In this document: positions 1-64,000 of the stretch, in pieces
Numbering within the stretch: the first letter of the stretch is position 1
How the letters are laid out: every line of letters begins with the position of its first letter
Assembly: GCA_902573325.1 (NCBI GenBank)
Contig: CACGJH010000007.1
Span: forward strand, 1-64,000
DNA from: an uncultured Alphaproteobacteria bacterium
GTDB taxonomy: Bacteria; Pseudomonadota; Alphaproteobacteria; HIMB59; GCA-002718135
Reading direction: 5' to 3'
DNA length: 64,000 bases
The notes under the pieces: model-generated
Seen by the model: only the letters and a program-made list of their open reading frames with translations
Databases searched by the model: none
What the model was told of the DNA's origin: nothing
Position numbers and translations under genes: made by a program

Positions 1-537
1 TGAACAACCAATACTATTCATTTGATTAGTTGGACCTACTCCCTCATTTTTGATTTTAATCATTGCATTAAAAAGATCTCTTTCAATATTTGAATTTTGA
101 TTTGCATTCATAATACCTGAGTCTATTCTACCTCTATATTTTAATTTAAGGTCTTTATCAAAACCAAAAAAATCTGGAGTACAAACAGCATTATAATTTT
201 TTGCCACCTCTTGTGTTTCATCATAAAGATAGGGAAAATTGAATTTATATTTATCAGAGAAAATTTTCATATTATCGAATGAATCATCGGGATAGTTAAT
301 TACGTCATTAGACATAATGGCAATTGTATTTATTGAGTGCTCTAGTAACTCATCAGCATCTTTTTTTAATCTACTTGCAATTGCTTTAACATATGGACAA
401 TGATTGCAAATAAAAACAATCACAGTGCCATTTAATCCTTTTGTATTATCTAAAGAAACCATCTGATCATCAACATTTTTAAGATTAAATGATGGTGCTA
501 ATACATCTAAATTATCATTTGGAGCATTTACAGGCAT
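1..537 (-). CDS. Thioredoxin-like/AhpC-TSA (redoxin) family protein, 3' end truncated by window edge
   Basis: Reverse-strand frame from ATG at 537 reads MPVNAPNDNLDVLAPSFNLKNVDDQMVSLDN..VIVFICNHCPYVKAIASRLKKDADEL; redoxin-type CxxC-like 'CNHCPY' motif. Confidence 0.8.
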   Translation of the reverse strand, partial: MPVNAPNDNLDVLAPSFNLKNVDDQMVSLDNTKGLNGTVIVFICNHCPYVKAIASRLKKDADELLEHSINTIAIMSNDVINYPDDSFDNMKIFSDKYKFNFPYLYDETQEVAKNYNAVCTPDFFGFDKDLKLKYRGRIDSGIMNANQNSNIERDLFNAMIKIKNEGVGPTNQMNSIGCS

Positions 538-561
538 AAAATTTTGTTATATTCTTAATTT

Positions 562-891
562 ATGGGCTTAGTAACATCTAGTGCTTCAACTAACAATCAC
601 AATCTCTACTTTTCCAAAGATGAACTCGCCAAAATCCTAAATCTTTATTCTAAAGGAGTTTCTAATGGAGAATGGAAAGACTATGCTATTGATTTTAATA
701 AAAATAATGCATTTTTTTATATATTTAAACATAGTCTAGCAGCTCCAGAATGCGTACTAAACAAATCACTTGAGAGAAAAAAAAGAAAAATTTTTTATAA
801 TTTAAAATCAAAAAATCAAAACAAGAAATTTGAAAGTTTAGACGCACTGATATCATCTTTAAATCGAAATATTTTTAAGTTAGTAAATTAA
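562..891 (+). CDS. DUF2794 domain-containing protein
   Basis: 109 aa ORF with 'YFSKDELAKILNLYSKGVSNGEWKDYAIDF' typical of alphaproteobacterial DUF2794. Confidence 0.75.
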   Translation: MGLVTSSASTNNHNLYFSKDELAKILNLYSKGVSNGEWKDYAIDFNKNNAFFYIFKHSLAAPECVLNKSLERKKRKIFYNLKSKNQNKKFESLDALISSLNRNIFKLVN

Positions 892-945
892 ATATTAACG
901 ATTTTATTTAACATTTTGTATTATTAAACTTTATCTTTCTACACT

Positions 946-1704
946 TTATTTTCTAATGGCCCAACCAGCAAAAATATTTTCAAGATAAACTACAATATAA
1001 TATAAAAATATTCCCATAACAGCCAATGTGATCAATACTGCAAACATTAACGGATAATCTGCACTAATTTTTCCACTATCAAACAAATGACCTAATCCTT
1101 TTCCATGGGGTTCAATAATCTCCATTAAATTAGTTCCAATAAAAGCAAGTGTTGTTGATACTTTTAATGCTCCAAAAAATTCTGGTAACGTTTTTGGTAA
1201 GGCAATTTTATAAAAAATCTCAAATTTGTTTGCACCTAAAGATAAAAGTATATCCTCATATTCTCTTTCCAAAGTTGACAATCCAATCGAAATTGAGACA
1301 CAGATGGGGAAAAATGAAATAAGAATTACAATTATAATTGTATTCATATTGTGCATACCAACAAATATTAATGCAATTACTGGAACTACTGTTGCTTTAG
1401 GAATAGCATTAAAACCAACAAGAATAGGATATAAGCCTATTCTAATAGTTTTTGAAAACCCCATCAAAATACCCAAACTTAATCCTACCAAAACAGATAA
1501 TATTAATCCTACAACAGTTCTCCAAAAAGTTTCCCAACCGTAGATTAAAAAGAGATGTTTAAATTTCCAAAATGCTGGCCATAAATCTGAAGGGGAAGCC
1601 ATTTTATAATTTGGCCAGTTATTATACCAAACCAACAATTCCCATAACAAACAAAAAATTATAAGGCTAAATAAAGGTATAATAAAATTATTGATTCTAA
1701 TCAT
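946..1704 (-). CDS. ABC transporter permease (SsuC/TauC/ThiX-like)
   Basis: Hydrophobic ORF with binding-protein-dependent transport motif (EREYEDILLSLGANKFEIFYKIALPKTLPEF); adjacent ATPase and NMT1-like SBP. Confidence 0.88.
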   Translation of the reverse strand: MIRINNFIIPLFSLIIFCLLWELLVWYNNWPNYKMASPSDLWPAFWKFKHLFLIYGWETFWRTVVGLILSVLVGLSLGILMGFSKTIRIGLYPILVGFNAIPKATVVPVIALIFVGMHNMNTIIIVILISFFPICVSISIGLSTLEREYEDILLSLGANKFEIFYKIALPKTLPEFFGALKVSTTLAFIGTNLMEIIEPHGKGLGHLFDSGKISADYPLMFAVLITLAVMGIFLYYIVVYLENIFAGWAIRK

Positions 1705-2470
1705 TTTTATTCTGAGCTATTTCGATTTGATTTCTAAGTGTTGCAAGTAATTGTGATACTTCTGATGAATATAAATCAGAGAGTTTTTTTTCTTCATTAA
1801 AATTAGTTTTAACGTCGTATTGTAATGAAGCTGGTCTCCCGGATAAAACAATTACTTGATCAGCTAAATAAACAGCTTCTCTTAAATCATGAGTTATTAA
1901 AATACATGTGAAGTCTCTTTCTTTTTTTAATTTGTGCATAACATCCCACAAATCTTCTTTTGTAAATGCATCTAGAGCTGCAAAAGGCTCATCTAAAATT
2001 AAGACCTCTGGACTATGAACTAAAGATCTACAAAGTGAAACTCTTTGTTTCATCCCACCAGATAATTCAGATGGTAAATTATTTTCAAATTCTTCTAATC
2101 CCACTAACTTAAGCAGATCTAATGCATTCGATCTCTTTTGATTATAAGTCATATTTTTTGATACTATCTCAAGTGGAAGAATTATATTTTTAATTACATT
2201 TCTCCATTCTAACAAAACTGGATTTTGAAAAGCCATTCCTACAGTAGAAAGTGGGGATGTAATTTTTTTATTTGAAATAAAAATACTACCTTGAGTTGGT
2301 TTAATTAATCCACTGACTAATCTAGTTATTGTAGATTTTCCACAACCTGAGGGTCCAACTATAGCAGTAAAACCTTTTCTTTTAATTGATAGGGAAAGAT
2401 CCTTTAAAACAGGAAGCATACCTTGTTTAGTTTCATATTGATGAGAAACCTTTTCAATATTGATATGCAT
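1697..2470 (-). CDS. ABC transporter ATP-binding protein (nitrate/sulfonate/taurine-type family)
   Basis: Walker A GPSGCGKST, signature LSGGMKQR, Walker B VLILDEPF. Confidence 0.92.
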   Translation of the reverse strand: MHINIEKVSHQYETKQGMLPVLKDLSLSIKRKGFTAIVGPSGCGKSTITRLVSGLIKPTQGSIFISNKKITSPLSTVGMAFQNPVLLEWRNVIKNIILPLEIVSKNMTYNQKRSNALDLLKLVGLEEFENNLPSELSGGMKQRVSLCRSLVHSPEVLILDEPFAALDAFTKEDLWDVMHKLKKERDFTCILITHDLREAVYLADQVIVLSGRPASLQYDVKTNFNEEKKLSDLYSSEVSQLLATLRNQIEIAQNKND

Positions 2471-2485
2471 AAGTTATGATTAGTA

Positions 2486-2512
2486 TATGGGGTAGAAATA
2501 GTCTACCCCATA
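2486..2512 (-). terminator. Intercistronic stem-loop between SBP and ATPase genes (attenuator/3' stabiliser candidate)
   Basis: TATGGGGTAGA-aatag-TCTACCCCATA: 11-bp perfect stem, 5-nt loop. Confidence 0.6.
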
Positions 2513-2520
2513 AAAAAATA

Positions 2521-3498
2521 TTAAGGTAAATATTTATCGGTAAAAAATGATGAAATCTCTGGATCAGATGTGAATTCGTATGTTTCTGCTAACTGTCCTA
2601 AAGCTTTTTCCATTCTTGCAATGTCAATATTACCCATACCGTTTTCTTTTACGTAATCAGTATTAACATTTCCTTCTATTGCTAGTATCAATCTTCTTGT
2701 TTCTAAAGCTAAATCAGCAGCTGGATTTCGCTCAACCATGCTTTTCACGGCTTCTTCAGGATTTTTCATAGCATCAGTCCATCCTTTAGATACAGCTTTT
2801 AAAAAACCTTTAACTATTTCAGGATTTGCATCCGCATAATCAGTGTTAACTATTATGGCATTACCATATAATTCTAATCCATAGTTTGCCATCAACATTA
2901 TTGATATATCATCCTCAGGAACACCAAGACGAACTAAATTTAAAAACATTGAAAATGAAAATCCTGTTATAGCATCAACGTTTTTTTCAGCTAACATCGG
3001 TTCTCTTGTTGGGAAACCTACTGGCTCCACTGTTATATTATCAACATTAATATTATTTGCAGAAGCAAATGGTGGGAATTGTGCCCATGCACCATCAGGT
3101 GGTGGCGCACCAAGAATTTTTCCCTCTAAATCAGATGGAGTTGTAACACCAAGACTTTTTCTTCCAGCAATTGCAAATGGAGGTTTATCATAAACCATCA
3201 TAACTGCCATAACTGGCGCTCCAGGATTTTGATCTAAGAATTTGATTAAACTGTTTATATCTGCAAAGCCAATTGGAAAAGCTCCTGTTGCAACCTTTGG
3301 AATTGCATCTAAGGATCCTTTACCCGCAGATATTTCAACTTCTAAATTTTCTTCACCAAAATGTCCCTTATCTATTGCATAGAAATAAGGTGCACTTGGT
3401 CCTTCAAATTTCCAATCTAAAGCAAAAGATATTTTAGTATTTGCAAAACTATTGAAAGATAAGAGAACTGAAGTAATAAATATTAAAAATATTTTCAT
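2521..3498 (-). CDS. ABC transporter substrate-binding protein, NMT1/THI5-like (SsuA family)
   Basis: Signal peptide then KISFALDWKFEGPSAPYFYAIDKGHFGEENLEVEISAGKGS; SD-like aggagg upstream. Confidence 0.85.
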   Translation of the reverse strand: MKIFLIFITSVLLSFNSFANTKISFALDWKFEGPSAPYFYAIDKGHFGEENLEVEISAGKGSLDAIPKVATGAFPIGFADINSLIKFLDQNPGAPVMAVMMVYDKPPFAIAGRKSLGVTTPSDLEGKILGAPPPDGAWAQFPPFASANNINVDNITVEPVGFPTREPMLAEKNVDAITGFSFSMFLNLVRLGVPEDDISIMLMANYGLELYGNAIIVNTDYADANPEIVKGFLKAVSKGWTDAMKNPEEAVKSMVERNPAADLALETRRLILAIEGNVNTDYVKENGMGNIDIARMEKALGQLAETYEFTSDPEISSFFTDKYLP

Positions 3499-3635
3499 TT
3501 GATTATACCTCCTAATTTAAATCTGAGGTTAGTTTAAATGTGTTTTTTTAATAATACGATATAGGCAATTTAGTAATTCTTAAAATGCATACATAAATCT
3601 TAAATTTAAAAATATAACAAAATCAATTATTTATA

Positions 3636-5189
3636 TTATTCCCACTCAATGGTTCCAGGAGGTTTAGATGTAAAGTCATATAATACTCTGTTAATACCTT
3701 TAACATTATTAATTATACGAGATGATATTTCTTTTAATTGATTATTTGTAAACATATAAAAATCCGCTGTCATTCCATCCACTGAAGTAATAGCTCTAAG
3801 TGAAACAGAGTAATTGTATGTTCTTTCATCCCCCATAACACCTACTGATTTTACTGGTAAAAGAACAACAAAAGCTTGCCAAATTTTATTATAAAGATTT
3901 TTCTCTTTTAGATACTCTATAAAAATATGATCTGCCTCTTGAAGAATTAAGATCTTTTTTTTATCAATTACCCCAGGTATTCTGATTGCTAAACCTGGAC
4001 CTGGGAAAGGATGTCTTAAAAGTAAATGTTTATCTATTTTTAATTGCCTTCCAACATTTCTTACCTCATCTTTAAATAATTCTCTTAATGGCTCCACAAT
4101 TTTTAATTTCATTTTTTTTGGTAAACCCCCAACATTATGATGACTTTTGATTTTAGCTGTTGGACCACCAAAAAATGGAATACTTTCTATAATATCTGGA
4201 TAAAGAGTCCCCTGCCCTAAATAATCTACATTTGATATTTTTTTAGCTGCTTTATCAAAAACTTCTATAAATGTTTTGCCAATAATTTTTCTTTTTTTCT
4301 CTGGATCAGAAACATTTTTTAAATTTTTTAAAAAAATATTAGAAGCATTTATTTTAGTAAAGTTTTTGCCAAATTTTTTGGAAAATATTTTTGACACTTC
4401 ATTAGCTTCATTTTTTCTTAGAAGACCGTGATCAACAAAAATACAATAGAGATTTTTGTTAACGGCTTTGCTTAATAAATATGCAGTAACTGTGGAATCT
4501 ACACCTCCAGATAAACCACAGATTATTTTTTTATTCTTAATTTCATTTTTTAATTCTGATACTTTATTTTCAATAAATTTTTGAATTTTGAATTTATTTT
4601 TTATTTTTACAATAGTTAAAATAAAATTATTAATTATTTTTGAACCAAAATCTGTATGATAGACCTCAGGATGAAATTGAAGGCAATAAATTTTATTTTT
4701 ATTATTTTCAATTGATGAAATAATTTTATTGTTTGATAAAGATGTTATTGAAAAAAGTTTTGGTATTTTATTGATATTATCTCCATGAGACATCCATACT
4801 TTGATTTTTCGTTTGTTTATTCCTTTAAATAAAAGTGATTTTTTCTTAATATTTATAATAGTGTGACCATACTCTCTATGCGTAGAACGTTTTACTACAC
4901 CTTTCAAATTTTTGGTTACTAATTGCATACCATAGCAAATTGCTAAAACTGGTTTTTTCATCTTTAAAATTTCTTGATTTAATTTTGGGGCATTTTTGTC
5001 GAGTACTGATCTAGGTCCTCCAGATAATATAAATGCCGATGGTTTGATTTCATTTAAAATTTTTTTCGTAATTTTATTAAAAGGATAGACAAGACAAAAG
5101 ACTTCTAACTCTCTTATTCTTCTCGCTATTAATTGTGTGTATTGAGATCCATAATCTACAATTAAAATAGTTTCTAATTTACTCTTCAT
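3636..5189 (-). CDS. guaA: GMP synthase (glutamine-hydrolysing)
   Basis: ILIVDYGSQYTQLIARRIRE; LSGGVDSTV P-loop; C-terminal ...DFTSKPPGTIEWE. Confidence 0.98.
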   Translation of the reverse strand: MKSKLETILIVDYGSQYTQLIARRIRELEVFCLVYPFNKITKKILNEIKPSAFILSGGPRSVLDKNAPKLNQEILKMKKPVLAICYGMQLVTKNLKGVVKRSTHREYGHTIINIKKKSLLFKGINKRKIKVWMSHGDNINKIPKLFSITSLSNNKIISSIENNKNKIYCLQFHPEVYHTDFGSKIINNFILTIVKIKNKFKIQKFIENKVSELKNEIKNKKIICGLSGGVDSTVTAYLLSKAVNKNLYCIFVDHGLLRKNEANEVSKIFSKKFGKNFTKINASNIFLKNLKNVSDPEKKRKIIGKTFIEVFDKAAKKISNVDYLGQGTLYPDIIESIPFFGGPTAKIKSHHNVGGLPKKMKLKIVEPLRELFKDEVRNVGRQLKIDKHLLLRHPFPGPGLAIRIPGVIDKKKILILQEADHIFIEYLKEKNLYNKIWQAFVVLLPVKSVGVMGDERTYNYSVSLRAITSVDGMTADFYMFTNNQLKEISSRIINNVKGINRVLYDFTSKPPGTIEWE

Positions 5190-5778
5190 GAAATCTAAAT
5201 CCTCTTGATATTATAAATATTTCACTTGATTCTTGTCTTGATGATTTTGGCTTAAAATACTCAACTTTATCAAAAATTTTTTTAAGCATCTTTATAATTT
5301 CCTTTTCTTCCTCTCCCTTCCAAATTTTGAATATAAATGATCCTTGTTTTTTTAATATTATTTCTAATCTGTCTATAACTTCATATATTAATTGACTTAT
5401 CCTGAGATGATCTGTTGATTGATGACCAGTTGTATTAGGAGCTACATCTGATAAAACCAAATCAAATTTATTTTTTAAATTAGTAAAATTAAATTTTAAA
5501 AAATCCTCTCTATAGAAAGCTATACGTTGATTATTCATTTTCATATCTAATAAATCAAAACAGGTTATATTAGTTTTTGAATTGTAATTTAATATGACTT
5601 GAGTCCAACCACCTGGAGAGGATCCAAGCTCTAGTATTTCTCTAGAGTGTTCAATTATTTTATATTTTTGCTCAATCTCTTCTAGTTTAAACGCAGCTCG
5701 ATTTATATACCCTAACTGTTTAGCTTTCTTTACAAACTGATCATTTTTTTGTCTATTAACCCAGTTTTTTGATTTCAT
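5179..5778 (-). CDS. rlmE: 23S rRNA 2'-O-ribose methyltransferase RlmE/FtsJ
   Basis: RAAFKLEEIEQKY, ILELGSSPGGWTQV, SDVAPNTTGHQSTDH; start taken at internal ATG (MKSKNWVNRQK); ORF track extends to 5835. Confidence 0.93.
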   Translation of the reverse strand: MKSKNWVNRQKNDQFVKKAKQLGYINRAAFKLEEIEQKYKIIEHSREILELGSSPGGWTQVILNYNSKTNITCFDLLDMKMNNQRIAFYREDFLKFNFTNLKNKFDLVLSDVAPNTTGHQSTDHLRISQLIYEVIDRLEIILKKQGSFIFKIWKGEEEKEIIKMLKKIFDKVEYFKPKSSRQESSEIFIISRGFRFHEE

Positions 5779-5847
5779 AAAAGATAATAAAGTTAACAAA
5801 AAATTGTTTTTTAGTAACTTTAATATATATGACATGTACGATATTTA

Positions 5848-7089
5848 ATGAAAAGATCAATATTTATAGCCTTCATAATACTTGCCGCCGTTGTTGGATG
5901 GATTGGTTCTGGTCAATTTACAAATAATGTTGTTGCGCAAGACGATAATACAGAAACTAGTACTGAAACAGAAACATCATATTCACAAGATACAGAAAAT
6001 AAAGATAATAAAGATTTTACATTTTCTGTTGAAACAAAGGTATTTACTTCCAGTTTAATTGATCAATCTATTGAATTACAAGGTCAAACTATTCATAATA
6101 AAAAAATTGATGTTAAATCTGAAACATCTGGCAACATAGATAATATTCAATTTGCAAGAGGAGATAGAGTATCTGTAAATGCTGAAATGATTACAATCTC
6201 ACTAGAGGATAGAAATGAAAAGCTTTCTAGTGCAAAAAAAGATTTAGAAAGACTTAATAAAGAATTAATTTTAAATGAAAAAAACAGAGATAATCTACTT
6301 AGACAAAATGTTGAGAGAATTGAATTGTATGAAATTGAATATGCATCTGCAAAACAACTTATTGATAAAGGTTTAAGTTCAAAATCAAAATTAAGTTTAG
6401 CATCTTTTAATCTTGCCAATGCGCAAGCGGATAGAGAAGATATTAAAATAAAATTTGAATCTACCTTAGCAAACCTTGAAGCTCAAATTTCAAATGTAAA
6501 ATCAATTTTAAAGAACATAAAACTAGATATAGAAAAAACTACTATCAAGGCACCATTTGATGGAATTATTTCAGAAAAGATGGTTGAGGAAACTGAATTT
6601 ATCTCAATTGGTACTCCCCTATTTACTATAATTGATTTAGACCCTATCAAGATTGAAGGTTATTTATCTGAATTTGATGTAAATAAAGTGAGTGTTGGTA
6701 CTAAAGCTTTAATTGAAGATAGTAATGGTATTAAAAAAAATGGAATAATATCTTTTATTTCTCCATCAGCTGAAACTAGTACTAGAACATTCGAAATTAC
6801 GATTGAAGCTGATAACAAAGATCTCTCTTATAAAAGTGGAATAACAACTAAAATTATTATCAAAGGTTCAGAACTTAAAGCTCACAAAATACCACCTTCT
6901 ATACTAACTTTATTAGATGATGGGACCGTAGGTGTTAAGGCTGTAGATAATGATAATAAGGTTACATTCTATCCAACCAAAACAATTAAGGATACAATAG
7001 ACGGCATGTGGGTTTCTGGATTACCTGAGAAAGTAAATTTAATTGTAAGTGGTCAAGAATATATAAGTATTGGTGAAACAATAAACTAA
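5848..7089 (+). CDS. Efflux RND transporter periplasmic adaptor subunit (MFP)
   Basis: Signal anchor, coiled-coil hairpin, ATIKAPFDGIISEK-type lipoyl/barrel motif; followed by RND permease. Confidence 0.92.
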   Translation: MKRSIFIAFIILAAVVGWIGSGQFTNNVVAQDDNTETSTETETSYSQDTENKDNKDFTFSVETKVFTSSLIDQSIELQGQTIHNKKIDVKSETSGNIDNIQFARGDRVSVNAEMITISLEDRNEKLSSAKKDLERLNKELILNEKNRDNLLRQNVERIELYEIEYASAKQLIDKGLSSKSKLSLASFNLANAQADREDIKIKFESTLANLEAQISNVKSILKNIKLDIEKTTIKAPFDGIISEKMVEETEFISIGTPLFTIIDLDPIKIEGYLSEFDVNKVSVGTKALIEDSNGIKKNGIISFISPSAETSTRTFEITIEADNKDLSYKSGITTKIIIKGSELKAHKIPPSILTLLDDGTVGVKAVDNDNKVTFYPTKTIKDTIDGMWVSGLPEKVNLIVSGQEYISIGETIN

Positions 7090-7094
7090 TCTAA

Positions 7095-10000
7095 ATGAAA
7101 ATAAATATTATAGACTATGCAATTAGCCATTCCCGAGTTTTCATGGGAATACTTATTTTTATAATTTTTTCAGGCGCATCTACTTATATCACAATGCCTA
7201 AAGAATCATCTCCTGATGTAAGTATACCAATAGTTTATATTTCACTAAGTCAAAATGGTATTTCTGCACAAGACTCTGAAAGGCTTTTAGTTAAACCAAT
7301 TGAAGACGAAGTTAAAACTGTTGAAGGAGTAAGAGAAGTAAGATCAACAGCTTATTCAGGCGGAGGCAATGTTTTATTAGAATTTGATGCTGGTTTTGAC
7401 TCTGATCAAGCTATGGTTGATATTAGGGATAAAGTTGATAGAGCCAAGGGTGATCTACCTAGTGAAGCAGATGAACCAACAGTTAACGAAGTAAATATAA
7501 GTACGTTTCCTATCCTTTCTATTTCTTTAAGTGGAGATGTACCTAATAGAACTCTTCAGGATTTAGCTGACATTTTGCAAGATGATATTGAAACAATTCC
7601 TAGTGTTTTAGAAGCTAAAATAGGCGGTAAAAGAAATGAACAGGTTGACATATTAATTAATCCAACTGCAGTTGATAGCTATGGTATCAATCTTGAGAGT
7701 CTTATTAATATCGTTAGAGAAAATAATAAAATGGTATCTGCTGGTGGTCAAGACACTGGTGACGGAAGTTTTGATATTAAAGTTCCAGGTTTATACGAAA
7801 CTATTGAAGATGTATTAAATACTCCTGTTAAAACTAACGGAGACTCAGTTATTACTTTCAGAGATATAGCTGAAGTTAAAAGAACATTCGAAGATAGGCA
7901 ATCTTATGCAAATGTAAATGGATCTAATTCAATAACAATTGATGTTTCCAAAAGAATTGGTGAAAATATTATAAATACTATTGAAGAAGTAAAAAGAATA
8001 ACTGCAATTACTGCTAAAAGTTTTCCTGAAAATGTTGAAATCTCTTTTGGAAATGATCAATCAAAAGGAATTAAAACTATGTTAAATAGTCTGCAAAATA
8101 ACGTCATAGCAGCTATAATCCTTGTTTTAATTATTATTTTAGGAGCATTAGGTGTTAGATCTGGTTTATTAGTTGGTGTATCTATTCCAGGATCATTTTT
8201 ATCAGGTTTATTAGCTCTGTCTGTAATGGGTTTTACTATTAATATAGTAGTATTATTTGCTCTAATTTTATCTGTAGGACTATTAGTCGATGGAGCAATT
8301 GTTGTTGTTGAATATGCAGATAGAAAAATGAAAGAAGGTCTTGGTGTAAAAGATGCTTTCGCAAACGCATCTAAAAAAATGTCACTACCAATTATATCAT
8401 CGACTGCAACTACCCTAGCGGCCTTTTTACCTTTAATATTCTGGCCTGGTATAGCTGGTGAATTTATGAAATATTTACCAATTACACTTATATGCGTTCT
8501 TATATCTTCTTTGTTTATGGCATTACTGTTTGTACCAGTTTTAGGATCTATCTTAAATACTGTTTCAAGAATACTTCTCCAATTTATTGTACCATTACTA
8601 ATATCATTAATTTTTTACAATCTATTATCTTATGGATTTGGATTATTAAATCTTGAAAGTTTTAGTTTATTTATAACAATTGGAAAATATTTACTGAGCT
8701 TCGCTTTATTTATATTTGTATTTATAAGAATTATACCAAGAGTTTATAAAATTTCAGAAAATGTAAATTCTACAGATAAATTAGTTTCTAAAAATGCAAA
8801 AATCTTATCTTCAGAATCAAATGAACCTGTTTTAAACGTAACTGGTTTTGTTGGATTTTATGCAAAAGTATTAAACTTCTTATTATTTCATCCTTTAAAG
8901 GTGATGATTAGTGCTTTAGTAATATTAGTTGCTGTAAACTACACCTATACTAAAGTTGGAGAAGGTGTAGAATTTTTCCCAGATGTTGAACCAGATCTTG
9001 CAAAAATTGTAGTCTTTGCAAGAGGTAATCTCTCAGTTGAAGAAAAAAAAGATTATGTATCAAGAGTTGAGAATATTATTTTAAAGCTTCAATCGGAAAG
9101 ACAAGAATTTAAAAATATTTATTCTTTAAGTGGAAATGTAAGTGAGCAATCAGAGGCATCAGAAGATTTTATTGGATCAATAAGTTTGGAATATACAGAT
9201 TGGGATAAAAGAAGAAAATCAAAAGTAATTCTAGCGGAAATTTTGGAAGCCACAAAAAGCATCAATGGGATTAAAGTAGAATCAAGAGAACAACAAGGTG
9301 GTCCTGGTGAAGGTAAACCAATTAACATTAAATTAACCAGTGATAATAAACAACTTTTAATTGCTGAAGGAATTAAGCTTAAAAAATTTATGGATAATTA
9401 TCCAAAGTTAATGAATGTTGAAGATAATTTACCAGCACCTGGGATAGAATGGGAAATTAATGTAGATAGAAAACAAGCATCTAAATTTGGAGCTAATATT
9501 ACATCAATTGGTAATGTGATTAAACTTGCAACAAACGGTCTTAAACTTGGCGAATATAGACCTGATGATAGCAATGAAAGTATACCACTTTATCTGCGTT
9601 ATCCAAACGAAGGAAGAACATTAGATAGAATTGATAACTTAAGAGTAACTACCTCAAATGGTTTAGTTCCTATATCCAATTTTGTGGAAATTGTTCCAAA
9701 TAGTAGAACAGGAAATATAATTAGAGTAGACTCTAAAAATGCTATAAATATTCAGGCAGATGTAGAACCTGGAACTTATCCGGATGGAAAAGTAAAAGAA
9801 CTTGAGTACGTATTAGGAATTTCAGATACAGCTCCTTCTTGGAGAGGAAGAACGTTAGATTTACCACGTTATAAATTAGATAACAAAGTAAGGGCTGAAC
9901 TTATTGGAGAAAATGAAGACCAAAAAGAAGCTCAAGAATTTTTAACAGGAGCTTTTGGTGTAGCTTTATTTTTAATGCTAATGATACTTCTATTGCAGTT

Positions 10001-10490
10001 TAATAGTTTTTATAGTGCATTCTTAATTCTTTTTGCAGTAGTAATGTCTACAGCTGGTGTGTTTATAGGCTTAATGGTAACAGCACAGCCATTTGGTATT
10101 GTTATGTCAGGAGTTGGAGTAATTGCTCTTGCTGGAATAGTTGTAAATAATAATATTATTTTGATTGATACATTTGATTTTTTAAAGACTAAAACATCTA
10201 GTATAAGAGAAGCCATTATCAAAACAGGAGCACAGAGACTTAGACCAGTTTTACTTACAACAACTACAACAGTACTAGGATTGTTACCAATGGTTACAAT
10301 GACAAATGTTGACTTCATATCTAGAGAAATAACCAGAGGTTCGCCAGATACCCAGTGGTGGGTTCAATTATCAACAGCTATAGTATTTGGACTACTTTTT
10401 GCAACATTTCTCACATTAGTTGTAACGCCATCAGCATTAATGTTTAGAGAAAACATTAAGAATTGGTATAAGAATAAAATTTCTAGTTAA
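7095..10490 (+). CDS. Efflux RND transporter permease subunit
   Basis: 1131 aa; GMTINIVVLFALILSVGLLVDGAIVVVE, C-terminal GVIALAGIVVNNNIILID, typical AcrB-like topology. Confidence 0.96.
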   Translation: MKINIIDYAISHSRVFMGILIFIIFSGASTYITMPKESSPDVSIPIVYISLSQNGISAQDSERLLVKPIEDEVKTVEGVREVRSTAYSGGGNVLLEFDAGFDSDQAMVDIRDKVDRAKGDLPSEADEPTVNEVNISTFPILSISLSGDVPNRTLQDLADILQDDIETIPSVLEAKIGGKRNEQVDILINPTAVDSYGINLESLINIVRENNKMVSAGGQDTGDGSFDIKVPGLYETIEDVLNTPVKTNGDSVITFRDIAEVKRTFEDRQSYANVNGSNSITIDVSKRIGENIINTIEEVKRITAITAKSFPENVEISFGNDQSKGIKTMLNSLQNNVIAAIILVLIIILGALGVRSGLLVGVSIPGSFLSGLLALSVMGFTINIVVLFALILSVGLLVDGAIVVVEYADRKMKEGLGVKDAFANASKKMSLPIISSTATTLAAFLPLIFWPGIAGEFMKYLPITLICVLISSLFMALLFVPVLGSILNTVSRILLQFIVPLLISLIFYNLLSYGFGLLNLESFSLFITIGKYLLSFALFIFVFIRIIPRVYKISENVNSTDKLVSKNAKILSSESNEPVLNVTGFVGFYAKVLNFLLFHPLKVMISALVILVAVNYTYTKVGEGVEFFPDVEPDLAKIVVFARGNLSVEEKKDYVSRVENIILKLQSERQEFKNIYSLSGNVSEQSEASEDFIGSISLEYTDWDKRRKSKVILAEILEATKSINGIKVESREQQGGPGEGKPINIKLTSDNKQLLIAEGIKLKKFMDNYPKLMNVEDNLPAPGIEWEINVDRKQASKFGANITSIGNVIKLATNGLKLGEYRPDDSNESIPLYLRYPNEGRTLDRIDNLRVTTSNGLVPISNFVEIVPNSRTGNIIRVDSKNAINIQADVEPGTYPDGKVKELEYVLGISDTAPSWRGRTLDLPRYKLDNKVRAELIGENEDQKEAQEFLTGAFGVALFLMLMILLLQFNSFYSAFLILFAVVMSTAGVFIGLMVTAQPFGIVMSGVGVIALAGIVVNNNIILIDTFDFLKTKTSSIREAIIKTGAQRLRPVLLTTTTTVLGLLPMVTMTNVDFISREITRGSPDTQWWVQLSTAIVFGLLFATFLTLVVTPSALMFRENIKNWYKNKISS

Positions 10491-10515
10491 ATTTTTTCTA
10501 ATAAACATTAAATTT

Positions 10516-11067
10516 ATGACTGTTAAATCTATTACTGTCTATTGCTCATCTTCAGATAAATTAAGTAATAAATATTATCAAGATGCAGAAGAAATTAGCA
10601 AATTAATATCATCATTTAAAATAAATATTGTCTACGGTGGGGCAAAAGTTGGAATTATGGGTGTGGTTGCTAAGACAGCAAAAAAATATAAAAATAGAGT
10701 TACGGGAGTTATTCCAAATTTTTTATCTAAGAGAGAAATAATTTTTGAAAATATAGATGAATTAAAAATAGTGGATAATATGTCTGAAAGAAAAAAGTTA
10801 CTCTTTGAGTTAGGTGATGCGTATTTAGCATTACCAGGAGGTACAGGAACTTTAGAAGAAATAGTAGAAGTTGTATCTTGGAAAGTAATGGGGATTCATA
10901 ATAAGCCAATAATATTTTTTAATAAAAATAATTTCTGGGATAATCTATTTCAGCAATTTAAATTTTTTGAAGATGAAAATTTTTCAAATAAAAATTTACA
11001 AAACAGTTTTCACATTATAGATACGGTTGATCAATTAAAAAATATATTAATTAAATGGCAAAAATAA
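10516..11067 (+). CDS. LOG family protein (cytokinin riboside 5'-monophosphate phosphoribohydrolase-like)
   Basis: [15 protein letters not shown] and [17 protein letters not shown] (PGGxGTxxE motif). Confidence 0.95.
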
Positions 11068-12263
11068 AAGTTAAAAACCCTGTAGTTGAAATGGATGGAG
11101 ATGAAATGACCAGAATCATCTGGGAGTACATCAAAGAACAATTAATTTTGCCCTATCTTGATATAGATATCAAATATTTTGATCTTGGAGTAATTAAAAG
11201 AGATGAGACAAATGATCAAATCACAATAGATGCTGCCGAGGCGGTGAAAAAATATGGTGTAGGAATAAAATGTGCAACAATTACTCCTGATGAAAATCGA
11301 GTAGAGGAATTCAAATTAAAACAAATGTGGCGTTCTCCCAATGGAACAATAAGAAATATACTGGGAGGAACAATATTTAGACAGCCAATTATATGCAAAA
11401 ATGTTCCAAGAATAATTACAAACTGGAATCATCCAATTGTAGTTGCTAGACATGCCTTTGGTGATCAATATAGAGCGACTGACACATTAATTAATAAACC
11501 AGGAACTCTTAAAATGGTTTTTGAACCTAAAGATGGATCTGAAGGTTTTACAAAAGATGTATATAAATTTGAAAAACCTGGTGTAGCCCTATCAATGTAT
11601 AATTTAGATAATTCAATTAAAGACTTTGCCAGAGCTTGTTTTAATTATGGACTTAACCTTGGTTGGCCAGTTTACCTTTCTACTAAAAATACTATTTTAA
11701 AAGTCTACGATGGAAGATTTAAAGATTTATTTCAGGATGTATTTGATACTGAATTTAAAAATAAGTTTAAAGAAAAAGACATAGTTTATGAGCATAGATT
11801 AATCGATGATATGGTGGCCTCAGCTTTAAAATGGGAAGGTAATTTTATTTGGGCTTGTAAAAATTATGATGGAGATGTTCAATCAGATTCTGTTGCTCAA
11901 GGATTTGGGTCACTAGGTTTAATGACAAGTGTGTTAATGACCCCAGATGGTAAAACAGTAGAAGCTGAAGCAGCACATGGAACTGTTACAAGACATTATA
12001 GAAATCATCAGAAAGGTATAGAAACTTCAACTAACCCCATTGCATCAATCTTTGCTTGGACAAGAGGTTTAAGTTTTAGAGGAGAATTTGATGGTAATAA
12101 TGAATTAATAAATTTTGCTAAAAAATTAGAAGAAACGTGTATCAAAACTGTAGAAAATGGTGAAATGACAAAAGATCTTGCAATATTAATTAACAAAGAT
12201 CAGAAATGGTTAAACACTCAAGATTTTTTAAGCGCAATAAAAAACAATTTTCAAACTAACTAA
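11055..12263 (+). CDS. icd: NADP-dependent isocitrate dehydrogenase
   Basis: [31 protein letters not shown]..., [15 protein letters not shown]. Confidence 0.97.
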
Positions 12264-14928
12264 TAGAGTTTAATTTATCTTCTACGTATTTTATACTTTC
12301 ATTAATTTGACTAACATCTGATCCTCCTCCTTGAGCAAGATCTTTTCTACCACCCCCACCCTTGCCACCTAGAATAATCGAAATTTCTCTTATTTCTTTT
12401 GAAGCATCAAAAAGGTCTGTAATATCTTCAGTAACTCCTAGCACTATAGATAGTTTGTTATTATTATTTGAAATTATTAACGAAACACTATTTTTGTTAT
12501 ATTGTTTTTTTTGCTCATCAATAAATGTTTTCAAAGATTTATTAGGGTAGTCTTCAGCAATCAAGTATATGAAATTTAATTCTTTGATTTTTTTTACAAC
12601 AATATTATCAATATTTTTCGATATAGACAAATTTTGTTTTAATTTTTCGTGTATCTGAATTAATTCTTTAATTAACAAACCTTTGTCTTCAGATTGATTT
12701 TTAAAATTATAATCAGCATTAATCTTTTTAATTTTATTTTTTAAATCTTCAATTTGATTATCTTGGTTTTTATTTTTTTCTAATAAATTTCTTTCTATTT
12801 CTTTAATATATTTATCCACTGCAACATTAGATACAGCCTCTATTCTTCTTATTCCAGACGCAACACTGGATTGATTAGTTATTTTAAATTTACTTATTTC
12901 CCCTAATTTAACTACATGAGTTCCTCCGCATAATTCTTTTGAAAAGAATGATTCATTTTCTTGACCCATTGTTACTACTCTTACTTCATCGCTATATTTT
13001 TCTCCAAATAATGCCATCGCACCTTCTTCAATAGCTTTTTTTTGATCCACAATTTTTATTTCAACAATTCCATTTTTTTGAATTTGATCATTTACAATTT
13101 CTTCAATATTCATGAGTTGATCTTTTTCAATTGGATTATTGTGACTAAAATCAAATCTAAGTTTTTCTGAATTTACAAGTGAGCCCTTCTGCGTGACATG
13201 CTTGCCCAGTATTTTTCTTAGAGCAGCATGTAATAAATGAGTTGAAGAATGATTATATTTAATACAATCTCTATTCAATGTATTAATGCTTGCTTTAATA
13301 GTATCTTCAATTTCGCATTCACCACTAATTACTTTACCTTTGTGAAGAAAATAGTTTCCAAATATTTTTGTAGTATTCATAACTTCAAACTTAAAGCTAT
13401 CATTTTCAAAAAAACCATGATCTCCCACCTGACCACCACTTTCTCCATAAAAAGGTGTTTGATTTAATATTATAATTGCTTCTTGATCTTTTTTAATTTT
13501 ATCTACTGACTTACTTTCTGTTATGATTGAAATTATTTTACAATCAGCTTCCATATCAGAATATCCTAAAAATTCTGTTGGATCTATTTTAGAAGTTATT
13601 TCAAACCAAATGCCTTCATCCTCGATGTCTCCTGTACCTTTCCAACTTTGTCTTGCTCTTTCCTTTTGATCTAACATTTTTTGTTCAAATGTTTTTATAT
13701 CGACTTCAATATTTTTACTTTTCAAATAATCTTGTGTTAAATCTAAGGGAAATCCATAGGTGTCGTATAATTTAAATGCTACTTCTCCATTAAATATATT
13801 TGTTGAGTTAGAAATTTCCTCATCTAAAATTTTAATTCCTTTTTCAACAGTTTCCTTGAATTTAGTTTCTTCATTCATTAATGTATTAGTGATCAGATCT
13901 TTTGCTCTATCTAATTCAGGATATGAATTTTTAATTCCATCTAAAAAAATAGGGAATAGCTTATGAAAAATAGGCTCTTTATTACCTAAAGAATGAGCGT
14001 GTCGCATTCCCCTTCTCATTATTCTTCGTAAGACGTATCCTCTACCTTCATTTGAAGGCATAACTCCATCTGCAATTAAAAAAGAGGAGGATTTTAAGTG
14101 ATCTGCAATTACCCTATGACTAGGACTTGTTATTGAACTTTCATCGCCACATAATTTAGTTGATTCATTTATAATCGGTTGAAATAAATCTGTTGAATAA
14201 TTATCATTAGAACCATCTAGTAGAGCTGTCATTCTCTCTAATCCCATTCCAGTATCAATGGAGGGTTTTGGTAGATTTATTCTCTCAGATTTAGATATCT
14301 GCTCATATTGCATAAATACCAAATTCCATATTTCTATAAATCTATCACCATCTTCATTTGGAGAGCCTGGAGGGCCTCCTTCGTATTTATCACCATGATC
14401 ATAAAATATTTCAGAACATGGACCGCAAGGACCAGTTTCACCCATTGACCAAAAATTATCAGATGTACTAATTTTAATAATTTTATTTTCAGACAATCCA
14501 GCTATTTTTTTCCATAAATCAAAAGCTTCATTATCATCAGAATAAACAGTTACTAATAGCCTGTCTTTGTTTATTGAATATTCTTTAGTAATTAGATTCC
14601 AAGCTAGTTCTATGGCCAACTCTTTAAAATAATCTCCAAAAGAGAAATTACCTAACATTTCAAAAAAAGTATGATGTCTTGTAGTGTATCCTACATTTTC
14701 TAAATCATTATGCTTACCGCCTGCTCTTACACATTTTTGAGCAGTAGTTGCTCTGTTGTAATCTCTTGTCTCTTTGCCTGTAAAAATATTTTTAAATTGT
14801 ACCATTCCAGAGTTAGCAAACATTAGAGTAGGATCATTATCTGGTACTAGAGAACTAGAATGAATAACCTCATGTCCATTTTTTTTAAAATAATTGAGAA
14901 ATGTTGACCTAATCTGATTTGAATTCAT
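12256..14928 (-). CDS. alaS: Alanyl-tRNA synthetase
   Basis: [54 protein letters not shown]. Confidence 0.98.
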
Positions 14929-14962
14929 GAAAAGGTATTATAACTTGAAAACTCTATTGTCT

Positions 14963-14995
14963 AAATAAAAAAGCGCCTATTTTGAAATAGGCGCC
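14963..14995 (-). terminator. Rho-independent terminator of recA
   Basis: GCGCCTATTT-tg-AAATAGGCGC inverted repeat (14973-14994) followed on the minus strand by TTTTTTATTTAG. Confidence 0.85.
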
Positions 14996-15013
14996 AAACA
15001 AAAATAATATTTA

Positions 15014-16132
15014 CTATTCTTTTATTTCTTCAGCTTCTTTAGCTTCTTTTTCTTTTTCTTTTTCTTTATTCTCTACTTTTCCTTCCATCATAGCTTTTTC
15101 AACTATTCCAGCATTTTGTAGAATTTGATTTTCAATTTCCTTAGCTATAGTGGGATTGTCGTTAAGAAAGTTTTTAACGTTTTCTCTACCTTGTCCTATT
15201 TTAGTATTTTTGTAAGCAAACCATGATCCAGATTTATCAATAATTTCTGCTTTGACACCTAAATCAACTAATTCACCTAATTTAGATATCCCCTCTCCGT
15301 ACATTATATCAAATTCAACAACTTTGAATGGAGGCGCGACTTTGTTTTTAACTATCTTTACTCTAGTTTGATTTCCAATGATTTCATCTTTATCTTTAAT
15401 TGCGCCAATTCTTCTAATGTCCATTCTAACAGAAGAATAAAATTTTAAAGCATTACCACCTGTAGTTGTCTCAGGACTACCAAACATAACACCAATTTTC
15501 ATTCTAAGTTGATTTATGAATACAACTAAAGTGTTTGATTGAGCAATAGAACTTGTGAGTTTTCTTAAAGCCTGACTCATCAATCTGGCTTGTAAACCAG
15601 GTAATGAATCTCCCATATCACCTTCTAATTCTGCTCTTGGTACAAGTGCTGCAACTGAGTCAATAATTAACACATCAATACCTCCAGATTTAATTAAAGA
15701 ATCAGCAATTTCTAAACCCTGTTCACCTGTATCAGGCTGGGAAATTAATAATTCTTCTAAATTTACACCTAATTTCTTAGCATATGCTGGATCTAGAGCA
15801 TGCTCCGCATCTATAAATGCACAATTACCACCTTGTTTTTGTGACTCTGCAACAATATGAGTGGCTAAAGTAGTTTTACCAGAACTTTCAGGCCCATAAA
15901 TTTCAATAATTCTCCCTTTTGGAACCCCTCCAATACCAAGAGCTATATCAAGCCCTAATGAACCAGTAGATATTGCTTCAATATCTACATTTGTTTTAGA
16001 GCCCAATTTCATTATTGAGCCTTTTCCATAATTTTTCTCTATCAGGCTTACAGCGGCTTCTAGAGATTTACTTCTGTTTTCTTTATCCATTGAATTTTCG
16101 TTATTTACTACTTTTAATTTAGCTTGAGACAT
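15014..16132 (-). CDS. recA: Recombinase RecA
   Basis: [27 protein letters not shown], canonical RecA core with acidic C-terminus. Confidence 0.99.
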
Positions 16133-16217
16133 TACATTTCTCCATTAATTTCCTATGTTTTTATTAAGATTCTTGCAAATCATGTTTACTTGTACACGTT
16201 TTGTTCTATTTTTAAAA

Positions 16218-16232
16218 GTTCTATTTTTGTTC
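16218..16232 (-). promoter_or_regulatory. Alphaproteobacterial LexA/SOS box upstream of recA
   Basis: gttcTATTTTTgttc = GTTC-N7-GTTC direct repeat, about 86 bp upstream of the recA start; a third GTTC at 16203-16206. Confidence 0.75.
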
Positions 16233-16346
16233 TTTTATAAAAATTTAATTAATATATTGAAAAATATGAATTATTTATAATTAATAATATTTCAATATTG
16301 CTTGAATAAATAAAATCATTTGATAAATCAGCAGCGTTTTAAAATT

Positions 16347-16754
16347 ATGACTAAATTACCTAAAAATTATAAACCAACTCAGAAAGAAAAATTCATGAAT
16401 GCCAAAATGAAAGAATATTTTAGGCAAAAATTAGTAAGTTGGAAAAAAGATTTGCTCAAGGAGTCATCTCAAACTTTAAATAATCTTCAGAATGAGAATG
16501 AAGCAAAACCCGACATAACTGATAGAGCATCTGAAGAAATAGATAGATCTTTCGAACTTAGAACTAGAGATAGAGAAAGAAAACTAATTAACAAAATTGA
16601 TGCCGCCCTTCAAAGAATTGAAGATGGTTCATATGGTTATTGCGATGAAACAGGTGATCCAATTAGTATCAAAAGATTAGAAGCAAGACCAGTTGCAACA
16701 TTGAGTCTAGAAGCTCAAGAAATGCATGAAAAAGCAGAAAAAAGAATTAGTTAA
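16347..16754 (+). CDS. dksA: RNA polymerase-binding protein DksA
   Basis: MTKLPKNYKPTQKEKFMN...; YGYCDETGDPISIKRLEARP. Confidence 0.95.
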   Translation: MTKLPKNYKPTQKEKFMNAKMKEYFRQKLVSWKKDLLKESSQTLNNLQNENEAKPDITDRASEEIDRSFELRTRDRERKLINKIDAALQRIEDGSYGYCDETGDPISIKRLEARPVATLSLEAQEMHEKAEKRIS

Positions 16755-16764
16755 TTTTTTTTAA

Positions 16765-16962
16765 ATGTCAGATTTTTATATAGGTGATCTTACACCAGGT
16801 ACTTTTGTTGTAAATGTCAGTAAAGAAAAAGAATGGGGAATTGGTCAAGTACAATCATGTATTAATAATATCGTTACAATTAATTTTGAAAATGTTGGAA
16901 AAAAAACTATTAACCCTAGAGAAGTTGAATTAAAAATAATTAATATAAATGCAACTAATTGA
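16765..16962 (+). CDS. DUF3553 domain-containing protein
   Basis: 65 aa, TPGTFVVNVSKEKEWGIGQVQSCINNIVTINFENVGKKTI. Confidence 0.75.
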   Translation: MSDFYIGDLTPGTFVVNVSKEKEWGIGQVQSCINNIVTINFENVGKKTINPREVELKIININATN

Positions 16963-17941
16963 TCAGTATTTAAGAAAAGTAAATTATCTAAGAGTATCTG
17001 TTACAGATAGATGTGATCTGAGATGTGTTTATTGTATGAAAGAAAAAATGCAATTTCTCCCTCGAAAAGACATACTCACTTTAGAAGAAATTGAAAGATT
17101 ATGTGACAACTTTATAGAACTCGGAGTTGAAAAAATTAGATTAACTGGAGGTGAGCCTTTGGTAAGAAATGATATTATAAAATTAATTGAAAAACTTAAT
17201 ACCAAAAAAGAAAAAACAAATCTAAAGGAAATAACACTGACAACAAACGGTACATTATTAAAAAAATATGCCAAACTACTGAAGCTAAATGGTATTAATA
17301 GGATTAATGTTTCTTTAGATACAATTAATCCTGAAAAATATAATAAAATAACAAGATTTGGAAATATTGAAAAAGTTTTTGATGGAATTAATGAAGCACT
17401 TGATAACAACATAAAAATTAAAATTAATACTGTAGTAATTAAAGATTTTAATGAAAATGAAATTGAAGAATTAATAAATTGGACTAGTAATAAAAAAATT
17501 GATCTTACTTTTATCGAAGTAATGCCAATGGAAGAAACAGATATATCAAGAGAATATCAGTTTATCTCATTATCTGATACTTTTTCAAAACTAGACAAAA
17601 TATATAATTTTTCTAAAATTGATTATAGTACTGGAGGTCCAGCAAAATTTTATACTAGTGATTTAGTTTCTAATAAAATTGGGTTTATAAGTCCTTTAAC
17701 AAATAATTTTTGTGCCTCTTGCAATAGAATAAGAATATCGAGCACTGGTAAACTTTTCATGTGCCTTGGTCAGAATGACTTTGTTGATTTTAGAGAAATA
17801 ATGAGGAAAGATCATAGTGATGATTATATAAAAGAAAAAATTAAGTTTGCTCTTAATATTAAACCAAAACAACATGATTTTATGATTGGAGAAAAAATTA
17901 ATAAATATATGAAAAGACATATGAACGTAACAGGTGGATAA
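16949..17941 (+). CDS. moaA: GTP 3',8-cyclase MoaA
   Basis: Radical SAM CDLRCVYCM; C-terminal cluster CASCNRIRISSTGKLFMCLG; terminal GG (HMNVTGG). Confidence 0.97.
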   Translation: MQLIDQYLRKVNYLRVSVTDRCDLRCVYCMKEKMQFLPRKDILTLEEIERLCDNFIELGVEKIRLTGGEPLVRNDIIKLIEKLNTKKEKTNLKEITLTTNGTLLKKYAKLLKLNGINRINVSLDTINPEKYNKITRFGNIEKVFDGINEALDNNIKIKINTVVIKDFNENEIEELINWTSNKKIDLTFIEVMPMEETDISREYQFISLSDTFSKLDKIYNFSKIDYSTGGPAKFYTSDLVSNKIGFISPLTNNFCASCNRIRISSTGKLFMCLGQNDFVDFREIMRKDHSDDYIKEKIKFALNIKPKQHDFMIGEKINKYMKRHMNVTGG

Positions 17942-18699
17942 TGAAATTTCATTTTTTATCATCAAACAATCGTGAGGCAAAAAATACAGAAAAAAAACTA
18001 ATAGAATTATTTGGACAAAATTCTGTGGAAGATGCCGATTACATTATTCCAATTGGAGGCGACGGATTACTTTTAAAATCACTTCATAATTTTAATAAAC
18101 TAAACAAACCATTTTTTGGAATAAACTTTGGTTCAATTGGCTTTTTAATGAATAATCTTAGTAATGAAAATTTAAATGACATGATTACCAATGCTAAAAA
18201 ATCTACTTTTAAACCATTAAAAATGACTGCACAAAGTGTTAATAATGAAATCTTTGAGGCATATGCATATAATGAAGTTTCTCTTATGAGGCAGACTCAT
18301 TTGGCATCAAAAATTAAAATCAAAATAAATGAGAAAGTAAAAATGGAAGAATTGATATGTGATGGCGTTTTGTTATCTACATCAGCTGGAAGTACAGCTT
18401 ATAATCTATCCGCACATGGTAGTATTCTACCTTTAGACTCAAATATACTTGCATTAACTCCAATCAGTGCCTTTAGACCAAGGAGGTGGAGAGGTGCTCT
18501 GTTATCTGAAATTAGTAAAATTGATTTTGAAGTGTTAAATAATGATGAACGTTCCTCTAGCGTAACTGCAGACAATGTTGAGTTTAGAAATATTAGTAGA
18601 GTAAATATTGTATCTTCAGATGAAAATAAATGTACTGTATTATTCGATAGTAAACACTCTATTGAAGATAAAATTTTGAATGAACAATTTAATTTTTAA
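17941..18699 (+). CDS. nadK: NAD kinase
   Basis: IPIGGDGLLLKSLH, GINFGSIGFLMN, STSAGSTAYNLSAHGSI. Confidence 0.95.
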   Translation: MKFHFLSSNNREAKNTEKKLIELFGQNSVEDADYIIPIGGDGLLLKSLHNFNKLNKPFFGINFGSIGFLMNNLSNENLNDMITNAKKSTFKPLKMTAQSVNNEIFEAYAYNEVSLMRQTHLASKIKIKINEKVKMEELICDGVLLSTSAGSTAYNLSAHGSILPLDSNILALTPISAFRPRRWRGALLSEISKIDFEVLNNDERSSSVTADNVEFRNISRVNIVSSDENKCTVLFDSKHSIEDKILNEQFNF

Positions 18700-18701
18700 G
18701 A

Positions 18702-19076
18702 TCAAATTTTTTTAAAAATACAAATCTTGTTACCATCTAAATCCCTTAAATATGCATAATAATCTTTACCATGTCTGGGGCCAGGCATTCCTTCATCTTT
18801 TGCTCCAAGACTAATTCCAATTTTATAAAATTCATTAACAGTTTTTTTAGAATTAGCTTTAAAAGTAATCATTGTACCATTTCCTATGGTTGCTTTTTTT
18901 TTGTTATGAGGTCTAATCAAGTATAATTCTATTTTTTTAGGAGTTTCTTTTTTAGCATAACCATAATATCGATTATGAGATAAAACTTTTTTAATTTTTA
19001 GAGGTTTTAAAATTTTATTATAAAATGCAGATGATTTTTTTAAATTATTTGTCCCAATGGTAATAAAAGCAAACAT
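18702..19076 (-). CDS. VOC (glyoxalase/bleomycin resistance/dioxygenase) family protein
   Basis: ITIGTNNLKKSSAFYNKIL...; GPRHGKDYYAYLRDLDGNKICIF. Confidence 0.88.
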   Translation of the reverse strand: MFAFITIGTNNLKKSSAFYNKILKPLKIKKVLSHNRYYGYAKKETPKKIELYLIRPHNKKKATIGNGTMITFKANSKKTVNEFYKIGISLGAKDEGMPGPRHGKDYYAYLRDLDGNKICIFKKI

Positions 19077-19087
19077 AATTTAGAGAT

Positions 19088-19172
19088 TGGTAGCCTCGGC
19101 CGGACTTGAACCGGCACTCCCAAAAGGGCAAGGATTTTAAGTCCTTTGTGTCTACCATTCCACCACGAGGCC
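19088..19172 (-). tRNA. tRNA-Leu (anticodon TAA)
   Basis: Minus strand GGCCTCGTGGTGGAATGGTAGACAC...GGACTTAAAATCC...GGTTCAAGTCCGGCCGAGGCTACCA; long variable arm (class II), encoded CCA. Confidence 0.93.
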
Positions 19173-19188
19173 TAATTTTGGACTAATA

Positions 19189-19935
19189 TCAAACTATAGA
19201 ACTTTTTCCACCATTTAATTCAATCATCTTAGTTATATCATCAACTATTGGTTGGATAGATTTCATCTCCCATGATGAAACAACTATGTTAACACCACCT
19301 GTTTTAGCTGCAAGATTAAAATATGGGTAACTACCGATTGATGCATTTGCATATTTGTTTTGAATATTTTTTAAATTTTTTGCAATTTTACTTTCGTATA
19401 AATTAGTATTAATTGTTGTAACAAGCTTTGGGTTACCTTTTTTAATTTTTTTCAATAATTCCTCAAACATAACTTGCATTATTTCTGGCACACCTGGTAA
19501 AACATAAATATTTTTTACAATAAATCCTGGTGCAGCAGTCATTGGATTTAAAATAAGCTCTGAACCAAATGGCATTTTGGCCATTCTTTGCCTACTTTCA
19601 TTAAATTCACCTTTTGGATAATAATTTTCAAGAATTTCAAATGCCATTTTATTTGTTTCATATTGTAAATTAAAGGCCTCAGATATACTTTCTGAAGTTA
19701 TATCATCATGAGTTGGTCCAATTCCTCCAGTAGTAAAAACATAAGAATATTTTGAGCTATATTTTAAAACATTTTCTATTATTGTTTTTTTCTCATCCTG
19801 AATAACAATAACTTCTTCTAACTTAATACCAGCTTCTAATAATTTTTTTGCAATATAATTTGAGTTGGTATCTTGGGTTCTACCAGAAAGTATTTCATCA
19901 CCAATAACAATAACTCCTGCAGTAAAAGAACTCAT
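19189..19935 (-). CDS. Competence/damage-inducible protein A / molybdopterin-binding domain protein (CinA N-terminal-like)
   Basis: AGVIVIGDEILSGRTQDTNSNYIAKKLLEAGI; FTTGGIGPTHDDITSE; LPGVPEIM. Confidence 0.9.
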   Translation of the reverse strand: MSSFTAGVIVIGDEILSGRTQDTNSNYIAKKLLEAGIKLEEVIVIQDEKKTIIENVLKYSSKYSYVFTTGGIGPTHDDITSESISEAFNLQYETNKMAFEILENYYPKGEFNESRQRMAKMPFGSELILNPMTAAPGFIVKNIYVLPGVPEIMQVMFEELLKKIKKGNPKLVTTINTNLYESKIAKNLKNIQNKYANASIGSYPYFNLAAKTGGVNIVVSSWEMKSIQPIVDDITKMIELNGGKSSIV

Positions 19936-19992
19936 ATGATTAATTGATATTTTCTATATATTATTTATTAATCGTAAGTAATTATTTTTTAA

Positions 19993-20787
19993 ATGAGAAA
20001 CAACAATATCCCAATACATACAAAAAAAGATTTTGAGGGCATGAGGGAGGCTGGTTCTTTAGCTGCTGATGTTCTAGATTCTTTAAATGAAAAGATTGTT
20101 CCAGGAATAAGTACTCAAGAAATAAATGACATATGCCATGATCAAATTATTCAAAATAAAGCAATACCTGCTCCTTTAAATTATAAAGGTTTCCCAAAAT
20201 CAGTTTGTACATCTGTTAATCATGTTGTTTGTCATGGAATTCCTTCTGAAAGAAAAATTCTATCTGATGGAGATATAGTAAATGTAGATGTAACAGTTAT
20301 TCTAAATGGTTGGCATGGTGATAGTTCAAGAATGTTTGTAGCAGGCAAGACAAATAAAAAGAATTATGAATTTTTAAAAATAACTTATGAATCTTTATTA
20401 ATTGGTATTAGTGAAGCTAAACCTGGTAAGCATATTGGTGATATTGGAAATAAAATTCAGAAACTTGCTGAAGGAAAAGGTTATTCTGTAGTAAGAGATT
20501 TTTGTGGTCATGGAATTGGAAAAGAATTTCATACTCCACCTAGTGTTTTACACTTTGGAGAACCAGGTGAGGGACCAATGTTAGAACCTGGAATGTTTTT
20601 AACAATTGAACCAATGATTAATTTAGGTGGATGGCAAACAAAAATACTAAATGATGGATGGACAGCTGTAACAAAAGATAAATCTTTATCTGCTCAATTC
20701 GAGCATACAATTGGAATAACAAATGAAGGAAATGAAATATTTACATTATCTAAAAACAATACAGCTTTTCCAATAAAGGATGTATAA
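19993..20787 (+). CDS. map: Type I methionyl aminopeptidase
   Basis: VNHVVCHGIPSERKILSDGDIVNVDVTVILNGWHGDSSRMF; GHGIGKEFH; EPMI; FEHT. Confidence 0.97.
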   Translation: MRNNNIPIHTKKDFEGMREAGSLAADVLDSLNEKIVPGISTQEINDICHDQIIQNKAIPAPLNYKGFPKSVCTSVNHVVCHGIPSERKILSDGDIVNVDVTVILNGWHGDSSRMFVAGKTNKKNYEFLKITYESLLIGISEAKPGKHIGDIGNKIQKLAEGKGYSVVRDFCGHGIGKEFHTPPSVLHFGEPGEGPMLEPGMFLTIEPMINLGGWQTKILNDGWTAVTKDKSLSAQFEHTIGITNEGNEIFTLSKNNTAFPIKDV

Positions 20788-20796
20788 GTAGAAAAA

Positions 20797-22089
20797 ATGA
20801 TACCTAGATATAATAGACCTAAAATTGAAAAGATTTGGTCATTAGAAAATAAATTTACAATTTGGACAGAGATTGAGTGTTTGATTGCAGAAAAACAAGC
20901 AATGCTCGGCGATATTCCAAAAAAAGCAGCAAAAGAAATAAGAAATAAAGCAAAATTTAATATTAAAGAAATAGAAAAAATTGAAAAAGAAACAAAACAT
21001 GATGTTGTTGCTTATATTAACAATGTAAGCAAATATATTGGCGACTCATCAAAATATTTTCATTTTGGTGTAACATCAAGTGATATTATTGATACTTCAT
21101 TTTCTGTACAACTTAAGCAAACCTCTGAAATAATAAGAAATAGCTTAGTAGAATGTATTAAAAGTTTAAAAATCAAATCTAAAAAATATAAAGACACATT
21201 AATGATTGGAAGAAGTCATGGTATACATGCTGAACCTATTACTTTTGGATTAAAATTATCTTCCTTTTATTTTGAGTTTAAAAGAAATTTAGAAAGACTT
21301 GATCAGGCGATCAACGAAATATCTGTTTGTGCAATTTCTGGACCTGTTGGAACATTTAATTCTATAGACCCACGAGTTCAAGATTATGTTGCAAAAAAAC
21401 TTAAACTAAATTCTGAAGATGTATCAACTCAAGTAATTCCAAGAGATAGGCATGCGTATTTTTTCTCAGTACTAGGTATTTTAGCATCTTCTATTGAGAG
21501 GTTTGCAGTGGAAATTCGAAATTTACAAAAAACAGAGGTATTAGAAGTTGAAGAAAGTTTTTCTTCTAAGCAAAAGGGTTCTTCTGCTATGCCTCACAAA
21601 CGTAACCCAGTATTAAGTGAGAACTTAACAGGTATAGCACGTTATATTAGAAGTGGTGTAATACCTTCACTAGAAAATGTTGTACTTTGGCACGAGAGAG
21701 ATATTAGTCATTCTAGTGTTGAAAGAATTACGACACCAGATATTACAATTGCAACTGATTTTGCACTGAGTCGTTTAAATGGCATTATAAAGAATTTAAA
21801 AGTCTATCCAAAAAATATGTTAAAAAATTTGAATATGCTTGGAGGTTTACATAGAACTCACAATATTATGTTAAAACTAATTGAAAAAGGATTGAAAAGA
21901 CAACAAGCCTATAAAATTGTTCAAGAAAGTGCCATGGAAACATGGAATAATAATAAGAATTTTTCTCAAGTTTTACAAAAAAATAAAGAATTAAACAAAA
22001 AATTAAATTCAAAAGAAATCGAAAAAATCATTAAAGATGATAATGATCTAAAGAAAATAGATTGGATTTTTAAAAATAAAATTAAATAG
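20797..22089 (+). CDS. purB: Adenylosuccinate lyase
   Basis: MIPRYNRPKIEKIWSLENKF; KGSSAMPHKRNPVLSENL signature. Confidence 0.97.
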   Translation: MIPRYNRPKIEKIWSLENKFTIWTEIECLIAEKQAMLGDIPKKAAKEIRNKAKFNIKEIEKIEKETKHDVVAYINNVSKYIGDSSKYFHFGVTSSDIIDTSFSVQLKQTSEIIRNSLVECIKSLKIKSKKYKDTLMIGRSHGIHAEPITFGLKLSSFYFEFKRNLERLDQAINEISVCAISGPVGTFNSIDPRVQDYVAKKLKLNSEDVSTQVIPRDRHAYFFSVLGILASSIERFAVEIRNLQKTEVLEVEESFSSKQKGSSAMPHKRNPVLSENLTGIARYIRSGVIPSLENVVLWHERDISHSSVERITTPDITIATDFALSRLNGIIKNLKVYPKNMLKNLNMLGGLHRTHNIMLKLIEKGLKRQQAYKIVQESAMETWNNNKNFSQVLQKNKELNKKLNSKEIEKIIKDDNDLKKIDWIFKNKIK

Positions 22090-22127
22090 TCTTTATTTTT
22101 TTTAATATCTGAACTATTTTAATAGGT

Positions 22128-22358
22128 ATGCCAATGACTGTTGAACAAATTGAACAATTTATTAAAGAAGCTATACCAGATGCAACTGTTGAAATTGAAG
22201 ATCTTAAAGGAGATGGCGATCATTACAGTGCTACAGTGACGTCAAAATCCTTTTCTGGAAAAACAAGAGTAGAACAACATAAGATGGTTTATGATGCTTT
22301 TAATGGTAAAATGGGTAGTGATTTGCACGCACTTAAGCTAAAAACTGTATCGGAGTAA
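22128..22358 (+). CDS. BolA family protein
   Basis: IEQFIKEAIPDATVEIEDLKGDGDHYSATVTSKSFSGKTRVEQHKMVYDAF; adjacent monothiol glutaredoxin. Confidence 0.94.
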   Translation: MPMTVEQIEQFIKEAIPDATVEIEDLKGDGDHYSATVTSKSFSGKTRVEQHKMVYDAFNGKMGSDLHALKLKTVSE

Positions 22359-22360
22359 TA

Positions 22361-22702
22361 ATGAATAATAACGACCATGTATCTCAAAATATAGAAAATG
22401 AAATTAACTCAAATGATGTAATGCTTTTCATGAAGGGCACCCCTGTATTTCCAATGTGTGGATTTTCTGCAAGAGTAGTTGAAATATTAAATAAAGTAGG
22501 TGTTAAATTTGGAAGTGTGAATGTGTTAGAGAGTGACGAAATGAGAGAAGGTATTAAAACATATTCTAATTGGCCAACCATACCACAACTTTATGTTAAG
22601 AAAGAATTTATAGGTGGGTGTGATATCATAACTGAAATGTTTGAAAGTGGTGAATTACTAGAATTATTCAATACAAATGGAATAGACGTAAACCCGTCCT
22701 AG
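22361..22702 (+). CDS. grxD: Monothiol glutaredoxin, Grx4 family
   Basis: VMLFMKGTPVFPMCGFSARVVEIL (CGFS motif); SNWPTIPQLYVKKEFIGGCDI. Confidence 0.96.
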   Translation: MNNNDHVSQNIENEINSNDVMLFMKGTPVFPMCGFSARVVEILNKVGVKFGSVNVLESDEMREGIKTYSNWPTIPQLYVKKEFIGGCDIITEMFESGELLELFNTNGIDVNPS

Positions 22703-22703
22703 A

Positions 22704-23603
22704 TTGTTAAATAATAAATTTTCTAAAGGTGTAATATTTTCCTGTATTGCAGCAATTTTTTGGGGGCTTCCACAACCCCTTTTTTTTAATGAATTAAATC
22801 ACGTTGAGACTATTGAGGTTGTAGCTCACAGAGGTTTCTGGTCATTTATTTTTTTATTTTTATTATTAATTTTAATTTCAAACATAAGTGATTTTATTGA
22901 AATATTTAAATCTAGAAAAAGAATTTTTATTTTAACAATTACAGCTTTTCTTATTGCAGGTAACTGGGCAGGTTTTATTTATTCTGTAGGACAAGAAAGA
23001 GTTCAGGATGCATCAATGGGTTACTTTATTACTCCAATGATAAGTATTGTTCTTGGTTATTTTTTTTTAAATGAGAAAATAACTAAGCCTAAATTTGCAT
23101 CTGTATGTTTTATGTTATCAGGTATACTATTCTTATTTATTAATTTAAATCAATTTCCATTCCTAATAATTTGGATTGGAACTTCATGGGCAATATATGG
23201 ATTATTAAGAAAACAAGTTAATGTTAATCCCCCAATTGGCTTACTATATGAGACTTTCATAATTTCTTTAATATCTACCCCCTACTTAGTTTATTTATTT
23301 TGGCAAAATGAAAATAGTATCTTTAGTATTGATTTGAAGACATCATTATTTTTAATTCTAACAGGAGCTGTAACAATTTTTCCATTATTATTTTTTAATT
23401 TGGGCTTAAAATTTATTCAATTAGGTCTAGCTGGAGTTTTATTTTACTTAGCACCAACATTTCATTTTATAACTTCAGTATTTATTCTTAATGAAGAAAT
23501 TTTACAAATTAAGTTAATATCATTTATAATTATTTGGATAGGAATAATAATTTATATTTATGATAGTTATAAAAAAGAAATTATCTTGAATAATACTCAA
23601 TAA
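22704..23603 (+). CDS. rarD: EamA family transporter, RarD-like (TTG start)
   Basis: [40 protein letters not shown]; 10 TM-like segments. Confidence 0.85.
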
Positions 23604-24201
23604 CTAAATTAGGTTCCATAGTTACAGGATAAGGAACATCATGAATTAGAGGCGCTCTTAAAAAACGACCTTTCAACTCTTTTACATCAACTTCTAAGTA
23701 TTCTGGAATTTCTCTTTCTTGAGAACTAACTGATTCTACAATTAAGTTAATTTCTTTACTTTTATCTCTTATTGAGATTTCATCTCCGTCGCTAACACTA
23801 TAAGATGGAATGTTCACTCTTTTTCCATTGACTTTTACATGACCATGATTAACTAGCTGTCTTGCAGAAAAAATTGTAGGTACAAATTTCATTCTATAAA
23901 CTGTAGCATCTAATCTTCTTTCTAAAAGTTCAATTAAAATCTGACTTGTATCACCTTTAATATTAGAAGCTTTTTTGAAAATATTCCTAAATTGTCTTTC
24001 AGTTAAATCACCGTAATAAAATTTAAGTTTTTGCTTAGCAAATAACTGATTTCCATAATCTGATAGTTTCTTTCTTTGTCCCTGTACACCATGCTGACCA
24101 GGCTTTGAGTTTCTTCTATTAAAAGGGCTTTTAGGTCTCCCCCATAAGTTAACACCTAACCTTCTATCAATTTTGTATTTAGCGTTATGTCTTTTTGTCA
24201 T
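23581..24201 (-). CDS. rpsD: 30S ribosomal protein S4
   Basis: [50 protein letters not shown]4 domain. Confidence 0.99.
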
Positions 24202-24264
24202 TATTATGAGGGGTATATAGTGATTTAAAGTACTATGTCAAATTTAATATACTCAATTTTTGGC

Positions 24265-24975
24265 TTATTTATTAAGTTTTTTAGTAATTCCCCATAATGT
24301 CTGCAATTCTTTCTTTGTGAGAGGGATTTTTGTGAAAATACTATAAATATTATTTTTCATACTTTCTTTTTTTTCACTTGGAGTAAAAAATTTTTTATTT
24401 TCAAGTTTCTCAATCACATAATTTAAGAATTTAGATAATTGATATTTATTAATATTATCTTTTTCAATTGAAATAGAATTAGTAATTTTTAAATTATTCA
24501 ATTCAAATAATTTATGACTTAAAACAGTAACTGCATGAGAAAGATTTAATGAATTACTTTTACTACTTGTTTCAATAGTAAAAATAATATCAGATAATCT
24601 CAAATCCTCATTTGAAAGTCCTGAATTTTCAGGACCAAAAAGTATTGCTGTTTTTTTATTAACAATAATTTTTCTTTTAATGAATTTAAAATCGTTAGTA
24701 GAATTTTTTTCCAAATATCTTCTTCTATTCGTTGTGGCCACAACATAAGAAAAATTAGAAAGTGCAATTTCTAAATCATCATAAACTTTAATATTCTTAA
24801 TAATTTTCGTTGCTTTTTTTGCTGCATTTATTGATTTATTGTTTAACCATTTATCTCTTGGCGAAACAATAATTAGATCTTTTAAACCAAAGTTGTGCAT
24901 AACACGAGCAACCATCCCAATGTTTTCAGGAAGTTGGGGTCTAACTAAAATTATGCTTGGATTTTTTAGAGTCAA
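24265..24975 (-). CDS. trmJ: RNA methyltransferase, TrmH family group 1 (TrmJ)
   Basis: PSIILVRPQLPENIGMVARVMHNFGLKDLIIVSPRD; ILFGPENSGLSNEDL. Confidence 0.92.
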   Translation of the reverse strand: MTLKNPSIILVRPQLPENIGMVARVMHNFGLKDLIIVSPRDKWLNNKSINAAKKATKIIKNIKVYDDLEIALSNFSYVVATTNRRRYLEKNSTNDFKFIKRKIIVNKKTAILFGPENSGLSNEDLRLSDIIFTIETSSKSNSLNLSHAVTVLSHKLFELNNLKITNSISIEKDNINKYQLSKFLNYVIEKLENKKFFTPSEKKESMKNNIYSIFTKIPLTKKELQTLWGITKKLNK

Positions 24976-26558
24976 TCTTTATTCTTTAAATCATTTAAGA
25001 GCTTAAAAGTAATGCTATCAAAAATAGCGCTATAAGATGCATCAATAATATTTGGAGATACGCCAATAGTTGTCCAATGTGTATTAGTGGAATCAGATGA
25101 TTCAATTAAAACTCTTGTGATAGCGCCAGTACCTTTTTCTGATGAAAGAATCATAACTTTGTAATCAGTTAACTTTAAATCTTTAAGATCAGGATAATAA
25201 TCAATTAGGGCTTTTCTTAATGCACTATCAATAGCATTTACTGGACCATTTCCAGTACCCACTGTCATCATATTTGAATCTTTAACTTTTAAAAATACCG
25301 TAGCCTCTGCTTCAGTAACAATTTCACCTTTAGCATTCCATCTTCTTTCATCTGTGACTCTAAATTTTTCTAAATTATAAAAATCCTCAAAATGACCAAG
25401 ATGACGTCTTACTAATAGTTCAAAACTAGCTAAAGCAGTATCAAATGAATATCCTTCTGATTCTTTTTCCTTGATTATCTCTAAGATATTGTTGATTTCA
25501 TTTTTAGGTAGATCAATATTAATCTTATTTAATTGATTTAATATATTAGATCTTCCTGCCTGATTTGAAATTACTACGTTTCTAGAATTACCAACAATTT
25601 CTGGTTTAATATGTTCATAAGTTGAAGAATTTTTTTCTATGGCAGATGCATGTAATCCACCTTTATGAGAGAAAGCATGATCTCCAACATATGGAGCATT
25701 TTTTCTTGAAGGCATGTTTAGAATATCGTTTAATGTTCTAGAAATATGAATTAAATTTTTTAACTTATCTTTTGAAATATTTGTTTTATATTTTGTTTTT
25801 AGAACCAAAGATGGAATTAAGGAAATTAAATTAGTATTTCCACATCTTTCTCCTAAACCATTAATTGTTCCCTGTATCTGTCTTGCTCCAGCATTAATAG
25901 CTGCTAATGCATTTGCAACTGCATTGTCAGTATCATTGTGAGCATGTATACCAACATTTTGACCTGGTATAACTTTTACTACTTCTGAAACAATATTGTA
26001 AATTTCATCTGGAAGAGTTCCCCCATTTGTATCACAAAGTACAACCCATCTTGCACCAGCGTCATACGCTGCTTTAATACAATTCAATGCAAACTCTTTA
26101 TTTTCTTTAAAGCCATCAAAAAAATGTTCTGCATCAAAAATTGGCTCTTTGTTTTTATTTTTTATTGATTGAATACTATCACTGATCATTTTTAAATTTT
26201 CATCTTCAGATATTTCTAAAGCGTTTTTTACGTGAAATGATGATGATTTACCTACAATACAAACACAACTTGCGCTTGAATTAATAAGTGCATTTAATCC
26301 TGGATCGTTATCTGCACTTCTACCTGGTCTTCTTGTCATACCAAAGGCAGTCAATTTACTTTTTGAAAATTTTGTATTTCTAGAAAAAAAATCATTATCG
26401 GTAGGATTTGCTCCAGGCCATCCACCTTCAATGTAATCTATTCCTAAATCATCAAGATGTTGCGATATATTCATTTTATCACTAACAGAAAAATTAACTC
26501 CTGTTGTTTGCTGACCATCTCTAAGTGTGGTATCGAATAAATATACTTTATCTTCCAT
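24972..26558 (-). CDS. cimA: (R)-citramalate synthase
   Basis: VYLFDTTLRDGQQTTGVNFSVSDKMNISQHLDDLGIDYIEGGWPGANPTD; LeuA dimer domain at C-terminus. Confidence 0.93.
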   Translation of the reverse strand: MEDKVYLFDTTLRDGQQTTGVNFSVSDKMNISQHLDDLGIDYIEGGWPGANPTDNDFFSRNTKFSKSKLTAFGMTRRPGRSADNDPGLNALINSSASCVCIVGKSSSFHVKNALEISEDENLKMISDSIQSIKNKNKEPIFDAEHFFDGFKENKEFALNCIKAAYDAGARWVVLCDTNGGTLPDEIYNIVSEVVKVIPGQNVGIHAHNDTDNAVANALAAINAGARQIQGTINGLGERCGNTNLISLIPSLVLKTKYKTNISKDKLKNLIHISRTLNDILNMPSRKNAPYVGDHAFSHKGGLHASAIEKNSSTYEHIKPEIVGNSRNVVISNQAGRSNILNQLNKINIDLPKNEINNILEIIKEKESEGYSFDTALASFELLVRRHLGHFEDFYNLEKFRVTDERRWNAKGEIVTEAEATVFLKVKDSNMMTVGTGNGPVNAIDSALRKALIDYYPDLKDLKLTDYKVMILSSEKGTGAITRVLIESSDSTNTHWTTIGVSPNIIDASYSAIFDSITFKLLNDLKNKD

Positions 26559-26596
26559 AATTATTAGATCGCTAATAAAGTATAAATTAAAATTTA

Positions 26597-27931
26597 CTAG
26601 ATTTTTCCAAGTTTTTGCAAGATTTCGTCTCTATCAAATAATGGTAGTAGATATTTTAATTCAGGTCCATGAGATTTTCCTGTCAAAATTAACCTCAAAG
26701 GCATAAATAAATCTTTTCCTTTAAGCCCAGTTTTTTTGTTAATTTTTGATGTCCAATGATCCCATGTTGTTTCATCAAAAGGACCTTCGGGTAATTCATC
26801 AACTGCCGTATTAATAAAACTATCATCAATATTTAAATCTTTAGCATTATTTATTTTTGTAATTACTTCTTCCCATTCTTTAGCTTGATTAACAAATGAA
26901 ATATTATTTTTAATAAAACGCCAAAAACTCTCTTTTTGAAAATTAGATTTTATGTTTTTTAACTTATGACTAATCTCATTAAAACTAAATAATTTGATGG
27001 TATTTTCATTAAGATTTCTTAAGGATTCAATTGAAAATTTAGCAGAAGATCTAGATAAGCTTTGAATTTCAAATTTTTTTACTATTTCATTTAAATCTTT
27101 GATTGGATCAATATTACTACTCGAACCAATAAAAAGAAAATAATTAAGTAAAGATATATTTTCGTATCCTTCGTCTCTAAAATTTTCAATTGAAAGACTG
27201 CCAAGTCTTTTGCTAAAACCCTTACCAGTTTCATCAACTAAGAATGGATGATGAGCAAATAATGGAATAGAAGATTCAAGAGCCTTGAAAATTTGAATAT
27301 GATAAGCAGTATTAGCAATGTGATCTTCCCCTCTAATAATATGCGTAATTTTTTCTTCAATATCATCAATGACTGAAGGTAAATGGTATAACAATGTTCC
27401 ATCAGCTCTAATTAAAACAGGATCACTCAAATTTTTTGCATCAAATGAAACATCTCCTTTAATGATATCTTTCCAACCAATATTTTCATGATCTAATTTG
27501 AATCTCCAATGGGGTTGGATTCCAGATTCTATTTTTTTTTCTACTTCTTCATCACTTAGATTTAATGATGATCTATCATAAATAGGTGGTTTCCCAGATG
27601 ATAACAAAGATTTTTTCTTTAAAGCTAATTCCTCTTCTGTTTCAAAACATGGATAAAGTCTTTTCTTTTGTTTTAGAATTTGGATTTTCTCATTGTAAAT
27701 ATGCTGTCTAGAGGACTGATTAAAAGTGTAACTCCAATTTAATCCAAGCCATTTAAGATCATCTTTGATACTTGTCTCAAATTCTTTAGAACTCCTATTG
27801 GCATCAGTATCATCAATTCTTAATACAAACTCACCTTGATTTTTTTGACAAAAAATCCAATTCAAAATTGCTGATCTAGCATTACCGATATGTATTTTTC
27901 CTGTAGGGCTAGGAGCGAACCTACACTTCAT
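26597..27931 (-). CDS. gltX: Glutamyl-tRNA synthetase
   Basis: CRFAPSPTGKIHIGNARSAILNW (HIGH-like); GKGFSKRLGS (KMSKS-like). Confidence 0.95.
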   Translation of the reverse strand: MKCRFAPSPTGKIHIGNARSAILNWIFCQKNQGEFVLRIDDTDANRSSKEFETSIKDDLKWLGLNWSYTFNQSSRQHIYNEKIQILKQKKRLYPCFETEEELALKKKSLLSSGKPPIYDRSSLNLSDEEVEKKIESGIQPHWRFKLDHENIGWKDIIKGDVSFDAKNLSDPVLIRADGTLLYHLPSVIDDIEEKITHIIRGEDHIANTAYHIQIFKALESSIPLFAHHPFLVDETGKGFSKRLGSLSIENFRDEGYENISLLNYFLFIGSSSNIDPIKDLNEIVKKFEIQSLSRSSAKFSIESLRNLNENTIKLFSFNEISHKLKNIKSNFQKESFWRFIKNNISFVNQAKEWEEVITKINNAKDLNIDDSFINTAVDELPEGPFDETTWDHWTSKINKKTGLKGKDLFMPLRLILTGKSHGPELKYLLPLFDRDEILQKLGKI

Positions 27932-27932
27932 A

Positions 27933-28673
27933 TTATTCTTTAGGAATTTCGCAAACAGGAATAGGCTTCATCTTATGAAGATTTGGCTTTCTAATTTCTT
28001 CGTATCTACTGTAGTATTCACTAGACTTATTTTCCATTGCTTCTTCTAATTGCTTATATGAAAGACCAAGCTGGCTTTCATCATTTCTACTATCATCCCA
28101 TAAACCATCTGTCGGTGCTGCGCTAATAATATCTTTTATAACCCCAATTTCTTCAGCTAATTCCCACACCTCAGTTTTAGTACAATCTGCTATTGGCGAT
28201 ATATCTACACCTCCATCACCATATTTTGTATAAAATCCAACACCAAAATCTTCAACTTTATTTCCAGTACCAACAACTATACCATTATTACTTTGAGCTA
28301 TTTGGTATAGAGTTACCATTCTTAGTCTAGATCTTGAATTTGCAAAAGCTAACTCACTATCAAAATTTTGCATCGTATTTTGAAATGTTTTAAAAACATT
28401 ATCTAGCTCGATTATTTTTGTTTCTACATTTGGATAATTTTGCTCTAAAAATTCTAAATGTCTTAAACTTAAATCGTGTTGTGATGAATTTTGCTTAATA
28501 GGCATTGAAACAGCTATAGTTTTTAAACCAGTTTGAGCACATAAGGTGCTAGTAAGAGCTGAGTCCACTCCTCCTGACACTCCTATTACTAATGTAGTTG
28601 GATGATTATTTATAGATTTAGCGTAATCTTTAATCCAATTAGAAATGTATACGATCTTATCTTTTGAATTCAT
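27933..28673 (-). CDS. nadE: NAD+ synthase (ammonia-dependent type)
   Basis: LVIGVSGGVDSALTSTLCAQ; GTGNKVEDFGVGFYTKYGDGGVDISPIADCTKTEVW. Confidence 0.95.
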   Translation of the reverse strand: MNSKDKIVYISNWIKDYAKSINNHPTTLVIGVSGGVDSALTSTLCAQTGLKTIAVSMPIKQNSSQHDLSLRHLEFLEQNYPNVETKIIELDNVFKTFQNTMQNFDSELAFANSRSRLRMVTLYQIAQSNNGIVVGTGNKVEDFGVGFYTKYGDGGVDISPIADCTKTEVWELAEEIGVIKDIISAAPTDGLWDDSRNDESQLGLSYKQLEEAMENKSSEYYSRYEEIRKPNLHKMKPIPVCEIPKE

Positions 28674-28694
28674 AAGTAATATATAAATATAAAT

Positions 28695-30068
28695 TTATAA
28701 ATTTGAAGATTGCTTTGAGAGCAATTTTTCTTCTTTTAAAAAATCTGATAATAAAAAAGCCAATTCTAGAGACTGCGAGGCATTTAGTCTCGGATCACAA
28801 TATGTATGATATCTGTTTTTTAGATCTTCATCTGTTATTTCTTGAAGACCTCCCATACATTCTGTAACATCTTGACCAGTCATTTCTAAATGTACGCCGC
28901 CTGGATATGTTCCTTCGCTTCTGTGAATTTGAAAAAATTGCTGAATTTCAGAAATTATATCTTTTAATGGCCTAGTTTTAAAACCCGTGTTAGATTTGAT
29001 AGTATTTCCATGCATCGGGTCACAAGTCCAAACAACATTTTTACCAGCTGAATTAACTGATCTAATTATTTTTGGAAGTATTCCACTAACTTTTTCATGA
29101 CCCATTCTACATATCAGCGTTATTTTTCCAGCTTCATTATTTGGATTCAACACATCTAATATCTTTAATAGTTCTTCTGTCTTTGTGCTTGGACCCACTT
29201 TAATACCTATAGGGTTCTCAATACCTCTTAAAAATTCAATATGTGCTCCATCAAGTTGTCGTGTTCTGTCACCTACCCACAACATGTGAGCTGAAACATC
29301 GTACCACTTACCTGAAGTACTATCTATTCTTGTTAATGCTTCCTCATATTGAAGAAGTAAAGCTTCATGACTTGTAAAGAAGTCTGTTTCATTTAATTGC
29401 CTTACACTGTTTCCATTTATTCCACATGCCTCCATAAAAGATAAGCATTCGTCAATTCTAGAAGATATCTCTCTAAATTTAGCAGCATTCTCACCTTTAA
29501 CAAAATTTAGGTTCCATTGATGTATTTTATTTAAATTGGCAAAACCGCCCTGAGAAAAAGCTCTTAAAAGATTAAGTGTAGATGCAGACTGATTGTAGGC
29601 CTGAATTAATCTATCTGGATTAGGATCTCTGTCTTTTTGATTGAAGTCTATCCCATTAATTATATCGCCTTTATAAGACTCAAGTTCTAAATCATTAATA
29701 ACTTCTGTGGCAGATGATCTTGGCTTTGCAAACTGTCCAGCAATTCTTCCTACTTTAACAATTGGACAAGAAGCGCCAAACGTTAATACAACTGCCATTT
29801 GTAAAATAACTTTAAATGTATCTCTAATATTATCTGGATGAAAATCTGCAAAACTTTCTGCACAATCTCCACCTTGTAATAAAAAAGCATTTCCGTTTGA
29901 AACTTCTCCAAGTTTCTTTTTTAATAGTCTCGCTTCTCCAGCAAAAACTAAAGGTGGATATTTGGAAATTTCATTTAGAGTTTTATTTAGATGATCTTCA
30001 TTCTGATAGTTAGGCATATGAAGAGCATTTTTATTTCTCCAACTATTTGGTGACCATTTATCGCTCAT
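28695..30068 (-). CDS. Class II 3-deoxy-7-phosphoheptulonate synthase
   Basis: SPNSWRNKNALHMPNY; FLLQGGDCAESFADFHPDNIRD; GGVHLEMTGQDVTECMGG. Confidence 0.97.
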   Translation of the reverse strand: MSDKWSPNSWRNKNALHMPNYQNEDHLNKTLNEISKYPPLVFAGEARLLKKKLGEVSNGNAFLLQGGDCAESFADFHPDNIRDTFKVILQMAVVLTFGASCPIVKVGRIAGQFAKPRSSATEVINDLELESYKGDIINGIDFNQKDRDPNPDRLIQAYNQSASTLNLLRAFSQGGFANLNKIHQWNLNFVKGENAAKFREISSRIDECLSFMEACGINGNSVRQLNETDFFTSHEALLLQYEEALTRIDSTSGKWYDVSAHMLWVGDRTRQLDGAHIEFLRGIENPIGIKVGPSTKTEELLKILDVLNPNNEAGKITLICRMGHEKVSGILPKIIRSVNSAGKNVVWTCDPMHGNTIKSNTGFKTRPLKDIISEIQQFFQIHRSEGTYPGGVHLEMTGQDVTECMGGLQEITDEDLKNRYHTYCDPRLNASQSLELAFLLSDFLKEEKLLSKQSSNL

Positions 30069-30115
30069 AATTTGAAAAGGCTCATAAACCCTAATATATC
30101 TTGAAACAAGGGTTA

Positions 30116-31414
30116 TTATTTAGATCTTTTATTTCTTAGAATTTTTAAGGCTGATCTTTCAATAGCAAGTGAATTTTTGGGAATATTTTTAGTGATAACA
30201 CTACCTGCGCCAATTCTAGATTTAGACTCAATTACAACTGGAGCAATGAGTGATGTGTTTGAACCTATAAATACATTATCTTTTATTATCGTTTTGTGTT
30301 TTTTCTTTCCATCATAGTTACAAGTTATTGTGCCAGCACCTATATTCACATTATTTCCTATTTCTGAATCTCCAACATATGAAAGATGAGCAATAGAAAC
30401 ATTATTTCCAATTTTAGAATTTTTTATTTCAACAAAGTTACCAATCTTTGATTTTTTTCCGATTTTTGTTTTTGGTCTTAATCTAGCACTTGGACCAATA
30501 TGTGAATTTTCATCTATTGTAACCTCTTCTAAGTATGAATTACTTTTAATTATTGAACCTTTTTTTATAATTGTTTTTTCCTTTATTGTAACATTGCTTT
30601 CAATTGTAACGGTAGGTTCAATTTTGGTGTCATAGCTTAAATAACAAGTATTGGGTTTTAAAAAATTGACTCCATTTTTTATAAAATTTTTTACGTATTT
30701 TTTTTGCAAGATATTTTGTACAACATTAAAATCATCCAATGTATTTATGCCCAACATTGTTTCTTTGTTACACTCAATATAATTGATAGGAATATTTTTT
30801 TTTGAAAAAATTTTGCATATATCAGGAAGATATCTTTCTTTTTTAATTTTATTTTCTTTAATATTTTTTAAATTATCAAATAATAATTTAGTATTTGCTA
30901 TCAAAATACCAGAATTACATAAATTGATTTTTTTTTGTTCAGGTTTTAAATTGATTTGCTCAATTATTTCTTCAACGTAGTTGTTATTTAATAATAACCT
31001 ACCATAACCATGTGGCTCTAAAGTATTAAATGCAATTAACGAAGCTTTCGCTTTACTTTTTTTAAATTTACTTACTAGTTTTCTTATATCTTTAACTTCA
31101 ACTAAAGGTGTGTCACCAAATAAAATTAAAATATTTTTTGATTTAACATATTTTTTAACTTGCTCAATTGCATCAGCGGTTCCTTTTTGTTTTTTTTGAA
31201 CAACTAACTTTGAGGTATTTAATATTAACTTTAATTCTTCTTTATTTTTTTCATTAGATACAACTAATATATTTTTACCAGATATTTTTTTTGCAATATT
31301 AAAAATATGTGAAACAATTGGTAACCCGCATAATGGATAAACAAGCTTTGATTTACTTACTTTAAATCTCGTACTATTGCCTGCAGCAAGTATAACAGTT
31401 GTGATATCAGACAT
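30116..31414 (-). CDS. glmU: Bifunctional UDP-GlcNAc pyrophosphorylase / glucosamine-1-P N-acetyltransferase
   Basis: TTVILAAGNSTRFKVSKSKLVYPLCG; left-handed beta-helix repeats; GAGTITCNYDGKKKHKT. Confidence 0.96.
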   Translation of the reverse strand: MSDITTVILAAGNSTRFKVSKSKLVYPLCGLPIVSHIFNIAKKISGKNILVVSNEKNKEELKLILNTSKLVVQKKQKGTADAIEQVKKYVKSKNILILFGDTPLVEVKDIRKLVSKFKKSKAKASLIAFNTLEPHGYGRLLLNNNYVEEIIEQINLKPEQKKINLCNSGILIANTKLLFDNLKNIKENKIKKERYLPDICKIFSKKNIPINYIECNKETMLGINTLDDFNVVQNILQKKYVKNFIKNGVNFLKPNTCYLSYDTKIEPTVTIESNVTIKEKTIIKKGSIIKSNSYLEEVTIDENSHIGPSARLRPKTKIGKKSKIGNFVEIKNSKIGNNVSIAHLSYVGDSEIGNNVNIGAGTITCNYDGKKKHKTIIKDNVFIGSNTSLIAPVVIESKSRIGAGSVITKNIPKNSLAIERSALKILRNKRSK

Positions 31415-31418
31415 TAAG

Positions 31419-32057
31419 TTAGAAATTTCTTAAAATTTCGTTTCCAACATTAATTATTTCTTTTGAAGCATCTGATGTAACACTTATATCTACTACACCT
31501 CTTCCAACTGAGAATGTTTCTGCAAATAATACTTTGCTAGACAGTCGGGAGCGAGCAATTTTAGCACCAGCATATCTTAAACGCAAAATCATTGCGTCGG
31601 TTAATTTTGCTCTCGGCATCACTCTATTAAGAATAATTATTGGATTTTTTCTTTCTTGTTTTGCAATTTTTAAAAAAGGAAGTGTAGCCATTAAGTCTAC
31701 TGGACTTGGTTGTACTGGAACAAATACCCTATCAGAAGCTTTTACAACCTGCATTGTTTCAAAAGTTATAGATGGAGGGCTATCAATTATTATAAAGTCG
31801 TACTTTCTTTTTATGGCTTTAATTTCATCTATTAAATTCCTTATATCAAAATTTAATTGAGTTATTCCAATATCATCTTCACCATAATAAGATTTTCTTG
31901 CTTCAAGCCAATATGATAGACTTTTTTGTGCATCAGCATCTATAACAGCTACTTTGTAACCACTATTGCTCCACAAAACTGATAGATTTGCTGAAAGAGT
32001 TGATTTACCTGAGCCACCTTTTTGATTCGAAAATGCTATAACTTTTCCCATATACAA
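31419..32057 (-). CDS. ParA family ATPase (orphan, no ParB nearby)
   Basis: VIAFSNQKGGSGKSTLSANLSVLW deviant Walker A; DFIIIDSPPS. Confidence 0.92.
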   Translation of the reverse strand: MYMGKVIAFSNQKGGSGKSTLSANLSVLWSNSGYKVAVIDADAQKSLSYWLEARKSYYGEDDIGITQLNFDIRNLIDEIKAIKRKYDFIIIDSPPSITFETMQVVKASDRVFVPVQPSPVDLMATLPFLKIAKQERKNPIIILNRVMPRAKLTDAMILRLRYAGAKIARSRLSSKVLFAETFSVGRGVVDISVTSDASKEIINVGNEILRNF

Positions 32058-32108
32058 GTATTGATAATAACTATTTTAAAGATAGATGGAAACATTTTAT
32101 AAAAAAAT

Positions 32109-33026
32109 ATGAAAAAAAATAAGTTAGATATTGCAAAAAAATTATTAAGCAGTGGAGAACTTGTAATATTTCCCACAGAAACAGTATTTGGTCTTGGAGC
32201 AGATGCAACAAATGATGAGGCTGTAAAATCTATTTTTAAAGTAAAAAAAAGACCAAGAAGTAATCCAATTATCTGTCACTTTAAAAGTATTAAACAAATA
32301 GAAAAATATTTTATTTTAAATAAATTTGAAAAAAAATTAGGTTCAACATTCTGGCCTGGTCCTTTAACAATAATATTACAAAAAAAGAAAAATTCTAAAA
32401 TATCAAAATTAGTCTCTAACAACTCAACTTTAGTTGGCTGCAGAATTCCCGGTAATAAATTGGCTAAAAAATTAATTACTTTATTTGACCTACCTATTGC
32501 AGCCCCTAGTGCTAATCTATCAGAAAGAACTTCTGTAACTAATATTATGGATATCGATCCTATTCTCGTAAAAAAAATATTTGTTTTAAAAGATAAACAG
32601 TCTTCTCATGGACTAGAGTCCACAGTTGTTAGAATTGATAACAATAATGAAATTGAAGTATTAAGATATGGCAGCATAACTGTTGAAGAGCTAAATAAAT
32701 ATGCAAAAGTAAAAATTAAAAAGAAATCATCTATTTCTCCTGGTAATTTAAAAAAACATTACTCAACTTTAAAGCCAATAAGAATGAATGCTAAGAGAAT
32801 ACTAAAAAATGAAGGTTTATTAAATTTTGGCAATAATAAATTAAAGTCTAAAATAATTAATTTAAATTTGAGTAATAAAAAAAATTTAAATGAAGCTGCA
32901 AAAAATTTTTATCATTATCTTCATAAATTAGATCAAAGTAGATGCAAAAAAATTGCTGTAGTAGAAATACCTGATAAAGGGCTTGGCAAAACTATAAATG
33001 ACAGATTAAGAAGAGCAATTAAGTAA
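32109..33026 (+). CDS. L-threonylcarbamoyladenylate synthase (Sua5/YciO/YrdC)
   Basis: GELVIFPTETVFGLGADATNDEAVKSIFKVKKRPRSNPIICH; HYSTLKPIRMN Sua5 domain. Confidence 0.95.
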   Translation: MKKNKLDIAKKLLSSGELVIFPTETVFGLGADATNDEAVKSIFKVKKRPRSNPIICHFKSIKQIEKYFILNKFEKKLGSTFWPGPLTIILQKKKNSKISKLVSNNSTLVGCRIPGNKLAKKLITLFDLPIAAPSANLSERTSVTNIMDIDPILVKKIFVLKDKQSSHGLESTVVRIDNNNEIEVLRYGSITVEELNKYAKVKIKKKSSISPGNLKKHYSTLKPIRMNAKRILKNEGLLNFGNNKLKSKIINLNLSNKKNLNEAAKNFYHYLHKLDQSRCKKIAVVEIPDKGLGKTINDRLRRAIK

Positions 33027-34349
33027 TTACAATCTATTTAAATAATCCATTAACCTATAGTAAATAATGGCTGAAGAATACAATGGTCTTCTAAACATGT
33101 TGCCACCTGGAATTTTAAAATGATTAATTTGCTCAAACATATCAAAATTATTTGATTTATTTAAAATTTTTTCAGCTACCATTTTTCCTCCCATAATACT
33201 CATAGCTAACCCATGCCCAGAGTAAGCATGAGCATAATATAACTTTTGTTTCATTATAGTTCCAAAAATAGGCAATCTATTAATCGATATTGCCAAGGTA
33301 CCTCCCCAAGAAAATTCAATTTTAAATTTTTTTAATTCAGGAAAAACTTTATACATTCGTTTAGAGACAAAACTCTTTGCATCTTTTACAAAATGAGATG
33401 TAATTGTTTCAGGTCCTCCAAAAAGAAGTCTGTAGTCTTCTGAAAATCTATAATAATCAATCATAAATCTAGAATCTATTACGCCACAATTTCTTTTGAT
33501 TAATTTACTTGCCAGATCTTTTCCGAGAGGTTCTGTTGCAATAATATAATTATTTATAGGCATAAAATAATTTCTCTTTGATCCTAAAAGATTGTCAAGA
33601 TAACCATTGCAACCAATAATTACTTTCTTTGCTTTAATAATATTTTTTCCAGAGTGAATTATAACTTCTTTTTGATTATCAACAATTTTATCAGCCGGAG
33701 AATTTTCATATATATTTATACCATTCGCTAAACACTGTTCTGCTAAACCATATGTCAGTTTTAATGGGTTTAAATGATAAGAATCCTTTAAAAGCATTCC
33801 AGAAAAATATCTGTCACTATTAACTTCATCTCTTATTGAATTGTGGTCAAAGTATTCATAATTATTATAATTATAATTCTTCTGCATATGCTCAATTTCA
33901 TCTTGAAAATATTTATAATCTTTTTTTGTGTTGCCGACATGAAGAACACCTTGTCTAAGCGCACAGTCAATTTTGTATTTTTCAATTAAATTAACTACAT
34001 TTGAAACAGCATCTAATCCAACTTTCCAAAAAAATTTTGCTTTTTCAATACCAAATTTTTTTTCTAAGTAGAATTGATCTTTTCTCATTCCAATTCCTAG
34101 TTGACCACCATTCCTACCAGAAGCACCGGATCCAACTTTATTTGCTTCCAAAATCGTTATTGATAAACCCTGATTAGATAAATTTAATGCTGAAGAAATA
34201 CCTGTTAAACCACCTCCAATAATACATACATCAGTTGAAATATTCTCATTTAATTTACTTTGATTAGAAAAATTAGGTGCTGAAAATTTATAAAAACTCT
34301 CTTTTTCATTATCATGTTGATTAAAAGTCCTTTTTTTTGTAGTAAACAT
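33027..34349 (-). CDS. puuB: FAD-dependent oxidoreductase, gamma-glutamylputrescine oxidase-like
   Basis: TDVCIIGGGLTGISSALNLSNQGLSITILEANKVGSGASGRNGGQLGIGMRKDQ; next to a PuuA-like glutamine synthetase. Confidence 0.8.
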   Translation of the reverse strand: MFTTKKRTFNQHDNEKESFYKFSAPNFSNQSKLNENISTDVCIIGGGLTGISSALNLSNQGLSITILEANKVGSGASGRNGGQLGIGMRKDQFYLEKKFGIEKAKFFWKVGLDAVSNVVNLIEKYKIDCALRQGVLHVGNTKKDYKYFQDEIEHMQKNYNYNNYEYFDHNSIRDEVNSDRYFSGMLLKDSYHLNPLKLTYGLAEQCLANGINIYENSPADKIVDNQKEVIIHSGKNIIKAKKVIIGCNGYLDNLLGSKRNYFMPINNYIIATEPLGKDLASKLIKRNCGVIDSRFMIDYYRFSEDYRLLFGGPETITSHFVKDAKSFVSKRMYKVFPELKKFKIEFSWGGTLAISINRLPIFGTIMKQKLYYAHAYSGHGLAMSIMGGKMVAEKILNKSNNFDMFEQINHFKIPGGNMFRRPLYSSAIIYYRLMDYLNRL

Positions 34350-34399
34350 TAACTTATCTTTAATGGTTTAATAATAATTAGTAAACAAACAGTCTCAAT

Positions 34400-35767
34400 A
34401 TGATTGAAAAATTTCAAAATTGGTTTCAGGAAAACTCTATTACAGAAGTTGAATGTTTAGTTCCAGATCTTGGGGGCATAGCAAGGGGAAAAATTTTACC
34501 GACAAATAAATTTTTAAAAGGATTGGAAGATGAAAGTCACAGATTACCACAATCAACTTTTATTCAAACCATATCAGGAGATTATGCAACTGAGGACTCT
34601 GCTGGTGCTTTACCAAGAAGTGTTTACAATCCAACTGACATTGATGTAATTTTAAAACCAGATTTTGATACAATGAGAGTAGTGCCATGGTACGACGACC
34701 CTACTGCACAAATTATCTGCGATGCAATAAATCTAAATGGAGATGATGTTATAAATTCTAGTAGGAATGCTCTAAAAAATATTCTTAAACTTTATAAAAA
34801 AGATAAATTAACTCCAATTGTTTCACCAGAGTTAGAATTTTATTTAGTGAAACCTAATGCTGACTCAGATTACCCCCTCGAAGTGCCAGTTGGTCAATCA
34901 GGTAGACAAGAAACAGGTAAGCAAGCCTTGGGTATAGATGCTGTTAACGAATTTGATCATCTTTTTGAGGATGTATATAATTATTGTGAAGCACAAAATA
35001 TAGAAATTGATACTATTAATCATGAATCTGGCTCAGCTCAGATGGAAATTAATTTTCAGCATGGCGATCCTTTAGATCTAGCAGACCAGGTATTTTTATT
35101 TAAAAGAACTTTAAGACAGTCAGCTTTGAAACATAAACTTCATGCAACATTTATGGCAAAACCTATGGAGAACCAACCTGGCAGTGCAATGCACATACAT
35201 CAATCAATATATAATGAAAAAAATAAAAATATTTTTTTTAATCAATCAACTAAAATTTCAAAAAAAATGAAAAACTATTTAGGTGGTTTGGAAAAATATA
35301 CTCCATTATTAATGCCAATATACGCTCCAAATATAAATTCATTTAGAAGATTGTTTGCAACTTGGGGTGCTCCTAAAAATGTTAAATGGGGAATAGGTAA
35401 TAGAAGTTGTGGTTTTAGAATTCCATCAATTGAGGAAAGGAATATACGTATTGAAAATAGAATTCCTGGATCTGATACAAATCCATATCTAGTTTTTGCA
35501 GCTAATTTAGCTTCAGGATATTTAGGAATGAAAAACAATTTAAAACCAAATCCAGAAACTAAAGATAGTGCATTTAAAGATAAAAATTCTAATCTACCTA
35601 AAAATATGGATGAATCGTTAACTCTCTTTGAAAATGATGAAGATATAAAATCCATATTTAATGAAAAATTTGTAAGGTCGATAGCTGCGATAAGAAGAGT
35701 TGAGTATCAAGCTTATTTATCAGTAATAAGTTCTTGGGAGCGAGAATATTTATTACTTAATGTTTAA
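34400..35767 (+). CDS. puuA: Glutamine synthetase family protein, gamma-glutamylputrescine synthetase-like
   Basis: VECLVPDLGGIARGKILPTNKFL; NHESGSAQMEINFQHGDPL; polyamine context. Confidence 0.85.
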   Translation: MIEKFQNWFQENSITEVECLVPDLGGIARGKILPTNKFLKGLEDESHRLPQSTFIQTISGDYATEDSAGALPRSVYNPTDIDVILKPDFDTMRVVPWYDDPTAQIICDAINLNGDDVINSSRNALKNILKLYKKDKLTPIVSPELEFYLVKPNADSDYPLEVPVGQSGRQETGKQALGIDAVNEFDHLFEDVYNYCEAQNIEIDTINHESGSAQMEINFQHGDPLDLADQVFLFKRTLRQSALKHKLHATFMAKPMENQPGSAMHIHQSIYNEKNKNIFFNQSTKISKKMKNYLGGLEKYTPLLMPIYAPNINSFRRLFATWGAPKNVKWGIGNRSCGFRIPSIEERNIRIENRIPGSDTNPYLVFAANLASGYLGMKNNLKPNPETKDSAFKDKNSNLPKNMDESLTLFENDEDIKSIFNEKFVRSIAAIRRVEYQAYLSVISSWEREYLLLNV

Positions 35768-36551
35768 ATTTTTTATTAAAATAAAAATAAAATAAACCAA
35801 TTATTATTAAAGCAAACATTAAAATTGCTGATAATGCGTTTACTTCAGGACTCAATCCTAATCTAACTTTAGAAAAAACTACAATTGGCAATGTGTTAGC
35901 TCCAGGCCCAGTAGTAAAACTCGCAACAACTAGATCATCTAAAGAAATTGTAAAAGCTAATAACCAACCAGCAATAATAGAAGGTAAAATTATTGGTAAA
36001 GTTATCTTATAGAGTACCTTGGTATAATTATAGCCTAGATCCATCGCAGCTTCCTCAATATTTTTGTTAAAGTCAGTTAATCTTGCTTGAATAATAATTG
36101 CGACAAATGCAATACAAAAAGTAACGTGTGATATAAAAATAGTTAATTGCCCTCTTGATGATGGAAATCCAATTACATTATTTAAGCTTATAAAAAAAAG
36201 TAACATTGAAAGACCTAAAATTAATTCTGGCAAAACCAAAGGTGTTGATGAAAGAAAAATATAAAATGATTTAAAAGGAATTTTTCTTATTCTTACAAGT
36301 GAATATCCAATCATAACTCCTAAAATTGTAGCAAAAGTTGCAGACAAAGCTGCAATTTTAATACTAATAATAAATGCCTCAATTATTTGTTCATTATTAA
36401 ATAACTCATTGTACCATCTTAAAGAAAATCCTTTCCAAACCATTACTCTCTTATTTTCATTAAATGAGTAAAAAATTAAAACTAAAATTGGGAAATATAA
36501 AAAAAATAAACCTAAAAAAACAACAGTACTTTTGATTAAACTAGATTTCAT
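35757..36551 (-). CDS. Putrescine/spermidine ABC transporter permease (PotI/PotC-like)
   Basis: Start taken at MKSSLIKSTV; IEEAAMDLGYNYTKVLYKITLPIILPSIIAGWLLAF EAA motif; ORF track extends to 36620. Confidence 0.92.
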   Translation of the reverse strand: MKSSLIKSTVVFLGLFFLYFPILVLIFYSFNENKRVMVWKGFSLRWYNELFNNEQIIEAFIISIKIAALSATFATILGVMIGYSLVRIRKIPFKSFYIFLSSTPLVLPELILGLSMLLFFISLNNVIGFPSSRGQLTIFISHVTFCIAFVAIIIQARLTDFNKNIEEAAMDLGYNYTKVLYKITLPIILPSIIAGWLLAFTISLDDLVVASFTTGPGANTLPIVVFSKVRLGLSPEVNALSAILMFALIIIGLFYFYFNKKFKH

Positions 36552-37428
36552 TTTTTTGACTCCAACGAGAATAAAGTATTTGAAAAATAACAATTGGCAA
36601 AACCAAAATAATAATTCCACTAAAAGCTAAAGCACTAGCACCTGGCCAGTTTCTATTAACAAAGAATTCCTCCCATAATATTTTTCCATAATACAATCTA
36701 TCACTACCACCTAACATTTCAGGTATAATAAATTCTCCAACAACAGGTATAAAAACTAATAAAGATCCGGCAACAATTCCTGGAACAGACAAAGGAAGAA
36801 TAACTTTAAAAAAGGTTTTAATACGATTTAATCCTAAATCTTTTGATGCTTCAATTAAATTTAAGTCAAATTTATTTAAGTATCCATAGAGTGGTAAAAT
36901 CATCAAAGGTAAATAAGTGTATACAATTCCCATGATGACAGCATATTGATTGTATAATAATTGAAGTGGTTCTGATGTTATGCCTAGGTTTAGAAGTATT
37001 ACATTTAAAATTCCATTATTCTGTAAAATTATTTTCCATGCATATACTCTTAATAAAAATGATGACCAAAATGGAATAACTACTAAAACTAATAGGATAT
37101 TTCTTAATCTGATATTTGAAGTCGCAATATAAAAAGCTAATGGGAACCCAATAAGTAAACAAAAAAAAGTAGATATTAGAGCTAGTATCAAAGAGTTTAC
37201 AAAAGATCCAATGTAGTAATAATCACTAAATATATAAACATAGTTTTCAAATGTAGTATTGATCTTAAATCCATTATCAAAAAGAAAAATATCTTGATAA
37301 GGGGGCATCCCCCATTCTGATACCGAAATTGATATTTTAAAAATTATAGCTAATGGTATAAAAAAAAATAGAACAAGCCAAAAATAAGGACTAAAAACAA
37401 AATATTTTTCAAATAATTTATTTTTCAA
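36541..37428 (-). CDS. Putrescine/spermidine ABC transporter permease (PotH/PotB-like)
   Basis: LIEASKDLGLNRIKTFFKVILPLSVPGIVAGSLLVFIPVVGEF. Confidence 0.92.
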   Translation of the reverse strand: MKNKLFEKYFVFSPYFWLVLFFFIPLAIIFKISISVSEWGMPPYQDIFLFDNGFKINTTFENYVYIFSDYYYIGSFVNSLILALISTFFCLLIGFPLAFYIATSNIRLRNILLVLVVIPFWSSFLLRVYAWKIILQNNGILNVILLNLGITSEPLQLLYNQYAVIMGIVYTYLPLMILPLYGYLNKFDLNLIEASKDLGLNRIKTFFKVILPLSVPGIVAGSLLVFIPVVGEFIIPEMLGGSDRLYYGKILWEEFFVNRNWPGASALAFSGIIILVLPIVIFQILYSRWSQKNEI

Positions 37429-38496
37429 TTAATCCTCTAAAACCTTGATTGATTCACTTTCCCAAATACAAATGACTTTCTCCCCTTTTGGAAAATTATA
37501 ATTTGAGTTGGAGTTAAAATTCTGATCTAAAACTGAAATTATCATATTTTTAATTTTAATTTCATAACGTGTAAAACTTCCCAAATATGATTTTTCTAAA
37601 ATTTCTCCACTAAAGGAATTAAATGAACTTGTTTTCAAATTATTCATTGATTGTATTTTTATTTTCTCTGGTCTTAGTAAAATATTAGTTTTTGTATTTT
37701 TTAATTCTTTGTTTAATTTAAAATTTATACCTAAATCATCAGAATAAAAATTTTCATCTTTCTTATAAATCTCAATTATATTTGCAATTCCTATAAAATT
37801 GGCAGTATAAAGACTTTTAGGATTTTCATAAATCTCTTCAGGGCTAGAGCATTCCAAAATAAGACCATTCTTCATTATTGCCATTCTATCAGATAAGGAC
37901 ATTGCTTCTTCCTGATCATGGGTGACAAAAACAAATGTAATTTTTAGTTTCTTTTGGAGTGTTGTTAACTCTAATTGCGTTTTTGATCTGAGTTTTTTAT
38001 CTAGTGCTGCAAGAGGCTCATCTAATAATAATAACTTAGGTTTTTTTATTAAGCACCTTCCAAGGGCAACTCGTTGCTGCTCTCCTCCTGATAATTGCTT
38101 AATTCTTCTATTTAATAAATGTTCAATAGATAAAAGTTCGGCAATATTTCTTACGTTTATTTCAATTTCTTTTTGGGTAAAATTTTCTTTTATTCCAAAA
38201 GCTAAATTATTAAATACGTTTAAGTGAGGAAATAGAGCATACGATTGAAACATATAATTTAATGGTCTTTCAAAAGGTTCAAGGTTTGTTATGTCCGTTC
38301 CGTCGAGTATTACACGTCCTGTATCTGGCTTCTCAAATCCGCCTAGTATTCTTAGTAAGGTAGTTTTGCCTGAGCCCGATGATCCTAAGAGACCAAAAAA
38401 TTCAGATTTTGAAATATTTAAATTAATATTTTCTAAAACTTTGTTATCTCCAAATGATTTAGAAATATTTTCAATTACAAGAAAATTATTATCCAT
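37429..38496 (-). CDS. Polyamine ABC transporter ATP-binding protein (PotG/PotA-like)
   Basis: LLGSSGSGKTTLLRILGGFEKPDTGRVILDGTDIT; LSGGEQQRVALGR; TOBE-like C-terminus. Confidence 0.95.
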   Translation of the reverse strand: MDNNFLVIENISKSFGDNKVLENINLNISKSEFFGLLGSSGSGKTTLLRILGGFEKPDTGRVILDGTDITNLEPFERPLNYMFQSYALFPHLNVFNNLAFGIKENFTQKEIEINVRNIAELLSIEHLLNRRIKQLSGGEQQRVALGRCLIKKPKLLLLDEPLAALDKKLRSKTQLELTTLQKKLKITFVFVTHDQEEAMSLSDRMAIMKNGLILECSSPEEIYENPKSLYTANFIGIANIIEIYKKDENFYSDDLGINFKLNKELKNTKTNILLRPEKIKIQSMNNLKTSSFNSFSGEILEKSYLGSFTRYEIKIKNMIISVLDQNFNSNSNYNFPKGEKVICIWESESIKVLED

Positions 38497-38503
38497 CTTA
38501 AAT

Positions 38504-38531
38504 CAGCACTAATATTAATATATTAGTGCTG
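38504..38531 (-). terminator. Intercistronic stem-loop between potF-like SBP and potG-like ATPase
   Basis: CAGCACTAATAT-taat-ATATTAGTGCTG, 12-bp perfect stem. Confidence 0.65.
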
Positions 38532-38547
38532 AAATGAAGTATATTTT

Positions 38548-39594
38548 TTAATTTGATTTAAATTTATTAAAATATTTAGTTGATAATTGTGCTTTTTTAG
38601 GTGAGTCAGCAGTATCAGCAAATAGCATACTTAAAGTTGCTTCATCTGGATAAATAGCTGGATCTCCTAAAATTTCTGGATCAACTAGCTCATTAGCTGC
38701 TTTGTTTGGATTAGAATACCAAACATAGTTTGTAATATCTGCAGCAACTTCAGGGCGCAAAATATAATTTATAAACTTATGTGCATTTAAAACATTTTTT
38801 GCATCAGCTGGAATTGCCATCATATCAAACCAAATTACAGTTCCCTCTGAAGGAATAGAATACCAAACTGGTTCTATTTCTTCGTAAGCAGCAATAAAAA
38901 CATCACCTGACCATCCCATAGCTAGACAAATTTCACCATTAGCAAGATCGTCTATATATTGAGAAGAATCAAAATACCTAATGAAAGGTCTAATTTCCTG
39001 CAACATTGAAAGAGCAGCCTTATAATCATTTTCGTCTTCGGTGTTAGGATCTTTACCTACATATTTTAAGGCAATTTCCATTACTTCAGATGGTGCATCT
39101 AACATTGCTATACCACAATCTTCATATTTAGAAGCTATAGCTGGGTCAAATAAAACACTCCAACTAGTAACCTCATCTTCATCAACCTTATCAGTATTGT
39201 AACCAATACCGGTTGTGCCATACATATAGTTTACTGAATACTGACCGCCTGGATCATGTGCATCTATCTTTAATAAAACTTCTGGATCTAAATTTCCTAA
39301 GTTCGATAATTCAGATTTATCAAGTTTTTGAAAAACTCCAGCCTTGATTTGGTTTTCTAAAAAAGAACCAGAAGGCACGACAATATCATAGCCAGACCCA
39401 CCAGCTAAAAGTTTAGCTTCAAGAACCTCATTTGAATCAAAAACATCATAAGTTACATCAATGCCAAATTCATTTTCAAAATTTTCAATTGTATCTTCGG
39501 CAATGTAGTCAGACCAATTGTAAATAAATAATTCTTCTTTAGCCTGAGCTGAAAAAGAAATTAAAACTAATAGAGATATAAAATACTTAAGCAT
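38548..39594 (-). CDS. potF: Polyamine ABC transporter substrate-binding protein (PotF-like)
   Basis: KEELFIYNWSDYIAEDTIENFENEFGIDVTYDVFDSNEVLEAKLLAGGSGYDIVVPS. Confidence 0.93.
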   Translation of the reverse strand: MLKYFISLLVLISFSAQAKEELFIYNWSDYIAEDTIENFENEFGIDVTYDVFDSNEVLEAKLLAGGSGYDIVVPSGSFLENQIKAGVFQKLDKSELSNLGNLDPEVLLKIDAHDPGGQYSVNYMYGTTGIGYNTDKVDEDEVTSWSVLFDPAIASKYEDCGIAMLDAPSEVMEIALKYVGKDPNTEDENDYKAALSMLQEIRPFIRYFDSSQYIDDLANGEICLAMGWSGDVFIAAYEEIEPVWYSIPSEGTVIWFDMMAIPADAKNVLNAHKFINYILRPEVAADITNYVWYSNPNKAANELVDPEILGDPAIYPDEATLSMLFADTADSPKKAQLSTKYFNKFKSN

Positions 39595-39634
39595 TATTCC
39601 CCTCCTAAATAAAAATTACATTAAATAAAATAAA

Positions 39635-40492
39635 TTAAAAATCGAGAATTTTTTTATATAGATCTGGCCTTCTGTCTCTAAAGTTACCCCATAATTTTCT
39701 ATATTCTCTTGAAATTAACAAATCTAAAGTTGCAGTTATTATTCCTTCATCCTTATCATTCATACGATTTATTACATTACCAAGATGATCCAATATAAAA
39801 GAATTGCCATAAAAATTTAATTCAATATCAGCTTCGACCTCCTTCCCTATTCTATTCGAAGTTACTATAGGGATTTGATTTGCAGCAGCATGTCCTACCA
39901 TTGTATTAATCCAATGATCCTTTGAATTTAATTCAGGCATGTGTGGCTCAGAGCCAATTGCTGATGGATAAAAAATTAAATCTGCACCTTTCAATGTTAA
40001 TATTCTTGCACATTCAGGAAACCACTGATCCCAACAAATTGCACAGCCCACTTTTGCCAGAGGGGTGTCAAAAACCATAAAGCCTGTGTTGCCTTTTTCA
40101 AAATAATACTTCTCATTATAGCCAGGTCCTTCAGGAATGTGAGATTTATTATAAACTTCACTTATTTTACCGAAAGAATCAATCATAACTAGAGAGTTAA
40201 AAAACTTATTTTCCTTTTTTTGAAAAAAACTAATTGGTAATGAAATATTTTTATCTTTACAAATATTAGATAATTTTTCGAACATTGGATTAGAAGGAAA
40301 ATCAATTGCAAGATTAAAAAATTTATCATTTTTTGTTGAACAAAAATAATAATCTTGAAATAATTCTTGCAGAAGTAAAATATCAACATTTTCATTTGAT
40401 GCTTTTTCAACTAAACTAATTGCTTTATTTAAATTAGCGTCAAAGTCTCCTTTAATAGCTTTGAATTGTGATGTTGCTACTTTTACTTTCAT
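39635..40492 (-). CDS. aguB: N-carbamoylputrescine amidase
   Basis: Nitrilase family: LLLQELFQDYYFC, KSHIPEGPGYNEKYYF, GCAICWDQWFPECAR; start at MKVKVATSQF. Confidence 0.92.
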   Translation of the reverse strand: MKVKVATSQFKAIKGDFDANLNKAISLVEKASNENVDILLLQELFQDYYFCSTKNDKFFNLAIDFPSNPMFEKLSNICKDKNISLPISFFQKKENKFFNSLVMIDSFGKISEVYNKSHIPEGPGYNEKYYFEKGNTGFMVFDTPLAKVGCAICWDQWFPECARILTLKGADLIFYPSAIGSEPHMPELNSKDHWINTMVGHAAANQIPIVTSNRIGKEVEADIELNFYGNSFILDHLGNVINRMNDKDEGIITATLDLLISREYRKLWGNFRDRRPDLYKKILDF

Positions 40493-41472
40493 ATTTTTGG
40501 TACATTCATTGTTATACAATGAATATTTCCACCACCATAATTTACATTTTCTGTTTCCAACATCATAATTTCTCTGTTTGGGAATAACTTTTCAAAAGTT
40601 AATTTTACCTCATTATCTTCCTTAACATTGAATTTAGGTAAGATAATTTTATTTTTACTGAAATAGAAATTTATATATGAACTAATAATATTCTTATTAT
40701 TAATCTTTTTTCTTTCAGGTAAGGGAACTTCAATTAAATCAAATTTCTGGTTAGTATCTTTAAAAAATTTAATAAGATCAGTTTTGTTTTTTTCTAATAT
40801 TTCATAATTAGGATCTAATTTGTGAGTTGTGGCAATTAAATATTGATTTTTTCCTATCGGACATAATAAATTATCGACATGACCATCTGTATCATCCTCC
40901 ATTAGTCCATTTTCAAATAAAAAAATATAATTTAAGTCAAACAAGAGCTTTAATTCTTTAATAATATATTCACTATTATGTTTTTGTTTTCTATTTTTAT
41001 TAAATATTACATTTTTAGTGCTAAATAAATTTTTTTTATCATCATAAGTTATTGCTCCTCCTTCAATAACTAAGTCAGAAATTTTTGTTGGGATATTTAA
41101 ATAGTTTGAAATAAATTTTGATATTTTATTATCATTTAAATAATCTGGATACTTGCCATAACCATTAAATTCAAAACTAATTGATTTTAATTTTTCATCT
41201 TCGATATAAAATATCGGTGCAATATCTCGCATCCAAGAATCATCTAATTTACACTCTACAATATCTATATTTTTATGATCAGTTTTATTTTGAATTTCAT
41301 TAATGTCTTCTTTATTTGAAAATACAATTACATGCTCAGTTTTTGCAATTTCATTAATTACATTTGCAACTTCATCTCTAGCTTTATTAATAATTTTACC
41401 ATAAAGATCTTTATTACATGGCCAAGCAATCAAACAATATTGGTGTTCATACCATTCAGGAATTAGTTTCAT
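40489..41472 (-). CDS. aguA: Agmatine deiminase
   Basis: MKLIPEWYEHQYCLIAWPCN; DDSWMRDIAPIF; EDDTDGHVDNLLCPI; NYGGGNIHCITMNVP. Confidence 0.94.
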   Translation of the reverse strand: MKLIPEWYEHQYCLIAWPCNKDLYGKIINKARDEVANVINEIAKTEHVIVFSNKEDINEIQNKTDHKNIDIVECKLDDSWMRDIAPIFYIEDEKLKSISFEFNGYGKYPDYLNDNKISKFISNYLNIPTKISDLVIEGGAITYDDKKNLFSTKNVIFNKNRKQKHNSEYIIKELKLLFDLNYIFLFENGLMEDDTDGHVDNLLCPIGKNQYLIATTHKLDPNYEILEKNKTDLIKFFKDTNQKFDLIEVPLPERKKINNKNIISSYINFYFSKNKIILPKFNVKEDNEVKLTFEKLFPNREIMMLETENVNYGGGNIHCITMNVPKI

Positions 41473-41500
41473 AAAATTTAAAAATATGTATAATTATTTC

Positions 41501-42064
41501 ATGTCTAAAGATGAAGTAAAATTCACTGAAATGAAACATGGTGATAAAGAGGATTATGAACTTCTTGCTAATTTTGAAGATAAATTCATTGAAGGTACAG
41601 CTGATAGAATAGTAAGAGTGCTAGAAAGTTTAGACAATTCTTTAGGTGGCTATAAGGTATCTAGATTAGAACATTCTCTTCAAACTGCATCAAGGGCGTT
41701 ACGTGAACAAGCTTCTGAAGAAATGGTGGTAGCTTCCTTATTGCATGATATAGGTGATGAAATTGCACCTCTTAATCATTCTGAACTTGCAGCTGCGGTA
41801 TTAAAACCCTTTGTGTCTGAAAAGACAAGATGGATTGTAGAACAACACGGTTTATTTCAAGCCTACTACTATAATCATTATTATGGAAAAGATAGAAACC
41901 TAAGAGATAAATTCAAAGATCATGAATTCTTTAAAGACACTATAGATTTTTGTGAAAGATGGGATCAAGCATCATTTGATCCAAATTATGATACAATTCC
42001 TTTAAAAGAATTTGTTCCAATGGTTCAAAGAATATTCAATAGAACACCTTATAGAAATTTATAA
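41501..42064 (+). CDS. HD-domain protein, PhnZ/TmpB-like (MIOX-type mixed-valent diiron oxygenase candidate)
   Basis: LGGYKVSRLEHSLQTAS (H), ASLLHDIGDE (HD), LNHSELAA (H), VEQHGLFQAYYYNHYYG (H), CERWDQASFDP (D): six-ligand pattern. Confidence 0.7.
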   Translation: MSKDEVKFTEMKHGDKEDYELLANFEDKFIEGTADRIVRVLESLDNSLGGYKVSRLEHSLQTASRALREQASEEMVVASLLHDIGDEIAPLNHSELAAAVLKPFVSEKTRWIVEQHGLFQAYYYNHYYGKDRNLRDKFKDHEFFKDTIDFCERWDQASFDPNYDTIPLKEFVPMVQRIFNRTPYRNL

Positions 42065-42532
42065 TTATTTTTTTAGCTTATTGATTAGTGTAAGGTTACC
42101 TGGATCAAAATTATTTTTATTTTCTTGAATAAATTTATCTATATCTTTTTGCTTTTCTAATTCTAATTCAGAAACTTTTCTAACATTTAAATCAACATAC
42201 AAAGAACAAACCTCTGTTGTTGCTGCTCTATAACCTTCAAGTTTATGTGTCATTTCTAATTTATAAATTAATCTTTTTTTATCCCTATCAAGAAATAATA
42301 AATTAATATCTACTTCATCACCCTCTTTCACTTCTTTGTCATAAGTTGTGTGTGACTCTACGGCAAAAGTAGTTTTCTTCTCTGTTTTTGCAGAAGTTTC
42401 TCCCATATTAAATTTTTGTAAAAGAACTTCCCATCCAGCATCAAAAAGATGAATATAAAATGCCAAATTCATATGACCATTGTAATCGGTCCATTCTTTT
42501 TTTACTCTTCCTGAATTTAAATATATCTTCAT
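42065..42532 (-). CDS. Thioesterase family protein, candidate betainyl-CoA thioesterase (CdhB-like)
   Basis: Hotdog-like: KKEWTDYNGHMNLAFYIHLFDAGWEVLLQKF; adjacent to carnitine dehydrogenase and BKACE. Confidence 0.7.
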   Translation of the reverse strand: MKIYLNSGRVKKEWTDYNGHMNLAFYIHLFDAGWEVLLQKFNMGETSAKTEKKTTFAVESHTTYDKEVKEGDEVDINLLFLDRDKKRLIYKLEMTHKLEGYRAATTEVCSLYVDLNVRKVSELELEKQKDIDKFIQENKNNFDPGNLTLINKLKK

Positions 42533-42574
42533 TGTTTTTCTTTATTAATTCAAAAAATATAGTAGTTTAAAATA

Positions 42575-43465
42575 ATGAATAATGAAGTAATAATTTCTTG
42601 TGCTGTAACAGGATCTGGTGATACAGCAGGTAAGCATCCTGAATTACCCATAACACCAAAACAAATTGCTGATGCTTCAATTGAAGCTGCCAAAGCCGGT
42701 GCAGCAATAGCTCATGTACATGTAAGAGAACCTGATGGCAAACCTTCTAGGAATTTAAGTTATTATAAAGAAGTGGCAGATAGAATTCGCTCCTCTGAAA
42801 CTGATGTAGTTTTAAATTTTACTACAGGTATGGGCGGTGATTTTGAAGTGGGAACAGGTAAAGATCCTTTAAATCCAGTGGGAGCAAATACTGATATGAT
42901 CGATGCATTAAGCAGATTAGAACATGTTGAAGAGTTATTGCCTGAAATTTGTACTTTAGACTGCGGCTCACTAAATTTTGGTGACTCAAACATGACTTTT
43001 ATTCATACACCGATACAACTAAGAACTGCAGCAAAAAAAATGCAGGAGCTTGGAGTGAAACCGGAAATGGAAGCTTTTGAAATGGGTCACTTATGGTTTG
43101 CTAACCAACTTTATAAAGAAGGTTTAATTGATGGTCCTCCTTTTTATCAAATATGCCTTGGTATACCTTGGGGGTCACCAGCAACAACAAGCGCAATGAA
43201 AGCAATGGCTGAAATGGTACCTACTGAAGGTATTTGGTCTGGATTTGGAATAGGAAGATCTCAAATGCCTATGGCTGCACAAGCAGTTATTTTAGGAGGA
43301 AATGTTCGTGTAGGACTGGAAGACAATCTTTATTTAAAGAAAGGAGTTTTTGCATCAAATGCACAGTTAGTTGAAAAGGTAAGGTGCATTGTTGAAGATA
43401 TGGGAGCTTCAATTTTATCACCACAACAAACAAGAGAAAAATTAAAACTAAAAAAACATTTTTAA
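42575..43465 (+). CDS. 3-keto-5-aminohexanoate cleavage (BKACE) family protein, candidate 3-dehydrocarnitine cleavage enzyme
   Basis: [56 protein letters not shown]; typical BKACE. Confidence 0.9.
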
Positions 43466-43466
43466 T

Positions 43467-44387
43467 TTGAAAAATATTGCTGTCATTGGAACTGGTGTAA
43501 TTGGTACTGGCTGGATACTTAGATTTCTTGCTAACGGTATAAAAGTAAAAGCATTTGATAAAAATTCTCAGCAATTACATTTTCTAAAAGATGAAATAAC
43601 AAGATCAAACTTAATTATTAAAAAATTATATAATACAAAAATCAATTTAAAAAATTTGGAAATCGTAGACAGTATTGAAGAAGCAGTAAAAAATGCAGAT
43701 TTAATTCAGGAAAATGTACCCGAACGATTAACTTTAAAAAAAGATGTTATAAAATATATAAGTAAATATACACCCTCAAATTCAATAATTGCTTCAAGTT
43801 CATCTGGTTTACTTCCATCAGATTTACAATCAAAATGTATTAATCCAAAAAGGTTAATCATAGCTCATCCATTTAACCCTGTATATATTCTCCCTTTGGT
43901 TGAAATTGTCAAAGGTAGAAAAACTACAAATTTATATCTTAATAAAGCAAAAAAATTTTATCAAAAAATTAAAATGAAAACATTATTGGTAGAAAAAGAA
44001 TTACCGGGCTTTTTATCTGATAGATTGCAAGAAGCTTTGTGGAGAGAGGGTTTACATATTATAAATGATGGATATGCTTCTACAAAAGATTTAGATGAAG
44101 CAATAACTTATGGTCCTGGTATGAGATGGGCTCTAATGGGAACTTTTTTGACATTTCACTTAGCGGGAGGAGAAATGGGTATGAAACATATGTTAGATCA
44201 GTTTGGACCAGCATTGAAGCTTCCATGGACTAAACTTAAATCTCCAAAACTAACAAAAAAACTTAAAGAAAAAATCATTAAAGGCACAAAAAAACAATCA
44301 AAGAATCATTCTATAAAAGATTTAAGTAACATAAGAGATAATTTCTTAATAGATTTGCTAGAATTAAAGAAAAAATATAAATTATAA
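43467..44387 (+). CDS. L-carnitine dehydrogenase-like 3-hydroxyacyl-CoA dehydrogenase family (TTG start)
   Basis: NIAVIGTGVIGTGWILRFLANGIKVKAFD; LPGFLSDRLQEALWREGLHIINDGYAS; LTFHLAGGEMGMKHMLDQFGPALKLPWTKL. Confidence 0.88.
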   Translation: MKNIAVIGTGVIGTGWILRFLANGIKVKAFDKNSQQLHFLKDEITRSNLIIKKLYNTKINLKNLEIVDSIEEAVKNADLIQENVPERLTLKKDVIKYISKYTPSNSIIASSSSGLLPSDLQSKCINPKRLIIAHPFNPVYILPLVEIVKGRKTTNLYLNKAKKFYQKIKMKTLLVEKELPGFLSDRLQEALWREGLHIINDGYASTKDLDEAITYGPGMRWALMGTFLTFHLAGGEMGMKHMLDQFGPALKLPWTKLKSPKLTKKLKEKIIKGTKKQSKNHSIKDLSNIRDNFLIDLLELKKKYKL

Positions 44388-44389
44388 TT

Positions 44390-45397
44390 ATGACAATAAT
44401 CTCAAAATATGTAGCTTTAAAAAATTATATACCAACTGGGTTACCTAAAGAAGAAGATTTTGAAATTAAATCTAAAACTTTAGAATTAGATGAAACAAAT
44501 AATATTCATGTTCTTAATTCATGGATATCTGTTGATCCGTATATGAGAGCAAGGATGACAGAACGTAAAAATTATAAACCACCCTTTTTATTAGGCGAGG
44601 AAATGGAAGGTTATGCAATTGGGTCAGTCCAAAAATCAAAAGATTCACAATTTAAAGAAGGAGATGTTGTTTTCAGTAATTTTGGAATGAGAGATAACTT
44701 CGTTTGCAAAGGCGGTGATTTAAAAAAAATAAAAAATTCCAATCTTCCATTGCAAACTTATCTTGGGCCTTTAGGAATGACAGGGCAAACTGCATATATT
44801 GGTCTTTTTAATCATGGGAATATACAAAAAGGACAAAGTATTCTTGTATCTTCAGCAGGTGGAAGTGTTGGTTCAACAGTTTGTCAAATTGCAAAAAATT
44901 TAGGATGCAAAGTATATGCTAGTACTGGATCAGATGAAAAAGTTGATTGGTTAAAAAATGAATTAAATGTTGATGTAGCATTTAATTATAAAAAAATTGA
45001 TAACCTTGTTGTTCACTTAAAAGAAATTTGTCCTGAAGGATTTGACTTATACTTTGATAATGTAGGAGGTGATTTTTTAGAGTCTGCAATTTTTCGAATG
45101 AAAAATTTTGGAAGAATTATTATTTGTGGAAGAATATCTCAAATGAATTCAACTTCTGCACCTGCTGGACTAAAAAATATGGCTCACGTATTAGTAAAAA
45201 GATTAACTATAAAAGGTTTTTTAATTTTTGATCATGAAAACGATAATGAGCCTTTTGAAACTGATATGCGAAATTGGCTATCTGAAGGAAAAATAAAGTT
45301 TAAAGAAACAATTTATGAAAATATAGAAAATGCTCCAAAAGCATTTATAGATCTACTGAATGGTAAAAATTTAGGTAAAATGTTAGTTAAAATTTAG
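44390..45397 (+). CDS. NADP-dependent oxidoreductase, MDR family (CurA-like)
   Basis: GPLGMTGQTAYIGLFNHGNIQKGQSILVSSAGGSVGSTVCQIAKNLGCKVYASTGSDEKV. Confidence 0.92.
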   Translation: MTIISKYVALKNYIPTGLPKEEDFEIKSKTLELDETNNIHVLNSWISVDPYMRARMTERKNYKPPFLLGEEMEGYAIGSVQKSKDSQFKEGDVVFSNFGMRDNFVCKGGDLKKIKNSNLPLQTYLGPLGMTGQTAYIGLFNHGNIQKGQSILVSSAGGSVGSTVCQIAKNLGCKVYASTGSDEKVDWLKNELNVDVAFNYKKIDNLVVHLKEICPEGFDLYFDNVGGDFLESAIFRMKNFGRIIICGRISQMNSTSAPAGLKNMAHVLVKRLTIKGFLIFDHENDNEPFETDMRNWLSEGKIKFKETIYENIENAPKAFIDLLNGKNLGKMLVKI

Positions 45398-46837
45398 CTA
45401 AATTGTAACGTATGGTGATGTTCCTCGATATTTAATATCTAATTTAAGCTCTTTATCTATTGGAGGAAAAGCTCTTTGCTGACATTCCACTCTAGGACAT
45501 ATCCTACAAGAAACTCCAATTGGCATTTGTAATTTTTTATTATTTAGATCAATTCCTTCAGAATAAATTAGATCTTTAGCGTATTTCATATCACAACCTA
45601 AACCAATCGAAACAAAGCTTTTAGGCATTCCATGTTTTTCAATTCCTTTCTCAAAAGCTCTTGCGATACAAAAATATACTCGTCCATCTGGCATTTTAGA
45701 TATTTGAGGATGAATTTTTCCAGGATTTAAAAAAGCAGTATAAACATTCCATCTAGGACAAGAACCTCCATGTCTTGGTATATGAATACCAGATAAAGAA
45801 AATCGCTTTGAGACATTTCCAGCAATATCTGTTTTTAAAAAATGAAATGGCACTCCTTCGTTTCCAGGTCTTTGAAGATTTGTTAATCTATGTGTAACTT
45901 GTTCAAAACTACAAGCATAATGATGCATCAAAATTTCTACATCATATTTATGTAATTTAGCACTCTTTAAAAAATCGTTATAAGGCATCATAAAAGCAGC
46001 AGCATAATAATTTAGTAAAGATAGTTTAAGCAAAGGTTCTACTTCTTCTGATTCGACGTTATTATCTTTAATAACTTTATTGATAACATCATTAGCCTCT
46101 AAATAAGCAACTTGTGATGCTAAATGAAAGTTTCTTGATGTATAAGTTAACATTTCAGAAAGATAAAAAATCTTTGAATTTTCATCAAATCTTTTAACTA
46201 TTTTTTCATCTTCGTTTATTGTTACTATTTTAACTTCAATTCCATGTTTTTCTTTAAGATAAAGTGATAATTTAGATCCAGAACCAATGTTAGGTCCAGT
46301 TTCAAGACCTATTTCTTTTCTTAGATTTTCAGAACTTACTTCTAAATCATGAAAGTAATTTTTATTTTCTTGAAGAATATCTGAAACGATTTCTACAGGT
46401 AGTCTTGTTGGTTTTTCAATTTGATTTGCATTGACATCCATAGTTTCAAGTCGATTTTGCATATCTTCTTTAAAACTTTTAAAAGAATCATTTATTGTCA
46501 GTAATGCTTTAGCTATGTTAGGATTTGAACCAATAAAGTCACTTGTGTCGTGATTGGTTATCTTTAAATCATCAAAAATCTCATTGCTTAAAACATCCAT
46601 TACATCTGAAAGAAGTCGTTTGCTAGATTCTGTTGAGAAGTCTTTAATTGATAAATCTAATTTATCAGCTGCTTTAATTAGTAAGGAAAGTGGTATTTTT
46701 CTTTTTCCACTTTCAATTAAATTTAAATAACTAGGAGATATGCCAATAGTTTTTGATAATTCAGCTTGTGAAAAACCTTTACTTATCCTTTGTTTTTTTA
46801 ACCTTGGGCCAAAATTTATGTCAGATTCAATATTCAT
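45398..46837 (-). CDS. ScfR/RamB-family short-chain acyl-responsive transcriptional regulator (XRE HTH + ImmA/IrrE-like + C-terminal Cys-rich domain)
   Basis: GPRLKKQRISKGFSQAELSKTIGISPSYLNLIESGKRKIPLSLL; C-terminal CRICPRVECQQRAFPP. Confidence 0.88.
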   Translation of the reverse strand: MNIESDINFGPRLKKQRISKGFSQAELSKTIGISPSYLNLIESGKRKIPLSLLIKAADKLDLSIKDFSTESSKRLLSDVMDVLSNEIFDDLKITNHDTSDFIGSNPNIAKALLTINDSFKSFKEDMQNRLETMDVNANQIEKPTRLPVEIVSDILQENKNYFHDLEVSSENLRKEIGLETGPNIGSGSKLSLYLKEKHGIEVKIVTINEDEKIVKRFDENSKIFYLSEMLTYTSRNFHLASQVAYLEANDVINKVIKDNNVESEEVEPLLKLSLLNYYAAAFMMPYNDFLKSAKLHKYDVEILMHHYACSFEQVTHRLTNLQRPGNEGVPFHFLKTDIAGNVSKRFSLSGIHIPRHGGSCPRWNVYTAFLNPGKIHPQISKMPDGRVYFCIARAFEKGIEKHGMPKSFVSIGLGCDMKYAKDLIYSEGIDLNNKKLQMPIGVSCRICPRVECQQRAFPPIDKELKLDIKYRGTSPYVTI

Positions 46838-46854
46838 TTACAAAATTTACAAAA
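46837..46854. promoter_or_regulatory. Operator-like tandem repeat at start of the ScfR-type regulator gene
   Basis: TTTACAAAATTTACAAAA, two exact 9-nt units. Confidence 0.5.
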
Positions 46855-46927
46855 ATAATAAATTCAAAGTAATTTTCTTTACATTAAAACTAAGAAAAAC
46901 TCTAGTTTTTTTTTATTTTATTATGTA

Positions 46928-46944
46928 TTTGTAAAATCTGTAAA
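46928..46944. promoter_or_regulatory. Operator-like repeat upstream of 59-aa ORF
   Basis: TTTGTAAAATCTGTAAA; two TGTAAA half-sites with the same 9-nt spacing as the 46837-46854 element on the opposite strand. Confidence 0.5.
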
Positions 46945-46945
46945 T

Positions 46946-47125
46946 ATGAATAGTAAATTAACAGAAAATATTAATAACCAAAAAGAAAGCCTAGAGCAGA
47001 GTTCTATTGAGAATAAGGTTCTTGAAGGATCTATAGACTCAAATTATGACCTTAATCTTGCTGATGGTATTGAAGCATACTACAGCGAAAGATACGGTTG
47101 GACTCTTAGAAGAAAAACGATCTAA
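46946..47125 (+). CDS. Small hypothetical protein (59 aa), not in the supplied ORF track
   Basis: ATG..TAA reads MNSKLTENINNQKESLEQSSIENKVLEGSIDSNYDLNLADGIEAYYSERYGWTLRRKTI; divergent from the regulator. Confidence 0.55.
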   Translation: MNSKLTENINNQKESLEQSSIENKVLEGSIDSNYDLNLADGIEAYYSERYGWTLRRKTI

Positions 47126-47145
47126 TTAAATTAGATTTTATCTCT

Positions 47146-48747
47146 CTAACTAACGGTACTATTTATTTGGTCGTAAGCTTTTTCAGCAATCATAATAGTT
47201 GTTGCATTTAAATTGGCACTAACAATATCTGGCATTACAGAAGCATCAATAACTCTTAAATTTTGAATTCCATGAACCATTAGGTCTTGGTCTACAACTG
47301 AGGTTTTGTCCTCACCCATTTTATTTGTGCATGACGGATGATAGGCAGATTCAGATGTATTTTTAATAACTTCATCTAATTCATTTTGATTAGATACATT
47401 CTTCCCAGGCCTAATTTCTGTGCCAACATACTCTTTAAGTGCTTTTTGAGATAAAATTTTTTTAGCAATTCCTACACCTTCTCTCATTTGTTTTAAATCG
47501 TCTTCATGCTTAAGATAATTAAATTGTATTTTAGGATCATCTTTATAGTTATTTGTTTTAATTTTAACAAACCCCCTACTTTTTGGTCTATTTGGACAAA
47601 CATGAAATTGAAAAGCTTCAAAATTAGGATTTTCTAAACCATGATTAATAACTAAGTAGGGAAAAAAATGAAATTGTAGGTTTGGGTGATTATATGATTT
47701 GTCAGATTTAACAAAACCTCCTAACTCTAAGTGTGAGTTTGCTAACCTACCTTTTTTAAATAAAAACCATTTTGATCCTTCTATTGCTTGATAGAGAAAA
47801 TTTGTTGCTAAAGAATGTAATGTTTCATTTTTTTTAGATTTATATTGAATATACATCTCTAAATGATCTTGTAAATTTTCTCCTACCCCAACTAAATTAT
47901 TAATTACTTCTATTCCCAAGCTTTTAAGATACGTTTCATTACCTATTCCGGATAATTGAAGAATTTTAGGTGAATTAATTGAACCAGCACAAAGTATAAC
48001 TTCTTTATTGGCTAAATAATTATTGGTTATATTTTTTTTAATCGTTTCAACACCAATTGCAGTTTTATTTTTAAAAAGAATTTTTTTAACATCAATATTA
48101 TTTATTATTCTTAGATTTTTTCTATTTTGGATTGGCTCTAAATATGCCTTAGCAACACTTTGTCTTACACCTTTGTTTATTGTTACATCAAAAGTTCCAA
48201 AACCTTCCTTATCAATACTGTTAGAGTCATTAAATATTTTATATCCAGCTTCTTGTGCAGCTTCTAAAACTTTTTTAAAAAGAGGGTATTTTTTATCTAT
48301 GTTTGATTTATTTACTTTTAATGGGCCCTCTTTACCTCTTACATTACTATCATGAGACCAAGTTTCTAATTTTTTAAAAAAAGGTAAAACTTTTTCATAT
48401 GACCAATTAGTTAAACCACTTGAAGACCATCTATCAAAATCCTCTTTATGACCTCTAGCGAAAACCATTCCGTTATGCGAAGAGCATCCCCCGATCATTT
48501 TACCTCTTGGACAATATAAAGATCTATTATTTAGAAATGGCTCAGGCTCAGTATAATATTTCCAATTATATTTTGGGTCATGCATTGCATATAGAAGAGC
48601 ACTTGGCATATCAACTTTCCAGGTTTTACTGGATGGGCCAGCTTCTAATAAAATTACAGAATTCTTTGACTGTGAAGACAATCTATTAGCTAAAACACAA
48701 CCTGCTGACCCTGCTCCAACAATGATGTAGTCAGCGTTGTTATCCAC
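47146..48747 (-). CDS. GMC family oxidoreductase (choline dehydrogenase-like)
   Basis: DYIIVGAGSAGCVLANRLSSQSKNSVILLEAGPSS; YCPRGKMIGGCSSHNGMVFARGH; ESAYHPSCTNKMG. Confidence 0.95.
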   Translation of the reverse strand: MDNNADYIIVGAGSAGCVLANRLSSQSKNSVILLEAGPSSKTWKVDMPSALLYAMHDPKYNWKYYTEPEPFLNNRSLYCPRGKMIGGCSSHNGMVFARGHKEDFDRWSSSGLTNWSYEKVLPFFKKLETWSHDSNVRGKEGPLKVNKSNIDKKYPLFKKVLEAAQEAGYKIFNDSNSIDKEGFGTFDVTINKGVRQSVAKAYLEPIQNRKNLRIINNIDVKKILFKNKTAIGVETIKKNITNNYLANKEVILCAGSINSPKILQLSGIGNETYLKSLGIEVINNLVGVGENLQDHLEMYIQYKSKKNETLHSLATNFLYQAIEGSKWFLFKKGRLANSHLELGGFVKSDKSYNHPNLQFHFFPYLVINHGLENPNFEAFQFHVCPNRPKSRGFVKIKTNNYKDDPKIQFNYLKHEDDLKQMREGVGIAKKILSQKALKEYVGTEIRPGKNVSNQNELDEVIKNTSESAYHPSCTNKMGEDKTSVVDQDLMVHGIQNLRVIDASVMPDIVSANLNATTIMIAEKAYDQINSTVS

Positions 48748-49529
48748 TAATTCATTCTTTCAGTATTTCCATCAACAGTCATGATTTGACCAGATACATT
48801 TTCTGAGGCATCGCTCAATAAAAATAATGCCATTGATGCAATATCTTCTTTTTCTACAAATGTGTTTAATGAAACCATTGACTCTAATTCTTTTCTTACT
48901 TGTTTATTTGTTGAATTAATTAGTTTAGCTTTTGCATTTATTACTCTATCCATTCTATCGCCATTAACAGAACCAGGACAAATTGCATTCACACGTATTT
49001 TAAATTTTCCTAATTCAACTGCTAATGTTTTAGTTAATCCAATTATTGCCCATTTACTTGATGCATATGGTGAACGTTGAGCAAAACCATATAATCCTGC
49101 AGTTGAAGATAAATTAATAATAGATCCTTTTTTAGCATTTTTTAAAAATGGAATAGTAAATTTTGTGAAATAAAAATGTGAACTTAAATTGGTTTTAATC
49201 GTGTTATCCCATTCATCTATTGAAATATTTTGAAGATACTTTGTAGGTCCTGCAATGCCTATATTATTTATTAATCCATCTATTTTTTTTAAGTTAGATA
49301 GAGATTTAAAATATTCTTTAATATCTTTTGGATTTGTGCAGTCTAAGTGTTTAGCAAATATTTTATTACGATATTTTTTGTTTAAATTTATTTTATCAAT
49401 TTTTGATTTATTTATATCAGATAAATATACTTTTCCACCTGAACTGATTATTTTTTTTGCTATAGCAAAACCTAAGCCATCTGCACCAGCAGAAATAATA
49501 TAATTTTTTTTACTAAGATTAATTTTCAT
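48747..49529 (-). CDS. SDR family oxidoreductase
   Basis: YIISAGADGLGFAIAKKIISSGGKVYLSD; LINNIGIAG; YASSKWAIIGLTKTLAVELG. Confidence 0.95.
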   Translation of the reverse strand: MKINLSKKNYIISAGADGLGFAIAKKIISSGGKVYLSDINKSKIDKINLNKKYRNKIFAKHLDCTNPKDIKEYFKSLSNLKKIDGLINNIGIAGPTKYLQNISIDEWDNTIKTNLSSHFYFTKFTIPFLKNAKKGSIINLSSTAGLYGFAQRSPYASSKWAIIGLTKTLAVELGKFKIRVNAICPGSVNGDRMDRVINAKAKLINSTNKQVRKELESMVSLNTFVEKEDIASMALFLLSDASENVSGQIMTVDGNTERMN

Positions 49530-49796
49530 TTATTGAATATTATCTATCTCTTTTTTAGAAATATATCCAATAGTTTTACCTTTATTGTCAGTAACTACTA
49601 TTGTTAAGCTGTCTTCAAGAATTTTATTTTTAAAATTTTTTAGTTTTATATTTTGATTTACTTTGTAAATAGAACCTAATGTTAAATTATCTTTATTAAA
49701 ATTGTTCTCAATTATCATTATATTTTTTGCCTCTAGATTATCTATTCTATTTTCTTTGCTAGAAAAAAAATTAAGTAAAAATTTAAATATATTCAT
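49530..49796 (-). CDS. Small protein with a partial CBS-like C-terminus
   Basis: 88 aa; C-terminal LTIVVTDNKGKTIGYISKKEIDNIQ; sits in-operon between ABC ATPase and SDR genes. Confidence 0.55.
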   Translation of the reverse strand: MNIFKFLLNFFSSKENRIDNLEAKNIMIIENNFNKDNLTLGSIYKVNQNIKLKNFKNKILEDSLTIVVTDNKGKTIGYISKKEIDNIQ

Positions 49797-49815
49797 TATT
49801 TAAAAAATAGATTTA

Positions 49816-51429
49816 CTAGGAAGATCTTTTATTCAGAAGATTGGTTAGCCAATCAGGATCCATTTCTGGTACTGATGACAATAAAAGCTCTGTATAATCA
49901 GGATATGGTGGATTTAAAATTTTACTTTTCAAACCCTGTTCCACTACCTCACCTTGATACATAACAACTATTTCATCTGAGATTGCTTTAACTGTTGCTA
50001 TATCATGGGTTATAAAAATATAAGTTACACCAAGATCTTTTTGTAATTTTTGGAGTAACTTTAATATTCCTTCTTGAACAATTTGATCTAGCGCTGATGT
50101 CACTTCATCACAAATAATTAAATCTGGGTTAGCCGCTAAAGCTCTTGCAATGCATATTCTCTGTTTTTGACCTCCAGATAATTCGGATGGTAATCTATCT
50201 AAAAAAGTTTCATCTAGTTCAATCATTTTTAATAATTCAATTACTTTTGCTTCTCTTTCTTTCCCTTTTATACCTTGATAAAATTCTATTGGCCTTCCTA
50301 TTATTTCATCGACAGTTTGACGGGGGTTCATTGCAGTATCAGGCATTTGAAAAATTATTTGAATTCTTCTTAATTCTTCTTTTGACCTTTGCTCAAGTTT
50401 TGGAGACAATTTTTTTCCATCAAAAATTATTTCTCCTTTTAATTGAGGAAGTAAGCCTGTAATTACTCTTGCTGTTGTTGATTTTCCTGATCCACTTTCG
50501 CCAACTATAGCTACTGTTTTACCTTTAGGAATATCTATAGAAACATTGTGTAAGACCTTCGATGAGCCATATGCTGCATCAATATTTTTAATGGACAACA
50601 TATAATCTTCATTTGTTTCTTCAGGCTTGATCAGTGATCTTACTGACCATAGAGATTTAGTGTATTCTTCTTTTGGGTTTGATAGCATATCTCTTGTTTC
50701 AGCTTCTTCAACTTCTTCACCGTATCGCAAAACTTTAATTCTATCAGCCATTTGAGCAACTACGGCTAAATCATGAGTAATATAAATTGCTGCTGTATTA
50801 AATTTGTCTACTATAGATCTCATAGCAGATAATACTTCTACTTGTGTAGTTACATCTAAGGCAGTAGTAGGTTCATCAAATATTATTAACTCTGGTCTTG
50901 GTGACATAGCCATAGCAGTCATTATTCTTTGAAGTTGGCCTCCTGATACTTGGTGCGGGTATCTATCTCCTATATTTTCCGCATCTGGAAGCTGTAGTGA
51001 TTCATAAAGTTGCACAGCATCTTTTTTTAATACATCCGTGGTATTTATCTTTAATCTATTAGCGGCACTTATTGTTTGATCCATTAATCTATGAGCAGGA
51101 TTAAAAGATGCAGCTGCTGATTGAGCAACATAAGATATTTTAGTTCCCCAAATTTTTCTCTTTTCAAATTCAGTTAGTTTAGCAAGGTCTATGCCATTAA
51201 AATTAATTTCTCCCTTTATAATCTTACAACCTGGTTGGGTATAGCCCATTGCAGCTTTACCCATAGTAGATTTTCCGGCACCACTCTCTCCTATTAATCC
51301 TAGTATTTCTCCTCTGTGTAAAGTCAAATCTACACCTTTTAAAATTTTATGCCATCTCTCATCTGAAAATCCATCAATATGGATATTTTTCATTTCAAGC
51401 AGGAGTTCTTTTGATTTATTTGACGTCAT
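49816..51429 (-). CDS. Dipeptide-type ABC transporter ATP-binding protein (fused DppD-DppF-like double ATPase)
   Basis: Two Walker A motifs (GESGAGKSTMGKA, GESGSGKSTTARV) and two signatures (VSGGQLQR, LSGGQKQR). Confidence 0.95.
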   Translation of the reverse strand: MTSNKSKELLLEMKNIHIDGFSDERWHKILKGVDLTLHRGEILGLIGESGAGKSTMGKAAMGYTQPGCKIIKGEINFNGIDLAKLTEFEKRKIWGTKISYVAQSAAASFNPAHRLMDQTISAANRLKINTTDVLKKDAVQLYESLQLPDAENIGDRYPHQVSGGQLQRIMTAMAMSPRPELIIFDEPTTALDVTTQVEVLSAMRSIVDKFNTAAIYITHDLAVVAQMADRIKVLRYGEEVEEAETRDMLSNPKEEYTKSLWSVRSLIKPEETNEDYMLSIKNIDAAYGSSKVLHNVSIDIPKGKTVAIVGESGSGKSTTARVITGLLPQLKGEIIFDGKKLSPKLEQRSKEELRRIQIIFQMPDTAMNPRQTVDEIIGRPIEFYQGIKGKEREAKVIELLKMIELDETFLDRLPSELSGGQKQRICIARALAANPDLIICDEVTSALDQIVQEGILKLLQKLQKDLGVTYIFITHDIATVKAISDEIVVMYQGEVVEQGLKSKILNPPYPDYTELLLSSVPEMDPDWLTNLLNKRSS

Positions 51430-52336
51430 CTTTTAATCCGCTAGTAATGTAAAGATACCAATCAACAACAAAATTAATTGATACACAAAGCAAAGCAATT
51501 GCAGCAGCTGGAATTAATGGTGTTAAACCTGCTGTTATATCATATTGCGCATATTGAATAAGTATTGCATTTTCCCTCACCATTGATGCCCAATCTGCTG
51601 AAGGGGGTTGAATGCCAATTCCTAAAAAGCTTAGACTAGATATTGTAAAAATTATAAATATGAACCTTAAACCAAACTCAATAATCAAAGGTGAAGCTAT
51701 ATTAGGAAGTATTTCTCTGAAAATAATATACGATAAATTTTCACCTCTTAGCCTCGCGACCTCTACATATTCTAGAACAACTTGACCAACAGCAACTGAT
51801 CTTGATATTCTAAAAAATCTAGTTGATTCCAAAATTCCTAAAATGACAATTAAATTAAAATTAGTAGGTCCAAAAACTGATAAAAGTATAAAAGTAAAAA
51901 TCATTACAGGTATAGCCATAAGCGTGTCTACTATTCTACTTAATAGTTGATCTAAATACCTTCTATCCAAAGCGGCTATAATTCCAAATACTGTTCCAAT
52001 TCCTAAAGCAATAAAAGTAGCCAATAAACAAATACCAATTGTATTTCTTGCAGCATAGATAATGCGAGAAAAAATATCTCTTCCAATTTGATCAGTACCA
52101 AATATATGGCCATCACCCCAAGGAGCATAAGCTACTGGGAATATTTCTGCTTCTCCATGTGGAGCAATTAAGGGAGCAAATATTGCAGCAAAAAAATATA
52201 TGAATAGTACGATCATACCAAACCAAGCTGAGATTGGAGCTTTTGATAAGGCAATTTTTAATCTTTCTAATCTAGTTCTTCTTTTAATTAAATTTGCAAC
52301 TTCACTTTTTGCAGAATAAGATAAATTTTCGCTCAT
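51416..52336 (-). CDS. Dipeptide-type ABC transporter permease (DppC-like)
   Basis: FGTDQIGRDIFSRIIYAARNTIGI; YVEVARLRGENLSYIIFREILPNIASPLI. Confidence 0.94.
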   Translation of the reverse strand: MSENLSYSAKSEVANLIKRRTRLERLKIALSKAPISAWFGMIVLFIYFFAAIFAPLIAPHGEAEIFPVAYAPWGDGHIFGTDQIGRDIFSRIIYAARNTIGICLLATFIALGIGTVFGIIAALDRRYLDQLLSRIVDTLMAIPVMIFTFILLSVFGPTNFNLIVILGILESTRFFRISRSVAVGQVVLEYVEVARLRGENLSYIIFREILPNIASPLIIEFGLRFIFIIFTISSLSFLGIGIQPPSADWASMVRENAILIQYAQYDITAGLTPLIPAAAIALLCVSINFVVDWYLYITSGLKDDVK

Positions 52337-53298
52337 TTTGGATATAGTAACCTTGGGTTAGAAATAATACCGATCAAGTCAGCAATTAAATTTAATATTA
52401 CATATGTTGATGCAAAAATTAATGCACAAGCTTGAACAACAGGTAAATCTCGATTATAGACTGATCCGACCATCAACCTACCAATACCTTGATAGTTAAA
52501 AACATATTCAACAACAACTGAGCCAATCAACATATAAGCTAAGTTTATTGCAATTACTTGAGAAATAGGTGCCCAAGCATTTGGAAGTGCATGTTTAACA
52601 ATTACCTCGTATCTAGAAGCTCCCGATAATTTTGCCATTTCAATATATTCACTTGATAAGATATTTATTATCGCTGACCTTGTCATTCTCATCATGTGAC
52701 CCATAGTAATTAATGTCAAAGTAAAAACTGGAAGAGCAGTCCTATAAAATCTTTCAGCCAAAGTTGAAGCCTCATCCACATTAGAAATAGTTGGAAAAAC
52801 TGGAAACAGTGTCGCTAGTAAAAGAATAAAAATATAGGCTGTAAAAAATTCTGGTGAAGATACGGTTACTAAGCTAACTCCAGTTGCTGACCTATCATAA
52901 TAAGAGTTTCTGTATAATGCTGCTGAAATACCTAAGATTAAAGATAGAGGAATAGCCAACATGGCGGCAACCCCTGTTAAAAATAATGTATTCTTTAATC
53001 TTGGGACAATTAAACCAACAACCTCTCTAGACCTATCTCCTTGGTCCCCTTGAACTTTAGATCTTCCAGAGAAAGAACTACCAAAATCTCCTTGAAAAAC
53101 ATTTCCTAACCAATCAAAATACCTTGTTACTGGAGGTTTATCTAAACCCAATTCTGCTCTTAGAGCTTTTACTGCAGATTTTGTTGCACTTTGACCTAAT
53201 ATTTCCGTAGCAAAGTCTCCTGGTAAAAAAGAGAATGTACTAAATATTATTACCGAAAATGCAAAAACTGTAACGAGACCAAGACTAAGCCTTAACAA
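52333..53298 (-). CDS. Dipeptide-type ABC transporter permease (DppB-like)
   Basis: FSFLPGDFATEILGQSATKSAVKALRAELGLDKPPVTRYFDWLGNVFQGDFGSSF; YIEMAKLSGASRYEVIVKHALPNA. Confidence 0.94.
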   Translation of the reverse strand: MLRLSLGLVTVFAFSVIIFSTFSFLPGDFATEILGQSATKSAVKALRAELGLDKPPVTRYFDWLGNVFQGDFGSSFSGRSKVQGDQGDRSREVVGLIVPRLKNTLFLTGVAAMLAIPLSLILGISAALYRNSYYDRSATGVSLVTVSSPEFFTAYIFILLLATLFPVFPTISNVDEASTLAERFYRTALPVFTLTLITMGHMMRMTRSAIINILSSEYIEMAKLSGASRYEVIVKHALPNAWAPISQVIAINLAYMLIGSVVVEYVFNYQGIGRLMVGSVYNRDLPVVQACALIFASTYVILNLIADLIGIISNPRLLYPK

Positions 53299-53488
53299 AA
53301 TTGTTCTAAATATTGGATGAATTCTACTAATATTACCCTCCTTAAAGATACAATCTTAATTCTTAAAGTTTTGTCTAAATTAGGTCAACATGTAAGCTAA
53401 AATTAATAATTTATACGTTGAATTAAAACGTTATATATGTTTTTATATATTAACTTAAGTTTGTTTTTTGTTAAATTTCTAGAAATTA

Positions 53489-53515
53489 TGAACAAAAATC
53501 ATAGGTTTTTGTTCA
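53489..53515. promoter_or_regulatory. Inverted repeat in the leader of the SBP gene (operator or 5' UTR hairpin)
   Basis: TGAACAAAAA-tcatagg-TTTTTGTTCA, 10-bp perfect arms. Confidence 0.5.
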
Positions 53516-53532
53516 ATTATAAGGGAGGACAA

Positions 53533-55161
53533 ATGAAAAATAAGAAAATAGACAAATACATTGAAGAACAGTCTTCAAAGCTAACAAAAGGGCTTATTGA
53601 TAGAAGACAGTTTATGATGTCTGTCCTTGCTACTGGGGTCACGCTTCCAATTGCATTATCATTAGCAGATAAAGCAGTTGCAGCTACACCTAAAAAAGGT
53701 GGACATTTAAGATGGGGTAATAGTGCAGCAGATGCAACTGATACTCTTGATCCAGCAACTTATCAGAGCTCATTTATGCAAGCTACTGCTTGGTCATATC
53801 AGAACTGTCTAACTGTTGTTGATTCAGATCACACAATTGTTGGAGAGCTTGCTGAGTCAATTGAATCAGATGATGCTCAAACTTGGGTATATAATCTTCG
53901 CAAAGGTGTTGAATTCCATAATGGTAAATCAATGACAGCAGAAGATGTTGTGCTCAACTACCAGTATCATATGAATCCAGATACTGCTTCGGCAGCAGGT
54001 GGACTGTTATCTCAAATTGAAACAGTTTCTGCTGATGGAAATGACAGAGTTATTTTTAAGCTAAAAGGTGCAAATGCTGATTGGCCTGCAATAACTACTG
54101 ACTATCATATTATGATTAAACCAACAAAAGATGGAGTTGTTGATGCTCAATCAACGATTGGAACTGGTCCATATATTATGGATGAATTCAATCCTGGTGT
54201 TGGTGCAAAATTTGGAAAAAGAAATCCAAATTATTTCAAAGGTGATAGTGTTGCACACTTTGATTCAGTTGAAGTAATTGGTATTAATGATCCTGCTACT
54301 AGACAAGCAGCATTATTAAACGGTGAAATTGACTGGATGAATGGTGTTGATCTTAGAACTGCTAATCTATTGACTAGAAATCCTAGTGTAGAAATTACAG
54401 CAGCTTCTGGTTACGCTCACTATACAGCTCCAATGAGATTGAACGTTCCACCGTTTGATAACTTTGATGTGCGTATGGCAATGAAGTTTGCAATTAAAAG
54501 ACAGGAAATTGTTGATAAGATTATGCTTGGATATGGTACTGTTGGTAATGATCATCCGATCTCTACTGCTCACCCATATCACAATAGCGCTTTAGAGCAG
54601 AGAGAATTTGATGCTGATAAAGCTGCATATCACTGGAAAAAATCTGGTGTAAGTGGACCAATTGAAATTAGTACTTCAGAGGTTCCTTATGCAGGATGTA
54701 CAGATGCAACAAACTTGATTGCAGCATCTGCCCAAGAATGTGGTATCGATCTTCGAGTTAAAAAAGAGCCTGAAGATGGTTACTGGAGTAACGTGTGGAA
54801 CACAAAAGGTTTCAGTATGAGTTCTTGGGGTGGAAGACCTACAGAAGATATGATGTGGTCTGCTGCATTCACAGATGACACTGAGTGGAACGAAGCTGCA
54901 TGGGGCAATCTAGTTCAAACTGATTCAACTGTTCGTTTCAATGAACTTGTTAGATCTGCTAGATCAGAACTTGATGCAGAAAAAAGAAAATCAATGTACT
55001 GGGAAGCACAAGCACTATGTAACTACGATGGTGGTGCAATTGTTTATGCATTTAACCAATATGTTGGTGCTGGTTCTAAAAAACTTGCTCACGGTGAAGA
55101 TGTTGCTGGTAACTGGGAAAGTGACGGTAACAAACTTTCTGAACGTTGGTGGTTTGCATAA
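53533..55161 (+). CDS. ABC transporter substrate-binding protein, family 5 (peptide/opine/nickel-type), Tat signal
   Basis: SD gggagg upstream of ATG 53533; IDRRQFMMSVLATGVTLPIALSLADKAVAA twin-Arg signal; LDPATYQSSFMQATAWSYQNCLTVVDSDHTIVGELAESIE. Confidence 0.93.
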   Translation: MKNKKIDKYIEEQSSKLTKGLIDRRQFMMSVLATGVTLPIALSLADKAVAATPKKGGHLRWGNSAADATDTLDPATYQSSFMQATAWSYQNCLTVVDSDHTIVGELAESIESDDAQTWVYNLRKGVEFHNGKSMTAEDVVLNYQYHMNPDTASAAGGLLSQIETVSADGNDRVIFKLKGANADWPAITTDYHIMIKPTKDGVVDAQSTIGTGPYIMDEFNPGVGAKFGKRNPNYFKGDSVAHFDSVEVIGINDPATRQAALLNGEIDWMNGVDLRTANLLTRNPSVEITAASGYAHYTAPMRLNVPPFDNFDVRMAMKFAIKRQEIVDKIMLGYGTVGNDHPISTAHPYHNSALEQREFDADKAAYHWKKSGVSGPIEISTSEVPYAGCTDATNLIAASAQECGIDLRVKKEPEDGYWSNVWNTKGFSMSSWGGRPTEDMMWSAAFTDDTEWNEAAWGNLVQTDSTVRFNELVRSARSELDAEKRKSMYWEAQALCNYDGGAIVYAFNQYVGAGSKKLAHGEDVAGNWESDGNKLSERWWFA

Positions 55162-55177
55162 AATATTAATTTTCTTT

Positions 55178-55199
55178 GTGGCGCATTTAAATGCGCCAC
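55178..55199 (+). terminator. Palindromic stem-loop downstream of the SBP gene (partial terminator/stabiliser)
   Basis: GTGGCGCATTTAAATGCGCCAC, perfect 22-nt palindrome, GC-rich against an AT-rich background; no strong T-tract follows on +. Confidence 0.6.
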
Positions 55200-55225
55200 A
55201 CTATTTCTACTAATCTTCCAAAAAA

Positions 55226-56149
55226 ATGTTTTTAAAAAAAAAGAAATATCTCTTTGATGGAGGTTCTGGTCAAACTTTAATGGAAATGGGTTTAGAAACA
55301 ACCGGCGATCTTTGGTCTGCACAAGCTTTATTAAATGAAAATAATCACTCAATGGTCGTAGATATGCATAAAAATTTTATAAATGCAGGCTCACAATTAA
55401 TAGTTACCTCAAATTTTAGTGTTAGAAGGAGATTATTAAAAAAATACAATTTACTTGATAAATTTGAATTTGGAATAAGATCTGCTGGAACACTTGCTTT
55501 AAAAGCAAAAAATGAAAGTGATAAAAAAGTTATTCTTGCAGGCTCATTGCCAAATCAAGGTAATACATATTCTCCAGTACATTTTGAAACAGACGAAACA
55601 ATGTTTAATTATTTTCATGAAATTGCAAAAATATTAAAAGATTACGTTGACATATTTTACCTAGATGTTTTGTGTTCAATCAAAGAAATAAAAATTGCTT
55701 TAGAAGCTTCAAAAGAATTCAATAAACAAGTTCTTGTAGGTGTGCACTTACGTTATGATGGAAAATTACCATCTGGAGAAAATCTAGATGAACTTTTTGA
55801 AACTATACAAGAATTTAATTGTTGCGGCATAGTATCAGCCTGCGTATCGCCTGAAATTGTTAATTTGAGTATTCCTATGTTCAATAAACAAAAACTTCCT
55901 TTTGGTTATAAAATGAATTTATTTAAACAACTGCCAACTAGTAATAAAGAAAAATTTAATTCAGAGGGCTTTGAAGGACATTATGATTATATTGATCCCG
56001 TTGAGTTACTTGGCACTAGGAAAGAAGAATTTGGGGAGGATAAATATAAAAAGTTTGTTTTAAAATCTTTAAATGAAGGTGTTACTCTAGTTGGTGGATG
56101 CTGTGAAGTAAAGCCACGACATATTGAAGCTATTAAGAATTTATTTTAA
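55226..56149 (+). CDS. Homocysteine S-methyltransferase family protein (BHMT/MmuM-like)
   Basis: FDGGSGQTLMEMGL; CGIVSACVSPE; C-terminal VGGCCEVKPRHIEAI Zn-binding Cys pair. Confidence 0.9.
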   Translation: MFLKKKKYLFDGGSGQTLMEMGLETTGDLWSAQALLNENNHSMVVDMHKNFINAGSQLIVTSNFSVRRRLLKKYNLLDKFEFGIRSAGTLALKAKNESDKKVILAGSLPNQGNTYSPVHFETDETMFNYFHEIAKILKDYVDIFYLDVLCSIKEIKIALEASKEFNKQVLVGVHLRYDGKLPSGENLDELFETIQEFNCCGIVSACVSPEIVNLSIPMFNKQKLPFGYKMNLFKQLPTSNKEKFNSEGFEGHYDYIDPVELLGTRKEEFGEDKYKKFVLKSLNEGVTLVGGCCEVKPRHIEAIKNLF

Positions 56150-56190
56150 AATTTTTTTTTAATTATTTTGTGATAAGTTGAATATATTTT

Positions 56191-57420
56191 ATGGGAGATT
56201 TAGTTAGTAATTACAGATTTGTTGTAAAGCCAGTTATTAAAGAAACTGGCAGATCTCTTGATTTGGCTAGACCCATGAAAATACATCCTCTTACTTATCA
56301 GGAATTACCACTCAACCCAGAATATACTAACTACGCTGATGGAAGATTTACACTTGAAAAATTATCTCATGCTACAGCAGATGAAATGTATTGGAAAGCT
56401 AGACAAGAAATAATCTTACGTCATACGGGTGAACATCCATACGAAATCTCTGGTCCAGATGCTGAAAATTTACTTCAACAAATATTTCCTAGAGATATTT
56501 CAAAAGTAAAAATTGGAAGATGCTCCTATCAATTTGCATGCTACCATGATGGAGGAGTGATTTCAGATGGATTGTTATTAAGATTAGAAAAAAATAAATT
56601 TTGGTTTGCTCAAGGTGATGGACATTTATATAGTTGGTACAAAGCTCATTCTAAAAATTTAGATGTTGAAATTAATGATCCAAACGTATGGGTCAGCCAA
56701 ATACAAGGCCCTAAATCTCTAAAACTTTTAGAAAAACTAGTTGATCAACCATTAAAAAATAATTTTAATTATTTTGATTGGATTGAAACTTCAATTGCTT
56801 CAGAAAAAGTGATTATAAGTAGAACAGGGTTTACGAATGAACTAGGTTGGGAAATTTATTTAAGACCACAAAATGATTCAAAAAAAATCGGAGACTTAAT
56901 ATTAAGTAATGGTGAAGAAATGGGAATGATCTTAACAGCCTCACCAGGATTTAGATGTAGAAGAATTGAGGCAGGTCTCTTATCTGCAGGGAGAGATTTT
57001 ACAAGAGATAGATCTCCATTTGCTGTTGGATTAGGAAAATTTATAGATTTTAATAAAGGAGATTTCATTGGAAGAGATTATTTGCTAAATGCAAGCAAAG
57101 ATTGTTTAACATGGGGTATGAGAGTAGAAAATAGTTTTGCTGTAGTTGACTCTGAAATTTCTATTAATAATAAAAAAGTAGGCATTGTAACTTCAAGTAC
57201 ATGGTCGCCATTTCAAGTTTGTGGTGTTGCTATAGTTCATATGAACCATGTAGAATTTGGACCAGGCACAATAGTAGATGTCAGTTGTGATGATGGTAGT
57301 TTGCAAAAAGGTGAAATCTGCACTTTACCAATGTATGATGAGAAAGGTGAAATACAAAGAGGTTTAAAAGAAGATATTCCATCCAATCCAATACCTTGGA
57401 AGGGTATTTCAAAAAACTAA
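56191..57420 (+). CDS. GcvT/aminomethyltransferase family protein (folate-dependent demethylase-like)
   Basis: YWKARQEIILRHTGEHPYEISGPDAENLLQQIFPRDISKVKIGRCSYQF; SRTGFTNELGWEIYLRP; CRRIEAGLLSAGRDF. Confidence 0.9.
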   Translation: MGDLVSNYRFVVKPVIKETGRSLDLARPMKIHPLTYQELPLNPEYTNYADGRFTLEKLSHATADEMYWKARQEIILRHTGEHPYEISGPDAENLLQQIFPRDISKVKIGRCSYQFACYHDGGVISDGLLLRLEKNKFWFAQGDGHLYSWYKAHSKNLDVEINDPNVWVSQIQGPKSLKLLEKLVDQPLKNNFNYFDWIETSIASEKVIISRTGFTNELGWEIYLRPQNDSKKIGDLILSNGEEMGMILTASPGFRCRRIEAGLLSAGRDFTRDRSPFAVGLGKFIDFNKGDFIGRDYLLNASKDCLTWGMRVENSFAVVDSEISINNKKVGIVTSSTWSPFQVCGVAIVHMNHVEFGPGTIVDVSCDDGSLQKGEICTLPMYDEKGEIQRGLKEDIPSNPIPWKGISKN

Positions 57421-57468
57421 TATATTTTGTAATAGAATTATAAATTATATTAGAATACAAATATTAAA

Positions 57469-58632
57469 ATGAATGATCTCATTAAACCTAGCACAAAAAT
57501 TCACACAATTGATGATGCAATAAGATTATCTAAAAAAAGATTACCAAAATTAGTCTTTGATTTTATTGATGGAGCATCAGGAGATGATAAACTTGCTGAA
57601 ATTAATAGTACTGCGTTAGATCAAATTAGACTTGAACCTAAGGTTTTTAGAAATGTTGAGAATAGAAATTTAAGAAAAAAAATATTTGATTTTCATTTTG
57701 ATTATCCATTTGGATTTGCACCAATGGGAATGACAAATCTTTCATGGCCTGAAGCAGATAAAATGATAGCAAAAGAAAGTGCGTATAATAATATTCCAAC
57801 ATGTGTTTCAATGGCTTCTAGTACTACGCTAGAAGATATGTTTACTTTTTCAGAAGGTCATTCATGGATGCAAATATATATTTTTCAAAGTGAAGAATTT
57901 ATTATGGAATTATTAAAAAGAGCAGAAAATATTGGATACAAAGTTTTGATCCTCACTGTTGATGTTCCAATTCTTTCAAGAAGAGCTAGAGATGATAGAA
58001 ATGGCTTTGGTTATCCATTTAAAATTGGCCCAAAACAATTTTTAGATTTTGCTCTACATCCTCAATGGAGCTTAACAACTTTATTTAAAGGCGCTCCACA
58101 ACCAATGAATTATGTTACCTCTAAAAGTGGTGATCAAATTTTTAGACGAAAAGAAAGTAGAGGAGCAACTGATTGGAATACTCTAAAAAGGGTTCGAGAC
58201 GCTTGGAAAGGAAAATTAATAATCAAAGGAGTAATGAATTCTGAAGATGCTTTGAAAATTAAAGAGGCTGGTGCTGATGCAATTCAAGTATCAAATCATG
58301 GTGGAAGGCAATTAGATAGTGCTACTGCTTCTATTAATGCTTTGCCATTAGTACGAAAAGCTTTGGGAGAGGATTTTCCAATACTTTTTGATAGTGGCAT
58401 TAGAAGTGGTAGTGATATTTTACGAGCATTAGCTCTGGGAGCTAACTTTGTTATGTTTGGTAGACCTTTAATGTACGCCATTGGCGCAGATGGTGCAAAA
58501 GGTCTTCGAAGAATCATTAACTTAATTAAAGAAGAGTTAAGTACAAATCTTGGATTAGTGGGATTAACCGATATCAATGAAGTTGATAAAAAAATTATAG
58601 CAGAGAAATTTTTTAAGGATATAAAGTATTAA
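57469..58632 (+). CDS. FMN-dependent alpha-hydroxy-acid oxidase/dehydrogenase (LldD/MdlB/glycolate oxidase family)
   Basis: KRLPKLVFDFIDGASGDDKLAEIN; GADAIQVSNHGGRQLDSATASINALP; FDSGIRSGSDILRALALGANFVMFGRPLMYA. Confidence 0.95.
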   Translation: MNDLIKPSTKIHTIDDAIRLSKKRLPKLVFDFIDGASGDDKLAEINSTALDQIRLEPKVFRNVENRNLRKKIFDFHFDYPFGFAPMGMTNLSWPEADKMIAKESAYNNIPTCVSMASSTTLEDMFTFSEGHSWMQIYIFQSEEFIMELLKRAENIGYKVLILTVDVPILSRRARDDRNGFGYPFKIGPKQFLDFALHPQWSLTTLFKGAPQPMNYVTSKSGDQIFRRKESRGATDWNTLKRVRDAWKGKLIIKGVMNSEDALKIKEAGADAIQVSNHGGRQLDSATASINALPLVRKALGEDFPILFDSGIRSGSDILRALALGANFVMFGRPLMYAIGADGAKGLRRIINLIKEELSTNLGLVGLTDINEVDKKIIAEKFFKDIKY

Positions 58633-58633
58633 A

Positions 58634-60376
58634 ATGGCAGATAAAAAGATTAGAGGTGGGGCATTAGTTGCAAGAGCTCTTAGAGATAAAGGTATTGATA
58701 ATGTTTTTACACTTTCTGGAGGTTTTTGTAATCCAGCACTTGAAGGATTTATGGAGTGTCAAATTAATGTAATTAATTGTCCTCATGAACAAATTGCTGG
58801 TCATTTAGCTGATGGTCATACTAGAATATCAAGAAAACCATCCGTTTGTATTGTTGGACCAGAAGGTTTTGCGAATGCAGTGCCCTCAATGATGGAAGCA
58901 TGGGGTGAAAGATCACCTGTTATTTTTATAACTGGATCAAGTAGCTTAAAAAGACAAGGAGCAGGAGGTTTTAAGGAAATAGATGATGTATCTATTGCAG
59001 CACCATTAACAAAATACAGTGCAAGTATAACTGATGGTGACAGAATAAGAGAGTTCGTAGATAAAGCTTATAGAATTGCAACAAATGGTTATCCAGGTGC
59101 AGTACATTTAAGTGTGCCAGTGGATATAATGTTTTCATCATTTGCAGATGATGCAGGTTTAGAAGAAAGACCATTTACTCAACAAAAAAAACCTTTAGCA
59201 AAAGCTTGGCCCGATCCTGAGAGTTTAAATGAAATATTTGATCTTACAATTAATGCAAAAAAAACAGTTTTTATTGGAGGTCATGGAGTTTGGTGGTCTA
59301 GTGCAGAAAAAAAATTAGAGCAAGCTGGGTTTGAATTAAATATTCCAATATTTAATATACCGTACCACCAAAAACTTTTAGGTGAAGAGGCAGATTCATA
59401 CATGGGTCTGGCAGATATTCATCAATACCCACCATCAAAGATGGCTCTAAATGAATCAGATTTGGTTCTTATGATTGGTGCACGTCTTGATAATCAAATG
59501 AATTTTGGTAATCCTCCACTTTTTCCAAAGAGTACTAAGCTTGTTTGTATTAATGGATCGCATGAAGAAATAGAACTAAATAGAGCTGCAGATATTAACT
59601 TACTTTGTGACCCTGGAGTTTTTTTGGACAAACTCATAGAGTTAAAGAAAAACAGTAAATGGAAATTAAACAATCAATGGTTTGATAAGAATAAAAAAGA
59701 GAAAAAAAATTGGATTGATAAAACGTTAGATGAATTAAATAAAGAAACTGAAGAGACGAAAAAAAATGGCGGAAAAATTCATCCTCTTCAACTAGCTTTA
59801 GATGTTCAAGAAGTATTAACTGAAAATGATTGGTTAGTTATTGATGGTGGAAATACACATTTCTGGTCTGAGATCGCAATTAATATTGCTGGATCAAAAG
59901 GTAAGAAACTTGGAGGAATATTGCATCCAGGTACTTTCAGTATGTTAGGTGTTGGAGTTCCTTTTGCAATATCAGCGAAAAATCTTAATCCTAAATCTAA
60001 TGTTGTATTAATAAGTGGAGATGGTGCATTTTTATCTGGTGGATTATCAATTGAAGCTGCATTTCAAGAAAAAAAACCTATTGTTGTAGTTATAGATAAC
60101 AATGGAGGTCTTGACTGTATCTCTCAACAACAAGAAAGGTTATTTGAAAGTGGGAAACACTTTGCAACTGATTTTAGAGATATTCCATTTCATTCAATTT
60201 TTGAGGGTTTTGGAGGGCATGGAGAATTAGTTACTAAAAGAGAAGATTTAGCCCCCGCTTTAAAAAGAGCGTTAGATAGTGGTAAAACTGCATGTGTAAA
60301 TGTTAAGGCTAAAGGCGTTATAAGTCCAATAGTTGCTGCAGTTAGTGATAAAAGAGATAAAGCATCTATAGAGTAG
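58634..60376 (+). CDS. Thiamine diphosphate-dependent enzyme (acetolactate synthase / oxalyl-CoA decarboxylase / benzoylformate decarboxylase superfamily)
   Basis: CPHEQIAGHLADGHTRISRKPSVCIVGPEGFANAV; ThDP motif GDGAFLSGGLSIEAAFQEKKPIVVVIDNNGG. Confidence 0.93.
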   Translation: MADKKIRGGALVARALRDKGIDNVFTLSGGFCNPALEGFMECQINVINCPHEQIAGHLADGHTRISRKPSVCIVGPEGFANAVPSMMEAWGERSPVIFITGSSSLKRQGAGGFKEIDDVSIAAPLTKYSASITDGDRIREFVDKAYRIATNGYPGAVHLSVPVDIMFSSFADDAGLEERPFTQQKKPLAKAWPDPESLNEIFDLTINAKKTVFIGGHGVWWSSAEKKLEQAGFELNIPIFNIPYHQKLLGEEADSYMGLADIHQYPPSKMALNESDLVLMIGARLDNQMNFGNPPLFPKSTKLVCINGSHEEIELNRAADINLLCDPGVFLDKLIELKKNSKWKLNNQWFDKNKKEKKNWIDKTLDELNKETEETKKNGGKIHPLQLALDVQEVLTENDWLVIDGGNTHFWSEIAINIAGSKGKKLGGILHPGTFSMLGVGVPFAISAKNLNPKSNVVLISGDGAFLSGGLSIEAAFQEKKPIVVVIDNNGGLDCISQQQERLFESGKHFATDFRDIPFHSIFEGFGGHGELVTKREDLAPALKRALDSGKTACVNVKAKGVISPIVAAVSDKRDKASIE

Positions 60377-60379
60377 GTT

Positions 60380-60715
60380 ATGGCAATTTTTTCTACACAT
60401 TTACTAAACTCAATAGATGGTACGCATGCAAGTGATGTAGAAATTGTTATTTATAAAGTAAATAATAATAACAAAGTTGTATTTTTAGAAGATAAAACAG
60501 ATAGCGCTGGAAGAATGCTTAAAGAATTTGAATTAACGAAAGAAGATTGTGAAAGTGATTATGAAATGATAATTAATTCTGGTAAATATTTTAGAAATAC
60601 TAGTGAAATAATTAATTCAATCAGTGTTAAATTTAAAATGAAAGATCCTCTTAAAAAATATCACATACCTTTAATTGTTTCTCCAAATGGATACTCAATA
60701 TGGTGGTCTAAATAA
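60380..60715 (+). CDS. Transthyretin-like/hydroxyisourate hydrolase family protein with non-canonical C-terminus
   Basis: MAIFSTHLLNSIDGTHASDVEIVIYK; DSAGRMLKEF; KYHIPLIVSPNGYSIWWSK* in place of ...YRGS. Confidence 0.85.
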   Translation: MAIFSTHLLNSIDGTHASDVEIVIYKVNNNNKVVFLEDKTDSAGRMLKEFELTKEDCESDYEMIINSGKYFRNTSEIINSISVKFKMKDPLKKYHIPLIVSPNGYSIWWSK

Positions 60716-60716
60716 A

Positions 60717-61838
60717 ATGAGTAATTCAGGATTAAACATGTCTAGACGCATTAGGAGGACTCCTTATACCGAGAAAGTAATTGAGGCTGGTGTAAGTGGT
60801 TTTACTGTAGTTAATCATATGCTTCTTCCAAAATCATATAAAGCAACAGTAGAAGAAGATTATTGGCACTTATCTAAAAATACTCAAATTTGGGATGTCT
60901 CATGTCAACGACAGGTTCAAATAATAGGAGAAGATGCTCCAAAATTAATACAACTCATGTCTCCAAGATCAATAAAAGATATGCCTATTGGTAAATGTTA
61001 CTATTATCCAATGATAGATGAAAATGCAGGGATGATAAATGATCCTGTACTTTTAAAATTAAGTGAAAATAAATATTGGCTATCAGTTGCAGATTCAGAT
61101 GTCCTTCTTTGGGCAAAAGGATTGGCTGTAGGAAGAAATTTTAAAGTTGATATTATAGAGCCAGATATTTATCCCTTAGCAATTCAAGGTCCAAAATCTG
61201 AAAAATTAATGTCATCAATATTTGGAGAAAAAATTAAAAAATTAAAATTCTTTCATTTTTCATTTTTTGAATTTGAAGGAACAAAGCAGATTATTGCAAG
61301 ATCAGGATATAGCAAACAAGATGGTTTTGAGATTTATCTTAAAGGTTTTAGTTTAGGAAAAAAACTTTGGGAAACTATTTGGGAAGCAGGAAAAGATTTT
61401 AATATTTCACCTGGATGTCCAAATTTAATTGATAGAATAGAAGGTGGTTTATTATCCTATGGTAATGAATTTACTTTAGAAAATAATCCAATTGAATGTG
61501 GATTTGATAATTATTGTAAAAATTTATCTCATGATTTCATTGGAAAAAATGCACTAAAAAAAATATTAAAAAATGGAATAGAAAAAAAAATAAAAGGAAT
61601 TACTTTTGACGGGTCCCCGACTCCTCCATGCTCAATACCTTTTCCTGTATATTCAAAAAATAGATTTCAAATTGGTAATATCACCTCTGGTATTTATTCA
61701 CCGTTTTTAAAAACCAATATTGGCCTATCAATGGTTGATAGAGATTATTGGAATGATGGACAGGATGTTATCGTATTAACACCAGACAATATTGAGAGAA
61801 AAGGTAAAGTGTGCTCACTACCTTTTAATTATTCCTAA
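60717..61838 (+). CDS. DmdA-like dimethylsulfoniopropionate demethylase / GcvT family
   Basis: RRIRRTPYTEKVIEAGVSGFTVVNHMLLPKSY; EDYWHLSKNTQIWDVSCQRQVQI; GKCYYYPMIDENAGMINDPVLLKL; IIARSGYSKQDGFEIYLKGF; 373 aa, close to known DmdA length; ORF track start (60675) is too far upstream. Confidence 0.8.
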   Translation: MSNSGLNMSRRIRRTPYTEKVIEAGVSGFTVVNHMLLPKSYKATVEEDYWHLSKNTQIWDVSCQRQVQIIGEDAPKLIQLMSPRSIKDMPIGKCYYYPMIDENAGMINDPVLLKLSENKYWLSVADSDVLLWAKGLAVGRNFKVDIIEPDIYPLAIQGPKSEKLMSSIFGEKIKKLKFFHFSFFEFEGTKQIIARSGYSKQDGFEIYLKGFSLGKKLWETIWEAGKDFNISPGCPNLIDRIEGGLLSYGNEFTLENNPIECGFDNYCKNLSHDFIGKNALKKILKNGIEKKIKGITFDGSPTPPCSIPFPVYSKNRFQIGNITSGIYSPFLKTNIGLSMVDRDYWNDGQDVIVLTPDNIERKGKVCSLPFNYS

Positions 61839-61839
61839 A

Positions 61840-62286
61840 ATGAGTCATTCAATCGAATTAAAGTGGGAGTTAGGAGATCAAAAACTCGAATTTGGAAAAT
61901 ACTTAACTGATCACAAAGTAATACTTAACGAAAATGTATCTATTGATGCGGGATCATCTCCAGATTATGGAGGGAGTGAAACTAATATTAATCCAGAACA
62001 AAAACTTGCTGCAGCTGTAAGTAGTTGTTTTATGATGACGTTTTTAGCTTTAGCTGCAAAAATGAAATGGCCAGTCATTAATTATAAAGATAAAGCAATT
62101 TCGTATTTAGGAAAAAATGCAGAAGGAAGAATGTACGTCAACAAAATAGAGCTAAATCCAGCTATAGCATTTGAAGATAATTTTAATATTTCTGATGAAG
62201 AAATGAAAAAGATGAAAGAGAGATCACATAAGTATTGTTTTATCGCTAATTCATTATCTAAAGATGTTGAAATTCAAATCAATTAA
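61840..62286 (+). CDS. OsmC family protein
   Basis: INPEQKLAAAVSSCFMMTFLALAAKMKWPV; EEMKKMKERSHKYCFIANSL (two conserved Cys); true ATG 61840. Confidence 0.92.
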   Translation: MSHSIELKWELGDQKLEFGKYLTDHKVILNENVSIDAGSSPDYGGSETNINPEQKLAAAVSSCFMMTFLALAAKMKWPVINYKDKAISYLGKNAEGRMYVNKIELNPAIAFEDNFNISDEEMKKMKERSHKYCFIANSLSKDVEIQIN

Positions 62287-63078
62287 ATGAATTTTAATCA
62301 AATATTAACTGAAAAAAATAATAATATTTTTAATATTATTCTTAATGACCAGAAAAACCAAAATACTTTAAGTGAAAACATGATCAATGAATTAACATCA
62401 GCGCTAGATATTGCTGATAAAGATAATGAAGTAAAAGTAATTATTTTATCATCAAAAGGTAATATTTTTTGTGCAGGACATAATTTAAAAGATTTAAATT
62501 CACAAAGATTGCAAAATGATAAAGGTGAAAGCTATTTTAAAAAAATATTTCAAATGTGCTCTCAACTTATGCTGAAAATTAATAAAAATAATAAACCAGT
62601 TATAGCTATGGTTCATGGTATTGCTACGGCAGCAGGCTGTCAGTTAATTTCTAGCTGTGATTTAGCTTACTCAAGTAGCAGAGCAAAATATGCAACCCCT
62701 GGTGTTAATATTGGATTATTTTGTTCTACACCAATGGTTCCATTATCAAGAACTGTAGGGAAAAAGCAAGCAATGGAAATGCTTCTCACTGGAGATCTTA
62801 TAGATGCAAATAAAGCATTAAGGATTGGTTTAATAAATGATGTCTTTGAAGAAGATAGTTTAAAAGAAAATGTATTTAAAATTGCTAAAAAAATATCGTC
62901 TAAATCTTCTAATACTATTAAAATTGGTAAAGAAGCTTTTTACAAACAAAAAGATATGAATTTAGAAGATGCATATACTTTTACTTCAAAGGTAATGACA
63001 GAAAATATGTTACATGATGATTCCAAAGAAGGTATTGAAGCTTTTTTAGAAAAAAGAGAACCAAACTGGAAAGAATAA
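62287..63078 (+). CDS. Enoyl-CoA hydratase/isomerase (crotonase) family protein
   Basis: NTLSENMINELTSALDIADKDNEVKVIILSSKGNIFCAGHNLKDL; GIATAAGCQLISSCDLAYSSSRAKYATPGVNIGLF. Confidence 0.92.
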   Translation: MNFNQILTEKNNNIFNIILNDQKNQNTLSENMINELTSALDIADKDNEVKVIILSSKGNIFCAGHNLKDLNSQRLQNDKGESYFKKIFQMCSQLMLKINKNNKPVIAMVHGIATAAGCQLISSCDLAYSSSRAKYATPGVNIGLFCSTPMVPLSRTVGKKQAMEMLLTGDLIDANKALRIGLINDVFEEDSLKENVFKIAKKISSKSSNTIKIGKEAFYKQKDMNLEDAYTFTSKVMTENMLHDDSKEGIEAFLEKREPNWKE

Positions 63079-63085
63079 TTACTTC

Positions 63086-64000
63086 TTAAAATGGGTCTGG
63101 TTGAGATGGATTGGTAGCTAGCCAAGTAGATTTAGTCTGCATGTAACTTTGCATTCCCTCCCATCCATTTTCACGACCGTATCCTGATTGCTTGAAGCCT
63201 CCAACCGGAGATTGAGTAGATGCATTAAAATAATTATTTATATAAACAGTTCCAGCCTCTATCTTATCCGCTAAACGTATAGCTTTATTAGTATCCTTAG
63301 TCCAAATACCTGCTGCAAGCCCATAAATAGTATCATTTGCAATTTTAATTACTTCATCTTCATCCTCCCAAGTTTGTATTGAAGCTACAGGTCCAAATAC
63401 TTCATTTTGAGCTAAATCATCTTCATTTGGAACATTGTCAAAAATAGTTGGTCCAATATAGTATCCTTCAGACTTTTGTTCTTTTCTTCCATCAATTAAT
63501 AATTTTAAACCTCTTTTTTCAGCTGCTTCTATCTTAGATAAAATAAATTCATATTGCTCTTTATTTGCTATAGGTCCTATTTGTGTTGCAACATCATTTG
63601 GGTGACCAACTTTAGCCTTTTTAACAACTTCTAATAAATTATGAGTAAATTTATCTTTTATATCTTTATGTACTAGTATCCTTGATCCTGAAATACAACT
63701 ATGGCCTGAAACTGGAAATATACCCGACACAACTCCATTTACTGATAAACTTAAATCAGCATCTTTGAATATAATTTGTGGTGATTTACCCCCTAACTCC
63801 ATAATAATAGGTTTAACATTTTTGGATGCACTTAAACTTGCTGCACTCCCCCCTTTTGTTCCGCCTGTAAAACTTATCATCCTAACATCTTGGTGTTCAA
63901 TAAGAGGCGCTCCAGTTGTAGCACCAAAACCAGTAACAACATTTATCAAACCTTCTGGAAGATCAGCTTCTTCTAAAATTTTCATTAACTCTAATGTAGA
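63086..64000 (-). CDS. Aldehyde dehydrogenase family protein, N-terminus truncated by window edge
   Basis: ISFTGGTKGG; IMELGGKSPQIIF; SGHSCISGSRILVHK catalytic Cys; NEVFGPVASI; frame stays open to 64000. Confidence 0.95.
   Translation of the reverse strand, partial: STLELMKILEEADLPEGLINVVTGFGATTGAPLIEHQDVRMISFTGGTKGGSAASLSASKNVKPIIMELGGKSPQIIFKDADLSLSVNGVVSGIFPVSGHSCISGSRILVHKDIKDKFTHNLLEVVKKAKVGHPNDVATQIGPIANKEQYEFILSKIEAAEKRGLKLLIDGRKEQKSEGYYIGPTIFDNVPNEDDLAQNEVFGPVASIQTWEDEDEVIKIANDTIYGLAAGIWTKDTNKAIRLADKIEAGTVYINNYFNASTQSPVGGFKQSGYGRENGWEGMQSYMQTKSTWLATNPSQPDPF

Follow-up and report, generated by a model that had tools for sequence, protein, structure and literature searches.

The window (the whole stretch of 64,000 nucleotides analysed here) encodes a small protein of the transthyretin (TTR) family, belonging to a group in which W-x-S takes the place of the YRGS ending of ordinary hydroxyisourate hydrolases (HIUases; UraH). 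This W-x-S form is almost certainly a distinct, non-purine subfamily. Judged from the residues that are kept and those that are changed, its members are probably still hydrolases with a different substrate, very probably a marine compound other than that of the urate pathway. To our knowledge, few functions of the TTR fold are known beyond hydroxyisourate (HIU) hydrolysis and vertebrate hormone transport. The W-x-S form would be a third conserved TTR subfamily, and its retention even in streamlined genomes of about 1–1.5 Mb indicates that selection maintains a pathway in abundant ocean bacteria. Current annotations probably call the proteins of its gene cassette hydroxyisourate hydrolase or DMSP demethylase, which would distort surveys of purine and DMSP metabolism.

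Fold, family and residues of the window protein

The open reading frame encodes 111 amino acids and ends in GYSIWWSK; the initial annotation had read its boundaries and its altered ending correctly. The protein matches PF00576 (Transthyretin/HIUase) with 70.3 bits (cut-off 25.3), which places it in the superfamily, and scores 70 bits against the HIUase equivalog TIGR02962, below the curated cut-off of 87.45. Of the features that mark a UraH, it has the catalytic His/Arg/His and lacks both the C-terminal YRGS and, for the six uricolytic genes used as queries, a purine neighbourhood. An AlphaFold model (32 homologues as input) has a pLDDT of 95.9 and a pTM of 0.86; it is a model of the monomer, which does not show the active site of HIUases, formed at the dimer–dimer interface of the homotetramer. 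The best solved match to the model in Foldseek is E. coli YedX (transthyretin-related; TM 0.86–0.87), with other HIUases also among the top matches; model and Foldseek together give the protein the β-sandwich fold of TTR.

Table. Features of the window, with positions counted from its first nucleotide
Feature	Position	Strand	Remarks
Two oligopeptide/nickel-type ABC permeases (51416-52336, 52333-53298)	51416..53298	-	
SBP_bac_5-like oligopeptide-type ABC binding protein	53437..55161	+	start codon uncertain; homologues at 16/34 loci
Homocysteine S-methyltransferase family protein	55226..56149	+	PF02574; also in SAR11 locus L108
GcvT-family protein	56191..57420	+	PF01571; 62-64% identical in most SAR11 loci
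FMN-dependent alpha-hydroxyacid dehydrogenase	57469..58632	+	PF01070, 395 bits
ThDP-dependent enzyme, 580 aa	58634..60376	+	partner gene at every locus
W-x-S-type transthyretin/HIUase-fold protein, 111 aa	60380..60715	+	Pfam match, structure model, Foldseek
His7 codon (THLL; catalytic His in HIUase)	60398..60400	+	invariant, 41/41 W-x-S and 43/43 YRGS
His16 codon, clade-specific, in place of UraH Pro	60425..60427	+	H in 41/41 W-x-S; P in 41/43 YRGS
Arg45 codon (AGR; oxyanion/carbonyl-binding Arg in HIUase)	60512..60514	+	invariant in both groups
His95 codon (KYHIPL; catalytic His in HIUase)	60662..60664	+	invariant in both groups
C-terminal WWSK in place of YRGS; core W108-x-S110	60701..60712	+	W108 41/41, S110 40/41
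DmdA-like THF-dependent methyltransferase	60717..61838	+	NF009133, 531 bits (cut-off 410)
OsmC-like protein	61840..62286	+	PF02566; downstream, conserved within the window's genus
Enoyl-CoA hydratase-like protein	62287..63078	+	PRK08139, 370 bits (cut-off 313); downstream in the window's genus

Residues were compared across two sets: the W-x-S group, dereplicated to 41 sequences, and 43 UraHs of the ordinary YRGS type. The His of THLL, the Arg of AGR and the His of KYHIPL, which had been singled out as kept, are present as His7, Arg45 and His95. At the C-terminus, Tyr108 of the UraHs (43/43) is Trp in every W-x-S sequence, and Gly110 (43/43) is Ser in all but one of the 41; with W108 and S110 so nearly fixed against Y and G in all UraHs, this ending is more than chance. 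Asn41 is mostly Asp in the W-x-S group. Arg109 and the terminal Ser are gone with no fixed substitute, positions 109 and 111 are variable, and in several members the C-terminal tail is 1–5 residues longer. YRGS has been replaced, as had been proposed, but WWSK does not hold as the signature: going by the alignment, the conserved motif is W-x-S, since neither the second W nor the terminal K is constant. One UraH (L234; G927:C7:31429-31770) groups with the ordinary enzymes, yet ends in YLGS instead of YRGS.

The roles of these positions in HIUases come from the literature. For the Klebsiella enzyme (kpHIUH), a docking and QM study which cites kinetics describes one His7/His92 pair that holds the C5-OH and another that activates water, two Arg41 residues that bind C6=O, and Tyr105 and the terminal Ser108 that bind atoms of the purine ring; S108A is mild in effect and loss of the C-terminal tetrapeptide severe (PMC8272043). 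Changing the Tyr of YRGS to Phe abolishes rapid HIU hydrolysis, and a change of Tyr to Thr accompanies the loss of HIUase activity en route to transthyretin (PMC4324301). The kept and changed residues of the W-x-S group map onto these published roles: what recognises and attacks HO–C–C(=O)–N has been retained, and what recognises the purine has been replaced.

Purine context and distribution

The same fold and the same three catalytic residues would also be expected of a W-x-S protein that had remained an HIUase, or that hydrolysed methyl-HIU (compare the trimethyl-HIU hydrolase known from caffeine catabolism), and merely lay outside a purine cluster. In three near-complete genomes, i.e., G1107 (98%), G1099 (94%) and G1106 (91%), no TTR-family gene was found besides the W-x-S one, which also suits this explanation. 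It is nevertheless very unlikely, given that the Tyr of YRGS is always Trp, that the TIGR02962 cut-off is missed, and what is found in the host and at the other loci.

The host genome (1.46 Mb, 37 contigs) carries a further TTR gene (112 bits), located on a different contig, whose product ends in YSTYRGS. Its uricolytic locus comprises a membrane-type urate oxidase, a deaminase, XdhC-like, XdhB, XdhA, UraH, a PuuE-like deacetylase-family protein, UraD, allantoicase, ureidoglycolate lyase and an ABC transporter (XdhC and the transporter being assigned from reading the sequence). As this full locus has its own YRGS UraH, the window protein is not needed for urate breakdown. The window itself yielded none of UraD, XdhA/B, PuuE, allantoicase and AllA in tblastn searches with positive controls; the supposed absence of an OHCU decarboxylase (UraD) from the window was thus borne out, and the supposed lack of purine context holds for the window and these genes, but not for the genome as a whole. 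With the same six queries and the controls positive, UraD, XdhA, XdhB, PuuE, allantoicase and AllA were absent from all 111 W-x-S loci, i.e., no homologue was seen beside these genes of urate oxidation. A YRGS hydrolase in the host and none of these six purine genes at 111 loci argue that the window gene is a neofunctionalised paralogue rather than the HIUase of this genome.

An ordinary UraH is kept in 21 of the 24 W-x-S genomes tested, a further point against a W-x-S protein that is still an HIUase. A purine link drawn from this co-occurrence was considered and dropped, because UraH is nearly universal in those families: a TTR-family gene is present in 52/61 and 233/249 genomes of the same families, which makes the co-occurrence uninformative.

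In a tree of the W-x-S proteins and ordinary UraHs, which is built on a short alignment and has a few members on long branches, the split between the two has a support of 100/100, or 100/98 when the columns of the C-terminal tail are left out. The link that had been anticipated between such a clade and ThDP and DmdA neighbours extends across distant Alphaproteobacteria. Of the genomes of the window's genus that were searched, about two thirds have an orthologue; orthologues also occur in SAR11 single-cell genomes (54–65% identity), and more distant ones in families f110 (SAR116-like), f81 and f24 (Rhodobacteraceae-like), these family names being inferred labels; identity among W-x-S proteins falls as low as about 28%. 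Separate searches of 385 genomes of the class with a TTR profile and with the ThDP protein led to the same six genomes; other matches to the TTR profile scored below 55 bits, and those inspected were ordinary YRGS UraHs. In f24, two TTR genes are present in 12/12 genomes with a ThDP orthologue, compared with about 10 of the 237 others. A plasmid search with the TTR protein gave, among the matches listed, only ordinary UraH-like ones, and one with the ThDP enzyme gave no match.

The gene cassette and its enzymes

The TTR gene is separated by 3 nt from the end of the ThDP gene and by 1 nt from the ATG of the DmdA-like gene, in agreement with the gaps first noted. In all 34 neighbourhoods surveyed, the gene immediately before the TTR gene encodes the same orthologous ThDP enzyme; the DmdA-like gene usually follows, and the FMN gene usually lies upstream. 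No DmdA next to the TTR gene was detected at the f81 loci L151, L207 and L208 or at L205, and no FMN gene was recovered at these four or at L197, although it was recovered at most loci. Since FMN and DmdA were not found at some loci, gene content does not fix the order of the pathway. Other recurrent neighbours are peptidase S51 (18/34 loci), an MttB-family protein (8), LysR and an oligopeptide transporter, together with a thiolase in SAR11 loci.

In congeners (L037, L098-L102, L113, L153), the homocysteine S-methyltransferase gene is either about 67% or 92–96% identical to that of the window, and the flanking FMN and ThDP genes are mostly 90–98% identical: a pattern as if two alleles were exchanged. 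Certain W-x-S loci lie near other catabolic genes: urease, carnitine dehydrogenase and a BKACE-type enzyme at L197 (144-4375, 4963-7337), a dihydropyrimidinase and carbamoylase pair at L203 (91-2644), and formimidoylglutamate deiminase at L202 (4765-6126). Catabolism of arginine/guanidine compounds and hydantoins was considered and set aside, and no substrate was drawn from these neighbours, because agmatinase-like, hydantoinase, HutF, urease and carnitine genes each occur at no more than two loci, all Rhodobacteraceae-like. Literature searches found no paper describing this gene cluster.

The ThDP enzyme keeps the catalytic Glu52 and GDG...NN in 36/36 sequences. It has been suggested that the TTR-fold protein could be its accessory subunit, which would bind and stabilise or regulate the ThDP enzyme without catalysis of its own. 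The ThDP gene is indeed the immediate partner at every locus, including those without FMN or DmdA, and the ThDP enzyme is extremely conserved (208/580 columns invariant) while the TTR protein varies down to the identity given above. Such a subunit is nonetheless unlikely: a purely structural protein would not need His7, Arg45 and His95, which are invariant in 41/41, no ThDP–TTR fusion was seen, and related ThDP cassettes do without a TTR. The latter are at L276 and L278 (G1057:C97, G1090:C58), which share with the W-x-S cassette an oxidoreductase, a ThDP enzyme (36–38% identity) and a DmdA-like gene, and have a GMC oxidoreductase where the W-x-S cassette has the FMN enzyme. They also carry an ECH-like protein and LysR, and another ThDP paralogue lies beside a GMC oxidoreductase and transporter genes at L275 and L277.

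In the FMN enzyme, Asp165, Arg172, His277 and Arg280 are each kept in 30/30 sequences. At the position equivalent to Tyr24, most sequences carry Phe; the enzyme could therefore use something other than an ordinary alpha-hydroxy acid.

The DmdA-like protein exceeds the cut-off for the DMSP demethylase DmdA and is about 50% identical to the HTCC1062 DmdA (3TFH), as read from an alignment, yet forms a subgroup of its own: Val33 is found in 35/35 cassette proteins, whereas separate DmdAs have the conserved Tyr (position 32 of the DmdA group) in 8/8. An SGW/SGY difference did not separate the groups. The cassette protein usually coexists with a separate DmdA in the same genome: a further DmdA-family gene over the cut-off was found in the host and in several other genomes tested, and in G312, G478 and G1000 the cassette copy is the only one to exceed it. 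The second gene of the host (L264; G000:C16:26-934) scores 489 bits and lies at a contig edge; the host has nine GcvT-family matches in all. On these sequence comparisons, the cassette protein may or may not act on DMSP.

Proposed pathway and comparison with known systems

As far as residues and neighbours allow, the window gene may well be a neofunctionalised HIUase paralogue that now hydrolyses an alpha-hydroxy amide other than hydroxyisourate; such an amide would probably be a lactam or a cyclic imide. As in HIUases, the two histidines would activate water and hold the alpha-hydroxyl, and Arg45 would hold the amide carbonyl; Trp108, Ser110 and His16 would form a new pocket for the remainder of the substrate. 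Hydrolysis of the amide would give an alpha-hydroxy acid, i.e., a member of the substrate class of the FMN enzyme, which would oxidise it to an alpha-keto acid. Keto acids are the substrate class of ThDP decarboxylases, and the ThDP enzyme would decarboxylate this one to an aldehyde. The DmdA-like protein would hand a methyl group on to tetrahydrofolate, and the whole would amount to the breakdown of a methylated marine compound. That the substrate of the W-x-S protein is an alpha-hydroxy amide whose product feeds the FMN enzyme in this way is put forward tentatively. With slightly less reserve, a new activity in the TTR superfamily can be envisaged: the W-x-S protein would hydrolyse an alpha-hydroxy lactam or amide as part of a catabolic pathway, so far undescribed, by which SAR11, SAR116, Rhodobacteraceae and the window's genus degrade a methylated metabolite of marine origin.

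Possibly, the TTR protein acts instead after the ThDP enzyme and hydrolyses its product, which would then be cyclic and reactive (a cyclised amino-aldehyde or acyloin, for example). The order ThDP–TTR–DmdA is the most conserved part of the cassette, and HIUase itself takes an unstable enzymatic product. Gene order indicates reaction order poorly, though, and the retained residues serve to bind an alpha-hydroxy amide (PMC8272043), a compound that would stand upstream of an alpha-hydroxyacid dehydrogenase; this placement therefore seems quite unlikely. Thus, of the two roles originally offered, a neofunctionalised hydrolase agrees with catalytic residues kept and substrate-binding residues changed, and an accessory subunit is the less likely one, its catalytic residues being invariant; the unstable ThDP product offered as substrate corresponds to one of two positions that the protein might take in the pathway, and the other, ahead of the FMN dehydrogenase, agrees better with the known chemistry of the fold.

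The cassette could also be read as converting DMSHB (4-dimethylsulfonio-2-hydroxybutyrate) via a keto acid and an aldehyde to DMSP, followed by demethylation, with the TTR protein in a minor or proofreading role. The FMN dehydrogenase, the ThDP enzyme and a DmdA-like protein over the NF009133 cut-off fit this chemistry. This route is highly improbable, as it leaves the TTR protein without a substrate, a separate DmdA is usual in these genomes, and the cassette protein differs at the strictly conserved Tyr; for DMSP itself as the cassette substrate, the separate DmdA and the lack of any role for the TTR protein were the grounds for keeping it as no more than a rival.

For the preferred scheme, i.e., an amide hydrolase ahead of the FMN enzyme, a known analogy is the mandelate-type route with its FMN (S)-mandelate dehydrogenase and ThDP benzoylformate decarboxylase. 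The proposed order of the chemistry (hydroxy acid, keto acid, aldehyde) is alike; the cassette differs in that no aromatic pathway genes were seen, and in having the TTR and methyltransferase steps in addition. With UraH/HiuH/PucM/YedX, the window protein shares the fold, the length and the catalytic His7/Arg45/His95; it differs in having W-x-S-x for YRGS and His16 for Pro16, in lacking the terminal Ser and purine neighbours, and in falling under the equivalog cut-off and into its own clade. Vertebrate transthyretin has the same fold and has likewise lost the Tyr of YRGS; however, there the Tyr became Thr and the enzyme function was lost (PMC4324301), whereas in the W-x-S form the Tyr became Trp and His/Arg/His stayed invariant.
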